Below, piece by piece: positions 1 through 64,000 of a DNA stretch of 64,000 nucleotides (position 1 is the stretch's first letter; the number at the start of each line of letters is the position of its first letter). The stretch is from Emcibacteraceae bacterium (GTDB lineage Bacteria; Pseudomonadota; Alphaproteobacteria; Sphingomonadales; Emcibacteraceae): positions 62,001 through 126,000 of the forward strand of contig JAJFIR010000036.1 in NCBI GenBank assembly GCA_021774795.1, in the 5' to 3' direction. The position numbers and the translations under genes are program-made. Under the pieces are notes generated by a model. The model was given only the letters and a program-made list of their open reading frames with translations, searched no databases and had not been told where the DNA came from.

Positions 1-1158
1 AAGCATGGTGGGTGGGGCACCGGTTGCACGGCCTTTTAATTTTTCCGGGTTAGGATCAATATAAATAATTTTTCGATTGACTTCGCGAAAGGCAGGGCGG
101 TCATGGATTGCCTCGATTGCTTGTGCAAATGGCTTGTTGTTAAGAATACTGCCGTCCAGAAATGAAGTTAGTTCGGGGTTTACCCCGGCCCGGCTATATT
201 CTTTGAAGTTATTTTCAAGAAATGAAGCTTTGGTGTCCCATGTTAAGTTCCGCTCCTTTAAAAAGTGATCTGTTTCCCTTAGTTGCGCCGGAGGAAAGGC
301 CCCCGGGAAACATGACGTCGCTCGCGCGGCAAAGCTTAAAGAAGGTAGGTCCTCATCATCAAAATCGCTTTCTATAACAGTATTCTGATCTTTGGTTGCT
401 CTCTTTAAATAACCAAACTTTAAATTATGTCTATGTTCCAGCTCTGTAATAAAGGATGGATCATTTATTAATATCGCTCTTTTATAGCCGTAAAAATCGG
501 TCAGGGTGACGAATAGTTCAAGTTTATGACCACGCGGCAAAAGGGAATGGTTATTCATCTTTCCCATGGCTTTTAAACCACCGTAAACGAGTTTTAATAG
601 ATGTTTTCCATCAAAAGGCGGCTTTAAGTCCCATATATTCAAAAGCGCAGGCAGTTTTTCTTTCACTTTTTCGCTTAAAGCACCATTGCCGAGAAATTTT
701 CCGCTTAATATGTTGATAATGGGCTTCGTTATTAGTCTACCCCACTGACCTGTCTTTTTTTTGCTCCCCTTTAAATTGGTAACATCGGCTTCGATGAGCC
801 AATGATGGCGCAAATGGTCGAAATTGAGGTCATGGGCTATCGCGCGCCCCAGAAACACGCTATTCATACCACCCGCTGAGGCCCCGGCAATTGTGTCGAT
901 GATGACGCGTAAATCCAGCTCAGGATAAAAGCTTTTTAATATGTCAAAATAAACGTGTTCAGTATCAGGCACATCAGTAACATTTTTATTTGGGTAGAGA
1001 TAAGTTGTCCTGGATAAATCGTTAGGATCGGGGCTGGCATGTATCGCCTTAGAGGCACGCGCAAGTTTCAATATTTCCTTGCTCACACCGTGAATATAAA
1101 TAGCGAGGGAAACGCCCCCAAAGCATACAAGTGCTAACCGTAACTCTTTTTCTCTCAT
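1..1158 (-). CDS. Patatin-like phospholipase family protein (3' end outside window)
   Basis: Predicted lipid acyl hydrolase of the bacterial patatin-related group. The visible 386 codons start at the ATG ending at 1156, and the C-terminus lies beyond the left edge. The N-terminus has the oxyanion-type glycine motif near residues 13-17 (FGGVS). The nucleophile elbow is G-A-S-A-G with Ser94, and the Asp of the catalytic dyad is about residue 335 in a D-G-S context, where many members have D-G-G. The start codon overlaps the stop of the upstream hydroxylase gene (ATGA), so the two are probably translationally coupled. Together with that membrane enzyme it suggests a role in membrane lipid turnover or remodelling; the exact substrate is unknown. 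No signal peptide is apparent. Confidence 0.88.
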   Translation of the reverse strand, partial: MREKELRLALVCFGGVSLAIYIHGVSKEILKLARASKAIHASPDPNDLSRTTYLYPNKNVTDVPDTEHVYFDILKSFYPELDLRVIIDTIAGASAGGMNSVFLGRAIAHDLNFDHLRHHWLIEADVTNLKGSKKKTGQWGRLITKPIINILSGKFLGNGALSEKVKEKLPALLNIWDLKPPFDGKHLLKLVYGGLKAMGKMNNHSLLPRGHKLELFVTLTDFYGYKRAILINDPSFITELEHRHNLKFGYLKRATKDQNTVIESDFDDEDLPSLSFAARATSCFPGAFPPAQLRETDHFLKERNLTWDTKASFLENNFKEYSRAGVNPELTSFLDGSILNNKPFAQAIEAIHDRPAFREVNRKIIYIDPNPEKLKGRATGAPPTML

Positions 1159-1985
1159 ATTTCTTTGTTCTTATCATCCGTTAACGGGTATTTTTTAAAA
1201 GGTGAGATAATTAACTCACTTAAACCTAATGGTTTATCAAGGCCGAATTCAACCAGGCCTTGCTCCATATTCTTATAGCCAACTTTCGGTTTATCAATAT
1301 AGGTTCCAAATAACTTGTCCCAGATGCACAGGTTAAATCCATAATTACTGTTTGTTTCATCCTCAAAGTTTGAGTGATGTATCCAATGAATCTCCGGCGT
1401 TATAATAAATTTCCGCAAAATACTTTCAAGGGGAGTGGGAACTTTGATGTTGCTGTGATTGAACAGGGCCAATCCGTTTAAGACAACTTCAAATAAAATG
1501 ACGGCTACTATTGGAATACCTATTATCAGCACAAAAGCCATTTTGATAAGCATCGAAATTATAATCTCAATTGGATGAAAGCGTACTGCGGAAGTAACGT
1601 CCAATCCTATTTCCGTATGATGCATTCGATGAAGTCTCCAAAACTGAGGCATTTTATGCATCACCAGATGCTGACCGTAAATCAGAAAATCAAGCATGAA
1701 CAGGGACAATATGACCGAAATCATATAATTGACTTCAATTAAATTGAACAAGCCGATTGAATTCTCATCAGCATATTTAGCAACGCCCACGGCTAAGAGC
1801 GGGAAAAGCAACTTTAATGTAAGATTATCTATAATGACGATAGTTATATTGGTCAGCCATTGCCTTGGCCTGGTAATACGTCGCTGCGCCAGCGGAATTA
1901 AGAACTCTAGCCCCGCCAGGATGAGAAGTAAGCCTACAAAAATGCTTGGCCGAATAATATGCTCATACTCAATTAATATATTCAT
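1155..1985 (-). CDS. Sterol desaturase / fatty acid hydroxylase family membrane protein
   Basis: Integral membrane di-iron enzyme of the fatty acid hydroxylase superfamily, 276 residues. The histidine clusters that hold the iron pair are all visible: H-x3-H at 106-110, H-R-M-H-H at 119-123, H177, and H-W-I-H-H at 200-204. Hydrophobic segments lie near residues 13-32, 45-70, 87-104 and 145-172. Members hydroxylate or desaturate sterols, carotenoids, fatty acids or sphingoid-type lipids; this sequence does not say which. It sits between the DUF1674 gene (13-nt gap) and the patatin gene (4-nt ATGA overlap), forming a three-gene minus-strand operon. No strong ribosome binding site precedes the ATG. 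Confidence 0.9.
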   Translation of the reverse strand: MNILIEYEHIIRPSIFVGLLLILAGLEFLIPLAQRRITRPRQWLTNITIVIIDNLTLKLLFPLLAVGVAKYADENSIGLFNLIEVNYMISVILSLFMLDFLIYGQHLVMHKMPQFWRLHRMHHTEIGLDVTSAVRFHPIEIIISMLIKMAFVLIIGIPIVAVILFEVVLNGLALFNHSNIKVPTPLESILRKFIITPEIHWIHHSNFEDETNSNYGFNLCIWDKLFGTYIDKPKVGYKNMEQGLVEFGLDKPLGLSELIISPFKKYPLTDDKNKEI

Positions 1986-1998
1986 CTAATGTTTTAGC

Positions 1999-2169
1999 CT
2001 AAAAATCTGACGCAATGCCTTTATTTTCCCAGTCACCATATCTTGCGGGATCTGGTCCATCCCGGCCTCCGATCTCTTTTTGCATTTTATCATCAATGGA
2101 ATTAGTTTGTGGTTTTTTCCTAGTCTCTTTCGGGGGTAATTTTTCCAGCATCACTTCTTTTATCGTCAT
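1999..2169 (-). CDS. DUF1674 family protein, succinate dehydrogenase assembly factor 4-like
   Basis: A 56-residue gene that is easily missed. The C-terminal half carries the family signature G-G-R-D-G-P-D-P-x-R-Y-G-D-W-E-x-K-G (about residues 34-51), ending in G-I-A-S-D-F. In mitochondria the homologous family (SDHAF4/Sdh8) binds flavinated succinate dehydrogenase subunit A during complex II assembly; the alphaproteobacterial proteins are presumed to act alike, but this is less well tested. It is divergent from rsmB across a 142-nt spacer, a neighbourhood common in Alphaproteobacteria. The N-terminal half is basic and poorly conserved. No sdh genes lie in this window. Confidence 0.9.
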   Translation of the reverse strand: MTIKEVMLEKLPPKETRKKPQTNSIDDKMQKEIGGRDGPDPARYGDWENKGIASDF

Positions 2170-2311
2170 TTGACGAACTCCAATTTAAAAATTTCTGAGC
2201 ATACTAAACTAACGGAATTAAACATACACTAATGAATGCAGAAAGGAAATCTACTCCTTGGCAAACCGGCACCTGTATGTTACTGCCGATGCATATATTT
2301 TGGAATGATTT
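2170..2311. promoter_or_regulatory. Divergent intergenic region, DUF1674 / rsmB
   Basis: A 142-nt spacer between divergent start codons, so promoters for both directions should lie here. I see no clear operator palindrome, and no -35/-10 pair strong enough to name. Confidence 0.4.
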
Positions 2312-3616
2312 ATGACCCACGAAAATAAAAGCAGAGAAGCGGCCTATTATATTCTTAAAAAGGTTTTGGACGATAACGTTACCATCGAGCCAGCATTTGA
2401 GATGATAATGAACGAGTTTCATGAAAATATCTCTTCAAAGGATAGTCGATTTGTCCGGTATCTGGTCACCACGGTTATAAGACGTCTGGGACAACTTGAT
2501 AAAATCATAAACCATTGTACTAAAAAGAAACTTGGAAATACACAGATGTCGGTGCGACATGTTTTAAGACTAGGAATTGCGCAATTATTATATTCAGATG
2601 TTCCGGCGCATGCCGCGGTAAACACGTCGGTTAAATTGCTGGTTAATAAAGTGCCAAAGAAGCTCCATTATTTAAAAAATACCGTTAATGCCATTTTGCG
2701 AAATGTAGACCGCGAAAGAGATGTTCTTCTGAAGAAATTTGGGAATACCAGGCTAAACTTTCCAAAGTGGCTTTTAAAAAGTTGGGATGAACGATACGGA
2801 CAGTCGGTGGTCAGAGAAATCCTGGATGCCTTATTGCTCGAAGCACCGCTTGATATCAGCCTGAAGCCAGAATTGAAAAAAAAGGAGTGGGCAGAAAAGC
2901 TTAAAGGCAAAGTTGTGCCATTCGGGGGCCTCCGTGTTGAAAAGGCCGGAAAAATCACTGAAATAGAAGGGTATTCTGAAGGCACTTGGTGGGTACAGGA
3001 TTTAGCAGCAAGAATTCCAGCTGAACTTTTGGGCGCAAACAAAGGGGAAGTCGTGCTGGATCTTTGTGCCGCGCCTGGCGGCAAAGCGGCGCAAACCGCA
3101 GCTATGGGTGCAACAGTCGTTGCTGTGGACCTCTCAAATAGTCGTCTTTTAAGATTAAAGGAGAATATGGCGCGTTTAAAGCTTAATATTGACGTCATAA
3201 AGTCAGATATACTTAAATATAAACCCGATCAGAACTTTGATTATATTTTACTTGATGCCCCATGCTCATCAACAGGAACGATAAGACGTCATCCAGAAAT
3301 TTTGCATATGCGCGGGGCGCAAGATGTTAAGGATGTGACAGAAATACAATTGAATATGCTTGATCATGCGGCGGGATTATTGAACAAGGGCGGTATATTA
3401 GTTTATAGTGTTTGTTCCATGGAGCAGGGCGAGGGGCCGGATCAGATTAATGCTTTACTGAAACGCGATGGCACTTTAAAACGAAAACAAATCGAAATGG
3501 ATGAACTGCCAAATTTGGAACAGGCAGTTCTAGAAACGGGCGATGTGCAGACGTTGCCGCATTATTATGAAGACGGTATGGACGGATTTTTTATTTCCCG
3601 TCTTATAAAGATTTAA
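2312..3616 (+). CDS. rsmB: 16S rRNA (cytosine-967-C5)-methyltransferase RsmB
   Basis: SAM-dependent m5C methyltransferase acting on C967 of 16S rRNA during 30S assembly. Residues about 5-140 form a NusB-like RNA-binding domain; residues about 230-434 form the Rossmann methyltransferase. The SAM loop D-L-C-A-A-P-G-G-K starts at residue 250. Both catalytic cysteines are present: Cys318 in D-A-P-C-S and Cys368 in S-V-C-S-M. The length of 434 residues is normal. It leads the plus-strand run rsmB-rpe-heparinase-purH, with rpe following after 11 nt, and is divergent from the DUF1674 gene. Confidence 0.95.
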
Positions 3617-3627
3617 GGTATTTAGAA

Positions 3628-4290
3628 ATGACTTCACACATAAAAATAGCACCTTCCATATTATCGGCCGACTTTGCCAAACTTGGAGAGGAAGTCGCAG
3701 CCATCACAAGGGCGGGGGCCGATTATATTCATGTGGATGTTATGGATGGTCATTTTGTTCCAAATTTAACCATCGGCCCTGGTGTTGTTAAATCGCTCAG
3801 ACCTTACAGCGATAGAATTTTTGATGTGCATTTGATGATATCACCGGTAGACCCATATGTTGAGGCCTTCGCTGACGCTGGCGCCGATATCATTACAGTT
3901 CATGCTGAGGCAACTCCTCACTTTCACCGAACCATACAACATATCAAATCGCTCGGGAAAAAAGCGGGAATATCGCTTAATCCTGGAACGCCTACAAATG
4001 TTATTAAACATGTAATGGATATGGTTGATCTCGTGTTGATAATGAGTGTTAGCCCTGGTTTTGGGGGGCAAAAATTTATTCCGTCTTCAGTAGAGAAAAT
4101 CAAGGAAGTAAGGAAAATGATCATTAAGGAAGGCCGCCATGTAGATCTGCAGGTTGATGGCGGTATCAATATAAATACTTTCCAGACCGCTATTGATGCA
4201 GGGGCAGATGTCCTGGTGGCGGGAACCGCTACATTTACGGGCGGACCCAGCAAATATATGGAAAACATCAGCGCATTGCGCGGCCAATAA
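3628..4290 (+). CDS. rpe: Ribulose-phosphate 3-epimerase
   Basis: Cytoplasmic TIM-barrel enzyme that interconverts D-ribulose 5-phosphate and D-xylulose 5-phosphate in the pentose phosphate pathway. At 220 residues it has the standard length. Visible family motifs are the start S-I-L-S-A-D-F, the metal and catalytic segment H-V-D-V-M-D-G-H-F near residue 35, [10 protein letters not shown] near residue 140, and D-G-G-I-N near residue 173. An AAGG ribosome binding site precedes the ATG. It lies 11 nt after rsmB and is probably co-transcribed with it. Confidence 0.96.
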
Positions 4291-4387
4291 AAGCACTGTC
4301 ATTTATTATAATTTACAGCTATAAATTCTGCAAAATAATATGCTAAGCTGATGTTCAATAGCCCCTGTTTTGGAGAATATTCTTTAA

Positions 4388-6127
4388 ATGGTCCACTTAC
4401 GCCGTAAACCCGTCGCATCAAGCAGCCAAAAGATGCAAAACCCCATAGCAAAAGCGGTGAGCAGGGCAAAGCATAGCAGTTTCTATCATGATTTAAGTTT
4501 AAGAGGAAAACACCCTTTGCGATTGCTCGGGACGCCAAAAGATCTATGGCCTGGTTCCGTAACCGCAGGAACGCAGATGGTCGGGGGTAAAATCATCGGC
4601 GCGGGCTCGATACTTGAAAATCCGGATAACGCACAGAATATTTGGCCCGGAGGCGACGTATGGCTTAAAACAGATTTCAATGATAAATGGTTAGAGCATC
4701 TTCATTCATTTAACTGGCTGAAAGATTTAAATCAGGCGGTAGACAGAACGAGTGCAAAAAAACGGGCTGAGGAGCTGGTCGAAACCTGGATTGATCACAA
4801 TACCCAGTGGGGCGAAATTTCATGGAGGGCAGATATTGTCGGTGTCAGGTTAACAAATTGGCTGGTATATGCGCCGCTTATAATGGACACGGAAGATATC
4901 ATTTACCGCAGCCGAATATTAGATATTCTTGCAAGGAGTGCTCGGCATTTGATGAAAATGTCATCAGATTTACCCGAGAGGCCGAGCAGCCTTAACGCCG
5001 TAGCGGGGTTAGTTTTATCAGGCCTCTATATTCCAAATGGTGACGATTGGCTGAAGAAAGGTGTTGCACTACTAAAGACAACATTACCGAAAGAAATATT
5101 TGATGATGGTGGCCTGAGAAGCCGAAACCCTCATGAACTTTTAGGGCTTTTAATGATGTTAGTGCTTCTGAGAGATGCATTTGTTAGCATGTCGCAAAAT
5201 GCGCCTCAAGAATTGAACGATTCCATTGACCGCATAGCAGTGAATCTTAGGTCTATTATATTGGGGGATGGTAAACTACCGTTATTTAACGGGAGTTACA
5301 TTCAAAATCATGAAGATGTTTTCTCGAGTTTGATTAAAATTACAAGTGATGCAAGCTCGTTTGATAAAAGAGTTGTAAACGATCTTGAGAAAAGCGGCTT
5401 TAGTCGGATTGAGAACGAAAATACCGTTATAATACAGGATGTGGGCCCTCCCGCAGAATTTGAATTGAGTGGTTCCTGTCATGCAGGAACATTGTCATTT
5501 GAGATGAGTAGTGGAACGCAACGGATTTTTGTCAATCGTGGTACCGCTTCATTTGCGCAGGGAGTTCTGGACGAAGATATTTCTGATGTTTCCCGATCAA
5601 CGTCCGCACATACTACGCTGACCTTGAACGATGATAATAGCAGTGAAATTAGATCGGATGGTCTTGTCGGCAAAGGAGTATCTGAAACGACAAGTACACG
5701 GTTTATCAAAAACGGGCATATATTGCTCGAATCTTCTCATGATGGGTATGTAGACCGTTATGGAATGCGTCATAAACGGCTCATTTACATGAACGATCTG
5801 GGTGACGATATCCGCGGGGAGGACATTCTCGAGCAAACGGGATCTATTGATAAAGATATCTCTAAATCTTATTCAGTAAAATTTCATCTGCACCCAAATG
5901 TTTCTGCTGCATTGAGTGCTGGCGGTGATGTTGCATTACTTGAATTGAACAACGGTGAGCGGTGGAAATTTCGCTTTCGTGGGGCAAAAATATCTATAGA
6001 AGATAGTATATACTTTGGAGACACGGGAAAAGTATCACAGTGCCGACAAATTCATTTAACCGGTGACACAGATGGTCCTCTTACAACCATCTTATGGTCA
6101 CTTAAATTACAGAAAAAAGATGATTAA
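4388..6127 (+). CDS. Heparinase II/III family protein
   Basis: Predicted polysaccharide lyase-like protein, 579 residues. The N-terminal two thirds look like an alpha/alpha toroid rich in R, W and N positions (for example S-W-R-A-D and R-P-S-S-L-N-A near residues 145 and 200). A beta-sandwich with an H-A-G-T-L-S-F-E segment near residue 365 follows. Genes of this type commonly sit between rsmB and purH in Alphaproteobacteria, and their natural substrate is not established. There is no evident signal peptide, so a cytoplasmic or atypically exported location is possible. The first ATG has its best GGAG 14 nt upstream, which is long; a later in-frame ATG at 4433 is an alternative start. Confidence 0.85.
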   Translation: MVHLRRKPVASSSQKMQNPIAKAVSRAKHSSFYHDLSLRGKHPLRLLGTPKDLWPGSVTAGTQMVGGKIIGAGSILENPDNAQNIWPGGDVWLKTDFNDKWLEHLHSFNWLKDLNQAVDRTSAKKRAEELVETWIDHNTQWGEISWRADIVGVRLTNWLVYAPLIMDTEDIIYRSRILDILARSARHLMKMSSDLPERPSSLNAVAGLVLSGLYIPNGDDWLKKGVALLKTTLPKEIFDDGGLRSRNPHELLGLLMMLVLLRDAFVSMSQNAPQELNDSIDRIAVNLRSIILGDGKLPLFNGSYIQNHEDVFSSLIKITSDASSFDKRVVNDLEKSGFSRIENENTVIIQDVGPPAEFELSGSCHAGTLSFEMSSGTQRIFVNRGTASFAQGVLDEDISDVSRSTSAHTTLTLNDDNSSEIRSDGLVGKGVSETTSTRFIKNGHILLESSHDGYVDRYGMRHKRLIYMNDLGDDIRGEDILEQTGSIDKDISKSYSVKFHLHPNVSAALSAGGDVALLELNNGERWKFRFRGAKISIEDSIYFGDTGKVSQCRQIHLTGDTDGPLTTILWSLKLQKKDD

Positions 6128-6211
6128 AACTTGCGGTTTTCAGTTAAATCTATTATCACGCGCGAAACGATAATTTTTAATGACTAAATACATTCACAAA
6201 AGAGAAATTTG

Positions 6212-7813
6212 ATGAACGATACGTCCCTAGTTCCAATAAAACGCGCCTTGCTTTCCGTGTCTGATAAAACCGGACTTGTCGAGTTTGGGCAATTTCTAAG
6301 CGATCACGGGGTGGAGCTATTATCCACGGGCGGTTCGGCGAAAACTCTCGCCGACGCCGGGGTACCCGTCAAGGAAGTAGCAGAACATACAGGCTTTCCT
6401 GAAATGATGGACGGTCGGGTTAAAACATTGCATCCAAAAATCCATGGTGGTTTGTTAGCGCAACGTAACAACGATGATCATATCGGTGCTATGGCGGCTC
6501 ATGACATCGGTGCGATTGATCTTTTGATCGTCAGTCTTTATCCGTTCGAAGAAACTGTCGATAAAGGGGCCGATTTCGCCACATGTATCGAGAATATTGA
6601 TATAGGCGGCCCCGCGATGATCAGAAGCGCATCAAAAAACCACGCCTTTGTGACGGTTGTGGTGGAGGCATCTGACTATCAGGACGTCATGACGTCAATG
6701 AAGGAAAATCACGGCGCAACGTCCTCGGACCTTCGTAAGACATTGGCGGCTAAAGCGTTTGCTCGTACAGGGTCCTATGATGCTGCTATATCGGCGTGGT
6801 TTGCCAACGAACTCGGGCAGGTATTTCCTGACAGAATTAATATTACTGCTCGAAAGCAGCAATCGTTAAGGTACGGCGAAAACCCACACCAGGATGCCGC
6901 TTATTACGTGTCCCGAAGCACCAAACCCCGATCTGGTATTGCCACCGCAAGGCAAATACAGGGTAAAGAGCTAAGCTATAACAATTTAAACGACACAGAC
7001 GCTGCGTTTGAACTTGTAAGTGAATTTGACCCTATACAAGGACCCGCTGTCGCCATTATTAAACACGCCAACCCGTGCGGTGTAGCGCGCGCAGATAACT
7101 ATATCGATGCATATAATAAAGCGTTACTTTGTGATCAGACAAGCGCATTTGGCGGTATCATCGCTCTCAATGGAATGTTGGACGGGGAAACGGCGGTCGA
7201 AATATCAAAGATTTTCACCGAAGTGGTTATAGCCACAGACGCTGATGAGCGTGCCCTCAAAATTATGTCGGAAAAGAAAAACCTTCGATTACTGCTTACC
7301 GGCGGTATTGCTGATCCTTGTAGTGCCGGTCAAACAGTCAAAACCGTTGCCGGCGGATATCTTTTACAGGATCGTGATAATGGAAAAGTTACATTAGACG
7401 ACTTAAAAGTCGTGACGAAACGCCAACCTACCCAACAGGAACTGGATGATATGCTTTTTGCCTTTACGGTTTGTAAGCACGTTAAGTCAAACGCTATTAT
7501 TTATGTTAAAGACGGCGCTACGGTGGGCATTGGTGCCGGTCAAATGAGCCGCGTTGATAGCTCAAGAACGGCCGCGAGAAAGGCAATTGACGCGAGTGAA
7601 GCTGCTGGACTTCCTTATAATATGACAGAAGGCTCTGTAGTTGCTTCCGACGCATTTTTCCCATTTGCAGATGGCTTATTAAGCGCTGCCGAAGCCGGTG
7701 TAACTGCGGTTATTCAACCGGGGGGATCAATCCGAGATGAAGAAATTATAGCGGCAGCGGATGAGCAGGGGCTTGCAATGGTATTGACAGGAATGAGACA
7801 CTTTCGACATTAA
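6212..7813 (+). CDS. purH: Bifunctional AICAR transformylase / IMP cyclohydrolase
   Basis: Catalyses the last two steps of de novo purine synthesis, AICAR to FAICAR (with 10-formyl-THF) to IMP. The N-terminal methylglyoxal-synthase-like cyclohydrolase domain covers about residues 8-145 ([16 protein letters not shown]). The transformylase domain follows, with K-H-A-N-P-C-G near residue 285 and the terminal G-M-R-H-F-R-H. I chose the ATG at 6212, preceded by AGAG; a TTG immediately before it is less likely. The 533-residue length is typical. It converges on selO with only 15 nt between the stop codons. Confidence 0.97.
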
Positions 7814-7828
7814 CAGTAAAAAAAACCG

Positions 7829-9277
7829 CTAGGACGAGCAGCTTATTTGTAAGCTTTGGGCCCAGTCTGGGGCTTCACTTGCATATTGTTCATGTTCTGG
7901 TTGCTCACCATACGGATTTTTCAGAATTTCATATAATTTGTTTAGTTCGCTATGATCGCCTTGTTCTGATTTTTGAATGGCCAACTGAGCAAGATAGTTT
8001 CTTAAAATATATTTGGGGTTGATTGCACACATACTTTTGTGACGGGTTAATTGGTCGCTCTGATTGTGCTTCAAACGATCTATGTAACGGGAAAACCAAC
8101 TTTTAAATTCTACAGCGCAACTTTGTAAACGGGGAAAGAAGAATTCATCACTTTTTTCATCGACATGGCTGAGTTCTCGAAAAAAGTTAGTATAGTCAAC
8201 GCTGTACCCTTCCAGTAAATCCAATATTTCTTCAGTAAGTGATTGATCGCCGGAAGTAATCGGCCCTAAGCCAAGCTTCTCATTCATAAGGGTTTGATAG
8301 GTTGTTTTATAAGTGTCCTTATATTTTTTTATCATAATTGTCCCGGCGTCATTGCCCGTTAATGGCGTCAAAGCCTGTGCAAGGGCCTGGCTATTCCAAA
8401 GGCCGATAGAGGGCTGGTTATTGAAGGCATATCGTCCGCGGTCATCGGAATGGTTGCAAATATAGTAAGGGTCGTATTTTTCCATAAATCCAAAAGGACC
8501 AAAATCAAAAGTTTGACCGATGATAGACATATTGTCTGTGTTCATTACACCGTGTGCAAAACCATAAGCCTGCCACTGGGCGATAAGCGAGGCGGTTTTT
8601 GTTGCTGCAGTAATCAGAAGTTGGTCATAGGGGTTTTCCGTTGATTTTAGTTCTGGAAAATGATTTTCAATTGTATAATCGGCAAGCGTCTTTAGCGCAC
8701 CATATTGTTCGGTATATGAAAAATATTCAAACGATCCAAATCTGATGTGGCTGTTACTCAATCGCATTAACATAGACGCCCGCTCGATTGTTTCACGTCT
8801 AACGGGTTCATCACTTGTCACGACACTTAATGCTCTGGTAGTTGGTATTCCCAAATGAAATAGCGCCTCGCTGGCTAAAAATTCCCGGATGCATGATCGA
8901 AGAACAGCACGACCATCACCCATTCGAGAGAAGGGCGTTTTACCTGCTCCCTTTAAATGGAGGTCCCAAAGCTCACCACGGGTGTTTCTGATTTGACCTA
9001 ACAGAATACCTCGTCCATCACCAAGTTGCGGCGAGTATCCGCCAAATTGATGTCCCGAATATACCATCGCCAGTGGTGAAGAGCCTTCTGGCAAATATGA
9101 CCCGCTCAAAAGGTGAAGCACTTGTTCTTCATTTACGGAGGACGGGTTTAGGTCAATTAAGCTTAATGCATCTTTGTTAAGAATAACGAATTCAGGGTTT
9201 TGCAAACCGTCCGGATCGAGGGGGGCGAAAAATTTTTCGCCAAGAGCACTGTATAAATTGGTAAACTGAAACGTCAT
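7829..9277 (-). CDS. selO: Protein adenylyltransferase SelO (YdiU/UPF0061 family)
   Basis: Pseudokinase-fold enzyme that transfers AMP from ATP to hydroxyl side chains of proteins; the family is linked to redox stress responses. This copy has 482 residues. Family landmarks are the glycine-rich S-G-H-Q-F-G-G-Y-S-P-Q-L-G-D-G-R segment near residue 75, K-G-A-G-K-T-P-F-S-R near 110, and the metal and catalytic region H-G-V-M-N-T-D-N-M-S followed by F-D-F-G-P-F-G-F near residue 240. It lacks the C-terminal selenocysteine of the eukaryotic protein and ends in an ordinary C-S-S. It lies downstream of gdhB, separated by an imperfect palindrome; AGGAT precedes its ATG. Confidence 0.94.
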   Translation of the reverse strand: MTFQFTNLYSALGEKFFAPLDPDGLQNPEFVILNKDALSLIDLNPSSVNEEQVLHLLSGSYLPEGSSPLAMVYSGHQFGGYSPQLGDGRGILLGQIRNTRGELWDLHLKGAGKTPFSRMGDGRAVLRSCIREFLASEALFHLGIPTTRALSVVTSDEPVRRETIERASMLMRLSNSHIRFGSFEYFSYTEQYGALKTLADYTIENHFPELKSTENPYDQLLITAATKTASLIAQWQAYGFAHGVMNTDNMSIIGQTFDFGPFGFMEKYDPYYICNHSDDRGRYAFNNQPSIGLWNSQALAQALTPLTGNDAGTIMIKKYKDTYKTTYQTLMNEKLGLGPITSGDQSLTEEILDLLEGYSVDYTNFFRELSHVDEKSDEFFFPRLQSCAVEFKSWFSRYIDRLKHNQSDQLTRHKSMCAINPKYILRNYLAQLAIQKSEQGDHSELNKLYEILKNPYGEQPEHEQYASEAPDWAQSLQISCSS

Positions 9278-9289
9278 ATTTTATCCTAA

Positions 9290-9317
9290 TAGGGGACATG
9301 AATATTCATATCCCCTA
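9290..9317. repeat. Near-perfect 28-nt palindrome between gdhB and selO
   Basis: The arms TAGGGGA and TCCCCTA flank a self-complementary core (ATGAATATTCAT), with one mismatch on each side. No clear T-run follows on the minus strand, so it is a weak terminator at best. It could be a protein-binding palindrome or an mRNA processing stem that separates selO expression from gdhB. Confidence 0.6.
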
Positions 9318-9340
9318 AAAGAATATACTAAATATATAAA

Positions 9341-12300
9341 CTAATCCACTACCACGTTTCTTATTTGACGCGCGGCAAAGCCCATTTTAGTGACATTGAT
9401 ATTACCGGCATTTTGGAAGTCCTGAATTAATTTACGCACTCGTTTTGTCGCGGAATGATTGTCTTTGACCCATTTCTGAGCGGATTTTAGGCAGTCGCTG
9501 TTTTTGCACCCATGTAACGTAGTCCGGGTTAATATTTTCTGCTGGTCTTGAAGGTCACCAAGAATACTATTAACCGCTAAACGGTCCCAATGATCAGATG
9601 TTTCCACCAGCTCTGCCTGGCTTCTGAGCCAATCAAAGCCGAGTTCGTCACCAAGCATGAAATAGGCGATCGCCACATCCTGAACGCCAATTTTAAGTTC
9701 TTTGGAAACTTGCACTAAATCACAAGCGGCGGTTTTAATATCTAGACTTGCGATATGCTGAGCAAGTGCCTCGTCAACATTCTGCTCTGTATACATGCTT
9801 CTTTTGTTTGCAAAGCTATCATCTGATGACGATTCAGCGACCGTATTCATCAAGAATAGCTCGACGATTCCGGGTTTATAATTATCGATGATTTCCTGTA
9901 TCGGCTGTTTACTATCGGTGTTATTTAGGAACCAGATTGTCTGACGACGCGCAAATTCCTCAACGTCCATTAGCATTAGCAATTGAATAGTTGCCGGGGC
10001 AATGTGGTCCAGTTTTTCGATCTGATCCCATAGATTTTCAAGCTCAAATACTTCAGATGTAATGATGGCAGCGCGTGCAATATCGGCGCCGCTCGCACCC
10101 GTTTCTTCCTTTATAGACTGGATACCGCCGCGGTTTACGATGTCATTGCATACTACCTTGGCAATAATTTGACTTCTAAGTTGATGATTTCTCATTTCAG
10201 ACTTATACTTTTTTCCCAATCTTTCAGGGAAAGACCTGAACAAGAACTTTTCCAGATAAGGATCACTGACAAAGTCACTGGCCATCAAATTATCAAACAA
10301 GGACATTTTGGCGTAAGCAATAAGCACCGAAATTTCCGGACGGGTTAGACCCAGTGATTTTTCTTCCCTATCATCCAACTCCTCATCGTTTGGTAAAAAC
10401 TCCAGATCACGATCAAGATTTGCAGTTTTTTCCAAATCGTCCAGATATCTAACGAAGCTGTCAAGTTGGCGTACACTGCTTGATTTGGATAAGCTAATAG
10501 CCTGAGTTTGCAAATAATTGTCCCTTAGGACTAGATCCGCCACGTCGTCGGTCATTTCTTCCAGCAACTTATCCCTTTGCTTTTGGGTCATTTTGCCGTC
10601 ATGAACTATACTATTAAGTAAAATTTTGATATTTACTTCATTATCGGAACAGTCAACACCAGCAGAGTTATCTACGGCATCCGTGTTCATCATGCCGCCA
10701 TTAAGGCTATATTCAATACGGCCAAGTTGCGTGCATCCTAAATTTCCGCCTTCACCGATAACTTTACAGTTCAGCTCTTTACCATTGATACGGATGGCAT
10801 CATTGGCTCGGTCACCTACATCAGCACTGTTTTCGTTATCAGCCTTAACGTAAGTGCCAATGCCACCGAACCACAATAAATCTACATGAGATTTTAATAT
10901 AGCGCGAATTAACTCATTAGGCGTAGCAGTATCCGGTTCTCCATCAAAACTAAACAATTCCTTCATCTCGGTCGTGAGCTTTATTGATTTTAGGCTTCGA
11001 CTATAAATCCCGCCACCTTTTGAAATCAACTTTTTCGTATAATCTTCCCAGCTTGAGCGTGGAAGATCAAAAAGACGTTTTCTTTCGGCGTATGATTTGG
11101 CAGTATCAGGATCGGGGTCGATAAAAATATCGCGGTGGTCGAATGCTGCGACGAGCTTTACTGCCTCTGAACATAACAAACCATTACCAAACACATCTCC
11201 CGACATATCGCCAATTCCTGCAACGGAAATGCTGTCTTTTTGAACATCTATACCTTGTTCGCGGAAATGACGCTGGACACTTACCCAGGCACCACGCGCG
11301 GTTATGCCCATTTTTTTGTGGTCGTATCCGACAGAGCCACCTGACGCAAAAGCATCATCAAGCCAGAAACCATAATCTTGTGCCAGACCGTTGGCAATAT
11401 CGGAGAATGTTGCAGTACCTTTGTCAGCAGCAACTACCAAATAAGGATCGTCGCCATCCATCCGGACAACATTTTGCGGTGGGATGACCTTGTTTTCCCG
11501 TAAGTTGTCTGTAATGTCGAGAAGTCCGGAAATGAACGATTTATAACAGTTAATTCCTTCTTCCAGGAAAATTTCGCGGGTAGCGTTTACAGGCATCTGT
11601 TTAGGAACAAATCCACCTTTCGCTCCTACCGGAACGATTACAGTATTTTTAACTTGCTGAGCTTTAACGAGGCCCAGTATTTCCGTGCGGTAATCTTCTT
11701 TTCTGTCGGACCAGCGCAGCCCTCCTCGGGCTACAGGGCCTGATCTCAAGTGAACGCCCTCAAAACGGGGGGAATAAACAAAAATTTCTGCGTGCGGTCT
11801 TGGTTTTGGGGCTTCTTCCACATCCTGACTTTTAATTTTAATAGAAATATATGGCTTTGCTTTACCTGTTTCATCGGGTTGATAAAAGTTGGTTCTAAGC
11901 GAACATTTAATAACGTTAAGGTAATTGCGCAGCATACGGTCCTGATCAAGACTATCCACATTTGCCAAAAGCTGTTTGATTTTCTTTACATGCTTCTTTG
12001 CGACAGCGACACGATCAAAATCCTTTCCACCATCAAGGCTAAAGTAGATTTCAAATAGTTCTGCAAGAAGTTTTGACACGTCAACATATTGAGTTAAAGT
12101 GTCCTGCATATATATTTCGCTGTATGAACTGCCGAGTTGGCGAAGATATTTACTGTATATTCTTAAAACCAGTGCTTGCTGATAGGTTAGACCCGCTTTT
12201 AATACGAGTTTGTTAAAACCATCGTTATCAACGCTATTTGCCCAAACAGCATTTAGAGTATCTTCCATTCGGGCTTTCAAATCACCAAGATCGAATGGTT

Positions 12301-14143
12301 TTTGCGACGGATCCTCAAGATAAAAATCATGGATGCTATGATCTACTTTATCTTCATTCTCGCCCGTAATAACCTCGAAAGCATATTCCTCAATTACCCG
12401 AAGGCCCATATTTTCAAGCATAGGCAGGCAATCACTTAGAGCGATATTGTTTCGACTGGTATATATTTTTAGCCGTACGACATGATCCGGATCTTCTTGA
12501 TCACGATAAAAATTAAACCCGATGTTATTGTTAACGGGTAATTGTTCCATCTTATCCACATCCGTAACAGCAAACCGTGGATCGAAATTTTCCTGATATG
12601 CTGACGTGAAAGACTTGCTATATTTTCTAAAGAGTTGATTTGCTGTTTCTTCGCCCCAACGGTCAACAAGGACTTCGAGAAAATAATCAGTCCAGCTTTG
12701 GGCAACTTTTGAAATTCGTTTATTGATGCTTTCGGTGTCCGGGTTTGGAACTTGTCCCGGTTTTGTGCGAATGATAAAATGCCAACGGGCTATTCGTTCG
12801 TTGCTCAGCTGTGCATAACGCGATGACAATTCACCATTAAAGGCATCACACAATATTTTTTCAATTTTTGTCCTTAATATAGAATTATATAAATCTCTGG
12901 GGACGAACACCAAAGTAGAAACAAAGCGCTCAAATTTATCTTTGCGGACAAATGCGCGGCATTGTGGCCGTAGATTTAGATGCAAAATACCTATTGAAGT
13001 TTGAAATAAAGGATCTTCTTCAATTTGGAATAGCTCATCGCGTGGCAGAGTTTCCAATATATGAAAGAGTGCTTTCCCGTCGTGGCTATTGTAGGCAAAG
13101 CCGGAACGCTCTACGACGGATTTTACTTTGCGGTCAAGATAAGGGATATTTTGTGCGCGTTGGTTATAGGAATCCGAAGTGAAGAGACCGACGAAGCGAG
13201 TTTCGCATATTACTTTCCCCTTTTTATCAAACTTTTTAAAGCCAATATAGTCTAGATGAACAACTCTATGGACCAATGATTTCACATTTGCTTTTGTGAT
13301 GAACATGATCTTATCCTGTGCCATAAAATCTTCTATCTCGGGGGAGATAGCCACCAATCCTTCGGGGCCTCTCAGGACATGAGTTTCTGGATCCCTCAAA
13401 ATACCAAATCCTTCTCCCTCCGTAGGATTAGATTTCCTCTTGTGATTATATTCTCTATAGCCAAGAAGTGTAAAATTATTTTCAGTAAGCCATTTAAGGA
13501 ACGCCTGCGATTCTTTTACTTCCTCACGTGAAATAGATTTTGGCGCTAGCTCAAGATTCTTTGATGTTTCTTCAACTTTCTTAAGTATAGGCTTCCAGTC
13601 TTCTACCGATGCCAGTACGAAGTCGGTAACCTGTTTTAGCTTGTCACCGAGCGAATTGATTTCAGCTTGATCGCTCATTGCGGTGATTTCGATATGCATT
13701 ACTGATTCTGTAACCTTGTTACCGCCTTTGGTGACTAGTTTGCCATTTTTATCCCGATTAAGGTTTAATACGGGATGAAGCAGCATATGTAATACATTAC
13801 CATCTTCGAGTAAATTTGATGTGATTGAATCGATTAAAAACGGCATATCGGAATTGAGAACCTGAATGATCGTATGTGCTGATGTCCAGCCATGCTCTTC
13901 CAAAGAGGGGTTGAAAATTCTTATCTTTGATTCTTTTTGATCATATTCGGATATAAATTTCCAATTACTTAGTGCAATAGCATAAAGCTCATCAAGCCGC
14001 AGGCTCAAATCATCAGGAGAGGCATTTTTATAAAGTTCTGTAACAAATTCTACAAAGCCGGACCCTTGTGCAGACTTCATGGTTTCTTTTGAGTAGTCGA
14101 CAATCGCGTTGAGGCGGACTTCTTTTTCGGACCAGCTATTCAC
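9341..14143 (-). CDS. gdhB: NAD-specific glutamate dehydrogenase, large 180-kDa type
   Basis: Cytoplasmic enzyme that oxidises L-glutamate to 2-oxoglutarate and ammonium with NAD, mainly catabolic. At 1600 residues it matches the large GDH class. The N-terminal 700 residues hold ACT-like regulatory repeats. The catalytic part begins near residue 780 with G-P-V-A-R-G-G-L-R-W-S-D-R, the substrate-lysine region V-P-V-G-A-K-G-G-F near 840, and G-D-M-S-G-D-V-F-G-N-G in the nucleotide domain. Translation starts at a GTG with AAGGA seven nt upstream. It lies 73 nt downstream of the acidic PAS protein gene and upstream of selO. Together with the asparaginase and peptide hydrolases nearby it suits amino-acid catabolism. 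Confidence 0.96.
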   Translation of the reverse strand: MNSWSEKEVRLNAIVDYSKETMKSAQGSGFVEFVTELYKNASPDDLSLRLDELYAIALSNWKFISEYDQKESKIRIFNPSLEEHGWTSAHTIIQVLNSDMPFLIDSITSNLLEDGNVLHMLLHPVLNLNRDKNGKLVTKGGNKVTESVMHIEITAMSDQAEINSLGDKLKQVTDFVLASVEDWKPILKKVEETSKNLELAPKSISREEVKESQAFLKWLTENNFTLLGYREYNHKRKSNPTEGEGFGILRDPETHVLRGPEGLVAISPEIEDFMAQDKIMFITKANVKSLVHRVVHLDYIGFKKFDKKGKVICETRFVGLFTSDSYNQRAQNIPYLDRKVKSVVERSGFAYNSHDGKALFHILETLPRDELFQIEEDPLFQTSIGILHLNLRPQCRAFVRKDKFERFVSTLVFVPRDLYNSILRTKIEKILCDAFNGELSSRYAQLSNERIARWHFIIRTKPGQVPNPDTESINKRISKVAQSWTDYFLEVLVDRWGEETANQLFRKYSKSFTSAYQENFDPRFAVTDVDKMEQLPVNNNIGFNFYRDQEDPDHVVRLKIYTSRNNIALSDCLPMLENMGLRVIEEYAFEVITGENEDKVDHSIHDFYLEDPSQKPFDLGDLKARMEDTLNAVWANSVDNDGFNKLVLKAGLTYQQALVLRIYSKYLRQLGSSYSEIYMQDTLTQYVDVSKLLAELFEIYFSLDGGKDFDRVAVAKKHVKKIKQLLANVDSLDQDRMLRNYLNVIKCSLRTNFYQPDETGKAKPYISIKIKSQDVEEAPKPRPHAEIFVYSPRFEGVHLRSGPVARGGLRWSDRKEDYRTEILGLVKAQQVKNTVIVPVGAKGGFVPKQMPVNATREIFLEEGINCYKSFISGLLDITDNLRENKVIPPQNVVRMDGDDPYLVVAADKGTATFSDIANGLAQDYGFWLDDAFASGGSVGYDHKKMGITARGAWVSVQRHFREQGIDVQKDSISVAGIGDMSGDVFGNGLLCSEAVKLVAAFDHRDIFIDPDPDTAKSYAERKRLFDLPRSSWEDYTKKLISKGGGIYSRSLKSIKLTTEMKELFSFDGEPDTATPNELIRAILKSHVDLLWFGGIGTYVKADNENSADVGDRANDAIRINGKELNCKVIGEGGNLGCTQLGRIEYSLNGGMMNTDAVDNSAGVDCSDNEVNIKILLNSIVHDGKMTQKQRDKLLEEMTDDVADLVLRDNYLQTQAISLSKSSSVRQLDSFVRYLDDLEKTANLDRDLEFLPNDEELDDREEKSLGLTRPEISVLIAYAKMSLFDNLMASDFVSDPYLEKFLFRSFPERLGKKYKSEMRNHQLRSQIIAKVVCNDIVNRGGIQSIKEETGASGADIARAAIITSEVFELENLWDQIEKLDHIAPATIQLLMLMDVEEFARRQTIWFLNNTDSKQPIQEIIDNYKPGIVELFLMNTVAESSSDDSFANKRSMYTEQNVDEALAQHIASLDIKTAACDLVQVSKELKIGVQDVAIAYFMLGDELGFDWLRSQAELVETSDHWDRLAVNSILGDLQDQQKILTRTTLHGCKNSDCLKSAQKWVKDNHSATKRVRKLIQDFQNAGNINVTKMGFAARQIRNVVVD

Positions 14144-14216
14144 GGCGGTTTCCTTTTAAAAAACAGTTAATAAACCAATTGAAATTTACTATAATTGCAG
14201 GGATTTAAGAAATGGT

Positions 14217-17200
14217 TTATTTAGACTCATTTAGATTTCCCTTTATAAACGCGGTACGTTTTAAAATGGGTTCTAATTTCGTATACTTATCATCTAAAAC
14301 TTTAAGCACTTCGATAGCGTGCCCATCTCGCTTGGCAAGCAGCAAACAGAACTCATCCATGTTTTGACCAACGATCATTTTTTTCAATCTAAATTGTCCA
14401 ATTGGGGTCATGTTTCGAAGAATTTCCCTCGCCTCTTCAACGGTTCTGTTTTTGTGTGTGAATACTGTCGCAGATGTACCATGTTTGCGAATAGAACGCA
14501 TTTCCTGAACGCATCCTTTTATACCGCCGGGAAAGTTTTTAATAAAGGAATGGAACTCATCAACTTCTATGCCCAGATGTTTCGCAATGCCAAGTGCGGC
14601 TGCATATTCAGTTAATCTTGTTTTGTCGTAGTCTTTACCTAAGCAAATTTTTAGAACGGGAGTGAATGGCGCTCTCGCCTGAATCTTTAAGTCGTCTTCA
14701 GCAACTAATTGTTTAAACGCGTCGACGGAGATTTGGCAAGTATGGTGGAATTTATAAATTGCCGTGAGAATATTATAAAGAGAATCTCGACTACGGTTGT
14801 GATTGGCATCTTCTTTCTTAATGTAGCCGATGATCTGTTTCAATTCATTCTGTAGTTGCGCAAGAGATAATGCGCTTTTAGAGCCGGTCATATCTGCCGC
14901 TACAGGCTCAACGATACTGCTTTTTTCCTGAAAGACTTTTTGACTAGGGGTTTTCGCGGCAACGGTTTCAATAGCAGGTGTTTCAGCTATTTCTGAGAGG
15001 GTATTTTGTGTTGCCTCTTTTTCAGCGGCACGTTCGATTAGACTTTTGCGTTTTGGCTTTATATGTTGATCTTCAGCTACAAGAGGTTCGATTTCAATTG
15101 TCTCGGGATCAAAAGAATCATTTTCTATTGTTGTTTCCACTGTCACGTCGCTTGTATTAACCGGATCTTCATATGTTAGATCAATATCGAAGTCGCCCGT
15201 ATCCACTTCATCAATCTCAAGAGCATCATCAGTTGCCTCTTTTTCCTCGCTCGCTTCAGCTAGCACGTCCGTGGACGAGTCGATGTCTTCGATCCCTGCG
15301 GCAGGGTCATCAAGAGCGTCGCTGTCTGTTTGGTCTTCTTCTGATACAACGTTATCTTCGCTATCGTTGTTATCTTCTCTATCGCTATCGTCCAGATTTT
15401 TGATAATGCTTTGCATTAATTCTTCAATTGATGGTTCATTTGCACCAATTTCAACGTTGACTTGCTCGCTCACCTGCGACGGAATTTCATTCTCACCGTC
15501 TTCTTCAGGGCCCAAACCTTCGGACTCAATGGCCTCTTCGGGAGTTGCAGCGATGTCTGTTTTGGTTGCTGCCTTTTCCTCTGCCAAGGCATCAAATATG
15601 ATAGCACCTCTGGATGCAAAAGGATCATCTCTATCAGGCGCTTCGCTCAACTCCTTCTCAAGAATTAGTTCGTCTTCATCTTCTTCCATAGCGTCATCGT
15701 CTATGGCTCCATCGTTATCTTCCGCATCTGTTATAGGAACGTCATTTGTCAATGAAATTTCGTCCGCAGGGCCAACATTTTCATCACTGCCAGAATATAA
15801 ATCCTCAGTTTCATCAGGCAGTATTATAACATCCTCTGAAATCTCTTCCGGGGTCTCGTCTGCGGAACGCTCATCTCCCGCAGGCTCGTCAATATTTTTG
15901 CCGGGAGATGTATTCTCAATGTCATCTTCAGCATCGGAAATCTCAATAATTTTATCATCCACTTCACCCGTCAAAATGGTATGATCCTCGTCCTCCATTT
16001 CGGGAGAAGAGGCCTCTTCTTCTATTGCCGGTTCGGTCGTTAGACCATCTTCTGAAAGGGCCTCTGATCCAGAAGCGTTATTCTCAACGTGTCCTCCAAG
16101 AGAGTCAGTAGTAAGCTCATTGACAATATCTTCTTCAAAGGGATGGGTTTCCTCAATTTCTAATGTGAGTGAATCTTGCGGCTCATCCGCAAGTTCATCC
16201 GAAATAATATTTTCCTCAATTCTTGGGGAGTGCGCGGCAGACACTTCTTCGTTTGTTTCGTTATCGGGTTTATCAAAATCTGTTTGTTCCTGAGCTGATA
16301 GTGCCTCATCGGTCGTAGAAGCGAGCTTGTCTTCCTCTATGGTAACGGGAATATCCTCACCGTGGTTATCATCGGTGCTCTCTGTAATTTCAAGAGATTC
16401 GCCGTCCTCTACCAGGATTATATCATCTTCGTCCTCGGACCCGACCTCTGTCGATGTAACGCTATTTTCAATTTCGTTGATTTTATCATCATCAACTGTT
16501 TCAGCGGCCTGGTCATCTTTCCGTTCAACTTCGACATATTGATTAGTGGATGTCCCAACGGTTGGCCCGCTTGTATCTTCGCCTGAATCTGCACCTATAT
16601 CTAAATAGGCAGTTTCTTCATCCGCCGTATTCGGCGGTTCTTCGCCGACAGTGTCTAGCCCATCTTCGCCAGACGTTTCGCCAGCGTCACTTTCAAGTAC
16701 GCCAGCAAGAGTATCTGCAAAGCTCTCTCCCTCTTCAGCGGCTTTTTCTGTACTCGCGTCCGCTACGGTACTAGTGTCGGGACTAATATTGTCAAAGCCA
16801 ACTTCTTCACCTTCTCCAGGCAGCCCTTCCTCTTTCATTAAAGGTGAGGTGTCGCTTACTGGTTCAACGTCAATTTCCGGTTCCAGTTCAACATCACCGC
16901 CGTTATCATCGGTTAGGCCACTTTCGGCGCTCGGCCAGTTTTCCTTGTTATCTTGAATTTCTTGATCGGTTGCGATGTCAATATCAGAAGTTGTCTCATC
17001 TGATATTTCATTTTTCTCGGCGTCACCAACGCCGTCTGAGGGATCGACGTTCACTGGTTTGGATGTTTCTTCTGCGGCAATATCAGGTTGCTCAGATTGA
17101 CGATCCTCGATACCACTGGAAATGCTCTTCATTAATTCTTCAATAGACGGTGTTCCATCCTCCAGCTGAACATCTTTTTCCAAAATCCACCTGACACCAC

Positions 17201-17627
17201 CCAGAATAAAATTAATATTTTTGTTGTCATCGCTAAAAGGTAGTAAAATGCCTCTGTAAAGAGCCTTTTCACTATCGCGGTTAACAAACTCAGCTTCAAA
17301 CGCAATAGGAACCCGGTTTGCCAGAACTTCAAGATAATGATCGGTAACGCGGCTGAGCATGGTGCGGCGTGGAACTTCACTAACAGGCTGACCGGACAAA
17401 TCGATTTCCAGATCTTCCTGTAACTCCTGGCCAATGACTTGGAAAGTTGGCTGGCCTTCATTCTCTCTTAAATCTATCAGGACGAGGTTCTTTTTGAACG
17501 GAGCAATATCTTTTTGGCTCATTCTTTTTAGGGCGGGTAAGCCAGATTCTCCGACTAGCTTATCCCACAGATCATATAAACAAAATGTAATGCGTCTTTC
17601 TTGATCCAAATCTTCAACTGCGCTCAT
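14217..17627 (-). CDS. Very acidic PAS_5-domain protein with two PopZ-like motifs; function unknown
   Basis: A 1136-residue protein in three parts. Residues about 10-150 resemble the PAS_5 sensory family: a conserved L-P-A-L-K-R-M...I-A-P-F start, a central F-Q-V-I-G-Q-E-L, and a terminal F-I-L-G-G-V-R-W. Residues about 150-910 are a low-complexity region dominated by Asp, Glu, Ser and Thr, almost certainly disordered. Residues about 917-1136 form a helical domain containing L-G-K-D-Y-D-K-T-R and F-P-G-G-I-K-G-C that I do not recognise. P-S-I-E-E-L-M-x-S-I occurs twice, at 160-169 and 732-741, and resembles the N-terminal helix of the polar organiser PopZ. It lies upstream of gdhB on the same strand. 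No function is assigned. Confidence 0.8.
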   Translation of the reverse strand: MSAVEDLDQERRITFCLYDLWDKLVGESGLPALKRMSQKDIAPFKKNLVLIDLRENEGQPTFQVIGQELQEDLEIDLSGQPVSEVPRRTMLSRVTDHYLEVLANRVPIAFEAEFVNRDSEKALYRGILLPFSDDNKNINFILGGVRWILEKDVQLEDGTPSIEELMKSISSGIEDRQSEQPDIAAEETSKPVNVDPSDGVGDAEKNEISDETTSDIDIATDQEIQDNKENWPSAESGLTDDNGGDVELEPEIDVEPVSDTSPLMKEEGLPGEGEEVGFDNISPDTSTVADASTEKAAEEGESFADTLAGVLESDAGETSGEDGLDTVGEEPPNTADEETAYLDIGADSGEDTSGPTVGTSTNQYVEVERKDDQAAETVDDDKINEIENSVTSTEVGSEDEDDIILVEDGESLEITESTDDNHGEDIPVTIEEDKLASTTDEALSAQEQTDFDKPDNETNEEVSAAHSPRIEENIISDELADEPQDSLTLEIEETHPFEEDIVNELTTDSLGGHVENNASGSEALSEDGLTTEPAIEEEASSPEMEDEDHTILTGEVDDKIIEISDAEDDIENTSPGKNIDEPAGDERSADETPEEISEDVIILPDETEDLYSGSDENVGPADEISLTNDVPITDAEDNDGAIDDDAMEEDEDELILEKELSEAPDRDDPFASRGAIIFDALAEEKAATKTDIAATPEEAIESEGLGPEEDGENEIPSQVSEQVNVEIGANEPSIEELMQSIIKNLDDSDREDNNDSEDNVVSEEDQTDSDALDDPAAGIEDIDSSTDVLAEASEEKEATDDALEIDEVDTGDFDIDLTYEDPVNTSDVTVETTIENDSFDPETIEIEPLVAEDQHIKPKRKSLIERAAEKEATQNTLSEIAETPAIETVAAKTPSQKVFQEKSSIVEPVAADMTGSKSALSLAQLQNELKQIIGYIKKEDANHNRSRDSLYNILTAIYKFHHTCQISVDAFKQLVAEDDLKIQARAPFTPVLKICLGKDYDKTRLTEYAAALGIAKHLGIEVDEFHSFIKNFPGGIKGCVQEMRSIRKHGTSATVFTHKNRTVEEAREILRNMTPIGQFRLKKMIVGQNMDEFCLLLAKRDGHAIEVLKVLDDKYTKLEPILKRTAFIKGNLNESK

Positions 17628-17879
17628 ATTTAATTACCAATAGACTTTATTATTATTATACCCATATATAGTTCATGAAAGTTACCAACAAATATAAGGG
17701 ACAACTTTAACCATAACTATATTAAAAGAATATTTAAAAGAACAACACATATCATAACGCATTAATATATAAGGTAATTTTTTTTACTTAACGAACGGTC
17801 TTAATAGACAACTTTAAAAAGACTCGCGAAATGTAAGAATCAGATGCGTTTAATTTTACTAAATTTGAGGGACATCCGG
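17628..17879. promoter_or_regulatory. AT-rich divergent spacer, PAS protein gene / asparaginase gene
   Basis: 252 nt, strongly AT-rich, between divergent genes. It should contain promoters in both directions. I find no convincing inverted repeat or known operator. A GAGGGA ribosome binding site at 17867-17872 belongs to the asparaginase gene. Confidence 0.4.
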
Positions 17880-18866
17880 ATGGCAGATAGGCCAATTATT
17901 TCACTATTTTTGTTGGGCGGAACCATCTCCATGGCACCTACAGAAGGAGGCTCGGCCTCTTCGGGAGTTGTGCCAACAATTTCGGCGGATGATTTATGTG
18001 CGGCTGTGCCCGGCCTGGAACAACGTGCGGAGATACGCACCCGCACCCCTAAGATGGTGGCCAGTGCAAATTTAACAATCAGCGATGCGGTCCACTTAAA
18101 GGGTGAAATTGAAAAGTTGGCCGATAAAAAAGAGAGCGATGGCGTTGTTATTGTGCAGGGCACAGACACTATAGAAGAAATGGCGTTTTTTCTGGACCTT
18201 ATAGTAGATGTCAACATCCCAGTTGTTTTAACCGGCGCGATGAGAAGTGCCAATATGGTTAGTGCTGACGGAGCGGGTAACATTTTATCCTCGGTTATCG
18301 CAGCAACATCGCGACCACTTGCAGAAGTCGGCGTAGTTGTCTTAATGAACGATGATATACATGCGGCGCGTTACGTCCAGAAATGCCATACACGCGATGT
18401 CGCCGCGTTTAAATCTCTTAATGGTGGTATAGTGGGGCAGGTCTGCGAGGGAGAGGTGCGCCAGAATTATACTCCAACTCAAAAACCAAAATTCAAATTG
18501 TGCGAATGCGTGGCTATACCCAAAGTTGGCCTTATTAAGGCAACTTTAGGTGATGAAGGTGAAATGCTAAAACGAGTATCAGACGAGGATTTTCAAGGTC
18601 TTGTCATTGAAGCCTTTGGCGCCGGGCATCTTCCAGAAAGTTGGCTGGACTTGTTGGATGATCTGGTAAAGACAATGCCAGTGATGCTTTGCAGCCGCAC
18701 GGCAGAAGGGCCGGTTTTTCAAAACACCTATGGTTACGCCGGAGCAGAGATAGATTTAATGGCCCGCGGGTTGATATCAGGGGGTATTTTGGACGGTTCC
18801 AAGGCGCGACTTTATATGCAAACATGCTTAATGTCGGGTACAAGAGTATCAATACCGGAATATTAA
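17880..18866 (+). CDS. Asparaginase family protein
   Basis: Predicted L-asparaginase or glutaminase-type amidohydrolase, 328 residues, that hydrolyses a side-chain amide to ammonium. The N-terminal nucleophile loop L-G-G-T-I-S-M (Thr near residue 15) and the second threonine motif Q-G-T-D-T-I-E-E (near residue 94) are intact, and T-G-A-M-R-S follows. I chose the ATG at 17880 because GAGGGA lies seven nt upstream; an earlier in-frame ATG at 17844 has no such site. There is no signal peptide, so it is cytoplasmic. The stop codon overlaps that of the convergent NhaC gene by four nt. Products feed glutamate and ammonium metabolism with the nearby gdhB. Confidence 0.92.
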   Translation: MADRPIISLFLLGGTISMAPTEGGSASSGVVPTISADDLCAAVPGLEQRAEIRTRTPKMVASANLTISDAVHLKGEIEKLADKKESDGVVIVQGTDTIEEMAFFLDLIVDVNIPVVLTGAMRSANMVSADGAGNILSSVIAATSRPLAEVGVVVLMNDDIHAARYVQKCHTRDVAAFKSLNGGIVGQVCEGEVRQNYTPTQKPKFKLCECVAIPKVGLIKATLGDEGEMLKRVSDEDFQGLVIEAFGAGHLPESWLDLLDDLVKTMPVMLCSRTAEGPVFQNTYGYAGAEIDLMARGLISGGILDGSKARLYMQTCLMSGTRVSIPEY

Positions 18867-20239
18867 ATCACAAATATACCCGCGACAATATAGGCGAAGA
18901 AGGTGACTATTCCCCCGACAGCGGCGTATGGCAGCTGTGTACGCACATGATCGAGGAGGGTACATCCCGATGCAACCGAAGATATCATTGTTGTGTCAGA
19001 TATCGGGGAACAATGATCACCGAATACGCCGCCTCCAAGAATAGCAGAAATGACGAAGGCTGGCGGCAATCCAAGCATTTGGATCAGCGGCACGCCAATT
19101 GGAATCATTAGTGCGAAAGTACCCCATGATGTTCCCGTCGTAAATGCCATGATGGATGAGGCAACAAAAAGCATTGGAACAATCAGGATCATCGGAAGAT
19201 TATCACCCGCTATGCCTGCGACGAAAGCGCCGGTACCAAGTACTTTAAGGCTGGCACCGAGAGCGAGAGATAATAGCACAATAGTTACAAGCTGAAGAAG
19301 TTCGTTCATGCCTTCAAAGCCAATTTCGACCAATCTTATATGAGAAAACCGCCCGCTGCTTAACATCATAACATAGGCAACAAGACTGGAAATAATTGTT
19401 GCGTAAAGGATCGATTTGGAGCCATCTCCGCTTCTGATAGCACCATCCCCGGTCCAATACATAAATATAAAAATAAGACCGATTAAACTGACAAGCGGTA
19501 CGATCATAAAGCGCGCCTTGCTTGTCGGGAATTCAGGTGCAGGGTCCTTTTCCACTTGTTGTTGTTTTTTGGCTTCGCATTCTTTTAGAGGACCATGTAC
19601 TTTGTCAAACCATATGGTTAGAAAGACAATAATCAAGGCGATCCATGCGTAAAAATTATAAAAAATAGTACCAAGTAAAGTTGCTTCCGCATTTTCGAGA
19701 CCATTTGCATTAAGATTGGCAAGGACGACTGCCCCCCATCCATTGATAAGCAGTAAAATACACACCGGGGCACTTGTACTGTCAATGACATAGGCGAGCC
19801 TTTCGCGGCTCATTCCAAATTTATCAAAAAGCCCCCGTGAAACGATACCTGCCGTTATTACGCTTAAATTCGATTCAACAAAAAGCACAATACCAATCAA
19901 GAAGGACATCAACCCGGCTTGACGCTTGGTTTTAGTAATGCCTTTGTTAATCAATAAATCAACAAGTGCCGTCACACCACCGGAATGGCGCAAATAAGCT
20001 ATCAAACAGCCGATAATCAAAGAAAACATCAGAATGCGTGTGCTGTCGGCACTGGAGAAAACATTCACAACTCGTTCAATGGTCTCTATGGGTGCCATTG
20101 CGACGGTACTGCCCGAGGCATCCATAAGCAATAAAAGTTCAGACGTGAATATGGCTGCCAGCAGAGCCAGGATAACTTCTTTTCGCCAAATTACGATGCC
20201 AATTGCAACTATTTGTGGAAGTATTGTTAACCAACCCAT
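18863..20239 (-). CDS. Na+/H+ antiporter NhaC family transporter (first copy)
   Basis: Inner membrane transporter of the NhaC/ion transporter superfamily, about 458 residues with roughly a dozen hydrophobic segments. The C-terminal signature region G-T-S-W-G-T-F, then G-G-G-V-F-G-D-H-C-S-P-I-S-D-T-T, is the clearest family mark. I start it at M-G-W-L-T-I (20239); a 23-residue upstream extension is possible but looks like translated leader. NhaC relatives exchange sodium for protons, and some move organic acids or amino acids. It is divergent from a secreted amidohydrolase gene and convergent with the asparaginase gene, so coupling to amino-acid uptake is plausible but inferred. Confidence 0.9.
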   Translation of the reverse strand: MGWLTILPQIVAIGIVIWRKEVILALLAAIFTSELLLLMDASGSTVAMAPIETIERVVNVFSSADSTRILMFSLIIGCLIAYLRHSGGVTALVDLLINKGITKTKRQAGLMSFLIGIVLFVESNLSVITAGIVSRGLFDKFGMSRERLAYVIDSTSAPVCILLLINGWGAVVLANLNANGLENAEATLLGTIFYNFYAWIALIIVFLTIWFDKVHGPLKECEAKKQQQVEKDPAPEFPTSKARFMIVPLVSLIGLIFIFMYWTGDGAIRSGDGSKSILYATIISSLVAYVMMLSSGRFSHIRLVEIGFEGMNELLQLVTIVLLSLALGASLKVLGTGAFVAGIAGDNLPMILIVPMLFVASSIMAFTTGTSWGTFALMIPIGVPLIQMLGLPPAFVISAILGGGVFGDHCSPISDTTMISSVASGCTLLDHVRTQLPYAAVGGIVTFFAYIVAGIFVI

Positions 20240-20330
20240 TTTCCGCCCTTTATTATTTTGTATTATTATGGTTTTTTGAAGTATGGTGATGAAATAATAT
20301 AATAGCAAGAATTCATATGGAAGGGTAACG

Positions 20331-21614
20331 ATGAAAAAAGTTATTTCACTATTAATTGCATATCTGATTTTAGTTCAGACAACTTTCGCGGCAGACTATA
20401 AATTGCTCAAACCCACGTATATATTGGATGTAGAGCAGGGCGAACTCATTGAAGGGCAGGAAGTTCTTATATTGGATGATAAAATTGCTGCGGTTGGCAG
20501 CCATCAAGCAATTAGGGATAATTATGATCTTTCGGATGGCAATGTCCGATCTATTAATTTGGAAGGGATGACATTAATGCCGGGCTTGATCGACGCTCAT
20601 AGTCATATTTTGCTTCATCCCTATAATGAGACAAGCTGGAACGATCAGGTTTTAAAAGAAAGTCGTGCTGAACGGGTGGCACGCGCCGTCGGGCATTTAA
20701 AAGCAACGCTGGGTGCGGGCTTTACGTCACTAAGGGATCTTGGCAGCGAAGGAGCAGGATATGCGGATGTTGGCATTAGAAAAGCACTTGATAAAGGCGT
20801 AATTGTTGGACCAAGACTTATTGTGGCGGGTCGCGCGATTGTTGCCACTGGCAGCTATGGCCCAAAAGGCTTTGACCTATCCCATACGTTGACATTGGGC
20901 GCGGAACCTGCGGACGGCGATGATCTAATTCGTGTTGTAAGGGATCAAATTGGAAAAGGAGCCGATGTGATAAAGATTTATGCTGATTATCGGTGGGGAC
21001 CAAATGGTGATGCCGCCCCGACATTTAGTTTAAAAGAAATAGAAACAATTGTTGAAACCGCAAAAAGCAGCGGACGGAAAGTGGTTGCTCACTCGACAAC
21101 TCAGGAAGGTATGCGCCGGGCGACGCTCGCTGGCGTTCAGTCGATAGAGCATGGTGACGCAGGCACAGTCGAGATATTCAAGCTTATGAAAGATAATAAT
21201 GTTGTCTTTTGCCCCACATTGGCGGTTACAGAGGCTAACGCAGAATATGCCGGATGGAAAAAAGGCGAAGATGAAACGCCATCGAGCGTCAAGCTGAAAC
21301 ATGCCGCCATGACGTCAGCGATCGAGGCGGGGGTCACCATTTGCAACGGCAGTGACGTTGGTCCCTATACTCATGGCGATAACTTGCGCGAGCTTAAGCT
21401 TATGCATGAATATGGATTGAGTATAGAAGAAACCCTACAAGCCGCGACTATGGTCGGTTCCGAACTTATGAATATGAAAGACAAATTGGGCCAGGTAAAA
21501 GTTGGCTATTTAGCTGATCTGATCGTCGTGGAAGGGGACCCACTGAATGATTTAGACGTTCTGAGCGAGATCAACTTGATAATCCAAAAAGGACAGGTTT
21601 ATAAGCCGAACTAA
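20331..21614 (+). CDS. Secreted amidohydrolase family protein (Xaa-Pro dipeptidase / imidazolonepropionase-like)
   Basis: Metal-dependent TIM-barrel hydrolase, 427 residues, with a Sec signal peptide at residues 1-20 (hydrophobic stretch ending T-F-A-A-D). The metal site is recognisable: D-A-H-S-H near residue 87, a lysine in V-I-K-I-Y-A near 217, V-A-H-S near 254, a histidine in S-I-E-H-G-D near 275, and the last aspartate in N-G-S-D-V-G near 342. Members act on dipeptides, N-acyl amino acids or lactones. GAAGGG precedes the ATG. It is divergent from the NhaC-type antiporter gene. The likely location is the periplasm. Confidence 0.9.
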   Translation: MKKVISLLIAYLILVQTTFAADYKLLKPTYILDVEQGELIEGQEVLILDDKIAAVGSHQAIRDNYDLSDGNVRSINLEGMTLMPGLIDAHSHILLHPYNETSWNDQVLKESRAERVARAVGHLKATLGAGFTSLRDLGSEGAGYADVGIRKALDKGVIVGPRLIVAGRAIVATGSYGPKGFDLSHTLTLGAEPADGDDLIRVVRDQIGKGADVIKIYADYRWGPNGDAAPTFSLKEIETIVETAKSSGRKVVAHSTTQEGMRRATLAGVQSIEHGDAGTVEIFKLMKDNNVVFCPTLAVTEANAEYAGWKKGEDETPSSVKLKHAAMTSAIEAGVTICNGSDVGPYTHGDNLRELKLMHEYGLSIEETLQAATMVGSELMNMKDKLGQVKVGYLADLIVVEGDPLNDLDVLSEINLIIQKGQVYKPN

Positions 21615-21648
21615 ATAGGTTTAATAAGTATTTTTTCACAAAATTGCT

Positions 21649-21683
21649 AAAAAAGTCGGATAGAAGTTGTCCTACCCGACTTT
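21649..21683 (-). terminator. Rho-independent terminator for the minus-strand amidohydrolase gene
   Basis: The stem AAAGTCGG-x-TAG / CTA-x-CCGACTTT carries one internal mismatch and a short loop. On the minus strand it is followed directly by six T (21654-21649). It lies 20 nt past the stop of the 21704 gene. It may also slow transcription from the plus-strand amidohydrolase gene, although the T-run on that side is only three nt. Confidence 0.8.
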
Positions 21684-21703
21684 CAACTTGAATAATTTAA
21701 ACG

Positions 21704-23521
21704 TTATTTCTCAAACACTATTTTACCATTCACCATGGTTAGATCAATTTCCATGTTGATAAGATCGGCAGGTGGAATGTTAAACAAATTACGATCAACA
21801 ATTACGAGGTCAGCGTATTTACCAACCTTGATTGACCCCCTGACGTCACCTTCAAACGTTGCGTTGGCGCCGTTTATGGTATAGGCCTTAATACTTTCTG
21901 CGAGGCTTATTTTCTCTTCCGGGAACCATCCGCCTTCTGGTGTTCCTTGCAAAGTTGTCCGGTTTACGGCGGCGTTTAGCAAATATTTTGGGTGATTATA
22001 ATATTCCGCGGCATTCGTTCCGGGCCAGTCTGATCCAAAGACCAAAGTAGAGCCATTTTTCAGAAGTGAGTTAAACGCGTAAGCCCCGGCTGAGCGTTCC
22101 TTGCCGATCCGCTCTTCCATCCAACGCATATCATCTGATAAGTGATATGGGTTGATTTCGGCAATAACACCAAGCTGCTTAAAGCGTGGGAAATCAGCAG
22201 GGCGTACCACCTGATTATGGATGACGCGAAAACCTTCTAATGATCCACCCACATCGTTTTGCAAGCGCTCATAGGTATCAAGCATCAATGCAACGCCTTT
22301 TGTACCGATGGCGTGGACGTTGGCTTTAAAGCCGCCTTTATTGGCTTCAATTAGAAAAGCATACATTTTATCCATATTCTCAACTTCGTTGGCCGGATCA
22401 TCGCTTGTATGCGGGCGGTAACGGCCACTATAGTCCGGGCGATCATTATAGGGTTCAAAAAATAAAGCACTATGATTACCCATGATGCCGTCAATATAGC
22501 CTTTATAAGCACCCCAGCGAAGATAGTGGTCTGTTTCGCCGGTTTTGGGATGGCTGCCCATTTTAATGTCTTTGTCGTTAAATTCTTTGGCTCGGGATAA
22601 GTCGGCCCGCATCCAGATTCTTGTTGTAAGTTCGCCATTATCCTGAAGTTCCGTATAAAGGTCGGCATATTCACCGCGGGTAATGTCATGAACATCGACA
22701 ATACCGTTTTCCCTCATACGTTTGAGAGTTGCGCGAATTTCATTGAGCTTTCTTTCGTGTGACTTTTCAGTGACTACAGCCCGAATTCGATCAATAGCCG
22801 GGGACCCTTTTTCGATAAGTCCGGTTGGTGTGCCGTCCTCATTTACAGCCATTCCTTCAAGAGCCTCGGTCTCCAAACCTGCAGCACGAAGTGCTACCGT
22901 GTTGGCAAGATGTAGCTCGGCGGGACGCTCAAAACTACTAACAAAGACCGGCGTATTAGGCGTTAAGTCATCTATGGTCGCGCGGTCTGGTCTCCACCGG
23001 TCAGTAAAATTGGCCCCACTATCGGCACCCACACTTGCCTCACCTGCTCCCCATGCTTCATATGCGCCCCAAAGACCGCGCGTAATCCATTCACCATCCG
23101 GGATGTTAGGCAAAATGCGGGTAATTTCTGCACGCAGATCGGCGTCCGTTGATACTTTAAGCAAGTTTGCATCATTAATTTGTGCGCCCGCACCATTTAA
23201 ATGAGAATGGCCATCAACAAAGCCCGGCATTAACATTCTTCCCGCCAGGTCAATAACCCGTGTATCTGACCCTATATAATCTTGTGCATCAGCATCATTT
23301 TCAAATATCGCAACAATTGCATTGTTTTTAACGGCGAGGCCTTTTGCCCAAGGTTGGCCTTCTTCCACCGTGTAAACATCCCCGCCCGTAAATACGACAT
23401 CAGCGACATTGTTGCCGCTCATTGCATTTTCATTGTTTTCCGGGGCTTGTTCCGCACATGAAATGAGTAACAAACTTATCAGGATTGCCCCTAATGAGTT
23501 AACTTGATTTATTCGTTTCAT
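21704..23521 (-). CDS. Amidohydrolase family lipoprotein (YtcJ-like)
   Basis: Amidohydrolase-3 type enzyme, 605 residues, with a lipoprotein signal: positively charged N-terminus, hydrophobic core and lipobox L-L-I-S-C with Cys22. The catalytic barrel starts at D-V-V-F-T-G-G-D-V-Y-T near residue 42. It shows the metal motif G-F-V-D-G-H-S-H-L near residue 99, V-D-V-H-D near 262, N-V-H-A-I-G-T near 393 and F-G-S-D-W-P near 491. The family hydrolyses C-N bonds of formamides and N-acyl compounds; the substrate here is unknown. GGGAGA precedes the ATG. A terminator hairpin follows the stop. Residue 23 is Ala, compatible with transfer to the outer membrane. Confidence 0.9.
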   Translation of the reverse strand: MKRINQVNSLGAILISLLLISCAEQAPENNENAMSGNNVADVVFTGGDVYTVEEGQPWAKGLAVKNNAIVAIFENDADAQDYIGSDTRVIDLAGRMLMPGFVDGHSHLNGAGAQINDANLLKVSTDADLRAEITRILPNIPDGEWITRGLWGAYEAWGAGEASVGADSGANFTDRWRPDRATIDDLTPNTPVFVSSFERPAELHLANTVALRAAGLETEALEGMAVNEDGTPTGLIEKGSPAIDRIRAVVTEKSHERKLNEIRATLKRMRENGIVDVHDITRGEYADLYTELQDNGELTTRIWMRADLSRAKEFNDKDIKMGSHPKTGETDHYLRWGAYKGYIDGIMGNHSALFFEPYNDRPDYSGRYRPHTSDDPANEVENMDKMYAFLIEANKGGFKANVHAIGTKGVALMLDTYERLQNDVGGSLEGFRVIHNQVVRPADFPRFKQLGVIAEINPYHLSDDMRWMEERIGKERSAGAYAFNSLLKNGSTLVFGSDWPGTNAAEYYNHPKYLLNAAVNRTTLQGTPEGGWFPEEKISLAESIKAYTINGANATFEGDVRGSIKVGKYADLVIVDRNLFNIPPADLINMEIDLTMVNGKIVFEK

Positions 23522-23649
23522 TTGTATCTCCCGTATTCCATTATTTCAGAATTATTATTTTTACTTGCTGTTGAATATAATATATTTTTCGCACTTGGAC
23601 AGTAATTAATCATCAAATCGTGACTTTTTTGGGAGTTTTAAAGGGAAAA

Positions 23650-24963
23650 ATGTCAAATCCGTATCAACATGCCCACGAAGAAGGCGACTATATTGATAGT
23701 TATTACTCGCGCACACTAAACGTAGCGAAAGAATTTCCGGAACTAACCGATGAAATTACAACACCCGTTTGTATCATTGGGGGCGGTATGGCCGGTGTCG
23801 CGACCGCACAAGGATTAGTTGAGCGCGGTATAAAACCGGTTTTAATCGAAGCCAACCGCATTGCATGGGGGGCATCTGGCCGTAATGGTAGCTTTTGCAG
23901 CGCAGGTTTTTCGCTGGGTGTTGATAGCATCGTTAAAAAAGTGGGCAAAGAGCACGCGCGGGAGCTTTGCAAGTTAACGACAGAAGGACTTACCCTGATT
24001 AAGAAAAGAATTGGTGCGCGCAGCGAGTTGCGCGCAGAAACCGACGGCCTTTTAAATATATCATGGTTTGACGAGCGTGCGGCGGTCGAAAAAAATATTG
24101 AACAGATGAATGACATTATGGGGGTTGATTATCAATTTTGGTCGCGTGATCAAATTAAAGAACTTTATCATTCCGAAAGATATTATGACGGCTATCTAAA
24201 ACCGGACGGCATTCAGGTTCATTCGTTAAATTATACCTGTCATGCTGCCAAACAGGCAGAGGATGCCGGCGCGCGCATTTTTGAAAAGTCGGTCGCCTTA
24301 AAAATTAGAAAACATGGTGATGGCTGGAAAGTTATCACTACGAAAGGTAGCGTCATCGCTGATCAAGTCGTCATGTGTTGCAGTGCTTATATCGGAAATC
24401 TGAATTTTAAGTTGTCTTCCGCGACTTTGCCGGTTGCCACATATATATTACTCACGGAACCTTTGGGGGAGAGGCTAAAAACGGCCGTTGAAGGCCCCTA
24501 CGGTGCGAGTGACAATCGCTTTTCGTCAAATTATTATAGAATACTGCCTGATAGGCGCCTTTTTTGGGGTGGGCGCGTTTCGATGTTTAACCCGAGCGGC
24601 GAAAAACTAAAAAAAATCATGATGGATGACCTTCTGGTGGTTTATCCGCAATTAGAGGGTATTAAGGCTGATGTGGCTTGGGGTGGCCTCATGGGTTATC
24701 CCGTTCACAAGATGCCGCAAATTGGTCAGTTAGAACCTGGATTTTGGTATAATCAGGGTTTTGGCGGGTCAGGAATGACATCGACCGTGGCTGGCGGTGA
24801 AGTTGTCTCAGCGGCGATCGCAAACGCTGATGAACGTTATAAGCTTTTTGAGCCTTACGGCCTTAATTATGCCGGTAAGCCATTTGGCCCCATAGTGGCG
24901 CAAACGGCTTACTGGTTATTTCAGCTTCAGGACGCCTATAAAGCGTGGCGGCTTAATAAATAA
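23650..24963 (+). CDS. FAD-dependent amine/amino-acid oxidoreductase (DAO family, PuuB-like)
   Basis: Flavoprotein of the D-amino-acid oxidase superfamily, 437 residues. The FAD-binding Rossmann fold starts at V-C-I-I-G-G-G-M-A-G (residues 40-49). A-W-G-A-S-G-R-N-G follows near residue 78 and is typical of gamma-glutamylputrescine-oxidase-like members. The C-terminal G-F-G-G-S-G-M near residue 373 completes the flavin site. The ATG at 23650 has AAGGG just upstream and is preferred over a GTG 30 nt earlier. The stop codon abuts that of the convergent peptidase gene with no gap. The context of D-aminoacylase and asparaginase suggests oxidation of released amines or amino acids. Confidence 0.9.
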   Translation: MSNPYQHAHEEGDYIDSYYSRTLNVAKEFPELTDEITTPVCIIGGGMAGVATAQGLVERGIKPVLIEANRIAWGASGRNGSFCSAGFSLGVDSIVKKVGKEHARELCKLTTEGLTLIKKRIGARSELRAETDGLLNISWFDERAAVEKNIEQMNDIMGVDYQFWSRDQIKELYHSERYYDGYLKPDGIQVHSLNYTCHAAKQAEDAGARIFEKSVALKIRKHGDGWKVITTKGSVIADQVVMCCSAYIGNLNFKLSSATLPVATYILLTEPLGERLKTAVEGPYGASDNRFSSNYYRILPDRRLFWGGRVSMFNPSGEKLKKIMMDDLLVVYPQLEGIKADVAWGGLMGYPVHKMPQIGQLEPGFWYNQGFGGSGMTSTVAGGEVVSAAIANADERYKLFEPYGLNYAGKPFGPIVAQTAYWLFQLQDAYKAWRLNK

Positions 24964-26097
24964 TTATCTTGAAACGAATTTATAGGATGCTTTTTCCATT
25001 TCCTTGATATTTGAATAAGGATTTGCAGGCTTTAAGTATCCGCCTAAGAATTTATAGGCATCAAAGCGGGCTTGCCGCGCAACTTTGTGATCCATCCGGG
25101 CAAAGTTGTGCCCGCCGGGGATATCTTCAAATTCTTTATAGGTAAATTCTTTGCCGTCGGCTTTTAATGATTTTACCAGATGACGAATTTCCAAGATATT
25201 CACATCGTCATCATTCGTATTGCCGTATACCATTAATGGTGTTTCAAGCTTATGCGTATTCCACGCAGGCGAGCGTTTGATATATTTTTCATGATTTTCA
25301 AAGGCACTTTCACCAAGATGATATTCAGTTTCATAAAGTTCACGGTATCGCTGGGTTTTATAGCCCATTCTAGCGATCAGATCACTCACTGGAACATCGG
25401 CAAAGCCAACTTTGTAAGCATCTGGATATTCAAATAAATTTAGCAGCGTAATCATGCCGCCGTGGCTATGCCCCATAATGCCAACGCGGTCTTCATCAAC
25501 CACAGCATAGTTTTCAACCATGTAATCACGGGCCGCTTTAACATCGGCAACTTCTTTCCCGCCGTAATCAATGCTTTCGTAAAATCGTTTGCCGTATCCG
25601 GTGCTGCCTCGATAATCGGGCGCAATAAGGATATAGCCCTGAGCAATCAATTCACGGTAAAGTTGACCATTTTCCACATCAAAGTTGGCGTGGACCCCTT
25701 GGTGTGGAAAAACAAGAAGTGGGTATTTCTTGTCTGGATCGATGTCTTTTGGAAAAAAAACATAAGAATAAAAGGTAAGGGGGTTGGTCATGGTTAGCGG
25801 GTTCTTTTCTCCATCACCAGAAAATTCATGATCTTTTCCAAGGGCAGGGCCTGTCGTCCGCACTTTTTCAACGATGGCAACGTCACCCATAATGTTATGC
25901 ATCATAATATCAGAAAGGCCTTTATTCACCCGCGAAAAAGAATGGCTTAAGTCACTTATTTGCTCTTTTAAATCAGCTATCTCTTCTTTTAAATCGGCTT
26001 CCTCATCAGCACTGCTAGGTACAATCATTATAAGTGACGTCATGACGGCAACAGCGCCAATTAAGCCATTGTTTATATACGGTTTTAATTTAATCAA
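24964..26097 (-). CDS. Secreted alpha/beta hydrolase, prolyl-oligopeptidase (S9)-like
   Basis: 377 residues with a Sec signal peptide (residues 1-30, ending S-S-A-D). A short heptad-rich segment follows (residues 34-52, D-L-K-E-E-I-A-D-L-K pattern), then an S9-like catalytic domain. The nucleophile is Ser211 in G-H-S-H-G-G; the histidine is probably in P-G-G-H-N-F near residue 330, and an aspartate lies in the N-T-N-D-D-D region. The beta-propeller of full prolyl oligopeptidases is absent. Translation probably starts at TTG 26097: AGGGGA is correctly spaced and the upstream D-aminoacylase stop is only two nt away. A periplasmic peptidase or esterase role is inferred. Confidence 0.87.
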   Translation of the reverse strand: MIKLKPYINNGLIGAVAVMTSLIMIVPSSADEEADLKEEIADLKEQISDLSHSFSRVNKGLSDIMMHNIMGDVAIVEKVRTTGPALGKDHEFSGDGEKNPLTMTNPLTFYSYVFFPKDIDPDKKYPLLVFPHQGVHANFDVENGQLYRELIAQGYILIAPDYRGSTGYGKRFYESIDYGGKEVADVKAARDYMVENYAVVDEDRVGIMGHSHGGMITLLNLFEYPDAYKVGFADVPVSDLIARMGYKTQRYRELYETEYHLGESAFENHEKYIKRSPAWNTHKLETPLMVYGNTNDDDVNILEIRHLVKSLKADGKEFTYKEFEDIPGGHNFARMDHKVARQARFDAYKFLGGYLKPANPYSNIKEMEKASYKFVSR

Positions 26098-26099
26098 TT

Positions 26100-27683
26100 T
26101 TAGTCCCCTTTGGTTTTTAAGAGCACACGGCCAAAAGTTGGCTCAGATGAGTTTGGCGCGGTGGCGGATATTTGTCCGTTGACGATTACATAATCAAACC
26201 CGGTTGGCTCTGCGAATATATCGGTCCATGTTGTATTGGCTCGCACATTTTGAATGTCCATCACAAGAATATCCGCCCCAAAACCTTCTTTAAGCAAGCC
26301 CCGTGTTTGAATGCCAAATATTTTGGCTGTTTGCCCAGTCATTTTATTAATGGCCAGCTCAAGTGAAAGAACACCGTCACGCACAACATATTCTTCGATA
26401 ATTTTTGCAAACGAGCCAAATGACCGTGGATGGCGCATGGTCGGGCTTCCGTCCGACGAAATGGAAACGTCAGGGGCTGTGATGAAGGCATCCTGGGTTT
26501 CTTTTGTCATGATGAAATGGGCTGTGCGTGGGCCGCTGTGGCCATAGTCAATGATCACGTCTTCAGGAGCCTTTCCTGTAATTTCGGAAATTTCAGCAAC
26601 CGTTTTACCGGAATATTCGCCGGAAGAAACCAAAATAGCACCGGGACCATTGCGGCGTGTGATCTTAGCGCGAAGGAATTCCTGAAATTCAGCGCGTCGA
26701 TTGCTTACAGCATCATCGAACTCAAATTTACGCTTTGCCCATTCGGGATAAAGATAGCTCATATCGCCAAAGCTGGCCAGATAAGGATAGACGTCTGCGG
26801 TAATGTCAATGCCGGCTGCACGGGCGTCGCGGATTTGTTTTAATACTGCTTCACCCTGTTCGCGGGTTTTGCCGTAAACAACTTTAATGTGTGACGCATT
26901 AATGCGCGCATATTTTCCCTGTTCTATTAGCTCCGCGATACTGTCATGAACCTTATCATCGTCTTCGTTTCTGATGTGGCTTGAGATTATACCGTCCGTG
27001 GCGCCGACCACTTTAGCAAGGCCTTCCATTTCCGCGCTGTCAGCATAACGCCCAGGCACATATTCCAGGCCAGTATTAAGGCCGTAGGCACCTGCTTTCA
27101 TGGCGTCAACCAGCAGCTGCTCCATCTTTATTTGTTCTTCCGGGGTAATTTTATCTTTTTCACCGCCGCCGGAAAGTTGTCTAATCGATCTGTGCCCGAC
27201 AAGTGTCGCGACATTTGGCCCTGTGCCCTGCGCATTGACTTGATCAATCCAGTCTGTAAATGAAGTTTCTATCTCATATCCGGGATTTTCTCCGTCCTGA
27301 CCGAGCATCACGGTGGTAACGCCTTGCCTCAAAAAGTTTCGCAGCATGTCATTATTTTCTAATCTTGGGTCACCGTGGGAATGAGCGTCTATAAATCCGG
27401 GGGAGACAACTTTTCCGGTAGCATCAAGAGTTTCTGTTGCTTGAATTTTTGCATCATCAATTTCGCCGACAAAGGAAATTTTATCTCCGCTGACTAAAAC
27501 GTCGCCAGTATAGGATGCTCCGCCGGTCCCATCAACTATAGTACCTCCGGATATATGAAGGTTGTATGTAATGGAATAATCAGGCTCATTTGTTTCTTTG
27601 TTTTCTTGGTTGGGTTCATTTGCGGCACAGCCACCAATATACAGCAGACTGGCAAACATAAATATTTTTAAGTTAACGGTCAT
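26100..27683 (-). CDS. N-acyl-D-amino-acid deacylase (D-aminoacylase) family lipoprotein
   Basis: Amidohydrolase of the D-aminoacylase group, 527 residues. A lipoprotein signal is present with a C-A-A-N sequence at Cys19. The metal site shows F-I-D-A-H-S-H-G-D near residue 97, a conserved serine- and histidine-bearing S-S-H-I-R-N-E near 235, A-S-H-I-K near 263, and S-S-D-G-S near 413 with the catalytic aspartate. The family removes acyl groups from N-acyl-D-amino acids or acts on related amides. It is co-transcribed with the S9-like hydrolase gene, whose start is two nt downstream. AAGGGA lies upstream of the ATG. It is divergent from the second NhaC-type antiporter gene. Confidence 0.92.
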   Translation of the reverse strand: MTVNLKIFMFASLLYIGGCAANEPNQENKETNEPDYSITYNLHISGGTIVDGTGGASYTGDVLVSGDKISFVGEIDDAKIQATETLDATGKVVSPGFIDAHSHGDPRLENNDMLRNFLRQGVTTVMLGQDGENPGYEIETSFTDWIDQVNAQGTGPNVATLVGHRSIRQLSGGGEKDKITPEEQIKMEQLLVDAMKAGAYGLNTGLEYVPGRYADSAEMEGLAKVVGATDGIISSHIRNEDDDKVHDSIAELIEQGKYARINASHIKVVYGKTREQGEAVLKQIRDARAAGIDITADVYPYLASFGDMSYLYPEWAKRKFEFDDAVSNRRAEFQEFLRAKITRRNGPGAILVSSGEYSGKTVAEISEITGKAPEDVIIDYGHSGPRTAHFIMTKETQDAFITAPDVSISSDGSPTMRHPRSFGSFAKIIEEYVVRDGVLSLELAINKMTGQTAKIFGIQTRGLLKEGFGADILVMDIQNVRANTTWTDIFAEPTGFDYVIVNGQISATAPNSSEPTFGRVLLKTKGD

Positions 27684-27826
27684 TTTTACGAGTTCCCTTT
27701 TTTTTAAGATATCATGTCAAATTAACATAACATACTAAAAACACAATCGACGGCACACGATATTATTTTCTGGTTTCTTAATAAAATTTATCCTCTACTA
27801 TAAATTCGGAATGAGGGAGACGGATA

Positions 27827-29341
27827 TTGGAAGCCACAGATTATGGGTTTTTGTCAATTGTACCTATTATAATCACCCTGGGTATAGCGGTGTGGACACA
27901 AAATGTGATCATCGGTTTATTCACCGGGGTGTTCGCAGGGGTCATTCTGCTTAATGGCTTTAACCCCATAATGACATTGAGCTTGTTGGTTTCAGATTAT
28001 TTTGTCCCGCAAATGCTCTCGCCCGGAAATTCGGGAATTCTCGTGTTGATGTGTTTTATCGGCGGCTTCGTTGCGTTGGTGGAACGGTCAGGGGGTGCCG
28101 TAGCGTTTGCAACCAAAATGACGAATATAATCACCAGTCGTTTCAAAGCCCAGATTGCGGCATGGATGACTGGAATAATGATTTTCTTTTCTGATCTGGG
28201 AACACCGCTGATTGTCGGGCCAATATACAGACCGATTACGGACACGCTTAAAATTTCTCGGGTGAAGCTTGCATGGATCGTCGATACGACCGCTTCGCCT
28301 GTGGCGGTGCTGGTTCCCTTTATTGGCTGGGGTGTGTATTCGATGGGCCTTATTGAAGCACAGTATCTTGAAATTGGGAGAACTGAATCCGCCTTTGACG
28401 CCTATGTCAGCGCAATTCCATTTCAATTCTATTCCATATTCGCCATTCTAATGGTTCCGCTTGTTGCATTCTCCGGTTATGAATTTGGCCCCATGGCGCG
28501 CGCTGAGCAAAAAGCGCAAGCGGACGAAGCGTTAAAAGACGATAGTGGCCTTGAGGTTTCGGATACCGTATCCCATCCAAATGCCAAGGCCATATTTGTT
28601 TGGTTGCCGCTGCTTGTCATGGTGGGTGTTTTATTTTATCTGCTTGTCCCTCTTGGATTTCCTCTCAATTCAGTGCCGTCACTTGCGTTTAGAGGAGCCC
28701 TCTCAAGCGCGTATTTCTTTTCTGCTATGACGTTGATTTTATTGATGATGAAGTACGGCGTTAAAAACTTTAAAGAAAGCATGACCATTTATTTCGCCGG
28801 TGTAAGCAGGATGACCAGTGTTTTGATTATTTTGGTATTGGCATGGTCTTTAAGTACCATCGGCCAAAACCTTGGAACACCGCAATATATTATTTCATTA
28901 GCTGAAGGAAACTTTGCGCCATTTCTGGTTCCGGTCACGGCGTTTCTATTTGGTGCCGTGATGTCTTTTGCAACCGGATCATCTTGGGGGACCTACGCCA
29001 TTATGATGCCATTGATTATTGCGGTGGCCCATGCGCTCGGAGCACCAATGCATGTCTCAATCGGCGCGGTATTATCCGGGGGGATGTTTGGGGATCATTG
29101 CTCACCCATTTCCGATACGACCATCCTGTCCGCATCTGGCGCAGGATGCAGTCAATTTGATCATGTGCGCACACAAATACCATATGAACTATTTAATGGA
29201 TCAATTTGTGTTATGTCTTATATTCTAGCAGGATTAACGCAAAGCAATTTAGTATTTATTCCGGGCATGGTGCTATTGGCCATTGGTCTTTATATGCTTA
29301 ATAAAATGGCAGGCATTAAAATTCATAACTATCAAACCTGA
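27827..29341 (+). CDS. Na+/H+ antiporter NhaC family transporter (second copy), TTG start
   Basis: Inner membrane protein of about 504 residues with 11-12 predicted hydrophobic segments. The conserved C-terminal block F-A-T-G-S-S-W-G-T, then G-G-M-F-G-D-H-C-S-P-I-S-D-T-T, matches the first copy closely. The start is TTG at 27827, fixed by a strong GAGGGAGA seven nt upstream; no in-frame ATG is suitably placed. It is divergent from the D-aminoacylase operon across a 143-nt AT-rich spacer, and its stop directly abuts that of the convergent desaturase gene. Ion or solute specificity cannot be read from sequence; the pairing with secreted peptide and amide hydrolases suggests uptake of their products. 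Confidence 0.9.
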   Translation: MEATDYGFLSIVPIIITLGIAVWTQNVIIGLFTGVFAGVILLNGFNPIMTLSLLVSDYFVPQMLSPGNSGILVLMCFIGGFVALVERSGGAVAFATKMTNIITSRFKAQIAAWMTGIMIFFSDLGTPLIVGPIYRPITDTLKISRVKLAWIVDTTASPVAVLVPFIGWGVYSMGLIEAQYLEIGRTESAFDAYVSAIPFQFYSIFAILMVPLVAFSGYEFGPMARAEQKAQADEALKDDSGLEVSDTVSHPNAKAIFVWLPLLVMVGVLFYLLVPLGFPLNSVPSLAFRGALSSAYFFSAMTLILLMMKYGVKNFKESMTIYFAGVSRMTSVLIILVLAWSLSTIGQNLGTPQYIISLAEGNFAPFLVPVTAFLFGAVMSFATGSSWGTYAIMMPLIIAVAHALGAPMHVSIGAVLSGGMFGDHCSPISDTTILSASGAGCSQFDHVRTQIPYELFNGSICVMSYILAGLTQSNLVFIPGMVLLAIGLYMLNKMAGIKIHNYQT

Positions 29342-30385
29342 TTATTTTAGTTGGCTTAGACGAGAATCTTCCCAGAGTGTCGATAAAGCATGCCATAAAT
29401 TTCGTCTCGTAGCACTAAGATATAACGCGTTAGTAGAAAGGTCTCTGACAAGCAAATCATGCGCCGCACCAAGGGAATGATAGGGCATTTGAGGAAATAA
29501 ATGATGTGTCGCGTGGTATCTTAGCCCAACGGGGGCCCAAAAAGGCGAGAGAATCCCACCAGTAACATCAACGCTGTCGAGAAACTGGTCCGGGACTGAC
29601 ATTTTGACGTCACCGGGGTTTCTATAAGCATGGGCACCTAACGTGCGCAGGCTATTCATCGTAAATATAAGAAGTGTCACCAGATACCAAACGATGAACA
29701 CTTTAATTGGTATAATGCTAAAATAAATGAGAGCGGCTCCGGTCCATGCGTAAATTGTTGCGCAGATTTCTTGTAACCGCCAATGCTCACCGTCAAGCTT
29801 TGTCGGTCTCGGGCGACGATAACTTAAATCAATGGTCAATGATGATGCCCGTTCCCAAGCATAATGAGTAAGTTTCTTATTGAACCATGATAGCGGTGTC
29901 AGGATCAGAAAACGCGCGAGGAATAAAAAGGGCAATATGAGCGATAAAAAGACATAGGCAATTATTTTCCAACCTTCTTCTGCGCCGAAAGGAAGATATT
30001 CACCGTCTTCATTTGTGCCGTAGGTATCGCGCCTGTGGTGATCACTATGAACGCCGTGATAAGTAAACGAGGGGATGAGAAGAGGAAATCCACCGATGAT
30101 GTTCCAAAAGGCTATGAATAACTTAAACGTACCCTTTTTAAGATGAACAAGTTCGTGAATAAAAATAGCTACACGGTATAGCGAAAAAGCACTAACAATA
30201 AATGCCATTATATTTACGGTCGAGAAGGCAGGGGTTACTACTACCAGGTAAAACCCTCCCCACCCAAGTACGACGTTTAGGATAAGATCGGCCCAATAAA
30301 TATATGGTTTTGGCTTCATCAGGTGGGCAACCAGACCGCGTGCCTCGGCGAGCGGGAAGTCTTCGCTATTCTCTGGTGCGGGCAT
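29342..30385 (-). CDS. Fatty acid desaturase family membrane protein
   Basis: Oxygen-dependent di-iron membrane desaturase, about 347 residues from the ATG at 30385, which has GGAG nine nt upstream; an ATG 33 nt earlier lacks one. The three histidine boxes are present: H-E-L-V-H near residue 78, H-S-D-H-H near 112, and H-A-T-H-H-L-F-P-Q-M-P-Y-H near 292. Hydrophobic pairs near residues 35-75 and 165-260 form the membrane anchors. It introduces double bonds into acyl chains; regiospecificity is unknown. Its upstream region holds a perfect FNR-type box shared with the divergent carbonic anhydrase gene, so expression may respond to oxygen, which is also its substrate. Confidence 0.92.
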   Translation of the reverse strand: MPAPENSEDFPLAEARGLVAHLMKPKPYIYWADLILNVVLGWGGFYLVVVTPAFSTVNIMAFIVSAFSLYRVAIFIHELVHLKKGTFKLFIAFWNIIGGFPLLIPSFTYHGVHSDHHRRDTYGTNEDGEYLPFGAEEGWKIIAYVFLSLILPFLFLARFLILTPLSWFNKKLTHYAWERASSLTIDLSYRRPRPTKLDGEHWRLQEICATIYAWTGAALIYFSIIPIKVFIVWYLVTLLIFTMNSLRTLGAHAYRNPGDVKMSVPDQFLDSVDVTGGILSPFWAPVGLRYHATHHLFPQMPYHSLGAAHDLLVRDLSTNALYLSATRRNLWHALSTLWEDSRLSQLK

Positions 30386-30454
30386 ATACTCTTTCTCCAA
30401 CTCAAGCAAAAAAATCACAGGAAGTGATCTATAACATACTCTCTAAGTTTGTTT

Positions 30455-30468
30455 TTGATACAAATCAA
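30455..30468. promoter_or_regulatory. Perfect FNR-type box between desaturase and carbonic anhydrase genes
   Basis: TTGAT-ACAA-ATCAA matches all ten half-site positions of the FNR/DNR consensus. A -10-like TAAGAT at 30492-30497 would put the carbonic anhydrase transcript start near 30503, with the box centred at about -41.5, the classic activator position. A TATAGA on the other strand (30433-30428) would give a similar geometry for the desaturase. The site is seen directly; the regulation is inferred. Confidence 0.75.
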
Positions 30469-30538
30469 TATTCAATTGCAGAAATTTGATTTAAGATAAC
30501 CTGAAACATTGAAGCAATAATAACAAAAGACAGAAAAT

Positions 30539-31189
30539 ATGGATGTATATGAGCGATTAATTTCAGGGTACCGGGAGTTTAAAGCCAACTATTTGGGAGA
30601 AGAAAATAGGGAATGGTTAAAAGTAGCGGGCGTTCGGCAAGACCCCAAAGTTATGATGGTCGCCTGTAGCGATAGTCGCGTTCATCCGGCCATACTAACG
30701 CGAAGTGCCCTTGGGGAACTTTTTATGATCCGAAATGTGGCTAATGTCGTCCCGCCTTTTGAAAAAGATCATGGTGAGGGTACATACCATGGCACCAGTG
30801 CCGCCATTGAGTTTGCGGTAAACCACCTTCACGTTGAACATATTATTGTCATGGGGCACAGCGGATGTGGAGGCATTCAATCACTCATGGACCAATCAAC
30901 TGTTGACGACGCACAGGAATTTAGCTTCATTCGGCCTTGGATGAAAATTGTCGAGCAGGCCAGCGAGTTTACGGAACATGAAAAAGTAACCATGAGCCAG
31001 CAATCACGCACATGTGTCTGCGAAAAGCGGGCCATTCTGATATCGCTCAATAATCTTGTTAGTTTCCCTTGGGTGCGGGATAGTATCAAAGAGGGAAAAC
31101 TCAAACTTCATGCATGGTACTTCGATATTAAGAGTGGAAATTTAAGCGAATATAATTTGACTAAAGAGGAGTTCGAAGAAGTAACATAA
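30539..31189 (+). CDS. Beta-class carbonic anhydrase
   Basis: Zinc enzyme interconverting CO2 and bicarbonate, 216 residues. The zinc ligands and catalytic dyad are visible: Cys43, Asp45 and Arg47 in C-S-D-S-R, and His107 and Cys110 in G-H-S-G-C-G-G. The remaining sequence (I-R-N-V-A-N, G-T-S-A-A-I-E-F-A-V) is standard. There is no signal peptide, so it is cytoplasmic. A perfect FNR-type box lies about 78 nt upstream of the ATG. It is next to the nitrate reductase operon and convergent with its last gene. Anaerobic induction is plausible from the box and is not usual for this family. Confidence 0.95.
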   Translation: MDVYERLISGYREFKANYLGEENREWLKVAGVRQDPKVMMVACSDSRVHPAILTRSALGELFMIRNVANVVPPFEKDHGEGTYHGTSAAIEFAVNHLHVEHIIVMGHSGCGGIQSLMDQSTVDDAQEFSFIRPWMKIVEQASEFTEHEKVTMSQQSRTCVCEKRAILISLNNLVSFPWVRDSIKEGKLKLHAWYFDIKSGNLSEYNLTKEEFEEVT

Positions 31190-31213
31190 AAATATGCATG
31201 ATATTTCTTCGAA
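31172..31213. terminator. Inverted repeat across the carbonic anhydrase / nar-operon convergent junction
   Basis: The arms TTCGAAGAA (31172-31180) and TTCTTCGAA (31205-31213) are perfectly complementary over nine bp around a 24-nt loop. It starts inside the carbonic anhydrase 3' end and covers most of the 35-nt gap to the last nar-operon gene. It could act as a bidirectional terminator, but neither strand has a strong T-run. Confidence 0.45.
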
Positions 31214-31224
31214 TATAGGACCGG

Positions 31225-31671
31225 TTATACCAGTCCAACGATATTCGCTTTATCCATCAGATCATCAATATAGGCGTTAAGCGCAGACATATGGCCTTTG
31301 TCTTCAAGATATACCTTTATGTGATTACGCACTAAATTGAATGGTAGTGTTTCGCCGGTTCTTTTATCGGCAAATCGGTCCAGATGCTGCTCATAATATC
31401 TTTTGCAAGTGGCGTCATCTGCTGTCGGAACACTAATCACGTCTTCTATTAATTGTTCGATTACGCTTTCTTCGCGGGCTTTATCAAGCATTGTAAGCTT
31501 ACCATATGTTACCAGATCTTTTTGGCAGGCGGCTTCCAATAGTAAACGACGAATAATCAATGCTCTGGAAGCCTGTTTGCGTGCTTCGTCGACAGACGGT
31601 GCAGGATGGTGGCGCATTTCGTTATGCACCTCATCATCCGATATTTCGAGCTTGTTAACAAATACGGGCAT
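31225..31671 (-). CDS. Nitrate-reductase-linked parvulin-like protein lacking the PPIase core
   Basis: A 148-residue protein in the position where many nar operons have a PpiC-type peptidylprolyl isomerase. The N-terminal SurA/PpiC-like helical part (V-N-K-L-E-I, H-P-A-P-S, A-L-I-I-R-R-L-L-L-E) runs to Y-Y-E-Q-H-L-D-R-F at residues 92-100. It then passes almost directly to L-P-F-N-L-V-R-N-H-I at 109-118 and A-Y-I-D-D-L, elements normally found after the parvulin domain. The roughly 90-residue catalytic domain is therefore missing. The ATG at 31671 follows the narI stop by one nt and has GGAGGAG inside narI. A chaperone or assembly role for the nitrate reductase is inferred. Confidence 0.75.
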   Translation of the reverse strand: MPVFVNKLEISDDEVHNEMRHHPAPSVDEARKQASRALIIRRLLLEAACQKDLVTYGKLTMLDKAREESVIEQLIEDVISVPTADDATCKRYYEQHLDRFADKRTGETLPFNLVRNHIKVYLEDKGHMSALNAYIDDLMDKANIVGLV

Positions 31672-31672
31672 C

Positions 31673-32386
31673 TTATGCTCCTCCTCTGCGGCGAACAATC
31701 TGGTATCCTGTCCGGAAAAGATACTTAACCGGTGCACTTAACATATGCACGAGCCGCGTAAACGGGAAAACAAGAAAGATCGTTAACCCAAGCACGAGAT
31801 GAGCTTTAAAGACCCAGGCTTCATTGATAATGAAATCCGCTGCGCCGCTTCTGAATGTCACAATATGTTGCGCCCAGTTAGCAAGCGCAACCATAGAAGT
31901 CCCGTCCATATGTTGGGCGGAATAGGGTATCGTGATTAATCCGAGGATCAATTGAACATACAGTATAACAAGCAAAGCAATATCGGAAAAGCGGCTGGTT
32001 GCGCGGATTCGTTTATCAAATAGGCGCCTGTAAAGAAGCATCGTAAGGCCAATGAAGCATAATGAGCCAAAGATACCGCCCGCGACCATCGCCAATAGCT
32101 GTTTCGTGCCAGCGGTCATAATCAGATGGTAAATCGGTTCCGGCGTTAACAGCCCGACAAGATGGCCAAAGAACAGCAATATAATGCCAATGTGAAAAAG
32201 GTTGCTGCCAACCCGCATTCCTTTAGATCGCAAAAGCTGACTTGAATCCGCTTTCCACGTATATTGGTCCCGGTCGTAGCGCATTATTGTCACACCGACC
32301 ATAATCATCACGGCAAGATAAGGATATATACCAAAGAAAAATTGGTGAACATATGATGTAAAAAGGTGTGTCATTTCAGGGGTCAT
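31673..32386 (-). CDS. narI: Respiratory nitrate reductase gamma subunit (cytochrome b)
   Basis: Membrane anchor of the NarGHI complex, 237 residues. It carries two b haems and oxidises quinol at the periplasmic side. Five hydrophobic segments are visible, with haem-ligand histidines in F-H-I-G (near 65), G-H-L-V-G (near 75), and in the fourth and fifth helices (K-A-H-L-V-L-G and R-L-V-H-M-L). The start overlaps the narJ stop as ATGA, indicating translational coupling. It is followed directly by the parvulin-like gene. Length and sequence are normal for the family. Confidence 0.96.
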   Translation of the reverse strand: MTPEMTHLFTSYVHQFFFGIYPYLAVMIMVGVTIMRYDRDQYTWKADSSQLLRSKGMRVGSNLFHIGIILLFFGHLVGLLTPEPIYHLIMTAGTKQLLAMVAGGIFGSLCFIGLTMLLYRRLFDKRIRATSRFSDIALLVILYVQLILGLITIPYSAQHMDGTSMVALANWAQHIVTFRSGAADFIINEAWVFKAHLVLGLTIFLVFPFTRLVHMLSAPVKYLFRTGYQIVRRRGGA

Positions 32387-33069
32387 TGGTTTACTCCTCT
32401 TGAAATTTGTACAGTATTTTTATCAGGATAAGTCGTCATATCGCAGCTGGTGCAATCAGAAGAATTATCAAATGCTTCTGCTTCCACCCATTCTTCATCC
32501 AGTTCATCCAGAGTTTGGATTTTAATCTTTTCTGCTTTTGCCTCTTCAATAACCGCGTCGCTGGGTTTAACTTTTGCCAGTGCTTCCATTGCTTCAAATA
32601 ATGTATGGTAAAGGCTATCCCTTTTTTTCAGTCTAACGCCGATAGTGGCTATGACATTAATAGGATCACCGATAAAATCGATCGCCTCCTCGATCGGGCA
32701 GACGGACAGATATTCAAGAAACAGCGGCAGATAATCCGGCAGTTCACCTTCAGTCATATAAAAGCCCTTCTCGGCATAGCTTTCTATTAAATTAACCATC
32801 GCCTGACCGCGGTCGCGGCTTTCACCGTGAATATGTTCAAACATATGAAGGCAGTGCTCTCTACCCCTGTCAAAGAGCTCAACATAATTCTCCTGTAGTT
32901 CATATAGGTCTGTGATTTTAAGATGTTCAATGAAGGAAAAGACTTTTTTTAGAGCATGTTTTTTTAATAACGCCTCTGATTTTAATACCGCTTCCAGCTC
33001 ACCTAAATTATCGATTAACGGCTGCTTTGGATAGGAAAGTAAAAGGCCTAATATTTTAAAGCTTCTCAT
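32383..33069 (-). CDS. narJ: Nitrate reductase molybdenum cofactor assembly chaperone NarJ
   Basis: Cytoplasmic TorD-family chaperone, 228 residues, that binds the NarG N-terminus and allows cofactor insertion before membrane attachment. Helical segments such as L-G-L-L-L-S-Y-P near residue 6 and H-M-F-E-H-I-H-G-E-S-R-D-R-G near residue 75 are diagnostic. L-P-D-Y-L-P-L-F-L-E-Y-L follows near residue 107. The C-terminal tail holds two cysteines in S-D-C-T-S-C. It overlaps both neighbours by four nt (ATGA with narH and with narI), so the narHJI block is tightly coupled. Confidence 0.95.
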   Translation of the reverse strand: MRSFKILGLLLSYPKQPLIDNLGELEAVLKSEALLKKHALKKVFSFIEHLKITDLYELQENYVELFDRGREHCLHMFEHIHGESRDRGQAMVNLIESYAEKGFYMTEGELPDYLPLFLEYLSVCPIEEAIDFIGDPINVIATIGVRLKKRDSLYHTLFEAMEALAKVKPSDAVIEEAKAEKIKIQTLDELDEEWVEAEAFDNSSDCTSCDMTTYPDKNTVQISRGVNQ

Positions 33070-34619
33070 GATGAACTCCCTATTTTTCCACTCATTGTGT
33101 TTTTATGGGTTGAAGCACCGAATAAATTGCTGCGACTTTGGCCGCCGGAACAACCATTTCCGAAGCTAAAGCCACAAGAAGATCTTGTTTCAAAAGCTAT
33201 CTCGTTATCAAACGGTGTTTCACCAGCATACTCACGGTGATTAGTAGGAATGACAAAACGGTCTTCATAATTAGCAAGCGCCATAATACGGTACATATCG
33301 TCAAGTGTTTCTTTATCAAGATCAACCGCGTCAAGAGTGGCTTGGTTATTGCTACCTTCCACTGTGACTTCGCGCATATATTCACGCATTGCCATCATAC
33401 GCTGCAAGGCAAATTCTACGGGTTTTTCCTTGCCTGCGGTTAGCATATTCGCCAAATATTTTACTGGTATCCTGAGATCCCCCGTATTTGGAATGACTCC
33501 ACTTCGTGATAGTTTGCCGTCCTCCATCGCACTTTGCACCGGGGAAAGGGGGGGAATATACCAGACCATCGGAAGTGTCCGGTATTCGGGATGAAGCGGG
33601 AACGCCACTTTCCAATCCATTGCCATTTTATAAACAGGACTATCTTGCGCTGCTTCCATCCAGCTATCGGGAACGCCATCTTTTTTGGCTTGTCTTATCA
33701 CGTCAGGATCATTCGGATCCAAGAATACATCCAGTTGAGCTTGATATAAATCTTTATCGTCCTCAACTGATGCGGCGGCTTCTATTCTGTCTGCATCATA
33801 AAGAAGTACGCCAAGATACCTTATGCGACCCACACATGTTTCTGAGCACACCGTCGGCTCACCCGCTTCAAGACGGGGATAACAAAGTGTGCATTTTTCA
33901 GATTTGCCGCTGCTCCAATTGAAATAAACTTTCTTATACGGGCAGCCACTAACGCACATACGCCAACCACGGCACTTATCCTGATCAATAAGGACAACAC
34001 CATCTTCTTCGCGCTTGTATATAGCACCGCTCGGGCAGGACGCAACACATGTCGGGTTTAAGCAATGTTCGCAAAGTCGCGGTAAATACATCATAAATGT
34101 ATTATCAAATTCGCCGTATATTTCTTTTTCGATGTCCTTAAAATTGTAATCTTTTGACCGTTTTGAAAATTCGCCACCAAGAATTTCTTCCCAGTTGGGA
34201 CCCCATTCGGCTTTTTCCATTTTCTCGCCTGTAATCGCTGAATGCATGCGCGCTGTCGGAACTGTTTTGACTTCTGGTGATTTTTGTAGCCTCTCATATT
34301 CAAAAGTAAACGGTTCGTAATAATCGTCTATTTCCGGCAAATCCGGATTTGCAAATATTTTTGAAAGAATTCGAAACTTGCCGCCAAGTTTCGGCTTTAT
34401 TTTACCATCACCTAATCGAACCCAACCGCCATTCCATTTGTTTTGATCTTCCCAATCACGGGGATATCCTATACCCGGTTTTGTTTCTACATTATTGAAC
34501 CATGCGTATTCTACACCTTCTCGGGAAGTCCATACATTTTTACAAGTTACCGAACATGTATGGCAGCCAATACATTTATCAAGATTAAGAACCATACCAA
34601 TTTGTGCACGTATCTTCAT
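33066..34619 (-). CDS. narH: Respiratory nitrate reductase beta subunit (iron-sulfur)
   Basis: Electron-transfer subunit, 517 residues, carrying three [4Fe-4S] and one [3Fe-4S] cluster between NarI and NarG. The first cysteine group, C-I-G-C-H-T-C-S-V-T-C, starts near residue 16. The second is C-E-H-C-L-N-P-T-C near residue 183. The third reads C-R-G-W-R-M-C, with tryptophan replacing one cysteine, the known cause of the 3Fe cluster in NarH. C-T-L-C and C-S-E-T-C supply the rest. The C-terminus ends in a glycine- and serine-rich stretch. Its ATG overlaps the narG stop as TAATG. Confidence 0.97.
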   Translation of the reverse strand: MKIRAQIGMVLNLDKCIGCHTCSVTCKNVWTSREGVEYAWFNNVETKPGIGYPRDWEDQNKWNGGWVRLGDGKIKPKLGGKFRILSKIFANPDLPEIDDYYEPFTFEYERLQKSPEVKTVPTARMHSAITGEKMEKAEWGPNWEEILGGEFSKRSKDYNFKDIEKEIYGEFDNTFMMYLPRLCEHCLNPTCVASCPSGAIYKREEDGVVLIDQDKCRGWRMCVSGCPYKKVYFNWSSGKSEKCTLCYPRLEAGEPTVCSETCVGRIRYLGVLLYDADRIEAAASVEDDKDLYQAQLDVFLDPNDPDVIRQAKKDGVPDSWMEAAQDSPVYKMAMDWKVAFPLHPEYRTLPMVWYIPPLSPVQSAMEDGKLSRSGVIPNTGDLRIPVKYLANMLTAGKEKPVEFALQRMMAMREYMREVTVEGSNNQATLDAVDLDKETLDDMYRIMALANYEDRFVIPTNHREYAGETPFDNEIAFETRSSCGFSFGNGCSGGQSRSNLFGASTHKNTMSGKIGSSS

Positions 34620-37600
34620 TATACTAACTCCTCATGGCTAATTAGACCTTTATCGTCGACGATTTGATTTGCCAGTGGCTCATCCATCCAGTCCACATTG
34701 TTCATTTTACGAACAAGGACGAATTCATCGCGGTTTGATCCGACGGTACCGTAGTAATTAAATCCGTATGAAAGCTGCGCGTATCCTCCGATCATATGTG
34801 TAGGCTTGACGGTGGCGCGGGTCACAGAGTTATGTATGCCGCCGCGTTTCCCTGTGGTTTCTGCGGCGGGTGTATTGATGATTTTTTCCTGCGCATGATA
34901 CATCATGCACATTCCATCCATTACCCGCTGGGAAACGACAACCCGGGCAGCAATTGCGCCGTTAGTATTATAAAATTCAACCCAGTCATTATCTTCCACG
35001 TCAATTTTTTTGGCATCATTTTCGCTGATCCAGATAATCGGTCCCCCGCGGCTCAATGTCAGCATAAGCAAGTTTTCCGAATAGGTGCTATGGATGCCCC
35101 ATTTTTGATGGGGTGTGATCCAGTTTAAGGCTATTTGTTTGTTGCCGTTATCAAACCTTTCCATTACTGGTTTAATGGTTTTGGTGTTGATCGGCGGTTT
35201 GTATACACAAAATCCTTCGCCAAAATCACGCATCCAACTATGATCTTGATAAAATTGCTGTCGACCAGTTAAAGTGCGCCAGGGAATAAGTTCATGAACG
35301 TTTGTGTAACCGGCGTTATAACTGACATGCTCATCTTCAAGTCCGCTCCATGTTGGCGAAGAGATAATTTTTCTGGGTTGCGCTTGAATATCGCGAAAAC
35401 GAATTTTCTCATCTGCTTTTGGCAGTGCTAGATGTTGATGTTTTCGACCTGTGAATTTTTCCAGCGCGGCCCATGCTTTTACGGCGACCTGACCATTTGT
35501 TTCGGGTGCCAAGGATAGAACCACTTCTGCGGCATCAATATCTGTTTCTATGCGCGGCATGCCTTTTGATACGCCGTCTTCTGTGACAATATGGTTTAAC
35601 GCACCCAGGAATTTATATTCCGTTTCAGTATTCCACGAAATACCCTTGCCTCCATTACCAACTTTGGTCATCAGGGGTCCTAAGGAAGTAAATTTTTTAT
35701 AGGTGTCGGGATAGTTTCTGACTACCTCAACATAATTGGGCATTGTTTTGCCGGGGATGGCGTCTACCTCACCTTTATGCCATTCTTTGACGTCGGTCGC
35801 CTGAGCGAGCTCGCCCGGCGTATCGTGCAGTATTGGCAAAGCGACTACATCGGTTTCCTCTCCTAAATGGCCAACACAAAGTTCTGAGAACTTTTTCGCA
35901 AGCCCTTTATATATATCCCAATCACTGCGGCTTTCCCATGCCGGATCAACGGCGCGACTTAACGGATGAATAAACGGGTGCATATCGGAAGTATTTAAAT
36001 CGTTTTTCTCATACCAGGTTGCAGAAGGAAGAACGATATCTGAATAAACGCAAGTCGTAGACATTCTGAAATCCAGGGTCACCACAAGATCTAATTTACC
36101 TTCCGGTGCATCATCAACCCATTCGACTTCTGATGGTTTGGCTTCTCCGTATGCTCCCAGATCTTCACCCATCACGCCATTTTGTGTGCCGAGTAAATAT
36201 TTGAGCATATATTCGTGACCTTTACCGCTGGAGCCAAGGATATTTGAGCGCCAGATAAACATATTTCGGGGAAAATTCTTTGGGTTGTCTGGTGCTTCGC
36301 ACGACATGCGCAAAGATTTCTCCTTCAGTCGCGCTGAAATATATTCTGCGGATGATTTGCCAGCGTCTCTCGCTTCTTTGGAAAGTTGAAGCGGGTTTTC
36401 CTCAAGCTGTGGTGCGGAAGGCAACCAGCCCATTCGTTCCGAACGTACGTTGCAATCAATAAGGGAATAATCCTGCCATTTCTTCTTATCCGCGAGCGGC
36501 GATAGTATCTCGTCAATACCCAATTTTTCATATCGCCACTGACTTGAATGACTATAAAAGAAAGAAGTACTGTTCATGTGGCGCGGCGGCCTGTTCCAGT
36601 CAAGGGCAAACGCGAGCGGTTGCCAGCCAGTTTGCGGGCGAAGCTTTTCCTGTCCCACATAATGGGCCCAGCCGCCCCCCGATTTACCAATGCAGCCGCA
36701 CATTACAAGCATATTAATGATGCCGCGATAGTTCATATCCATATGGTACCAGTGGTTGATAGCAGCTCCCAGAATAACCATAGAACGCCCGCGTGTTTTA
36801 TCGGCATTGTCGGCGAATTCGCGGGCAATTGTGATAACTTTTTCACGGGATACGCCGGTGACCTTTTCTTGCCATGCCGGTGTGTAAGGGGCGTCATCAT
36901 CGAAATTTTTTGCCAGATGTTCACCGCCAAGGCCCTGATCGACGCCGTAGTTGGCGACCATCAGGTCAAAAACGGTCGCGACAAGAATTTCACCATCTTT
37001 TGTCTTGATTTTCCGGGCAGGGATTTTGTGCTTCAGTATACTGCTATGATCGGTAGCATTAAAAATTGGTTGGTCGTTCTCTATGTTGCCAAAATACGGG
37101 AAACAGACATCGACGACATCGTCATGTTTTTTAACAAATGATTTCTCGGGCCATGCTTCTTTGCCATTAAGCAGATTTTTTGGCTCCAAGTTCCAATTCT
37201 TTTCCTCTCCCCATCGTGATCCAATGGTTCCACCGGGAACAATCAGTTCGTTATTATTTGCATCGATAGCCAAGGTTTTCCACTCAGGGTTATTATCTTG
37301 ACCTAAATTATCTTCGAAATCAGAAGCGCGTAACGTTCGCCCGGCGACCAGGCCACCTTCTGTTTCTTCAAGCCTTACGAGAAAAGGCATGTCTGAATAA
37401 AGACGACAATATTCATCGAAATAGTCACTTTTACCGTCAACATGGAATTCTTTCAAAATGACGTGACCAAATGCCATCGCTAGTGCTGAATCGGTTCCTT
37501 GCCTCGGGTTGAGCCACATATCACTAAGTTTGGCAACTTCACTATAATCCGGTGTAATGGCGACTGTTTTTGTGCCTTTATACCGAACTTCGGTGAAGAA

Positions 37601-38401
37601 ATGGGCATCCGGTGTTCTGGTTTGCGGAACGTTGGATCCCCATGCCATAATATAGGAGGAATTATACCAATCGGCACTTTCAGGCACATCGGTTTGTTCA
37701 CCCCAGACTTGCGGTGACGCTGGCGGCAGATCGCAGTACCAGTCGTAAAAACTCATACATGTGCCGCCAATTAATGAAAGATAGCGGCTACCTGCCGCGT
37801 ACGAAACCATCGACATAGCAGGAATGGGGGAGAAGCCAATGATGCGGTCAGGGCCATATTTCTTTGCCGTATAAATATTAGCTGCCGCTATAATTTCATT
37901 GACCTCATCCCACTCAACCCGGACAAATCCACCAAGACCCCGAGCTGATTTATAAATTTTTGCTTTATCTTGATTTTCAACAATATTTTCCCAAGCGACA
38001 ACAGAGTCCCGGTAAACATTTCGCCTCTCGCGCCACAATTTAAGCAAATGGCTTCGGATCATGGGATATTTGACGCGCGCTGAACTATAAAGATACCAAC
38101 TGTAGCTCGCCCCTCTGGCACAACCGCGAGGTTCGTGGTTTGGAAGATCAGGCCTTGTTCGGGGATAATCCGTTTGTTGAGTCTCCCATGTGACAAGGCC
38201 TCCTTTTACGTAAATTTTCCAGCTACAGGAACCTGTGCAGTTCACGCCATGTGTTGAGCGAACGATCTTATCATGAGCCCACCGACCACGGTATGCTTTT
38301 TCCCACGAACGATTTTCCGCCGTCGTTATGCCGTGCCGACCGGAAAAGGGTTCTGGCTTTTCTTGTGTGAAGAAAGTCAATTTATCTATAAAGTGGCTCA
38401 T
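34619..38401 (-). CDS. narG: Respiratory nitrate reductase alpha subunit (molybdopterin)
   Basis: Catalytic subunit of membrane-bound nitrate reductase, about 1260 residues. It reduces nitrate to nitrite at a bis-MGD molybdenum site on the cytoplasmic side. The FS0 cluster ligands appear as H-G-V-N-C-T-G-S-C near residue 49 and R-G-C-A-R-G near residue 90. The molybdenum-ligand aspartate lies in F-Y-D-W-Y-C-D-L-P near residue 220. I start it at M-S-H-F-I-D-K-L (38401), which matches the known NarG N-terminus; the in-frame extension upstream overlaps narK2 and is rejected. It follows narK2 after 44 nt and overlaps narH by one nt. Confidence 0.98.
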   Translation of the reverse strand: MSHFIDKLTFFTQEKPEPFSGRHGITTAENRSWEKAYRGRWAHDKIVRSTHGVNCTGSCSWKIYVKGGLVTWETQQTDYPRTRPDLPNHEPRGCARGASYSWYLYSSARVKYPMIRSHLLKLWRERRNVYRDSVVAWENIVENQDKAKIYKSARGLGGFVRVEWDEVNEIIAAANIYTAKKYGPDRIIGFSPIPAMSMVSYAAGSRYLSLIGGTCMSFYDWYCDLPPASPQVWGEQTDVPESADWYNSSYIMAWGSNVPQTRTPDAHFFTEVRYKGTKTVAITPDYSEVAKLSDMWLNPRQGTDSALAMAFGHVILKEFHVDGKSDYFDEYCRLYSDMPFLVRLEETEGGLVAGRTLRASDFEDNLGQDNNPEWKTLAIDANNNELIVPGGTIGSRWGEEKNWNLEPKNLLNGKEAWPEKSFVKKHDDVVDVCFPYFGNIENDQPIFNATDHSSILKHKIPARKIKTKDGEILVATVFDLMVANYGVDQGLGGEHLAKNFDDDAPYTPAWQEKVTGVSREKVITIAREFADNADKTRGRSMVILGAAINHWYHMDMNYRGIINMLVMCGCIGKSGGGWAHYVGQEKLRPQTGWQPLAFALDWNRPPRHMNSTSFFYSHSSQWRYEKLGIDEILSPLADKKKWQDYSLIDCNVRSERMGWLPSAPQLEENPLQLSKEARDAGKSSAEYISARLKEKSLRMSCEAPDNPKNFPRNMFIWRSNILGSSGKGHEYMLKYLLGTQNGVMGEDLGAYGEAKPSEVEWVDDAPEGKLDLVVTLDFRMSTTCVYSDIVLPSATWYEKNDLNTSDMHPFIHPLSRAVDPAWESRSDWDIYKGLAKKFSELCVGHLGEETDVVALPILHDTPGELAQATDVKEWHKGEVDAIPGKTMPNYVEVVRNYPDTYKKFTSLGPLMTKVGNGGKGISWNTETEYKFLGALNHIVTEDGVSKGMPRIETDIDAAEVVLSLAPETNGQVAVKAWAALEKFTGRKHQHLALPKADEKIRFRDIQAQPRKIISSPTWSGLEDEHVSYNAGYTNVHELIPWRTLTGRQQFYQDHSWMRDFGEGFCVYKPPINTKTIKPVMERFDNGNKQIALNWITPHQKWGIHSTYSENLLMLTLSRGGPIIWISENDAKKIDVEDNDWVEFYNTNGAIAARVVVSQRVMDGMCMMYHAQEKIINTPAAETTGKRGGIHNSVTRATVKPTHMIGGYAQLSYGFNYYGTVGSNRDEFVLVRKMNNVDWMDEPLANQIVDDKGLISHEELV

Positions 38402-38445
38402 ATTAATATCTTTCTGTTGTCCTCTGGTGAATTTGAATTGGAAGT

Positions 38446-40062
38446 TTATGGGTTTTTGACATAGGCACCTGGGCGCAAATAGAACCACCAGTTAATAAGC
38501 ACGCAAAGGCCGTAGAAGGCGGCAAACCCATAAAGCGCGAATTCCGGTGTCGCGGCTTTAATTTCCTCACCAAAAACTTGTGGAATGATGAAAGCGCCGT
38601 AGGCGGCCACCGCGGACGTCCAGCCAAGAACCGGACCCGCTTGCTCTCTGTCAAATACGACTGCGATTGTACGGAAAGTAGATCCGTTGCCGATACCGGT
38701 TGCCGCAAACAGAACAAGAAACAGCACCATGAAAGGCATAAAATATTGTTCAGGGGCCGCGGACACGTAAGCCATTTTCATGAAGTATGCGACACCGAGG
38801 GCACTGGCGATCATGATAATTGATACATATTGTGTTACACGGGCACCGCCCAACTTATCGGCAATCATACCGCCCACTGGCCGGATAAGGGCACCGATAA
38901 ACGGTCCGGTCCAGGCATACATTAGCGCGCTTGGTCCATTAGTATTGACGGTGTCGTGTGTCATAATGCTGTCGACGACAAGATGCTGAAAGCCGAAAAT
39001 TACTTTTATAGAAAGCCCGAAAGCGGCTGAGAAACCAATAAACGAACCAAATGTCATTGTATAAATAAAGGACATTGCCCAGGTATGCTTATTATTAAAT
39101 ATCTGGTATTGACGTTTAAGATTTTCACCAAGTTCACCGGGCATCATTTTAAGGGCGTAAACAGTTAAGATGATCACAATGGGAAGAACGATCCACTTAC
39201 TCAATAATATACCCGAAGTAGGAAGACCGTTGTTTAGGCTGGGCATCATAAGCCAGTACCCTACACCGGCAGTTATAAAACCAATGAGCAGCATGACCGT
39301 AATTTTAATAAATACAGAAATTGGATTTCCGACATCCGGGGATACGTGATCATCAACAATATTGTTCAATCCGAACCAGCCGGCGAAAGCAAGCGGGATA
39401 AGCATCAGCAACCATAACCAAGCAGCATTATGGATATAAGTGTCTGTGCCGGCCGGGATTTTACCAATTAATGTTCCTGATGAATTTATTAGCTCCATCG
39501 GATCACCCCCGAAAATTCCGAATGTCATAAACAAGGGAACCAAGATCTGCATTGTTGTTACACCAAAATTACCCAGCCCAGCATTAAGACCTAATGACAT
39601 TCCTTGCACTTTCTTTGGAAAGAAGAAGCTGATGTTTGACATTGAAGACGCGAAGTTACCGCCTCCTAAGCCAGACAAAAATGCGAGTAACTGAAACTGC
39701 CAAAGCGGGGTGTTTATATCCTGAAGGGCATAACCCGATAGCACGGCAGGCACCATCAACAAAGCGGTGGTAAAAAATATAGTATTTCGCCCCCCGCCGA
39801 GCCGGATAAAAAAGGTACTCGGAATTCTAAGGGTTGCGCCGGTTAAGCCTGCTATTGCAGCCAAGGTAAAAAGCTCCGACTTTGCTATCGGGAACCCCAA
39901 GTTTAACATCTGGATGGTGATAATGCCCCAATAGAGCCAGACTGCGAAGCCACAAAGCAAGCTTGGGATAGAAATCCATAAGTTACGGTTGGCGACGGCT
40001 TTACCCGTTGACGCCCATTGTACCTCGTCCTCTGGATTCCAATTTTTAAGATCTTGTGCCAT
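38446..40062 (-). CDS. narK2: Nitrate/nitrite transporter, NarK2 type
   Basis: Major facilitator superfamily permease, 538 residues, 12 or more hydrophobic segments. The N-terminus (W-N-P-E-D-E...F/W-A-x-x-G-K-x-V-A-N-R-N-L-W-I-S-I-P) is that of type II NarK, generally regarded as nitrate/nitrite antiporters. The conserved arginine of helix 2 is in T-L-R-I-P-S. Nitrate-signature glycine-rich motifs occur at G-G-G-N-F-A-S-S-M and N-A-G-L-G-N-F-G near residues 130-165. It lies 14 nt downstream of narK1 and upstream of narG, the K1-K2-GHJI order known from Pseudomonas. In Paracoccus the two transporters are fused into one protein; here they are separate genes. Confidence 0.93.
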   Translation of the reverse strand: MAQDLKNWNPEDEVQWASTGKAVANRNLWISIPSLLCGFAVWLYWGIITIQMLNLGFPIAKSELFTLAAIAGLTGATLRIPSTFFIRLGGGRNTIFFTTALLMVPAVLSGYALQDINTPLWQFQLLAFLSGLGGGNFASSMSNISFFFPKKVQGMSLGLNAGLGNFGVTTMQILVPLFMTFGIFGGDPMELINSSGTLIGKIPAGTDTYIHNAAWLWLLMLIPLAFAGWFGLNNIVDDHVSPDVGNPISVFIKITVMLLIGFITAGVGYWLMMPSLNNGLPTSGILLSKWIVLPIVIILTVYALKMMPGELGENLKRQYQIFNNKHTWAMSFIYTMTFGSFIGFSAAFGLSIKVIFGFQHLVVDSIMTHDTVNTNGPSALMYAWTGPFIGALIRPVGGMIADKLGGARVTQYVSIIMIASALGVAYFMKMAYVSAAPEQYFMPFMVLFLVLFAATGIGNGSTFRTIAVVFDREQAGPVLGWTSAVAAYGAFIIPQVFGEEIKAATPEFALYGFAAFYGLCVLINWWFYLRPGAYVKNP

Positions 40063-40076
40063 GAGTTAGTCCTTTT

Positions 40077-41468
40077 TTAAGTTTCTTGTTTAATTTGCGT
40101 AAGTACAGCTTCGCTCTTCTCACGAATTTCTGCTGTTTTGTTTTGTAATTCTTCGCTTTGCTTTATCAGTGCTTCGAGCTCGGGCAGATATCGCGGCCCG
40201 CGAAGTTCAGGAGATGATTTCCTATCCATTCGAACGATGGACACGTGCATCCAGAGAAGGGCTATGCCGATCAAGACGGTAAGCAGCATAAAACAGCTGG
40301 TCCAAATGCCGATCAAGTCGTTCATAATGCCGAAAGTAATGGGTAAGAAAAAGCCGCCCAACCCACCAATTAGCCCGACGATACCACCTACCGAGCCAAC
40401 ATGGTTTGGGTAATATACGGGGATGTGTTTATAAACAGCGGCTTTGCCAAGCGACATAAAAAAGCCGAGAACGACTGTGAGGGATACAAACACCCATAAA
40501 GGAATTGTAATGTTGAAAGCAATTGGTCCTTCAATTCCGGCGATAGTGTAATCGGTGGCCGGGTAAGACATTACAAATGTGCACGCGACACAAACTATAA
40601 ATGTCCAATACATCACACGGCGAGCGCCAAAAATATCTGACATCCATCCGCCTAAAGCCCTAAAAATACTTCCTGGCAAGGCATAAGCGGCAGCCAACAT
40701 ACCGGCAGTTCCAAGCTCGAGGCCGTATGCGCCCACATAATAACGCGGCAACCAAAGTGCCAAGGCGACAAAAGCACCAAATACAAAAAAGTAATATAAT
40801 GAAAACCGCCAAACCTGGAGATTCTTAAGGGGTTCCATTTGTTCGATGAATGTGGCGTGTTTAATGCCTTCTGCCTTGCGCCGCCTTAAAGCAGGATCAT
40901 CTTTTGTAACAACAAAATAAAGGATGCCCGTTATAAGTAATATAATGGCGTAAATCTGGGCGACACCCTGCCACGCACCTCCCACCGCGACAAGCAAAAT
41001 TGGCGCGCCAAAGTTTGTGATCGCTGCACCGACATTTCCCATTCCAAAAATACCAAGTGCCGTGCCTTGTCTTTCGGAAGGGTACCATGTTGATACATAG
41101 GCGATACCGACGGCAAAACTCCCACCCGCTAATCCAAGTCCGAGGGCAGAGAGCAGGAACATTGGATATGTGGTTACTTTGGTAAGCAGAAATGTAGCCA
41201 GTGCAGTTATAATCATCTGCAAGCTGAAAACCAGCCTACCACCGTATTGATCGGTCCAGACGCCAAGAAATACGCGGCTCAAAGAGCCTGTTAATATGGG
41301 GGTAGCGACAAGCAGACCGAACTCTGTGTCGTTTAAGCCCAGCTCTGTTTTAATTTTTAAGCCGATAATTGAAAATATTGTCCAAACGGCAAAACAAACA
41401 GTGAATGCAAGGGTGCTTGATGTTAACGCGCGTTTCTGTTCTCCTGATGTGACATTAAGATTATTCAT
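40077..41468 (-). CDS. narK1: Nitrate transporter, NarK1 type
   Basis: Major facilitator superfamily permease, about 463 residues, type I NarK, generally regarded as a nitrate/proton symporter. Visible marks are F-S-I-I-G-L-K-I near residue 35, an arginine-bearing S-L-S-R-V-F-L-G near 63, and the nitrate signatures G-L-A-G-G-S-F-A-V-G and F-G-M-G-N-V-G-A-A near 110 and 145. The soluble C-terminal tail is charged and coiled-coil-like (E-A-L-I-K-Q-S-E-E-L). The ATG at 41468 is preferred, with AAGG eight nt upstream; a GTG at 41477 is possible. First gene of the nar operon, facing the NIT-Crp regulator gene. Confidence 0.92.
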   Translation of the reverse strand: MNNLNVTSGEQKRALTSSTLAFTVCFAVWTIFSIIGLKIKTELGLNDTEFGLLVATPILTGSLSRVFLGVWTDQYGGRLVFSLQMIITALATFLLTKVTTYPMFLLSALGLGLAGGSFAVGIAYVSTWYPSERQGTALGIFGMGNVGAAITNFGAPILLVAVGGAWQGVAQIYAIILLITGILYFVVTKDDPALRRRKAEGIKHATFIEQMEPLKNLQVWRFSLYYFFVFGAFVALALWLPRYYVGAYGLELGTAGMLAAAYALPGSIFRALGGWMSDIFGARRVMYWTFIVCVACTFVMSYPATDYTIAGIEGPIAFNITIPLWVFVSLTVVLGFFMSLGKAAVYKHIPVYYPNHVGSVGGIVGLIGGLGGFFLPITFGIMNDLIGIWTSCFMLLTVLIGIALLWMHVSIVRMDRKSSPELRGPRYLPELEALIKQSEELQNKTAEIREKSEAVLTQIKQET

Positions 41469-41542
41469 TTCCTTCACCTTTCCTCAAAAATGAAATATTA
41501 ATTTGAGCTGAGGATAAGGTGGCATGCTCGCTAAAAAATAAT

Positions 41543-41556
41543 TTGATCGAGGTCAA
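41543..41556. promoter_or_regulatory. FNR-type box 1 in the nar divergent promoter region
   Basis: TTGAT-CGAG-GTCAA matches nine of ten half-site positions. Its centre is about 81 nt upstream of the narK1 ATG. An FNR-like activator at -41.5 would give a transcript start near 41508, although the -10 there is poor. Confidence 0.65.
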
Positions 41557-41573
41557 TTTTGCAGTTTAAAAAC

Positions 41574-41587
41574 CTGATTTGGGTCAA
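41574..41587. promoter_or_regulatory. FNR-type box 2 in the nar divergent promoter region
   Basis: CTGAT-TTGG-GTCAA matches eight of ten half-site positions. It is centred 31 bp (about three helical turns) from box 1, on the same face of the DNA. A TACATT at 41610-41615 could be the -10 for the regulator gene, putting this box near -41.5 for it and suggesting autoregulation. Confidence 0.5.
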
Positions 41588-41689
41588 AAAACCTGTAAAA
41601 CGGGTTCTTTACATTGCATTTTAATGGGATTATCCTATGTAAAGGTCGATTTCACTAAATTTGTTTGAAGCTTTGGAAAGTATAATAAT

Positions 41690-43282
41690 ATGAGGGAATT
41701 GTTAGTTCCACTTGCACGCATTATGCATGAAGTGCAGAAGGAGCGCGGTTGCGTTATTCTGTTTTTGTGCAGTAATTGTGCCATGGATAATGACGGCATA
41801 CATCAGAAGTTTTTAGAAACAAACCATGCAGTGGAAGCGCTTACGGTTAAATTGCCGGGTTGGCGCAAAAATGGTCGATTAGGCTTGAATTTATGGGACA
41901 AAGTCGAGCATTTAATTTCAGATATAAATGAGCTATCAAAGCATCGCGATTTGGTGTTAGAGAAAGAAGTCAGCGCGACTACTAGTATCTCGTTATATAG
42001 TCATAAAATAATTGGTCCTATTATCGATTTGATGATTGATGTTGCTTTGAAGGACCCACAACATAATTCTGCAAATGTCAGCGCTTTTTCGAACTTTCTT
42101 TATCTTAAAGAACGTATCGGGCGTGAACGTGCGCTTGGTGTGCGAGGGCTCGTATCGGATGCCTTCAGCAACGACGAATTTATCGAAAATTATAGGTTTC
42201 TTATTGCGGAACAAGATAGCTATAAAGATACCTTTATGGCTTTAGCCAATGAGGCACAGAGGTTATGTTATGACCGTTATATGGATGATTATTCTGTCAA
42301 GCGAATTGATGAAATGCATAAACTACTAAGAGAGGATAAAATGGGCGAAGGATATGCTATTTCTGCTACGGATTGGTATGAATTAGCAACCCAGAAAATT
42401 GATCTCATGCATAAAGTAGAAATAGATCTTGTTGGCACTCTGATAAAAGACGAAACTGAAAAGCCGACAGATGATAATAGTGAAAATGAAGACAGACTTT
42501 ACGTGGGAATGAATAGTTTCTCAAAGAAGCAGCAGGACTTTATTCAAACACTACCGCTTTTTAATGGGCTATCTGATTGGACGCTTGCGGATTTATTTAG
42601 AAACGCTTCCATCGGTAGTTATAAAAAAGGAAAATTACTGTTTCTTGAAGGAGAGCTGCCAAACAGACTATATATTATCTTGGAGGGCTGGGTTAAGCTT
42701 TATAAGGGAAATTCCAGCGGCGATGAAACCATTGTTCAAATGCTAACCAGTGGTGATATGATCGCTGAATCAGCTGTGTTTTTAAATGCACCATTTCCGA
42801 TCAGTGCCCAAGTGGCAAAAAATGCCCAAATATTGACGCTGCCTTCGCCAATTATTCGGGAAAATATAAAAACAAACAACGAACTGGCGATAAATGTCCT
42901 TACGGCTATGTCGGTGCATTCCCAACTGCTTATTCAAGGATTAGAAAATATCAGGCTAAAGTCAGCCACGGAGCGAGTAGGATGGTTTTTGCTCAAATTA
43001 CTTCTTGAACAAGGGCGGGTACCGGACATGGTCGAGCTTCCCTATGATAAGTCATTGATTGCTTCTTATCTTGATATGAAGCCGGAGACTTTTTCAAGGA
43101 CACTGAAAAAGTTCAAACAAAAAGGCTTCGAAATCCGTAAAGACGCCGTAATATTACCAAAAGTCAAGGCCCTATGCGGCTTTTGTGATTCTGATGTTGC
43201 GCCTGCTTGTTCAATGCACGGTACACCGGACTGTCCAAATCCAGATTGCATTTCAAGTGAAGAAATAGTTCTTTATGATTAG
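41690..43282 (+). CDS. NIT nitrate-sensing domain fused to a Crp/FNR-type regulator, with Cys-rich tail
   Basis: A 530-residue cytoplasmic regulator. Residues about 5-250 resemble the NIT nitrate/nitrite-sensing domain: Q-K-E-R-G at 16-20, then K-E-R-I-G-R-E-R-A-L-G at 140-150, and helices rich in Q, F and A. Residues about 285-410 are a cyclic-nucleotide-binding-like beta roll; residues about 425-485 are a Crp-type winged helix. The recognition helix P-E-T-F-S-R keeps Glu466, Ser469 and Arg470, the residues FNR uses to read TTGAT. FNR's N-terminal cluster cysteines are absent. The tail has cysteines 496, 499, 507, 515 and 520. The gene is divergent from narK1-narK2-narGHJI and is its likely nitrate-responsive regulator. 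Confidence 0.85.
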   Translation: MRELLVPLARIMHEVQKERGCVILFLCSNCAMDNDGIHQKFLETNHAVEALTVKLPGWRKNGRLGLNLWDKVEHLISDINELSKHRDLVLEKEVSATTSISLYSHKIIGPIIDLMIDVALKDPQHNSANVSAFSNFLYLKERIGRERALGVRGLVSDAFSNDEFIENYRFLIAEQDSYKDTFMALANEAQRLCYDRYMDDYSVKRIDEMHKLLREDKMGEGYAISATDWYELATQKIDLMHKVEIDLVGTLIKDETEKPTDDNSENEDRLYVGMNSFSKKQQDFIQTLPLFNGLSDWTLADLFRNASIGSYKKGKLLFLEGELPNRLYIILEGWVKLYKGNSSGDETIVQMLTSGDMIAESAVFLNAPFPISAQVAKNAQILTLPSPIIRENIKTNNELAINVLTAMSVHSQLLIQGLENIRLKSATERVGWFLLKLLLEQGRVPDMVELPYDKSLIASYLDMKPETFSRTLKKFKQKGFEIRKDAVILPKVKALCGFCDSDVAPACSMHGTPDCPNPDCISSEEIVLYD

Positions 43283-43321
43283 CCGAAGGTCGTTCCTCAG
43301 ACGCAAGACCACCTCGGCTAA
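43279..43321. terminator. Bidirectional terminator hairpin between regulator and porin genes
   Basis: TTAGCCGA and TCGGCTAA form an eight-bp outer stem, with GGTC/GACC continuing inside. It begins at the regulator's stop codon and ends 10 nt before the stop of the convergent porin gene. The T-runs are short (three nt) on both sides, so termination strength is uncertain. Confidence 0.6.
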
Positions 43322-43331
43322 TTTACGCGTC

Positions 43332-44585
43332 CTAGAATCTTGTGGCAACCTGAAACCAAAACTTGGAAGTATCTGAGCTCCATGTGTCAGCGTTATAATT
43401 GGCATATTTTAAAAGAATGGTGAATTGTTTAAATATCTTCTTGCTAACAGAAACATCAATTTCCGACCCATAATCAATGTCGCCAAAATCTGATTTAAAC
43501 TTGTGATAAATCACTGTGATATTTGTGCCGTCTATTTCTGTGCCGGTGTCGGCTACGGCATAAGAGGCTTGACCATAAAAATCTCTTAAACCATTGGCGG
43601 GGGTGTTCAGAAACTTGTCAGCCCAGCCATTAAATTTATGCAGCGTCGCGAGTGGCGTTGTGAAGGAAGTCGCGCCTTCATCGCTACCCAAAGTTTCAAT
43701 GCCCGCCTTTATCGTAAATCCGTTAACTGCAACGCCGGCTTCAACATTGTAGTAATCTGCGGAATAGCTAAAAGGATTTGCCTTATAATCTGTTTGATTT
43801 GCATATTCGGCTGAATATAAAACTTTAGTACCCTCAGCTATATCTTGACTTCCGCTGAGGCGTGCGCCAAATGTTTTACTGTTCAGGGCTTTTACACCTA
43901 TCGCGTCCAGATCAATCAATAGTCCGTATGCTTCAATTGTGAAACCTTTGATGCCTTTGTAACTGGCATTAACAATGTTAGTTTTGGTTTTTAAATCCCC
44001 GGACGGATGGTCATTTCCAAATATCCGATTTACATTCCACACATAACTATAGACAACTGTCAGATCGTCTATTGAATTGTTAATAATGGCAGCCGCATCA
44101 AATGTTTGATCATTCTGACGCCAGCCGACAGTTCCAACAAATCGTTGATTACCAAGGTTCATTGCTTGCCGACCCGCGGCAATAGTTGTCTTTTCAATTC
44201 CGGTGAATGCTAAAAAGGCTTGATTAACCTCCGTATGATTGGCATCGATAATGGCGGGATAAGCGGTTTTACCATTAATGCCATTATTATAATCTCCACC
44301 AAAAATTTCCGCAGAATGTTCAAACTCTATCGTACCGGAAAATCCTTTATAGGCGGCCGTTTTATAACCCAACTTGGAACGCAATGTCGCCGCTGTTCCA
44401 TTAAAAAGTTTAGAGTCGTCAGTGACATGCTCAACTCTAAATCTTTCATCCAGGTAAGCGGTTCCGCTGGAAATCGCATCGATGATGGTTTCGGTTTCTT
44501 GGGCACTGGCGCCAACAGTTGTAGCATAAGTCAATGCGGTGGAGGCCACCAAGAAAAGGTTAATGGGTACAAATAAGGTCTTCAT
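43332..44585 (-). CDS. Outer membrane porin, alginate-export-like family, FNR-box-controlled
   Basis: Predicted outer membrane beta-barrel, 417 residues. The signal peptide is residues 1-29 (ending G-A-S-A-Q). The segment G-R-Q-A-M-N-L-G-N-Q-R-F-V-G near residue 133 and the following W-R-Q-N-D-Q-T-F-D are typical of the alginate-export-type barrel family. Many alternating aromatic strands follow, and the protein ends in a terminal phenylalanine as a BAM signal. I start it at M-K-T-L-F (44585), with AGGAGGA seven nt upstream. A perfect FNR-type box lies about 70 nt upstream. Next to the nar island it may admit nitrate or another anaerobic substrate; specificity is unknown. Confidence 0.85.
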   Translation of the reverse strand: MKTLFVPINLFLVASTALTYATTVGASAQETETIIDAISSGTAYLDERFRVEHVTDDSKLFNGTAATLRSKLGYKTAAYKGFSGTIEFEHSAEIFGGDYNNGINGKTAYPAIIDANHTEVNQAFLAFTGIEKTTIAAGRQAMNLGNQRFVGTVGWRQNDQTFDAAAIINNSIDDLTVVYSYVWNVNRIFGNDHPSGDLKTKTNIVNASYKGIKGFTIEAYGLLIDLDAIGVKALNSKTFGARLSGSQDIAEGTKVLYSAEYANQTDYKANPFSYSADYYNVEAGVAVNGFTIKAGIETLGSDEGATSFTTPLATLHKFNGWADKFLNTPANGLRDFYGQASYAVADTGTEIDGTNITVIYHKFKSDFGDIDYGSEIDVSVSKKIFKQFTILLKYANYNADTWSSDTSKFWFQVATRF

Positions 44586-44636
44586 TTTTAATCCTCCTAA
44601 CATAGTTGTAGACACGTATATGCATATGCCTTTATC

Positions 44637-44675
44637 GAATTAGGAAATTGATGAGGATCAAGAATTTGCTAATTC
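44637..44675. promoter_or_regulatory. Perfect FNR-type box nested in an inverted repeat, porin promoter
   Basis: TTGAT-GAGG-ATCAA at 44648-44661 matches all ten half-site positions. It is centred about 70 nt upstream of the porin ATG, so a transcript start at +41.5 from its centre would fall near 44613, leaving a short leader with a strong ribosome binding site. The box lies within a wider inverted repeat, GAATTAG-x-AAATT / AATTT-x-CTAATTC. Confidence 0.75.
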
Positions 44676-44699
44676 CCTACAATTAATAGGATATATGAA

Positions 44700-45974
44700 T
44701 TAGGTAAAGGAAGGGTTTATGAGGCTGTCAAATTCCTGACAAGTCGGACAAATTGGAACATAGCGATGGAAGACACTTTGACACGCATTACATTCCCAAG
44801 GAAAATCATCTTTAAGCTTTTCAGATAATTCAATGTATTTTTGTGCTGCGACATTATCATCCTTCTGCTCACGTTCAAGTTGTGCCAACAGTTGATAAGT
44901 TGTTTTTGTTGGCTTTCCTGACGCAATGTTTAGATCAAGAGCGTGCCTCGCTTCCGGCCAATTGCCGACATCTATTGCGGCGCGCGCGAGCAGGTGTTGA
45001 CGTTCAGTAGATTCAGCTGCCTTCTCTGAAGCCGTCTTTACCCGCCTGTAGATTTCGCGGGCACTTTCAAGCGGGTATAAATCAATTAACATATCAGCTA
45101 TTTCACTGTTTGGGCTTCTTTTCCAGATAGCATTCAATATCTTTTCAGCAGACTTCTGATCACCCTGCTCAAGATATAGGCGTGCAGATAAAATAGCTGC
45201 CGGTGCGAATTTGGCGTCATTCTTTAACGCCGATTTAGTTAAGGCCTGGGCTTCATTTTTTTTGCCAGCGGCTTTTTCTTCAAGAGCAAGACAATATTCG
45301 ACAACGGCTATCAAATGCCCTTTTAGTGACGGGCTGATCTTTCCTTTGCCTTTTAATGCCTCCCGTGCATCGTACCAGTGCCCAAGGCGCGCCAGTAACA
45401 AAAACCGGACTTCGACCAAATTTTTGTTGTCAGGGTGTTCACTTAACATTATTTCGGCAATGGGAAGTGCTTCTTCCCAGGATTTAAGCTCAATAAGTTG
45501 ATCCAGTTCTTGCTTTAGAGCCCACGGCGCACTTTGCGGGGCCTTTTTTAGGGCTTCGAAGTAAGGATTGTCAATTTTACCGGATTGTTTTGCTGCGCTC
45601 GCCAGAAGACGCAAGACATTATGATCCTCTCCCAGCTTGGATTTCGCCCTCAACCCCATCTTGGTGGCCTGATCATGATCACCAAGCGCAAGGGCTGACC
45701 ATGCCTGATCAAGGTCTATCCCTCCCTTTCGCCTCTTCGCTGCAAGGCGTTTAGGACTGTCCAAATAAGAAGAAATATTGAGCCATTTTAACAGTCTTAG
45801 GAAAGCCCATATCGCCGCAGTATATAAAATTATAAGAAAGATAAACACCGCAATTGTTGAACGAACCTCCCAACCTTGCCACGTTATTATTATTTGTCCC
45901 GGATTCGACGCAACCCATGCAATAACTAAAGAAATAAAAAGTGCGGTAATTATATAAAATGTTAGCCGGATCAT
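44700..45974 (-). CDS. hemY: HemY family membrane TPR protein
   Basis: Inner membrane protein, 424 residues, of the proteobacterial HemY family encoded beside hemC and hemD. It is distinct from the Bacillus coproporphyrinogen oxidase also named HemY. Two N-terminal membrane helices lie near residues 4-22 and 41-63. The rest is a run of TPR-like helical hairpins. The C-terminus carries a rubredoxin-like pair of cysteine knuckles, C-N-A-C and C-P-T-C (about residues 395-414), like LapB. Its start overlaps the mic60 stop as ATGA. A scaffold role in haem or membrane biogenesis is presumed, not established. Confidence 0.87.
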   Translation of the reverse strand: MIRLTFYIITALFISLVIAWVASNPGQIIITWQGWEVRSTIAVFIFLIILYTAAIWAFLRLLKWLNISSYLDSPKRLAAKRRKGGIDLDQAWSALALGDHDQATKMGLRAKSKLGEDHNVLRLLASAAKQSGKIDNPYFEALKKAPQSAPWALKQELDQLIELKSWEEALPIAEIMLSEHPDNKNLVEVRFLLLARLGHWYDAREALKGKGKISPSLKGHLIAVVEYCLALEEKAAGKKNEAQALTKSALKNDAKFAPAAILSARLYLEQGDQKSAEKILNAIWKRSPNSEIADMLIDLYPLESAREIYRRVKTASEKAAESTERQHLLARAAIDVGNWPEARHALDLNIASGKPTKTTYQLLAQLEREQKDDNVAAQKYIELSEKLKDDFPWECNACQSVFHRYVPICPTCQEFDSLINPSFT

Positions 45975-47206
45975 AGGATTTGTTCACTGGCCGAAGCCGT
46001 TAAGTATTCTTCGGCGGCGATCGACTCTAGTTCATTTAGAGCATCTTCGCTATACAGCCAAGTTTCAAGCTCAATTTTCCATGTTTCAAGCAAAGCTTGT
46101 ACAGCAGAGGGTAACGCCGTTAATGTTTCCAAAACTGACTTTAAATCCGAATTTTTAAGCCAACCTTCGATATTGGCGACTAAGCCATCAAGACCTTCTG
46201 CTGAATAAGAGCTGCCGTCTGTTTTGCGAATGGAAATGGTGCTCTTGACGTTGTTAATGGCAGTTGCCCACCATGAAGAAGTAGCGGCTAAATCGTCAGC
46301 TCTAAGAATATCGGGGATTAGGTCGTTGAAACGGCGTTCTATCTGAGAAGGGGTTAAGATACCACTTTCCGCTTTCTGTGACAGGTAATCCAAGGCACTT
46401 TTAAAGCGCACATTTGCCTGGAAAGATCCGGTTTCTATCAGCTTCTCGACTAAGTCAAGCTCGCTTGAATATGCTTCCCCGGACATAACTTTCCGTTTTA
46501 GCTCCGCAATTTTCAAATTCAGCAAAATGCCGGTATTATCTTTTGCTGCGTGAGTTTCCATTCCGGCCAGACGGCTTTCGAGATTTGCCAACTTTTCAGC
46601 AAAGTTAAGATTATCTTCTATCAACGCTTTACGTTCTTGTTCCGCCTTATTGGAATCCACCATATTTTTGCTCAAAGGTATGAAGGATGCCTCAAGCTGG
46701 CTCATCCGGCTAAGTAACATGTCAATTCGGGTAGATTGGGAACTATCGGTCGCTACTGTTGAAGGGCCGGGACCAACAGATAAACTTTTCTCCAGAGCGT
46801 CTATTCTGGCCACCAATAACGCGGTATTTCCGCTTGAAGATGATGCGGAAAGTTGGCTCAGCAGATTTTCCTGTTCGTTCGTTTTTTTTGCTAAAAGGTC
46901 TATTTGATCTTGTTGAGCAGCAAGTGTGGTGTTTATCGCGCCAATTGTTGAAGCAGTATCTTCATCGCTACCCGTCCATTGTGCGATGGCAGGAATACGT
47001 TCTTTTAAGGCGGGTATAAAGTAAATTCCGGTCATAGCACCGCCTAAAAACAAAAGAACAACCAGAAGAATTCGCAGGGCCCAGTTTGCATTTTTCCTTT
47101 CTGAATGAATATTCGACTCTTTTGTCGCTGTTTTTTTATTGGAGTTTTTATCCGCAGGGGTCTCATTGGCCAATTTTTTTGAAATGGGTTTATCATTTTC
47201 TTTCAT
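45971..47206 (-). CDS. Mitofilin / Mic60 family inner membrane protein
   Basis: Alphaproteobacterial homologue of mitochondrial Mic60, which shapes cristae; the bacterial form shapes intracytoplasmic membranes. It has 411 residues: a charged N-terminal tail, one transmembrane helix at about residues 44-66, a long coiled coil (about residues 90-215) and a C-terminal mitofilin-type helical domain (about 240-400). The start at 47206 is 12 nt after the hemD stop, and the stop overlaps hemY. The hemC-hemD-mic60-hemY order is a hallmark of Alphaproteobacteria. Sequence conservation is low outside the C-terminal part. Confidence 0.85.
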   Translation of the reverse strand: MKENDKPISKKLANETPADKNSNKKTATKESNIHSERKNANWALRILLVVLLFLGGAMTGIYFIPALKERIPAIAQWTGSDEDTASTIGAINTTLAAQQDQIDLLAKKTNEQENLLSQLSASSSSGNTALLVARIDALEKSLSVGPGPSTVATDSSQSTRIDMLLSRMSQLEASFIPLSKNMVDSNKAEQERKALIEDNLNFAEKLANLESRLAGMETHAAKDNTGILLNLKIAELKRKVMSGEAYSSELDLVEKLIETGSFQANVRFKSALDYLSQKAESGILTPSQIERRFNDLIPDILRADDLAATSSWWATAINNVKSTISIRKTDGSSYSAEGLDGLVANIEGWLKNSDLKSVLETLTALPSAVQALLETWKIELETWLYSEDALNELESIAAEEYLTASASEQIL

Positions 47207-47218
47207 GAGAGCATTTCC

Positions 47219-47929
47219 TTAAAGGTCAATATCGATCAATTTATAAAGATTATTTTGGTTTGGATTTTTTGCGGTCATTACCTTTTTCCAATTGACTGAC
47301 GAAGCTATTACTTCAATTGATGGACTTAAACATAGTACTATAACGTTCGTAAGATATTTTAATAATTTTGCCTTTTCGGCTAATTCAATAAATATAAGCG
47401 CGCTGCGCTTTGAATAAAAGGGGATATAGTCTATGTCACCACTTTTAATTTGCATTTTTGATATGTCACTTAAATCACTGACAGCAACAGCGTTGTATAT
47501 TTCTTTCTTTTCAATCTCAAATCCGACATTTTCAAGTTCGCTCTTTAGATCACCGGATACATGTTTTCCACATAGATATAATAGCGTTCCTGTTTTAAAA
47601 GGAAGACGGGATTTAATCGTATTATACAACTTTTGGACATCCCCGTTTGCACTAAAAACCTCTCTAAATCCTGAGGTTTCCGCTATATGGGCCGTTTTGT
47701 TTCCAACTGCAAATACCGATATATTTCGGTCGCGGTTACTTTGGCAATAGCATCTCACGGCATTAGGGCTGGTAAATATAAAGGCTTGGTATTCGGATAG
47801 ATTAATCGATATTTCGTCTAAAGGTTCTATAGTCATCAGAGGATCAACATAGACTATTTGGTCTTTTTTTCGAAGTTGTCTTGCGACACTTTCACTATCA
47901 TTCAAGGGTCGGGTTAGGAGGAAGCGCAT
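47219..47929 (-). CDS. hemD: Uroporphyrinogen-III synthase
   Basis: Cytoplasmic enzyme that closes hydroxymethylbilane into uroporphyrinogen III with inversion of ring D. It has 236 residues with the two-domain fold. The N-terminus L-L-T-R-P-L-N-D-S and the segments F-T-S-P-N-A-V and F-Y-S-K-R-S-A (near residue 168) are the recognisable family features; the family is otherwise very divergent. It overlaps the hemC end by 16 nt, so the two haem genes are coupled, and mic60 follows after 12 nt. Confidence 0.9.
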   Translation of the reverse strand: MRFLLTRPLNDSESVARQLRKKDQIVYVDPLMTIEPLDEISINLSEYQAFIFTSPNAVRCYCQSNRDRNISVFAVGNKTAHIAETSGFREVFSANGDVQKLYNTIKSRLPFKTGTLLYLCGKHVSGDLKSELENVGFEIEKKEIYNAVAVSDLSDISKMQIKSGDIDYIPFYSKRSALIFIELAEKAKLLKYLTNVIVLCLSPSIEVIASSVNWKKVMTAKNPNQNNLYKLIDIDL

Positions 47930-48843
47930 TTTAACAATTGCCCCAGTTTTTCGCCAATAGCTTCCGGATCATGAATAGATCCACTTATTTCATTTTGGCG
48001 GTCTTGGCTTCCATCTTCGCTAAGGACCCGACCTCTAAGAGTTAACACATCCTCATTTATTGTCGCCAGACCTGCGATAGGAGTGCGGCACGACCCATCT
48101 AATATATCGAGCATTGCTCGCTCTGCTCTAACACGTAGTTCCGTTTCTTTGTGATTTAATGGCTCTAGCATTGATCTCATGACGTCATTATCGGACGCGA
48201 TTTCAATTGTAATGGCCCCCTGTGCAACGGCAGGAAGCATTTCGCTAACGTTGATCGGCGAAATTCGGGCATCGTTATTACCCAATCGATTTAATCCCGC
48301 CACCGCTAGAAATGTAGCATCTACTATCTTGCTATCGAGCTTTTGCAATCTTGTCAGAACATTTCCTCTAAAATTGACAATTTTCAAATCTGGTCTACGT
48401 GCCAGGGTTTGTGCCTTTCTTCTAAGAGAAGACGTGCCGACAACCGCACCAGCTGCCAGGTCATCGAGACAACGAACCTGGTTTGATAGAAAGGCATCTC
48501 TTACATCTTCTCTTTTTAGGTAGCAAACAAGTTCTAGACCTGTCGGTAACTTTGTTGGCATGTCTTTTAATGAATGTACTGCAATATCAATTTCTCCATT
48601 AAAAAGGGCTTCTTCAATCTCCTCGGTGAAAAGGCCTTTGCCGCCTATTTCACTGAGATTGCGATCTTGAACGCGGTCTCCTCTGGTTGACAGGACATTT
48701 ATAACTATTGTTTCTTCGCTTAAATGAGAGTGTGCCTCGGCTAGTAATTTTTTCACTTCGGTAGCTTGTGCGAGTGCCAGCTTACTACCACGTGTACCGA
48801 TCACAAGCGTATTTTTATTTCTTTGAATAAGTGGTTCTTGCAC
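47914..48843 (-). CDS. hemC: Hydroxymethylbilane synthase (porphobilinogen deaminase)
   Basis: Polymerises four porphobilinogen molecules into hydroxymethylbilane, 309 residues. Family motifs: G-T-R-G-S-K-L-A-L-A-Q near residue 17, S-L-K-D-M-P-T near 91, T-S-S-L-R-R near 137, and the dipyrromethane-cofactor cysteine in D-G-S-C-R-T-P near residue 250. The start is a GTG with no clear ribosome binding site, so its exact position is less certain. It is the first gene of the hemCD-mic60-hemY operon, divergent from tsaD with under 80 nt between starts. Confidence 0.95.
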   Translation of the reverse strand: MQEPLIQRNKNTLVIGTRGSKLALAQATEVKKLLAEAHSHLSEETIVINVLSTRGDRVQDRNLSEIGGKGLFTEEIEEALFNGEIDIAVHSLKDMPTKLPTGLELVCYLKREDVRDAFLSNQVRCLDDLAAGAVVGTSSLRRKAQTLARRPDLKIVNFRGNVLTRLQKLDSKIVDATFLAVAGLNRLGNNDARISPINVSEMLPAVAQGAITIEIASDNDVMRSMLEPLNHKETELRVRAERAMLDILDGSCRTPIAGLATINEDVLTLRGRVLSEDGSQDRQNEISGSIHDPEAIGEKLGQLLKCASS

Positions 48844-48919
48844 TGTCTGCGTCCAAATGTTAGAGCGTATATATTAAAGTTTGTTTTATAATATAACGTT
48901 TAATGGAAATCTTTTGGTG

Positions 48920-50029
48920 ATGCTAGCAAAGATAAAAAAAAATAAAGCATATGCACCGCTTTTGGTACTAGGAATTGAAAGCAGTTGTGATGAAACGGCT
49001 GTCGCTATCATCTCTGAAGATAAAACTATTTTGTCGAATATTATTTTCACCCAGCTCGAAGAACATAAACCTTTTGGTGGCGTTGTGCCCGAAATAGCCG
49101 CGCGGTCCCATATAGATCATTTAAATGGTTTGGTCCGAAAAGCGATGGGGCAGGCGAAAGTTGATTTTGATAATTTATCTGCTATCGCTGTTACGTCCGG
49201 TCCTGGGCTAATTGGTGGTGTTATGGTTGGTTTAATGACGGCAAAAGCAATAGCATTTGTACGAAACTTGCCATTAATTAGTGTTAACCATCTTGAAGGA
49301 CACGCATTATCAATTCGATTAACAGAAGATATTAACTTTCCTTATCTGTTGCTTTTGGTCTCCGGAGGTCATTGCCAGTTGCTTGTGGTTAAGGGCGTTG
49401 GTCAATATGAGCGACTAGGCACTACAATTGACGACGCAGCAGGGGAGGCTTTTGATAAAACAGCTAAAATTCTTGGTCTTGATTATCCGGGTGGACCAGC
49501 CATTGAGAAGGCGGCTTTAAATGGAGACGCACACAGATTTAAATTTCCACGCCCTTTGAAGGGAAAGCCAGGGAGTAATTTTTCTTTTTCCGGATTAAAA
49601 ACCGCCGTATTAAGGGAGAGAGATAAGCTATGCGACGGGCAGGGCGGAAAGCTTTCCAATAAAGATATTCGTGATCTGGCAGCGAGTTTTCAAATGGCAT
49701 TAACAGACGCCATTTTGGACCGTGTTAAGAACGGTATAGAACACTATTTGAAAAATTATTCATTACATGACCATATTTTTGTTGTTGCGGGTGGTGTCGC
49801 TGCTAATTCTCATATAAAAGAAAAGTTGTCTTCATTATGCAATGAATGTGGATTTGAATTGAAGGCTCCGCCCATGAAGCTATGCACAGACAATGGCGCA
49901 ATGATTGGCTGGGTAGGAATAGAGAAATACAGGAAACAACAATTCTCGGGGTTAGACAGTGGTGCGGTAGCAAGATGGCCGCTGGACCCAAATGCCGCGC
50001 CCGCTATAGGGGCAGGTGTGAAGGCGTGA
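48920..50029 (+). CDS. tsaD: tRNA N6-threonylcarbamoyladenosine transferase subunit TsaD
   Basis: Transfers the threonylcarbamoyl group to A37 of ANN-decoding tRNAs, together with TsaB and TsaE. About 369 residues from the ATG at 48920; in-frame TTG and GTG codons six and three nt earlier are alternatives. The ATPase fold begins with V-L-G-I-E-S-S-C-D-E-T. The metal-binding H-L-E-G-H motif is near residue 127, followed by L-L-V-S-G-G-H. D-D-A-A-G-E-A-F-D-K and the late A-G-G-V-A-A-N segment are present. Divergent from hemC, and 32 nt upstream of gpsA in the same direction. Confidence 0.96.
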   Translation: MLAKIKKNKAYAPLLVLGIESSCDETAVAIISEDKTILSNIIFTQLEEHKPFGGVVPEIAARSHIDHLNGLVRKAMGQAKVDFDNLSAIAVTSGPGLIGGVMVGLMTAKAIAFVRNLPLISVNHLEGHALSIRLTEDINFPYLLLLVSGGHCQLLVVKGVGQYERLGTTIDDAAGEAFDKTAKILGLDYPGGPAIEKAALNGDAHRFKFPRPLKGKPGSNFSFSGLKTAVLRERDKLCDGQGGKLSNKDIRDLAASFQMALTDAILDRVKNGIEHYLKNYSLHDHIFVVAGGVAANSHIKEKLSSLCNECGFELKAPPMKLCTDNGAMIGWVGIEKYRKQQFSGLDSGAVARWPLDPNAAPAIGAGVKA

Positions 50030-50061
50030 TTGATTGGGAAAATTAAGGAAACGGGTAAGGA

Positions 50062-51087
50062 ATGGAAGACACATCATCTGAAATCGGCGAGGCACTCCAA
50101 ACCAAAATAGGAGTTGTGGGTGCTGGAGCATGGGGCACGGCTCTGGCACAACTATCTGCAAACGCAGGATGCGACGTGAATTTGTGGGCCCGAGAAGCTG
50201 ATGTCGTGACGTCAATAAACCAAATACACGAAAATGTAACATTTCTACCAGACATCATTTTATCAGATAAAATATACGCCACATCGAATATCGAAGAGAT
50301 TGCCGGTGCCGACTTTATATTCATGGTCGTCCCCGCGCAGTTTGTTCGCATGATATTATTGGAATTAAAAAAATATATTTCTGAAAATGCGGTGATCGTA
50401 TTATGTGCAAAGGGGATAGAACAATCTACGGGAAAGATCATGTCTGATGTGGTTTCGGAGATATTGCCTAAATCGCCTTTAGTGGTTTTATCTGGGCCAA
50501 CTTTCGCCCGTGAAGTAGCAGGTGGCTTGCCCTCTGCGGTCACAATAGCCTCAAAATATCAACAAGTTACCAAACGTTTATCCGGTGCGATTGGCCAGCC
50601 AACTTTTAGACCATATGCCTCTCGTGATGTGGTCGGTGCGGAGATTGGGGGTGCTCTAAAAAATGTTTTTGCAATTGCCTGTGGTGTTACAGCGGGCCGT
50701 AAAATGGGTGATAACGCCCGCGCTGCTTTAATCACCAGAAGCCTTTCCGAGATGGTACGATTTGGCGAGCATTATGGTGCAGAACGGTCAACTATGATGG
50801 GTCTCTGCGGGCTTGGAGATTTAATTTTAACCTGCTCCTCTACACAATCCAGAAATATGTCATTGGGAATCGCAATCGGAGAGGGAAAAACCATTAATGA
50901 AGTGATGGAGGGGCGAAAAACAGTGGCAGAGGGCTATCATACATCCTCCATATTGGCCAAAATTTGCAGAGAAGAAAAACTAGATTTGCCGATCGTAATG
51001 GCAGTGAACGATATCCTTCATGAAGGAAAAGATGTTTCTATGGTTGTCAATGATTTACTCAACAGACCGTTTGTATCTGAAATTTAA
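50062..51087 (+). CDS. gpsA: Glycerol-3-phosphate dehydrogenase [NAD(P)+]
   Basis: Reduces dihydroxyacetone phosphate to sn-glycerol 3-phosphate for phospholipid synthesis; cytoplasmic, 341 residues. The dinucleotide fold is marked by V-V-G-A-G-A-W-G-T-A-L-A near residue 18. V-L-C-A-K-G-I-E near 114, L-S-G-P-T-F-A-x-E near 141, the catalytic lysine region G-G-A-L-K-N-V-F-A near 196 and T-C-S-S-T-Q-S-R-N near 258 complete the family pattern. It sits between tsaD and a yciI-like gene (16-nt gap), probably one operon. Confidence 0.96.
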   Translation: MEDTSSEIGEALQTKIGVVGAGAWGTALAQLSANAGCDVNLWAREADVVTSINQIHENVTFLPDIILSDKIYATSNIEEIAGADFIFMVVPAQFVRMILLELKKYISENAVIVLCAKGIEQSTGKIMSDVVSEILPKSPLVVLSGPTFAREVAGGLPSAVTIASKYQQVTKRLSGAIGQPTFRPYASRDVVGAEIGGALKNVFAIACGVTAGRKMGDNARAALITRSLSEMVRFGEHYGAERSTMMGLCGLGDLILTCSSTQSRNMSLGIAIGEGKTINEVMEGRKTVAEGYHTSSILAKICREEKLDLPIVMAVNDILHEGKDVSMVVNDLLNRPFVSEI

Positions 51088-51103
51088 AAATAAAGGAAAA
51101 GAA

Positions 51104-51403
51104 ATGCATTTTATAATTACGGCTTTCGATAAGGATGATAGCTTGGATCTACGCATGAGTGTGAGGCCGGATCATCTGGCCTACGCGGTTGAAAAAGGAA
51201 TAACAGTATTAGGGGGACCTCTTTTAACCGAGGGGGACGATCCAAAACCAAGAGGCAGCATGATAATCGTTGATGTGTCAAGTAGAGCGGAAGCAGAAGA
51301 GTTTGCGAAAAATGATCCATATAATAAAGCGGGATTATTTGACAAAGTCACAGTGCGCAGATGGATGGGTGCAATTGGACCGTGGCTTCCTGCCGGTGGC
51401 TGA
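51104..51403 (+). CDS. YciI family protein
   Basis: Small alpha/beta protein of 99 residues related to E. coli YciI. The family start (F-I-I-T-A-F-D-K), the mid-region H-L-A-Y near residue 25 and the G-G-P-L-L-T-E-G-D segment are recognisable, as is the C-terminal D-P-Y-N-K-A-G-L-F. It has the dimeric alpha+beta barrel fold with a conserved His-Asp pair, but its role is unclear. AAAGGAAAAG lies just before the ATG at 51104. Its 3' end overlaps the presumed start of the Rieske gene by eight nt. Confidence 0.9.
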   Translation: MHFIITAFDKDDSLDLRMSVRPDHLAYAVEKGITVLGGPLLTEGDDPKPRGSMIIVDVSSRAEAEEFAKNDPYNKAGLFDKVTVRRWMGAIGPWLPAGG

Positions 51404-51770
51404 TATTTTGAAATTAAGCACGTTAACTGATGGTCCCGGTATCGGGGACGTTTTATGTTCTATTGATGATATAGAAAACGGCGAGGCAAAAGAACTTTCG
51501 TTTCGGTCACGCAATGAATTATACGATATTTTTATCCAGAAGCATGACGGTAACATTTATGCCTACGTAAATGTCTGCCCGCACGCAGGAACGCCTTTAA
51601 ATATGGAAGAGGGGCGATTTATGGAAAAAAGCGGAAAGTATCTTATGTGTCATACACATGGCGCATTATTTCAATTGGACGACGGGCTTTGTGTTGCCGG
51701 CCCTTGTAATGGTGCTAGACTGCAAGCCGTTGCTATTAAAGTAGAAAAAAGCCTAATACTGGTCGCGTGA
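51396..51770 (+). CDS. Rieske [2Fe-2S] domain protein
   Basis: Small Rieske ferredoxin-like protein, about 124 residues from the presumed GTG at 51396. The cluster ligands are visible in C-P-H-A-G-T-P-L and, 22 residues later, C-H-T-H-G-A-L-F, the C-x-H...C-x2-H pattern. There is no membrane segment or signal peptide. The GTG start overlaps the end of yciI and has no clear ribosome binding site; TTG at 51408 is also possible, while the longer in-frame reading into yciI is unlikely. It is followed two nt later by the hydrolase gene. An electron-carrier or oxygenase-component role cannot be chosen from the sequence. Confidence 0.82.
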   Translation: MADILKLSTLTDGPGIGDVLCSIDDIENGEAKELSFRSRNELYDIFIQKHDGNIYAYVNVCPHAGTPLNMEEGRFMEKSGKYLMCHTHGALFQLDDGLCVAGPCNGARLQAVAIKVEKSLILVA

Positions 51771-51771
51771 C

Positions 51772-52452
51772 GTGGAATATAAGTTGTCTAAGATGATAAA
51801 TATGCCGGTGATCTGGTCTGGCCCAAAAAGTGCAGATAATCTGATTATTCTGGCTCACGGAGCTGGTGCCCCTATGGATACGGATGTCATGAATTTTTTC
51901 GCAGACACGTTAGCGGAACAATCCATTCGTGTTTTGAGGTTTGAATTTCCATACATGGCTCTTCGAAGAGAAGGTAATGGTAGACGTCCCCCAAACCCAC
52001 AAGATATTTTATTGACGTCATGGCGCCAAATCATTGAAGAATGTAGGCTCTCTCACGAAGGCCCCATCTATATTGGGGGCAAATCAATGGGAGGTCGCAT
52101 GGCAACGATGATTGCCGATGAAGAGGACGTTCAGGGAGCCTTCTGCCTGGGTTATCCATTCTATGCCCCCGGCAAGGAAGATAAGCCCAGAATAGAACAT
52201 CTCTTAACTTTAAAGACACCAACGTTAATTTTGCAGGGTGAGAGAGACGTGATGGGGTCTAAAGAAGTTGTATCAAAATATCAACTGTCCAACAGAATAA
52301 ATATTCATTGGCTCAACGATGGTGATCATAGCTTTAAGCCGAGGAAGAAGTCCGAATATACCGAGGACGGCAATCTAGACGAAGGATTAAATGAAATGAA
52401 GAATTTTATCCAATCTCTGTCACCAAACTCGGGACATCCTAAAAAAGCTTGA
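51772..52452 (+). CDS. Alpha/beta hydrolase, KANL3/TEX30-like family
   Basis: Predicted serine hydrolase, 226 residues, possibly starting at GTG 51772, with no distinct ribosome binding site. H-G-A-G-A-P-M is the oxyanion loop near residue 30. The nucleophile is in G-K-S-M-G-G near residue 106, the acid in Q-G-E-R-D near 161, and the histidine in D-G-D-H-S-F near 188. A K-P-R-K-K segment follows the histidine, as in the dienelactone-hydrolase-like TEX30 group. The substrate is unknown. It ends the apparent tsaD-gpsA-yciI-Rieske-hydrolase operon, ahead of metK. Confidence 0.87.
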   Translation: MEYKLSKMINMPVIWSGPKSADNLIILAHGAGAPMDTDVMNFFADTLAEQSIRVLRFEFPYMALRREGNGRRPPNPQDILLTSWRQIIEECRLSHEGPIYIGGKSMGGRMATMIADEEDVQGAFCLGYPFYAPGKEDKPRIEHLLTLKTPTLILQGERDVMGSKEVVSKYQLSNRINIHWLNDGDHSFKPRKKSEYTEDGNLDEGLNEMKNFIQSLSPNSGHPKKA

Positions 52453-52490
52453 TTTTATCAAATATGCAGGATATTAATCGGCGTTAACGA

Positions 52491-52512
52491 TATATAAAGA
52501 TTTCTTTATATA
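52491..52512 (+). repeat. Perfect 10-bp stem hairpin in the metK leader
   Basis: TATATAAAGA and TCTTTATATA are exactly complementary around a two-nt centre. The element ends 39 nt before the metK GTG. No poly-T follows, so it is not a terminator. It does not resemble a SAM riboswitch class I know. It could be an operator palindrome or an mRNA-protecting stem. Confidence 0.6.
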
Positions 52513-52551
52513 ATGGTTTTGTTTTTAAAATCACGACGTAGGAGCATTAAA

Positions 52552-53718
52552 GTGAGCAGAAATAGTTATTTATTTACCAGTGAGTCAGTTTCAGAAGGTC
52601 ATCCAGATAAAGTATCTGACCGGATATCGGACGCAATCGTTGATCGGTTTTTGGCTGCTGAGCAAGAATCGCGTGTTGCGGTTGAAACGTTAACGACGAC
52701 AAATAAGGTTGTTTTGGCTGGTGAAGTTCGGGGGCCTGCGAGCGTTACCAATGAAGTAATGGAAGAAGCTGCGCGAAACGCTGTTCGTGAAATTGGCTAT
52801 GAGCAAGACGGCTTTCACTGGCAAAATATGGATGTTGAAATTTTGGTTCACGGGCAATCAAGCGATATTGCAATGGGCGTTGATGCGTCCGGAAATAAAG
52901 ATGAGGGGGCTGGTGACCAGGGCATTATGTTTGGTTATGCTACAAATGAAACTGCGTCTTTGATGCCGGCGACTTTGGATTTTTCTCATAGAATTTTAAA
53001 ATCCATGGCGGCTGCTCGTCATAGTGATGAGGTAAGTGACCTTGGCCCCGATTCGAAAAGCCAGGTAACGCTGAGATACGAAAATGGCAAGCCGGTTACG
53101 GCTACGTCAGTTGTTGTATCCACTCAACATGGCGCGGATGTAAGCCAAGAACGCGTTCGTGAACTGGTTATGTCCCACATCGAAAATATTTTACCTGACG
53201 GCTGGATGCCTGCTGCGGATGAGCTTTATATTAATCCAACGGGACAGTTTATTATTGGTGGTCCCGACGGTGACGCTGGTTTAACGGGCCGTAAAATCAT
53301 TGTTGATACTTACGGTGGGGCAGCACAGCATGGCGGCGGTGCCTTTTCTGGTAAAGACCCTACGAAAGTGGACCGTTCAGCGGCGTATGCCACACGCTAT
53401 CTTGCTAAAAATGTTGTTGCAGCAGGACTGGCCTCCCGCTGTACTATTCAGCTTGCCTATGCGATTGGTGTATCAAAACCGCTTTCCCTTTATGTTGATT
53501 TTCATCAAACGGGTAACGTTGACCCGGCAAAAGTGGAAAGTGTTCTGGCAGATGTCATGGATTTAAGCCCTAGGGGTATTCGTGAGCATCTCGGACTTAA
53601 TAAACCTATTTATGAACGTACCGCCGCATACGGCCATTTCGGAAGAGAGCCAGAAGCCGACGGTGGGTTTTCTTGGGAAAAACTTGATTTAGTTGATGCA
53701 TTAAAGGCGGAATTCTAA
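52552..53718 (+). CDS. metK: S-adenosylmethionine synthase
   Basis: Makes SAM from methionine and ATP; cytoplasmic tetramer, 388 residues. The start is GTG at 52552, fixed by AGGAG seven nt upstream; an in-frame ATG at 52513 lies inside the leader hairpin region and lacks a site. Motifs: [13 protein letters not shown] near residue 8, [11 protein letters not shown] near 123 and [16 protein letters not shown] near 262. The upstream palindrome may control it. trmB follows after 38 nt. Confidence 0.97.
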
Positions 53719-53756
53719 TATTCATCTATAAAATTCAATAAGACGATTTTGGATAG

Positions 53757-54470
53757 ATGAAGAATTTAGAAAATATACAGGGCAGCCGGTTTTACGGCCG
53801 CCGACAAAGCAAGCCACTCAAAAAATCAAGCGCGACACGATTAAAGAAATATTTTCCAATATATTCTGTGGTGCTGCCTGAGGATGGTTTGCTCGATTAT
53901 CAGAAACTCTTTTCACATAATCCTGATGAAATTTGGCTCGAAATTGGATTTGGTAAAGGGGAGCATCTCAAAGAGCAAGCGAAATCAAATCCGCATATCG
54001 GAATTTTGGGGTGTGAACCGTTTATAAACGGTGTTTCCGGTCTGGTGGATCATATTCACAAGGAAAATTTATCCAATGTAAGGTTTTTTATGGACGATGC
54101 CCGCCTGTTAATGGATGCATTGCCGGACGCAAGTATATCGCGGGTTTTTATATTATTTCCTGATCCGTGGCCAAAAAAAAGACACCATAAGCGTCGCGTT
54201 GTCTGCGCCGGGAACTTGAAGGTAATCAGCCGAATATTAAAGGACGGAGCAGAATTACGAATTGCAACGGATCATCAGGATTATCGCCGCTGGATTTTAG
54301 CCCGACTGCTGGAAAATAGCGATTTTACATGGCAAGCGGATGGACCGGAAAACTGGCATAAAAGATCGGCAGACTGGCCTGCGACTAGGTACGAACAAAA
54401 AGCACTGGAAGCAGGAAGAAAAAGTGCATATATGACTTTTATCCGCACGTCAAGAAAGCAAGTTGCATAA
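53757..54470 (+). CDS. trmB: tRNA (guanine-46-N7)-methyltransferase
   Basis: SAM-dependent enzyme making m7G46 in the tRNA variable loop, 237 residues. The SAM site W-L-E-I-G-F-G-K-G-E-H is near residue 61. The catalytic P-D-P-W-P-K-K-R-H-H-K-R-R is near residue 136, and the C-terminal T-R-Y-E-Q-K-A-L-E-A-G segment is standard. It follows metK, its methyl-donor supplier. It is separated from rimP by a terminator-containing leader. Confidence 0.95.
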   Translation: MKNLENIQGSRFYGRRQSKPLKKSSATRLKKYFPIYSVVLPEDGLLDYQKLFSHNPDEIWLEIGFGKGEHLKEQAKSNPHIGILGCEPFINGVSGLVDHIHKENLSNVRFFMDDARLLMDALPDASISRVFILFPDPWPKKRHHKRRVVCAGNLKVISRILKDGAELRIATDHQDYRRWILARLLENSDFTWQADGPENWHKRSADWPATRYEQKALEAGRKSAYMTFIRTSRKQVA

Positions 54471-54585
54471 AGCGATAATTGGATAATTGCATTGTCTATT
54501 ATAAGGAAGCAATAAAGAACTTGAAGTTCCTATATTTTTCGCTATATATATAGATATCCGAATCACATAAAATAAAAATTTTGGT

Positions 54586-54616
54586 GCGGGCAAGTGTTTC
54601 ACTGGCCTGCTTTTTT
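54586..54616 (+). terminator. Intrinsic terminator in the trmB-rimP gap (rimP leader)
   Basis: The stem GCGGGC-x-AGTG / CACT-x-GCCTGC has a three-nt loop and is followed by six T. It lies 33 nt upstream of the rimP ATG. It may simply end the metK-trmB transcript. It is also the position where rimP-nusA operons carry leader attenuators, so readthrough control of the operon is possible. Confidence 0.82.
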
Positions 54617-54648
54617 GTTTGTAAAAAGCGTGTGTAAGAAAGTAAAAG

Positions 54649-55149
54649 ATGTCGTCATTGCTGACTGATAAAATTACCGTACTTATAGAACCGACGATCG
54701 AAGCGTTGGGCTATGAATTGGTGCGGGTTCAACTATTTAGCTCACCGCGCGGTGGTCCGTCGACATTACAAGTTATGGCCGAAGCATCGGATGGTACGAT
54801 GACGGTTGAAGCATGCGCAAAAATTAGCCGGGAAATATCTGTCATTTTGGATGTAGATGATCCCATTAATACAGAATATGTATTAGAAGTGAGTTCGCCC
54901 GGCATGGACCGCCCTCTCACCCGCTTAAAAGATTTTGTTAATTACGCAGGTTACGAGACTAAAGTAGAGATGTCGGAAGCAGTAAGTCAAAGGCGCCGCT
55001 ACCGCGGAAAATTATTGGGTGTGGAAAAAGAATTAATATTAATGGATGTTGAAGGTGAAGTGGTGAAATTGAATTTCACGGATATCCAAAAAGCAAAGTT
55101 GGTAATGACCGATGATTTGGTGGCGGCCGCAAGCGCAAGACCATCTTAA
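54649..55149 (+). CDS. rimP: Ribosome maturation factor RimP
   Basis: Helps 30S subunit maturation, 166 residues. The N-terminal alpha/beta domain (residues about 10-90) shows L-G-Y-E-L-V-R-V, then D-P-I-N-T-E-Y-V-L-E-V-S-S-P-G near residue 78. The C-terminal SH3-like domain follows P-G-M-D-R-P-L to about residue 160. It is the first gene of the rimP-nusA-ylxR-infB-rbfA-truB-rpsO-pnp operon. A strong terminator lies just upstream and a perfect stem-loop just downstream. Confidence 0.95.
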   Translation: MSSLLTDKITVLIEPTIEALGYELVRVQLFSSPRGGPSTLQVMAEASDGTMTVEACAKISREISVILDVDDPINTEYVLEVSSPGMDRPLTRLKDFVNYAGYETKVEMSEAVSQRRRYRGKLLGVEKELILMDVEGEVVKLNFTDIQKAKLVMTDDLVAAASARPS

Positions 55150-55178
55150 TAATAGCATTACTATAAAATAGAGCATGA

Positions 55179-55204
55179 TATAATAATCCTGTGGGATTAT
55201 TATA
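55179..55204 (+). repeat. Perfect 11-bp stem-loop between rimP and nusA
   Basis: TATAATAATCC and GGATTATTATA pair completely around a TGTG loop. There is no following T-run. The hairpin ends 21 nt before the nusA ATG. It could be an RNase III processing site or a NusA-sensitive pause. Confidence 0.6.
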
Positions 55205-55225
55205 GAGATATTGGAGCTTAAGAGT

Positions 55226-56800
55226 ATGACAGCAGTAAGCGCAAACAGATTGGAACTTTTACAGATTTCTGATGCCGTAGCACGCGAGAAAAACATCGAT
55301 AAGGAAATTGTTCTCGGGGCGATGGAAGAGGCGATCCAGAAAGCGGCGCGTTCGCGCTACGGCATGGAAAACGAAATTAAAGCTCTTATTGACAGAAAAA
55401 CAGGGGATATCAAATTATACCGCGTCCTCGAGGTGGTCGAGAATGTAGAGAACCATTCGACAGAAATTACTGTTGAGGATGCGGGACAATATAAGGACGA
55501 TGCCGCCGTAGGAGATATTTTGGCTGACGAGCTTCCGGCAATTGACTTTGGTCGTGTGGCCGCGCAGACAGCGAAACAAGTGATTGTTCAAAAAGTCCGT
55601 GAAGCAGAAAGAGCCCGTCAATTTGACGAATATAAAGATAAAATTGGTGATTTGATTAATGGAATTGTCAAGCGTGTTGAATACGGAAATGTTATTGTTG
55701 ATTTAGGTAACGCAGAAGCCATTATTAGGCGCGATCAATTGATCCCAAGAGAACACATTCGTAACGGTGAGAGGGTTCGTGCCATTATATTGGATGTTCG
55801 CGAAGAACCACGCGGACCACAAATATTCTTGTCGCGTAGCCACCCTGACTTTATGGCAAAATTATTCGCAGGGGAAGTTCCGGAAATTTATGACGGCGTA
55901 ATTGGCATTGTTGCGGTAAGTCGTGACCCGGGCAGCAGAGCAAAGATTGCTGTTACAAGTAACGATCCCAGCATTGATCCTGTAGGCGCCTGCGTCGGTA
56001 TGCGCGGTAGTCGAGTTCAAGCCGTTGTAGAAGAACTGCAAGGTGAAAAAATTGATATAATTCAATGGTCACCGGACCCGGCGACATTTATAATTCGCGC
56101 GCTTGCACCTGCAAATGTATCCAAAGTGGTAATCGACGAAGAAGCATCAAGAATGGATGTCGTTGTAGGTGAAGATCAGTTAAGTCTCGCTATTGGTCGT
56201 CGTGGTCAAAATGTACGGTTGGCGTCTCAGTTAACTGAATGGCAAGTTGATATTATGACGGAAGCAGATGAAAGTGAACGCCGTCAAGCCGAATATAAGG
56301 AAAGAAGTGAATTATTCATGAACCAATTGGACGTGGATGAGACGCTTGCATTATTACTTGTTGGCGAAGGATTTCGCAACCTGGAAGAAGTAGCCTACGT
56401 CGCAGCAGATGAGTTTGCCGGTATCGAAGGTTTTGATATGGCACTGGTTGAGGAGTTGCAGTCACGTGCCCGAGAAGCGCTCAGTTCCATTGATCTTGAG
56501 GCGGAAGGTAAGCGAAAGGAAATTGGTGTTGAAGATGAATTGACAACAATTGACGGGCTTACACTTCCGATGTTGGTTACGTTAGGTGAAGCGGGGATTA
56601 AAACGTTGGATGATCTTGGTGACCTTGCGGGTGATGAACTTACGAGCAAAGAAGATGGATTGCTGCGTAACTATGATTTGAGCATTGACAAAGCTAATGA
56701 GATAATTATGGCTGCGCGAGCCCATTGGTTTGAAGATGAAAAGACAGAGGAAACAAGTGAAAAAGCATCTGAAGAAGTAGTTTCTGAACAAGTGGAATAG
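55226..56800 (+). CDS. nusA: Transcription termination/antitermination factor NusA
   Basis: RNA polymerase pausing and termination factor, about 524 residues. The N-terminal polymerase-binding domain (residues about 5-125) begins L-L-Q-I-S-D-A-V-A-R-E-K. The S1 domain is about 130-195, KH1 and KH2 about 200-345 (R-D-P-G-S-R-A-K-I and A-I-G-R-R-G-Q-N-V-R-L-A), and two C-terminal helical acidic repeats follow to residue 500. The ATG at 55226 has GGAG nine nt upstream; a TTG 15 nt earlier is less likely. Second gene of the operon, 76 nt after rimP. Confidence 0.96.
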   Translation: MTAVSANRLELLQISDAVAREKNIDKEIVLGAMEEAIQKAARSRYGMENEIKALIDRKTGDIKLYRVLEVVENVENHSTEITVEDAGQYKDDAAVGDILADELPAIDFGRVAAQTAKQVIVQKVREAERARQFDEYKDKIGDLINGIVKRVEYGNVIVDLGNAEAIIRRDQLIPREHIRNGERVRAIILDVREEPRGPQIFLSRSHPDFMAKLFAGEVPEIYDGVIGIVAVSRDPGSRAKIAVTSNDPSIDPVGACVGMRGSRVQAVVEELQGEKIDIIQWSPDPATFIIRALAPANVSKVVIDEEASRMDVVVGEDQLSLAIGRRGQNVRLASQLTEWQVDIMTEADESERRQAEYKERSELFMNQLDVDETLALLLVGEGFRNLEEVAYVAADEFAGIEGFDMALVEELQSRAREALSSIDLEAEGKRKEIGVEDELTTIDGLTLPMLVTLGEAGIKTLDDLGDLAGDELTSKEDGLLRNYDLSIDKANEIIMAARAHWFEDEKTEETSEKASEEVVSEQVE

Positions 56801-56811
56801 GATTATGAGAT

Positions 56812-57471
56812 TTGGCCAAAGAAATAAGAAGACGAAAATGTTTGGTCACTAGGGAGGTATATCCTTCTTATGAATTAATTCGTTTCGTTTGTATGCCGGA
56901 CGGAACAATTGTTCCGGATGTGGCGGCAAAACTTCCCGGCAGGGGATGTTGGGTTTATGCAAAGCGGAAAATTTTGGAAGAGGCTATAAAGGATAAAATA
57001 TTTTTAGGGTTTGGTCATCAGGTGCTTTCAATCAAGAAAAAAAAGACTAGTGACATAGAGGAACTTGAAGAGGTAGACGATAAGAATATAAAAAATAGAA
57101 GGGTTATGGTTGCAGACGATCTGCCGGACCTGGTTGAGAAACTGTTGCTAAAGCGTTGTTTGGAGTTTTTAGGGCTCGCAAATCGAGCTGGAAATGTAAT
57201 CTCTGGTTTCGAAAAAGTAAGGGCAACGTTGAAAAGTGGTAAGACAAAAGTTTTACTGACGGCGTGTGATGGTGCTGAAAATGGACGCAGTAAAATGTGT
57301 CAAGGGCTTGATGATTTGAAAGTAGTGGATATTTTCACACGTGAAGATCTAAGTCGTTCTAACGGACTTGATAATGCTGTACATTTAGCCTTACTGCCCG
57401 GTGGGATAACGAAAAGTTTATTGCGAGAAATTTCTCGTTATAAACGGTGTAGAAAAACAGTTATAAATTGA
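56812..57471 (+). CDS. YlxR-type RNA-binding protein fused to an L7Ae-like domain
   Basis: 219 residues. The N-terminal DUF448/YlxR domain has R-R-K-C-L-V-T-R-E and L-P-G-R-G-C-W-V-Y near residue 41. The C-terminal ribosomal L7Ae-like domain has L-G-L-A-N-R-A-G-N-V-I-S-G-F near residue 120. YlxR and an L7Ae-like protein are separate genes in Gram-positives but fused in Alphaproteobacteria. Translation starts at TTG 56812 with AGGA nine nt upstream; no in-frame ATG fits. It lies between nusA (11-nt gap) and infB. Confidence 0.93.
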   Translation: MAKEIRRRKCLVTREVYPSYELIRFVCMPDGTIVPDVAAKLPGRGCWVYAKRKILEEAIKDKIFLGFGHQVLSIKKKKTSDIEELEEVDDKNIKNRRVMVADDLPDLVEKLLLKRCLEFLGLANRAGNVISGFEKVRATLKSGKTKVLLTACDGAENGRSKMCQGLDDLKVVDIFTREDLSRSNGLDNAVHLALLPGGITKSLLREISRYKRCRKTVIN

Positions 57472-57528
57472 AGCCAATCTTTCTTTTTTATGTTAAAAAG
57501 AGTAGAAAAGTTTTAAAGGCGATAAAGA

Positions 57529-60078
57529 ATGAGTGACGATAAAAACAAAAAAACACCTTTGTCTACTTCTGGGCGTAAAACGCTCCAGATGAAACCTGCG
57601 GGTGCGCCCGGCGCGGGCACGTCAAGTGCTGGTGTCGTGGTCCATGTGAAAAAGAAACTTCACATTCCGGGCCAGAAGCCCGTAGCTGAAGCAAAACTCA
57701 CTTCGCCGAACTCTATTTTTAAAACACCGTTTGATAGTGCTAAAAAGAAGGAATCTCCACGACCGGTAGCGGACGAGAAACCTTTAGGAGGATTATCGGA
57801 AAGCGAACGAGAAAATCGTGCCAAAGTACTCGAAAATGCACAAAAAGATAGCGAAATAAAAGCAAAAAGGGTGGCTGATGAAGCAAAACGCAAAGCCGTT
57901 GAAAATGCGGCCCAGGCAGAACGATTGGCAAGTGAAGCGAAGGAAAATAAAGATACGGCACCAGTTGAAGTAGCCCCTAAGACCGAAATTGATGAGGCCA
58001 AACGTCTCGCTGACCTTGAGCTGAAAAAGCAAAAGGAAGAGGAAGCCGCTAAAATAACAGAAGCGGAAGCTGTTGCAGCTAAGTTGGCTTCCGGGCTACC
58101 AGCCAAAGCAAAAGAACCAACCAAGAAAGCAGAAGTCAAGAAAGTTGAACCAAAACGCGAAGAAGTTAAGAAAAACCGTATGGATGAACATCGTCGCCGT
58201 AGCGGCAGGTTGACTGTAACACAAGCACTTTCTGGGAATTTAGACCGCCAACGTAGCCTGGCTTCACTTAAACGCAAGCAAGCTAAAGAAAAAAGACAAA
58301 GTGGTTTGGTTGAGCCAGCAAAGAAATTATATCGTGAAGTGATTGTGCCAGATAATATCACGGTGGCCGAACTCGCAAATAGAATGACGGAAAAAACCAA
58401 TGATGTAATTCGGGCCCTTATGAAAATGGGGGTTATGTCCGGTGCTGGTGATAATGTAGACCACGATGTCGCCGAACTAATTGTTGAAGAATTTGGCCAT
58501 AAATTAAAACGCATTAGTGCGTCCGATGTTGAAATTGATCTCGTAGGCATCGAAGATGCGGAAACAGATTTGCAGTCTCGCGCGCCTGTTGTCACGGTTA
58601 TGGGGCACGTTGATCACGGTAAAACATCGATATTAGACGCGCTCAGAAAATCCAGTGTAACTGACGGGGAAGCGGGCGGTATTACGCAGCATATTGGCGC
58701 GTACCAGATCAAAGTTTCCAGTGGTGATAAAATTACCTTCCTTGATACGCCTGGTCATGCAGCGTTTACCGCGATGCGGGCCCGCGGAGCACAAGTAACC
58801 GATATCGTCGTGCTTGTTGTAGCCGCAGATGATGGAATTATGCCACAAACCATTGAAGCCATTAGTCATGCAAAAGCAGCAGAAGTTCCGATTATTGTTG
58901 CTATTAATAAAATGGATGCTCCCGGAGCGAACCCAACGAAAGTAAGGCAGGGTCTGCTTCAACAAGAGGTTTTTGTGGAAAGCATGGGCGGCGAGATTTT
59001 AGATGTTGAGGTATCAGCCAAGGAAGGCACTGGACTTGATAAGCTGGAAGAAGCAATCCTATTGCAAGCTGAGCTTAGCGACCTTAAAGCAAATCCAGAT
59101 CGCAATGCCAGCGGGGTGGTTGTTGAGGCTAAGCTCGATAAAGGCCGTGGTCCGGTTGCAACGTTGATTGTGCAGCGCGGTACACTTAAAGTTGGTGACA
59201 TTATTGTCGCAGGACCCAGTTGGGGTCGCGTACGGGCATTGGTTGATGACCGTGGGTCGCAATTAAAAGAAGCAGCACCGTCGATGCCGGTTGAAATACT
59301 GGGTCTTGATAATGCGCCTGGCGCAGGGGATGACTTTGTTGTTGTTGAAGACGAAGCAAAAGCGCGGAGCGTTGTAGATTTTAGACTGAATAGAATTAAA
59401 GATGACAAGAACAAAGTTCCGGAAGCAAGCCTTGAAAATATGTTTGATAAGCTTAAAGAAGCCGAAATTTCGACCGTTCCGATTTTACTAAAAGCAGATG
59501 TTCAAGGCTCGGTCGGTGCTATAGTTTCATCATTAGAGCAGCTGAACACAGATGAAGTTAAGTGTAAAATCGTTCATAGCGGTGTGGGCGGTATTAATGA
59601 GACAGATATCGGGTTGGCGGTTGCGACGGGATCACCAGTAATTGGATTTAACGTTCGGGCTAGCCGAAATGCTGCCGACCTGGCGCATAAAGAAGGTGTG
59701 GAAATTCGTTATTATTCAATCATTTATGATTTGATAGACGATATTAAAGCCGTAATGTCCGGTCTTCTTGCCCCTGAGATCAAAGAAACTATTTTAGGCA
59801 CGGCAGAAATACTCGATATCTTCAATGCTGGCAAAGGAAAGGCTGCGGGCTGTTTAATTACTAGCGGCGTAGTTAGACAAGGAGCGAAGGCGAGATTGCT
59901 TCGGGATGATACGGTCGTATATGAGGGCGATCTTGGCTCACTTCGTCGTTTCAAAGATGCCGTTAAGGAAGTTGAATCTGGTGTTGAATGCGGAATGAAT
60001 TTCGTTAACTATAATGACCTGAAGGTGGGCGATGTTATCGAATGTTATGAAGTGGAAGAAATCGAACGCAATCTGTAA
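57529..60078 (+). CDS. infB: Translation initiation factor IF-2
   Basis: GTPase that delivers initiator tRNA to the 30S subunit, 849 residues. The first 270 residues are a lysine-, glutamate- and alanine-rich disordered and helical extension. IF2N lies near residues 275-330. The G domain follows with G-H-V-D-H-G-K-T near residue 359, D-T-P-G-H-A-A-F near 405 and N-K-M-D near 461. The C-terminal beta barrel and tRNA-binding domains end at about 845. In the operon between ylxR and rbfA. Confidence 0.97.
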
Positions 60079-60098
60079 ACTGTTCGTTGAGTAATTTT

Positions 60099-60125
60099 CA
60101 GCTTCCTCTGGCACTTGGGAAGCTG
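60099..60125 (+). terminator. Terminator-like hairpin between infB and rbfA
   Basis: CAGCTTCC and GGAAGCTG pair over eight bp around an 11-nt loop, followed by TTTGCTTTT. It lies between the infB stop (60078) and the rbfA ATG (60147). The interrupted T-run suggests partial termination or an mRNA processing point rather than a full stop, because rbfA-pnp need expression. Confidence 0.6.
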
Positions 60126-60146
60126 TTTGCTTTTAAGGATTTAAAG

Positions 60147-60554
60147 ATGTCGAAATCAAAATTTGATAATTCAGCCGGCCCTAGCAATAGAATATTGAGA
60201 GTAGGCGAAAATATACGCCACGCTCTCTCAGAAATTTTGTCTCGGGGTGAGATTCGTGATACGGATTTGGATGATGTGTCCATTACCGTTACAGAAGTCC
60301 GCTGTAGTCCGGATCTGCGAAATGCAACCATATTCGTTATGCCTCTTGGCGGGATAAATATTACGGAGGTTGTCGAAGCGTTGAACCGCAATCACAGATA
60401 TGTTCGGGGTCAGCTTTCGAAAATGGTTCGTATGAAATACCTGCCAAATTTAAAATTTACCTCTGATCACAGCTTTGGTGAAGCAGATCACATTGAAGCC
60501 CTACTCAATAGTTCTCATGTGGCGCAAGATCTTAATAAAGATGAAATCGAATAA
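60147..60554 (+). CDS. rbfA: Ribosome-binding factor A
   Basis: KH-like 30S maturation factor, 135 residues. The start is the ATG at 60147 (M-S-K-S-K-F), with AAGGA correctly spaced; an in-frame start 60 nt upstream would span the hairpin. Motifs: R-V-G-E-N-I-R-H-A-L-S near residue 20, V-T-E-V-R-C-S-P-D-L-R-N-A near 51 and the F-T-S-D-H-S-F-G-E-A segment near 110. Between infB and truB (six-nt gap). Confidence 0.95.
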   Translation: MSKSKFDNSAGPSNRILRVGENIRHALSEILSRGEIRDTDLDDVSITVTEVRCSPDLRNATIFVMPLGGINITEVVEALNRNHRYVRGQLSKMVRMKYLPNLKFTSDHSFGEADHIEALLNSSHVAQDLNKDEIE

Positions 60555-60560
60555 GCGACG

Positions 60561-61469
60561 ATGGCAAGAAAACGCAAGGGTAATAAGATCGATGGCTGGA
60601 TCGTCATAGATAAGCCCTATGATATGGGGTCTACCAAAGTTGTAGGAAAATGCCGGTATCTCACAAAAGCACAAAAAGCTGGCCACGCGGGTACATTAGA
60701 TCCTCTTGCCACGGGAGTCCTGCCAATCGCTTTTGGCGAGGCAACTAAAACGATTCCCTACATAATGGATGCCAAAAAAACCTATCAATTTACCGTGACT
60801 TGGGGGGAAGAAAGAACCACCGGCGATCTGGAAGGCGAAGTCACAAACATAAGTGACCGGCGACCCTCTCGACAAGAGATACTGGAACAGATACCCGCAT
60901 TTTTAGGAGTAATTAAACAGACGCCCCCTCAATATAGTGCCATCAAAGTGAACGGCAAAAGAGCATATGACCTAGCACGTGCCGGCGGAGATTTCGAAAT
61001 CAAAGAGCGCGAAGTGGAGGTGTATTCTCTAAGCTTATTAGACGCAGCAGATGGCCATGCTTGTTTTGAGATGGAATGCTCAAAGGGGACTTATGTTCGT
61101 TCCGTCGGGCGTGATATCGCGATAAAATTAGGGACTTTTGGGTATATTTCAGCACTCACGAGGACGAAAGTAGGATCATTTGATTTGGATCACACGATTT
61201 CGCTGGAAAAGCTAGAAGAATTAGTACATAGTGCGCCGCTTGAAGAGTGGATTCTTAATGTTGTGACCGTGCTAGACGACATCTTGGCACTGGCCGTAAC
61301 AAAAGAGCAAGCAGATTTTCTTAAAAATGGTGGATTTATCTGCCGAGAAAATTTACCGCCTTCAAGTCGTATTGGCCAGACTTATAAGGCCCTTGAGGGT
61401 GATAAATTGATAGCCCTTTGTGAGCTTGACGAAGAATGTTTAAAGCCAATACGTGTATTTAATTTATAA
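60561..61469 (+). CDS. truB: tRNA pseudouridine-55 synthase
   Basis: Makes pseudouridine 55 in the T loop of tRNAs, 302 residues. The catalytic aspartate is in [11 protein letters not shown] near residue 39. T-K-T-I-P-Y near 57, P-P-Q-Y-S-A-I-K near 124 and G-T-Y-V-R-S-V-G near 177 complete the family pattern, with a C-terminal PUA-like part. It lies six nt after rbfA and 19 nt before rpsO, in the order typical of the nusA-pnp operon. Confidence 0.97.
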
Positions 61470-61488
61470 TTTATTTAAGGAGTTACCG

Positions 61489-61758
61489 ATGTCGATTACC
61501 GCAGAAAAGAAACAAGAACTGATCAAAGAATATGCCATTAAAGATGGCGATACCGGTTCCCCAGAAGTTCAAGTCGCAATTCTTACACATAGAATTGTTC
61601 ATCTTACAGAACATTTTAAAACACATAAAAAAGATAACCACTCACGTCGTGGCTTGTTGATGCTTGTTAATAAAAGACGTAAGATGCTTGATTATTTAGA
61701 CTCAAAAGATTCAGATCGTTATAAAGCTTTGATTAAAAGCCTCGGTCTACGTAAATAA
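61489..61758 (+). CDS. rpsO: 30S ribosomal protein S15
   Basis: Primary 16S rRNA-binding protein of the small subunit, 89 residues, the standard length. Signature: [10 protein letters not shown] near residue 23, then [21 protein letters not shown] lies seven nt upstream of the ATG at 61489. It is followed by pnp after a 126-nt gap that holds a conserved-looking hairpin, the arrangement known from E. coli. Confidence 0.98.
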
Positions 61759-61817
61759 AAACAGATACGAAAAATATGAATGCATGACCATAGGGGTTAT
61801 GTAGAGGTTTTTGGTGC

Positions 61818-61845
61818 GTGGGCCTAAGGATGGGCCTTAACCCAC
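61818..61845 (+). promoter_or_regulatory. Leader hairpin upstream of pnp
   Basis: GTGGG/CCCAC form an outer stem, and TAAGG/CCTTA an inner stem around ATGGG. It lies 40 nt before the pnp ATG. In E. coli a longer stem here is cut by RNase III and then used for PNPase autocontrol; the present hairpin is in the same place, so a similar role is inferred. Confidence 0.6.
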
Positions 61846-61884
61846 AAATCGAAATTTAAGCCGAAAAATAAGTTGGAAATATAT

Positions 61885-64000
61885 ATGTTTAATAAACACA
61901 CAAAAGAAATTACATGGGGCGGAAGGCCGCTCCTAATAGAAACAGGGCAAATAGCCCGCCAAGCGGCTGGAGCCGTTATGGTAACATACGGGGAAACATC
62001 GGTTTTTACTGCTGTTACGGCCGCTAAAAAAGCAAAAGCAGGCATCGATTTCTTCCCTCTCACAGTAAATTATCAAGAAAAAGCATACGCCGCCGGTAAA
62101 ATACCAGGCGGTTTTTTTAAGCGTGAAGCACGTCCTTCTGAGGCAGAAATACTTATCTGTCGCCTCATTGATCGTCCGATCCGCCCGCTTTTTGTATCAA
62201 GTTTTAAAAATGAAACACAAGTGTCTTGTACTGTCATGAGCCATGACCTTGAAAATCAGGCAGATATTGTTGCGATAATAGGAACTAGTGCAGCACTTAC
62301 CTTATCGGGTCTTCCATTTATGGGGCCAATAGCCGGTGTCCGCGTTGGATATATAGACGGTGAATATGTACTTAACCCAACAGATGAGGATCTCGAAAAA
62401 TCAGATCTGGACCTTGTTGTCGCGGGTACAAGAGATGCGGTTCTTATGGTTGAATCGCAAGCCAGCGAACTATCCGAAGATATAATGCTTGGCGCAGTGA
62501 TGTATGGTCACGAGCAAATGCAAGTTGTTATTGATGCGATTATAGAACTTGCAGAAGTAGCAGCAAAAGACCCTATTGAGCTTCCAGAAGAGGAAGATAA
62601 TAGTGCGCTGATCGCGGATATTAAGAAAATGGCAGAGGGCGGCCTTCGTGATGCATACGGCGAAACGGACAAGCAAACGCGCGTTGGGAAAATTTCCGAA
62701 GTAAAAGACGCCGTAAAAGAAAAATTTGTTGAAGACGGTGACGAAGCAAAAAGTATTCTTGTCGGCGGTATTTTAAAAGATGTAGAAAAAGGCATTGTTC
62801 GCGGGGACATCATTAAAACCGGTAAACGAATTGATGGCCGTGCGCTGGATACGGTTCGTGCTGTCGTTGGCGAAGTGAATATTTTGCCCCGTACGCATGG
62901 CTCGGCTCTTTTTACACGCGGTGAGACACAATCAATTTGTGTAACTACACTCGGTACGGGCGATGACGAACAATTTATCGATGCGTTAACCGGCACTTAT
63001 AAAGAAAACTTTATGCTTCATTATAATTTCCCTCCTTATTCTGTAGGTGAAGTCGGGCGTTCCGGGTTTACGAGCCGACGTGAAGTCGGACATGGTAAAC
63101 TTGCATGGCGTGCGGTGAAGGCTGTTCTCCCAGAAAAGGATGATTTTCCCTATACAATCAGAATTGTGTCCGAAATAACAGAATCAAATGGCTCTTCTTC
63201 TATGGCAACGGTGTGTGGTGCATCACTTTCCATGATGGATGCCGGTGTTCCAATTTCGAGGCCTGTCTCAGGTATCGCGATGGGTCTGATCAAAGAAGGC
63301 GATGATTATGCGGTTCTTTCTGATATCCTTGGTGACGAAGATCACTTAGGTGATATGGATTTCAAAGTAGCAGGTACGACCGAAGGTATTACCTCACTTC
63401 AAATGGATATCAAAATTACGGGGATCACGAAGGACATCATGGAGGCAGCACTCAACCAAGCAAAAGGCGGGCGCGCTACTATCCTTAGTGAAATGAATAA
63501 AGCGCTTGATACTGCACGTGAAGAAATGAACGAGCATGCTCCGCGTATCGAAACCATACAAGTAAAGAAAGATAAAATTCGTGAAATTATTGGTACCGGG
63601 GGTAAGGTAATTCGTGAAATTTGTGAAGTTACTGGTGCTAAAGTTGATATTGATGATGACGGCGTGGTAAAAGTATCTTCATCTGATGGTATTGCAATCA
63701 AAGCGGCACTCGACTGGATCAACGGAATAGTTGCTGAGCCAGAAGTTGGCAAAACATACGAGGGAAAAGTTGTTAAAACTGTGGACTTCGGTGCTTTCGT
63801 TAATTTCTTGGGTAGCAAAGATGGCTTGGTTCATATCAGCGAACTTGCGAACGAACGGGTTAAGCAGGTAACCGATGTTGTTAAAGAGGGCGAAACTGTT
63901 AAAGTTAAAGTCCTTGGTGTGGATGACCGCGGAAAAGTCCGGTTAAGTATAAAAGCCGTTCTTGCCGATGAAGCCAGGGGTGATGATGAAGCTGAGAAAG
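61885..64000 (+). CDS. pnp: Polyribonucleotide nucleotidyltransferase, PNPase (3' end outside window)
   Basis: Phosphorolytic 3'-to-5' exoribonuclease and degradosome component. About 705 codons are visible, nearly the whole protein. Two RNase PH-like domains cover residues about 10-220 and 310-540 (F-F-P-L-T-V-N-Y, then G-E-T-Q-S-I-C and [10 protein letters not shown]). The KH domain with [12 protein letters not shown] is near 567, and the S1 domain starts near 625 (G-A-F-V-N-F and G-L-V-H-I-S-E-L). GGA precedes the ATG by seven nt. Last gene of the operon in view. Confidence 0.97.

What the first reader, a model, noticed from the sequence alone, without database searches (positions are those of the whole stretch)
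41690..43282. Nitrate-sensing NIT domain fused to a Crp/FNR DNA-binding module
The N-terminal half carries NIT-like motifs (Q-K-E-R-G; R-E-R-A-L-G) and the C-terminal half a cNMP-binding roll and Crp winged helix. NIT domains are established in chemoreceptors, histidine kinases and ANTAR proteins; I do not recall a characterised one fused to a Crp/FNR protein. The gene is divergent from narK1-narK2-narGHJI. The recognition helix keeps FNR's E-x-x-S-R, so it should read TTGAT half-sites directly. This would be a one-component nitrate regulator replacing NarXL or NarR.
Basis: partly seen in the sequence, partly recalled or inferred. Interest (0 to 1): 0.78.

Follow-up and report, generated by a model that had tools for sequence, protein, structure and literature searches.

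The report
Nitrate-sensing domain fused to FNR-type regulator
A marine bacterium carries, back-to-back with its nitrate-respiration genes, one protein that joins a nitrate-sensing domain to a gene-switching domain and ends in a conserved set of four cysteines, so a single protein may judge whether nitrate is present and oxygen is absent before switching those genes on.

Summary
The 530-aa ORF at 41690-43282 is NIT (E 2.8e-34) + cNMP_binding + HTH_Crp_2; its model matches NasR (Z 26.6) and holo-FNR (Z 23.4-23.6). All 43 aligned homologues share the three domains. Of 46 full-length copies in named contigs, 40 are divergent from a narK-like gene, 36 of these with narG at least partly in view. NasR-type nitrate motifs QxxR and GxxR are kept in 43/43 and 42/43, FNR's ExxSR in 43/43. 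An FNR-type box lies between regulator and narK in 40 of 41 regions (0.07 expected). Best reading: a dedicated one-component nar activator with two inputs, nitrate (NIT) and probably oxygen/redox (C-terminal Fe-S; inferred, zinc not excluded). Six literature searches aimed at the fusion found none described. New variant of a known kind; nothing was tested biochemically.

The parts
41690..43282 (+). NIT-Crp regulator gene, 530 aa plus stop
41720..42442 (+). NIT domain (residues 11-251)
   Evidence: PF08376 E 2.8e-34; NasR 4akk E 8.6e-7; VIA Z 26.6 to 4akk_B
41735..41749 (+). QxxRG motif (residues 16-20), NasR-type half of the nitrate site
   Evidence: Q16 and R19 in 43/43; aligns with NasR QCERG
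42119..42139 (+). GxxRALG motif (residues 144-150), other half of the nitrate site
   Evidence: G144 and R147 in 42/43; aligns with NasR GQERALG; NasR E175/R176 pocket per PMC7496416 passage
42617..42871 (+). cNMP-binding-type beta roll (residues 310-394)
   Evidence: PF00027 E 3e-17
42971..43177 (+). Crp-type winged helix (residues 428-496), recognition helix with E466-x-x-S469-R470
   Evidence: PF13545 E 1.1e-9; E/S/R 43/43
43175..43234 (+). C-terminal Cys4 tail C496-x2-C499-D-x6-C507-x7-C515
   Evidence: four Cys in 43/43, the only four Cys columns kept in 30 or more of 43 rows
41543..41556 (.). FNR-type box TTGATCGAGGTCAA between narK1 and the regulator
   Evidence: exact TTGAYN4RTCAA in 40/41 homologous regions, this one included
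41574..41587 (.). second, weaker FNR-like match CTGATTTGGGTCAA
   Evidence: 8 of 10 consensus letters; most homologous regions show one strong site only
40077..41477 (-). narK1, first gene of the divergent operon
   Evidence: MFS_1 E 1.6e-52; synteny
38446..40062 (-). narK2
   Evidence: MFS_1 E 2.7e-5, below the family cut-off; synteny
34619..38398 (-). narG
   Evidence: PF00384, PF01568 and PF14710
31673..34619 (-). narH, narJ, narI
   Evidence: ORFs; homologues in the same order; names by order and homology, no family scan run
43332..44615 (-). outer-membrane porin-like gene (Alginate_exp), probably same regulon
   Evidence: PF13372 E 5.3e-7; homologue next to the regulator in five related loci; box upstream in 8/8 regions read
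44648..44661 (.). FNR-type box TTGATGAGGATCAA upstream of the porin gene

Best explanation
It is a soluble, dedicated, one-component regulator of the nar operon. SHOWN by sequence and model: a NasR-like NIT domain, a Crp/FNR roll, an FNR-type recognition helix and an invariant C-terminal Cys4 tail in one chain, conserved beside narK-narGHJI with an FNR-type box between. INFERRED: as a Crp/FNR-type dimer it binds TTGAY-N4-RTCAA upstream of narK1 (and of the porin gene) and activates narK1K2GHJI; nitrate (or nitrite) held between the arginine motifs Q16xxR19 and G144xxR147 of NIT relieves autoinhibition, as proposed for NasR; the CX2CX7CX7C tail behind the winged helix carries an oxygen- or redox-labile [4Fe-4S] cluster that permits DNA binding only without oxygen. 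The protein would then be a nitrate AND no-oxygen gate in a single chain, doing what FNR plus NarXL (or FnrP plus NarR) do together. My separate estimates: dedicated nitrate-responsive nar regulator 0.85; activator rather than repressor 0.8; Fe-S rather than zinc in the tail 0.55.
For: Domains: (43/43). NasR pocket residues. Structure: mean pLDDT 82.9; NasR Z 26.6, holo-FNR Z 23.4-23.6. Synteny: of 46 full-length copies in L022-L068, 40 are divergent from a narK-like gene (36 of them with narG at least partly in view), one (L034) has a narG fragment just upstream at the contig end, two have too little contig to tell (L046, L050), three are elsewhere (L025, second copy of L026, L027). Co-occurrence with narG in 32 genomes of the family: both 23 (one narG a contig-end fragment below cut-off), NIT-Crp alone 1 (67% complete), narG alone 1, neither 7 (two of them 53% and 69% complete); Fisher p 1.8e-5, not corrected for kinship. 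Box: 40/41 regions, shuffles 0.07/41, other windows 82/7921; porin box 8/8. NIT decay where the nar neighbours are gone: L027 breaks GxxR (CxxF) and deviates at 14/37 conserved NIT columns against 0-5 in the other 42 rows, Crp 4/68, tail 0/5; its sister L044 has lost NIT altogether; G021, with no narG found, keeps a 75-codon C-terminal remnant. Cys4: 43/43 and 12 of 14 NIT-less relatives that I had picked, several beside narK and moeA-like genes or beside ubiV. FnrL-like proteins carry CX2CX7C near the N terminus in 19 of 20 genomes, the last not readable. B. subtilis Fnr has its [4Fe-4S] ligands in a C-terminal extension (PMC3520743 passages).
Against: No biochemistry. The box is a general FNR box: 82 in the genome against 13 for the control pattern, and an FnrL-like match is present in all 20 genomes tested, so the box may serve FnrL as well or instead. 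L025 keeps an intact NIT although it sits beside hemN, a usp-like gene and ccoNOP, not nar. L057 lacks an exact box (one-letter variant), and so does L107 (start codons uncertain there). Cys4 can equally bind zinc; L069 and L120 depart from the spacing or lack one Cys. Most Crp relatives in the class sample have no such tail: of 87 of 376 genomes with a profile match, only 13 had one running to profile position 240 or beyond. In seven of the 40 loci the adjacent gene is only 23-28% identical to narK1. Foldseek's 50 best rows were all Crp/FNR-type chains and did not show NasR; NasR came first only in the VIA re-alignment, over a model range (1-379) wider than NIT, and NIT was not folded alone.
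Confidence: 0.7

Rival explanations
1. Nitrate-only regulator: the tail binds zinc or is a structural knuckle; oxygen is sensed by the separate FnrL at the same or overlapping boxes, as FnrP and NarR divide the work in Paracoccus.
For: FnrL-like match in 20/20 genomes; the review passage that NarR lacks a [4Fe-4S] cluster and that nar is induced through FnrP and NarR (PMC8139620); in the window protein the tail has a fifth Cys (CPNPDC) recalling zinc ribbons (PyrI_C hit E 0.051, below cut-off).
Against: The CX2CX7C spacing equals the FnrL cluster motif of the same genomes; second copies sit beside hemN and ccoNOP and a NIT-less relative beside ubiV, i.e. low-oxygen genes.
Confidence: 0.35
2. 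It is a repressor that leaves the narK1 box when nitrate binds, while FnrL activates.
For: The box lies between the two divergent genes; divergent repressors are common (general knowledge).
Against: In 32 of 41 regions the best box is centred 67-97 bp from the end of the narK match (approximate, as match ends are not start codons), roughly where an activator box with a short leader would be; FNR, DNR and NarR are known as activators (general knowledge).
Confidence: 0.12
3. The box is used only by FnrL and the NIT-Crp acts elsewhere.
For: 82 boxes genome-wide and an FnrL-like protein.
Against: ExxSR invariant 43/43 and linkage to narK over alpha- and gammaproteobacteria.
Confidence: 0.1
4. NIT here senses something other than nitrate/nitrite, or only helps dimerisation.
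For: Conservation of a fold does not fix the ligand.
Against: Both arginine motifs are complete in 42/43, the exception being L027, which has lost its nar neighbours.
Confidence: 0.08

Closest known systems
NasR (NIT-ANTAR transcription antiterminator, Klebsiella oxytoca; PDB 4akk)
   Same: One-component nitrate sensor; matching NIT sequence and structure (E 8.6e-7, Z 26.6) and the same QxxR/GxxR asymmetric pocket.
   Different: Output is RNA-binding ANTAR; no Crp domain; target is nitrate assimilation (recalled).
NarR (Crp/FNR-family nitrate regulator of nar, Paracoccus)
   Same: Crp/FNR-family nar activator responding to nitrate/nitrite in alphaproteobacteria (PMC8139620, PMC4771820 passages).
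   Different: NarR is described as lacking a [4Fe-4S] cluster; I recall no NIT domain and no Cys tail in it, but its sequence was not examined.
FNR / FnrL / FnrP
   Same: Crp fold (Z 23.4-23.6 to holo-FNR), ExxSR helix, TTGAT-type box; CX2CX7C motif.
   Different: The Cys motif is N-terminal there, C-terminal here; no NIT.
Bacillus subtilis / B. cereus Fnr
   Same: [4Fe-4S] ligands in a C-terminal extension (PMC3520743 passages).
   Different: C(x4)C(x2)C(x3)C as given in that paper, with an aspartate as fourth ligand; other spacing; no NIT (recalled).
DNR (P. aeruginosa) and FtrB-like Crp proteins
   Same: Closest Crp-domain relatives by sequence: 3fx3, DNR 3dkw, NCBIfam FtrB below its cut-off.
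   Different: The seven plasmid-borne Crp relatives read have no Cys4 tail.

Membership tests
NIT domain (PF08376) | Profile match over the domain | tested here: met
   E 2.8e-34, positions 2-238 of 239; 43/43 homologues
NIT domain (PF08376) | Arginine pair of the nitrate pocket (QxxR and GxxR as in NasR) | tested here: met
   Q16,R19 43/43; G144,R147 42/43; alignment to 4akk
NIT domain (PF08376) | Binds nitrate/nitrite | not testable with these tools
   needs ITC or thermal shift
Crp/FNR superfamily | cNMP-type roll plus Crp winged helix | tested here: met
Crp/FNR superfamily | FNR-type ExxSR recognition helix | tested here: met
   43/43
FNR/FnrL oxygen sensors | N-terminal CX2CX5-7C cluster motif | tested here: not met
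   the only Cys columns kept in 30 or more of 43 rows are the four C-terminal ones; C21 in NIT is Cys in 22/43; so it is not filed as an FNR
FNR/FnrL oxygen sensors | Oxygen-labile [4Fe-4S] cluster | not testable with these tools
   the C-terminal Cys4 is a candidate only
NarR | Crp/FNR-family nar regulator without Fe-S motif | tested here: inconclusive
   nar linkage met; a Cys4 motif is present; NarR itself was not compared in sequence
NasR (NIT-ANTAR) | C-terminal ANTAR domain | tested here: not met
   no ANTAR among Pfam hits at E up to 1
NarX/NarQ two-component sensors | PilJ-type sensor joined to a histidine kinase in the window's genome | tested here: not met
   the one PilJ match is a 419-aa PilJ+HAMP protein without kinase; E. 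coli control rings

The most novel reading that the evidence does not exclude
A single polypeptide integrates two signals that bacteria otherwise split between two or three proteins: cytoplasmic nitrate through a NIT domain and oxygen/redox through a relocated, C-terminal FNR-type [4Fe-4S] cluster, giving a nitrate AND no-oxygen gate on nar. It belongs to a clade of Crp regulators with a C-terminal CX2CX7CX7C motif for which I found no description, some of which sit beside nar and molybdenum-cofactor genes without NIT, and the NIT domain tends to decay where the nar operon beside it is lost.
Probability: 0.45. Interest if true: 0.75.

Novelty: new variant of a known kind. Interest (0 to 1): 0.62.

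Why it matters
In alphaproteobacteria nitrate control of nar has been laid to NarR in place of NarXL (PMC8139620 passage); how NarR senses nitrate is, as far as I recall, unclear. A NIT-Crp fusion gives a sensor whose nitrate pocket is structurally known from NasR wired straight to DNA, so the question becomes testable with point mutants. If the tail holds an Fe-S cluster, the protein is also a compact two-input gate of use for nitrate/oxygen biosensors, and marks a new place for the cluster in Gram-negative FNR relatives.

Tried and rejected
Considered and rejected: cAMP binding by the roll (at columns 370-372 no Arg is among the five commonest residues; that CRP needs an Arg there is recalled). 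A zinc ribbon of PyrI_C type: E 0.051, below cut-off, and the fifth Cys (520) is kept in only 19 of 43; zinc as such is not rejected. NarX/NarQ in the genome: only a PilJ-HAMP protein without kinase. Cys4 in plasmid-borne Crp relatives of Azospirillum, Rhizobium and Ruegeria: none in the seven proteins read from five records; five of the seven served as outgroup. No ANTAR, kinase or chemotaxis output in this protein.

Limits: the 14 NIT-less Cys4 relatives were picked by me from hits whose match ran into the tail (plus L044, L069, L070, L120), so 12 of 14 is no estimate of frequency; L119 also has the tail but was not among them. The plasmid search found no NIT-Crp (no place covering 80% of the query). 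Papers: of the ten searches that ran, six aimed at the fusion and one at the tail (which returned no paper at all, so it says little); searches had other aims. Only the passages named in the report were read, no full paper; subscription papers and preprints are mostly not held. In one search the query called NITCRP_CRP was out of frame; its hits are ignored. Model coordinates are not exposed, so Cys-Cys distances were not measured. Alignment A2 left out L038, L041, L053 (unknown residues), L047 and L067 (cut by contig ends) and fragments; one row (L026 first copy) was cut two residues short of its stop. The tree has long branches that meet; the NIT label needs 4 changes and L108 branches outside some NIT-less rows, so a single origin of the fusion is likely but not proven. 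Several named and unnamed loci are the same contigs (e.g. L004 and L022), so searches are not independent samples.

Full report
1. The observation. ORF 41690-43282 (+) encodes 530 aa from ATG. Pfam finds NIT over residues 11-251 (E 2.8e-34, nearly the whole profile), cNMP_binding over 310-394 (E 3e-17) and HTH_Crp_2 over 428-496 (E 1.1e-9). With residues 1-271 alone, the one significant match among PDB sequences is NasR 4akk (E 8.6e-7; the only other row has E 0.28). An AlphaFold2 model from 43 sequences (the window's protein and its homologues) has mean pLDDT 82.9, with residues 256-275 below 50. Among 999 chains re-aligned by VIA, NasR is first (4akk_B, Z 26.6, 285 residues, rmsd 4.3, model range 1-379) and holo-FNR of A. 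fischeri next (mutant 9qly Z 23.6, 227 residues, rmsd 3.0; wild-type 5e44 Z 23.4). Foldseek's own 50 best rows are Crp/FNR-type chains and do not include NasR; the NIT domain was not folded alone.

2. The nitrate pocket. In the alignment to NasR, Q16-K-E-R19 faces NasR Q-C-E-R and G144-R-E-R147 faces NasR G-Q-E-R. A review states that the nitrate-binding motif is GxxR and that NasR keeps both arginines while one glycine is a glutamine (PMC8199190, passage); this is the pattern seen here. E175 and R176 of NasR are described as predicted pocket residues (PMC7496416, passage); the E-R pair aligned here to E146-R147 is most likely that pair (numbering not checked against the entry). Q16 and R19 are invariant in 43/43 aligned proteins; G144 and R147 in 42/43.

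3. Family and context. One scan of named genomes (54 loci) gave 46 full-length NIT-Crp copies in L022-L068 (two in L026). Of these, 40 are divergent from a narK-like gene, 36 of them with narG at least partly in view (the other four, L030, L040, L047 and L064, show only narK before the contig ends); L034 has a narG fragment just upstream at the contig end; L046 and L050 have too little contig; L025, the second copy of L026, and L027 lie elsewhere. In seven of the 40 the adjacent gene is only 23-28% identical to narK1. By record titles the hosts are MAGs labelled Kordiimonadaceae, Emcibacteraceae/Emcibacter, Robiginitomaculum, Hyphomicrobiales, Alcanivoracaceae, Lysobacterales and others, and one named strain, Exilibacterium tricleocarpae R142 (L043). 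The fusion is rare: besides the window's own genome, 1 of 384 genomes drawn from the class (partial, at a contig edge, E up to 1e-60) and 2 of 397 drawn from the phylum (E up to 1e-55). All 43 aligned members have NIT, cNMP_binding and HTH_Crp_2. L107 and L108, from the two phylum-sample genomes, have a narK-like gene on one side and a moaA-like gene (molybdenum cofactor) on the other (MoaA confirmed for L107).

4. Co-occurrence and decay. In the 32 genomes of the window's family, full-length NIT-Crp and narG occur together in 23, NIT-Crp alone in 1 (67% complete), narG alone in 1, neither in 7 (two of these only 53% and 69% complete) (in G012 narG is a contig-end fragment below the Pfam cut-off; Fisher p 1.8e-5, not corrected for kinship). 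Where the nar genes are missing from the place between the carbonic anhydrase gene and the gene at 44700-45974, the regulator decays: L027 has CxxF instead of GxxR and deviates at 14 of 37 NIT columns that are at least 90% conserved in the rest (other rows 0-5), but at only 4 of 68 Crp and 0 of 5 tail columns; its sister L044 has no NIT, its reading frame starting at the end of the carbonic anhydrase-like gene; G021, with no narG found, keeps a 75-codon remnant. G026 (L027) and G028 (L044) have another nar locus elsewhere, with a NIT-less regulator. Against a simple rule: L025, not beside nar, keeps an intact NIT (2 of 35); its genome G029 also has the other nar locus (L078).

5. The C-terminal Cys4 tail. 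Only four cysteine columns are kept in 30 or more of the 43 rows, and they are kept in all 43: C496-x2-C499-D500-x6-C507-x7-C515 (four rows have x8 before the last). The motif also ends three further NIT-Crp proteins outside that alignment (L099, L107, L108) and 12 of 14 NIT-less relatives that I had picked; none of five outgroup Crp proteins has it. It is not general among Crp relatives: in a class sample 87 of 376 genomes had a match to the NIT-less profile at E up to 1e-30, but only 13 had a match running to profile position 240 or beyond (the tails of G102 and G137 were not read). NIT-less carriers sit beside narK-like and moeA-like genes (L101, L106, L115, L119), a narK-like and a moeB-like gene (L120, one Cys replaced), a fused narK1-narK2 ORF and narG (L076-L078), or ubiV for anaerobic ubiquinone synthesis (L105) (MoeA of L106 and UbiV of L105 confirmed, the others named by eye); for L102, L103 and L104 no such link was seen in the roughly 1.5 kb on each side. 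In the tree the tail carriers are set apart from the outgroup with 100/99 support. The second NIT-Crp copy of L026 and the copy of L025 lie next to hemN, a usp-like gene and ccoNOP (hemN and ccoNOP of L025 confirmed). FnrL-like proteins show CX2CX7C near the N terminus in 19 of 20 genomes; the last was not readable: the spacing of the first three tail cysteines. B. subtilis and B. cereus Fnr have cysteines in a C-terminal extension, three of them cluster ligands in B. subtilis (PMC3520743, passages). This makes a C-terminal [4Fe-4S] cluster the best guess; zinc remains possible. I found no earlier description, but the one search aimed at the tail returned nothing at all.

6. DNA site. The recognition helix keeps E466xxS469R470 in 43/43; that this triad reads TTGAT in FNR is recalled. 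An exact TTGAY-N4-RTCAA lies between regulator and narK in 40 of 41 regions (window: 41543-41556), against 0.07 regions expected from shuffles and 82 of 7921 other windows of the same loci; the exception L057 has a one-letter variant. It is also present in five NIT-less regulator-narK regions (L076, L077, L078, L101, L106) and L108, not in L107. The same box lies upstream of the porin-like neighbour in 8 of 8 loci read (window 44648-44661; two of the eight, L076 and L077, are NIT-less loci whose porin was named by eye). The genome has 82 boxes against 13 for the control pattern, so the box is the general FNR box and cannot by itself say which protein uses it.

7. Mechanism. Shown: anatomy, conservation, linkage, box. 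Inferred: nitrate entering through NarK binds NIT and frees the Crp dimer; the tail cluster adds an oxygen or redox condition; the dimer at the box upstream of narK1 activates the operon. NasR is described as a dimer autoinhibited until ligand binds (PMC7496416, passages), a plausible model for the NIT part. I see no stretch that looks like a membrane helix (no predictor was run), so sensing should be cytoplasmic. The window's genome has one NIT protein and no NarX/NarQ-type kinase detected; it does have an FnrL-like protein.

8. Comparison and verdict. It works like NasR on the input side and like FNR/NarR on the output side. It is a member of the NIT and Crp/FNR families by the features tested; it is not an FNR (no conserved N-terminal cluster motif) and not a NasR (no ANTAR). 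NarR of Paracoccus, said to lack a cluster and to replace NarXL in alphaproteobacteria (PMC8139620, passage), is the nearest functional analogue; its sequence was not compared. The six literature searches aimed at the fusion showed NIT with ANTAR, kinase and chemoreceptor outputs but no Crp fusion in what I saw (listings, and passages of PMC8014003, PMC8199190, PMC7496416, PMC1592074, PMC6956133). New variant of a known kind; interest 0.62.

Noticed in passing
L076 5157-8075 and 8224-8961; L077; L078: A second type of nar locus in the same genus: one ORF of 973-985 aa that looks like a narK1-narK2 fusion, divergent from a NIT-less Crp regulator with the same Cys4 tail and a TTGATTCAAATCAA box between.
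   Followed up: partly
L026 10001-11566 and L025 654-2219: NIT-Crp copies next to hemN, a usp-like gene and ccoNOP, a place typical of low-oxygen regulators.
   Followed up: partly
window 30455-30468: FNR-type box TTGATACAAATCAA between a carbonic anhydrase gene (30539 +) and a fatty acid desaturase gene (29342-30418 -); a similar box is at the same place in L027 and L044.
   Followed up: partly
window 43332-44615: Porin-like gene beside the regulator with its own FNR-type box; may serve nitrate entry.
   Followed up: partly
L109 1351-2610 (own genome): PilJ plus HAMP protein of 419 aa with no kinase or chemotaxis output found.
   Followed up: no
L069 10001-10744: Robiginitomaculum MAG NORP13 holds both a nar-linked NIT-Crp (L057) and a separate NIT-less relative with an altered Cys tail.
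   Followed up: no
G023:C64:12805-12903: A second, weak NarG N-terminal match in G023 (E 1.3e-4), about 14.5 kb from the main narG.
   Followed up: no
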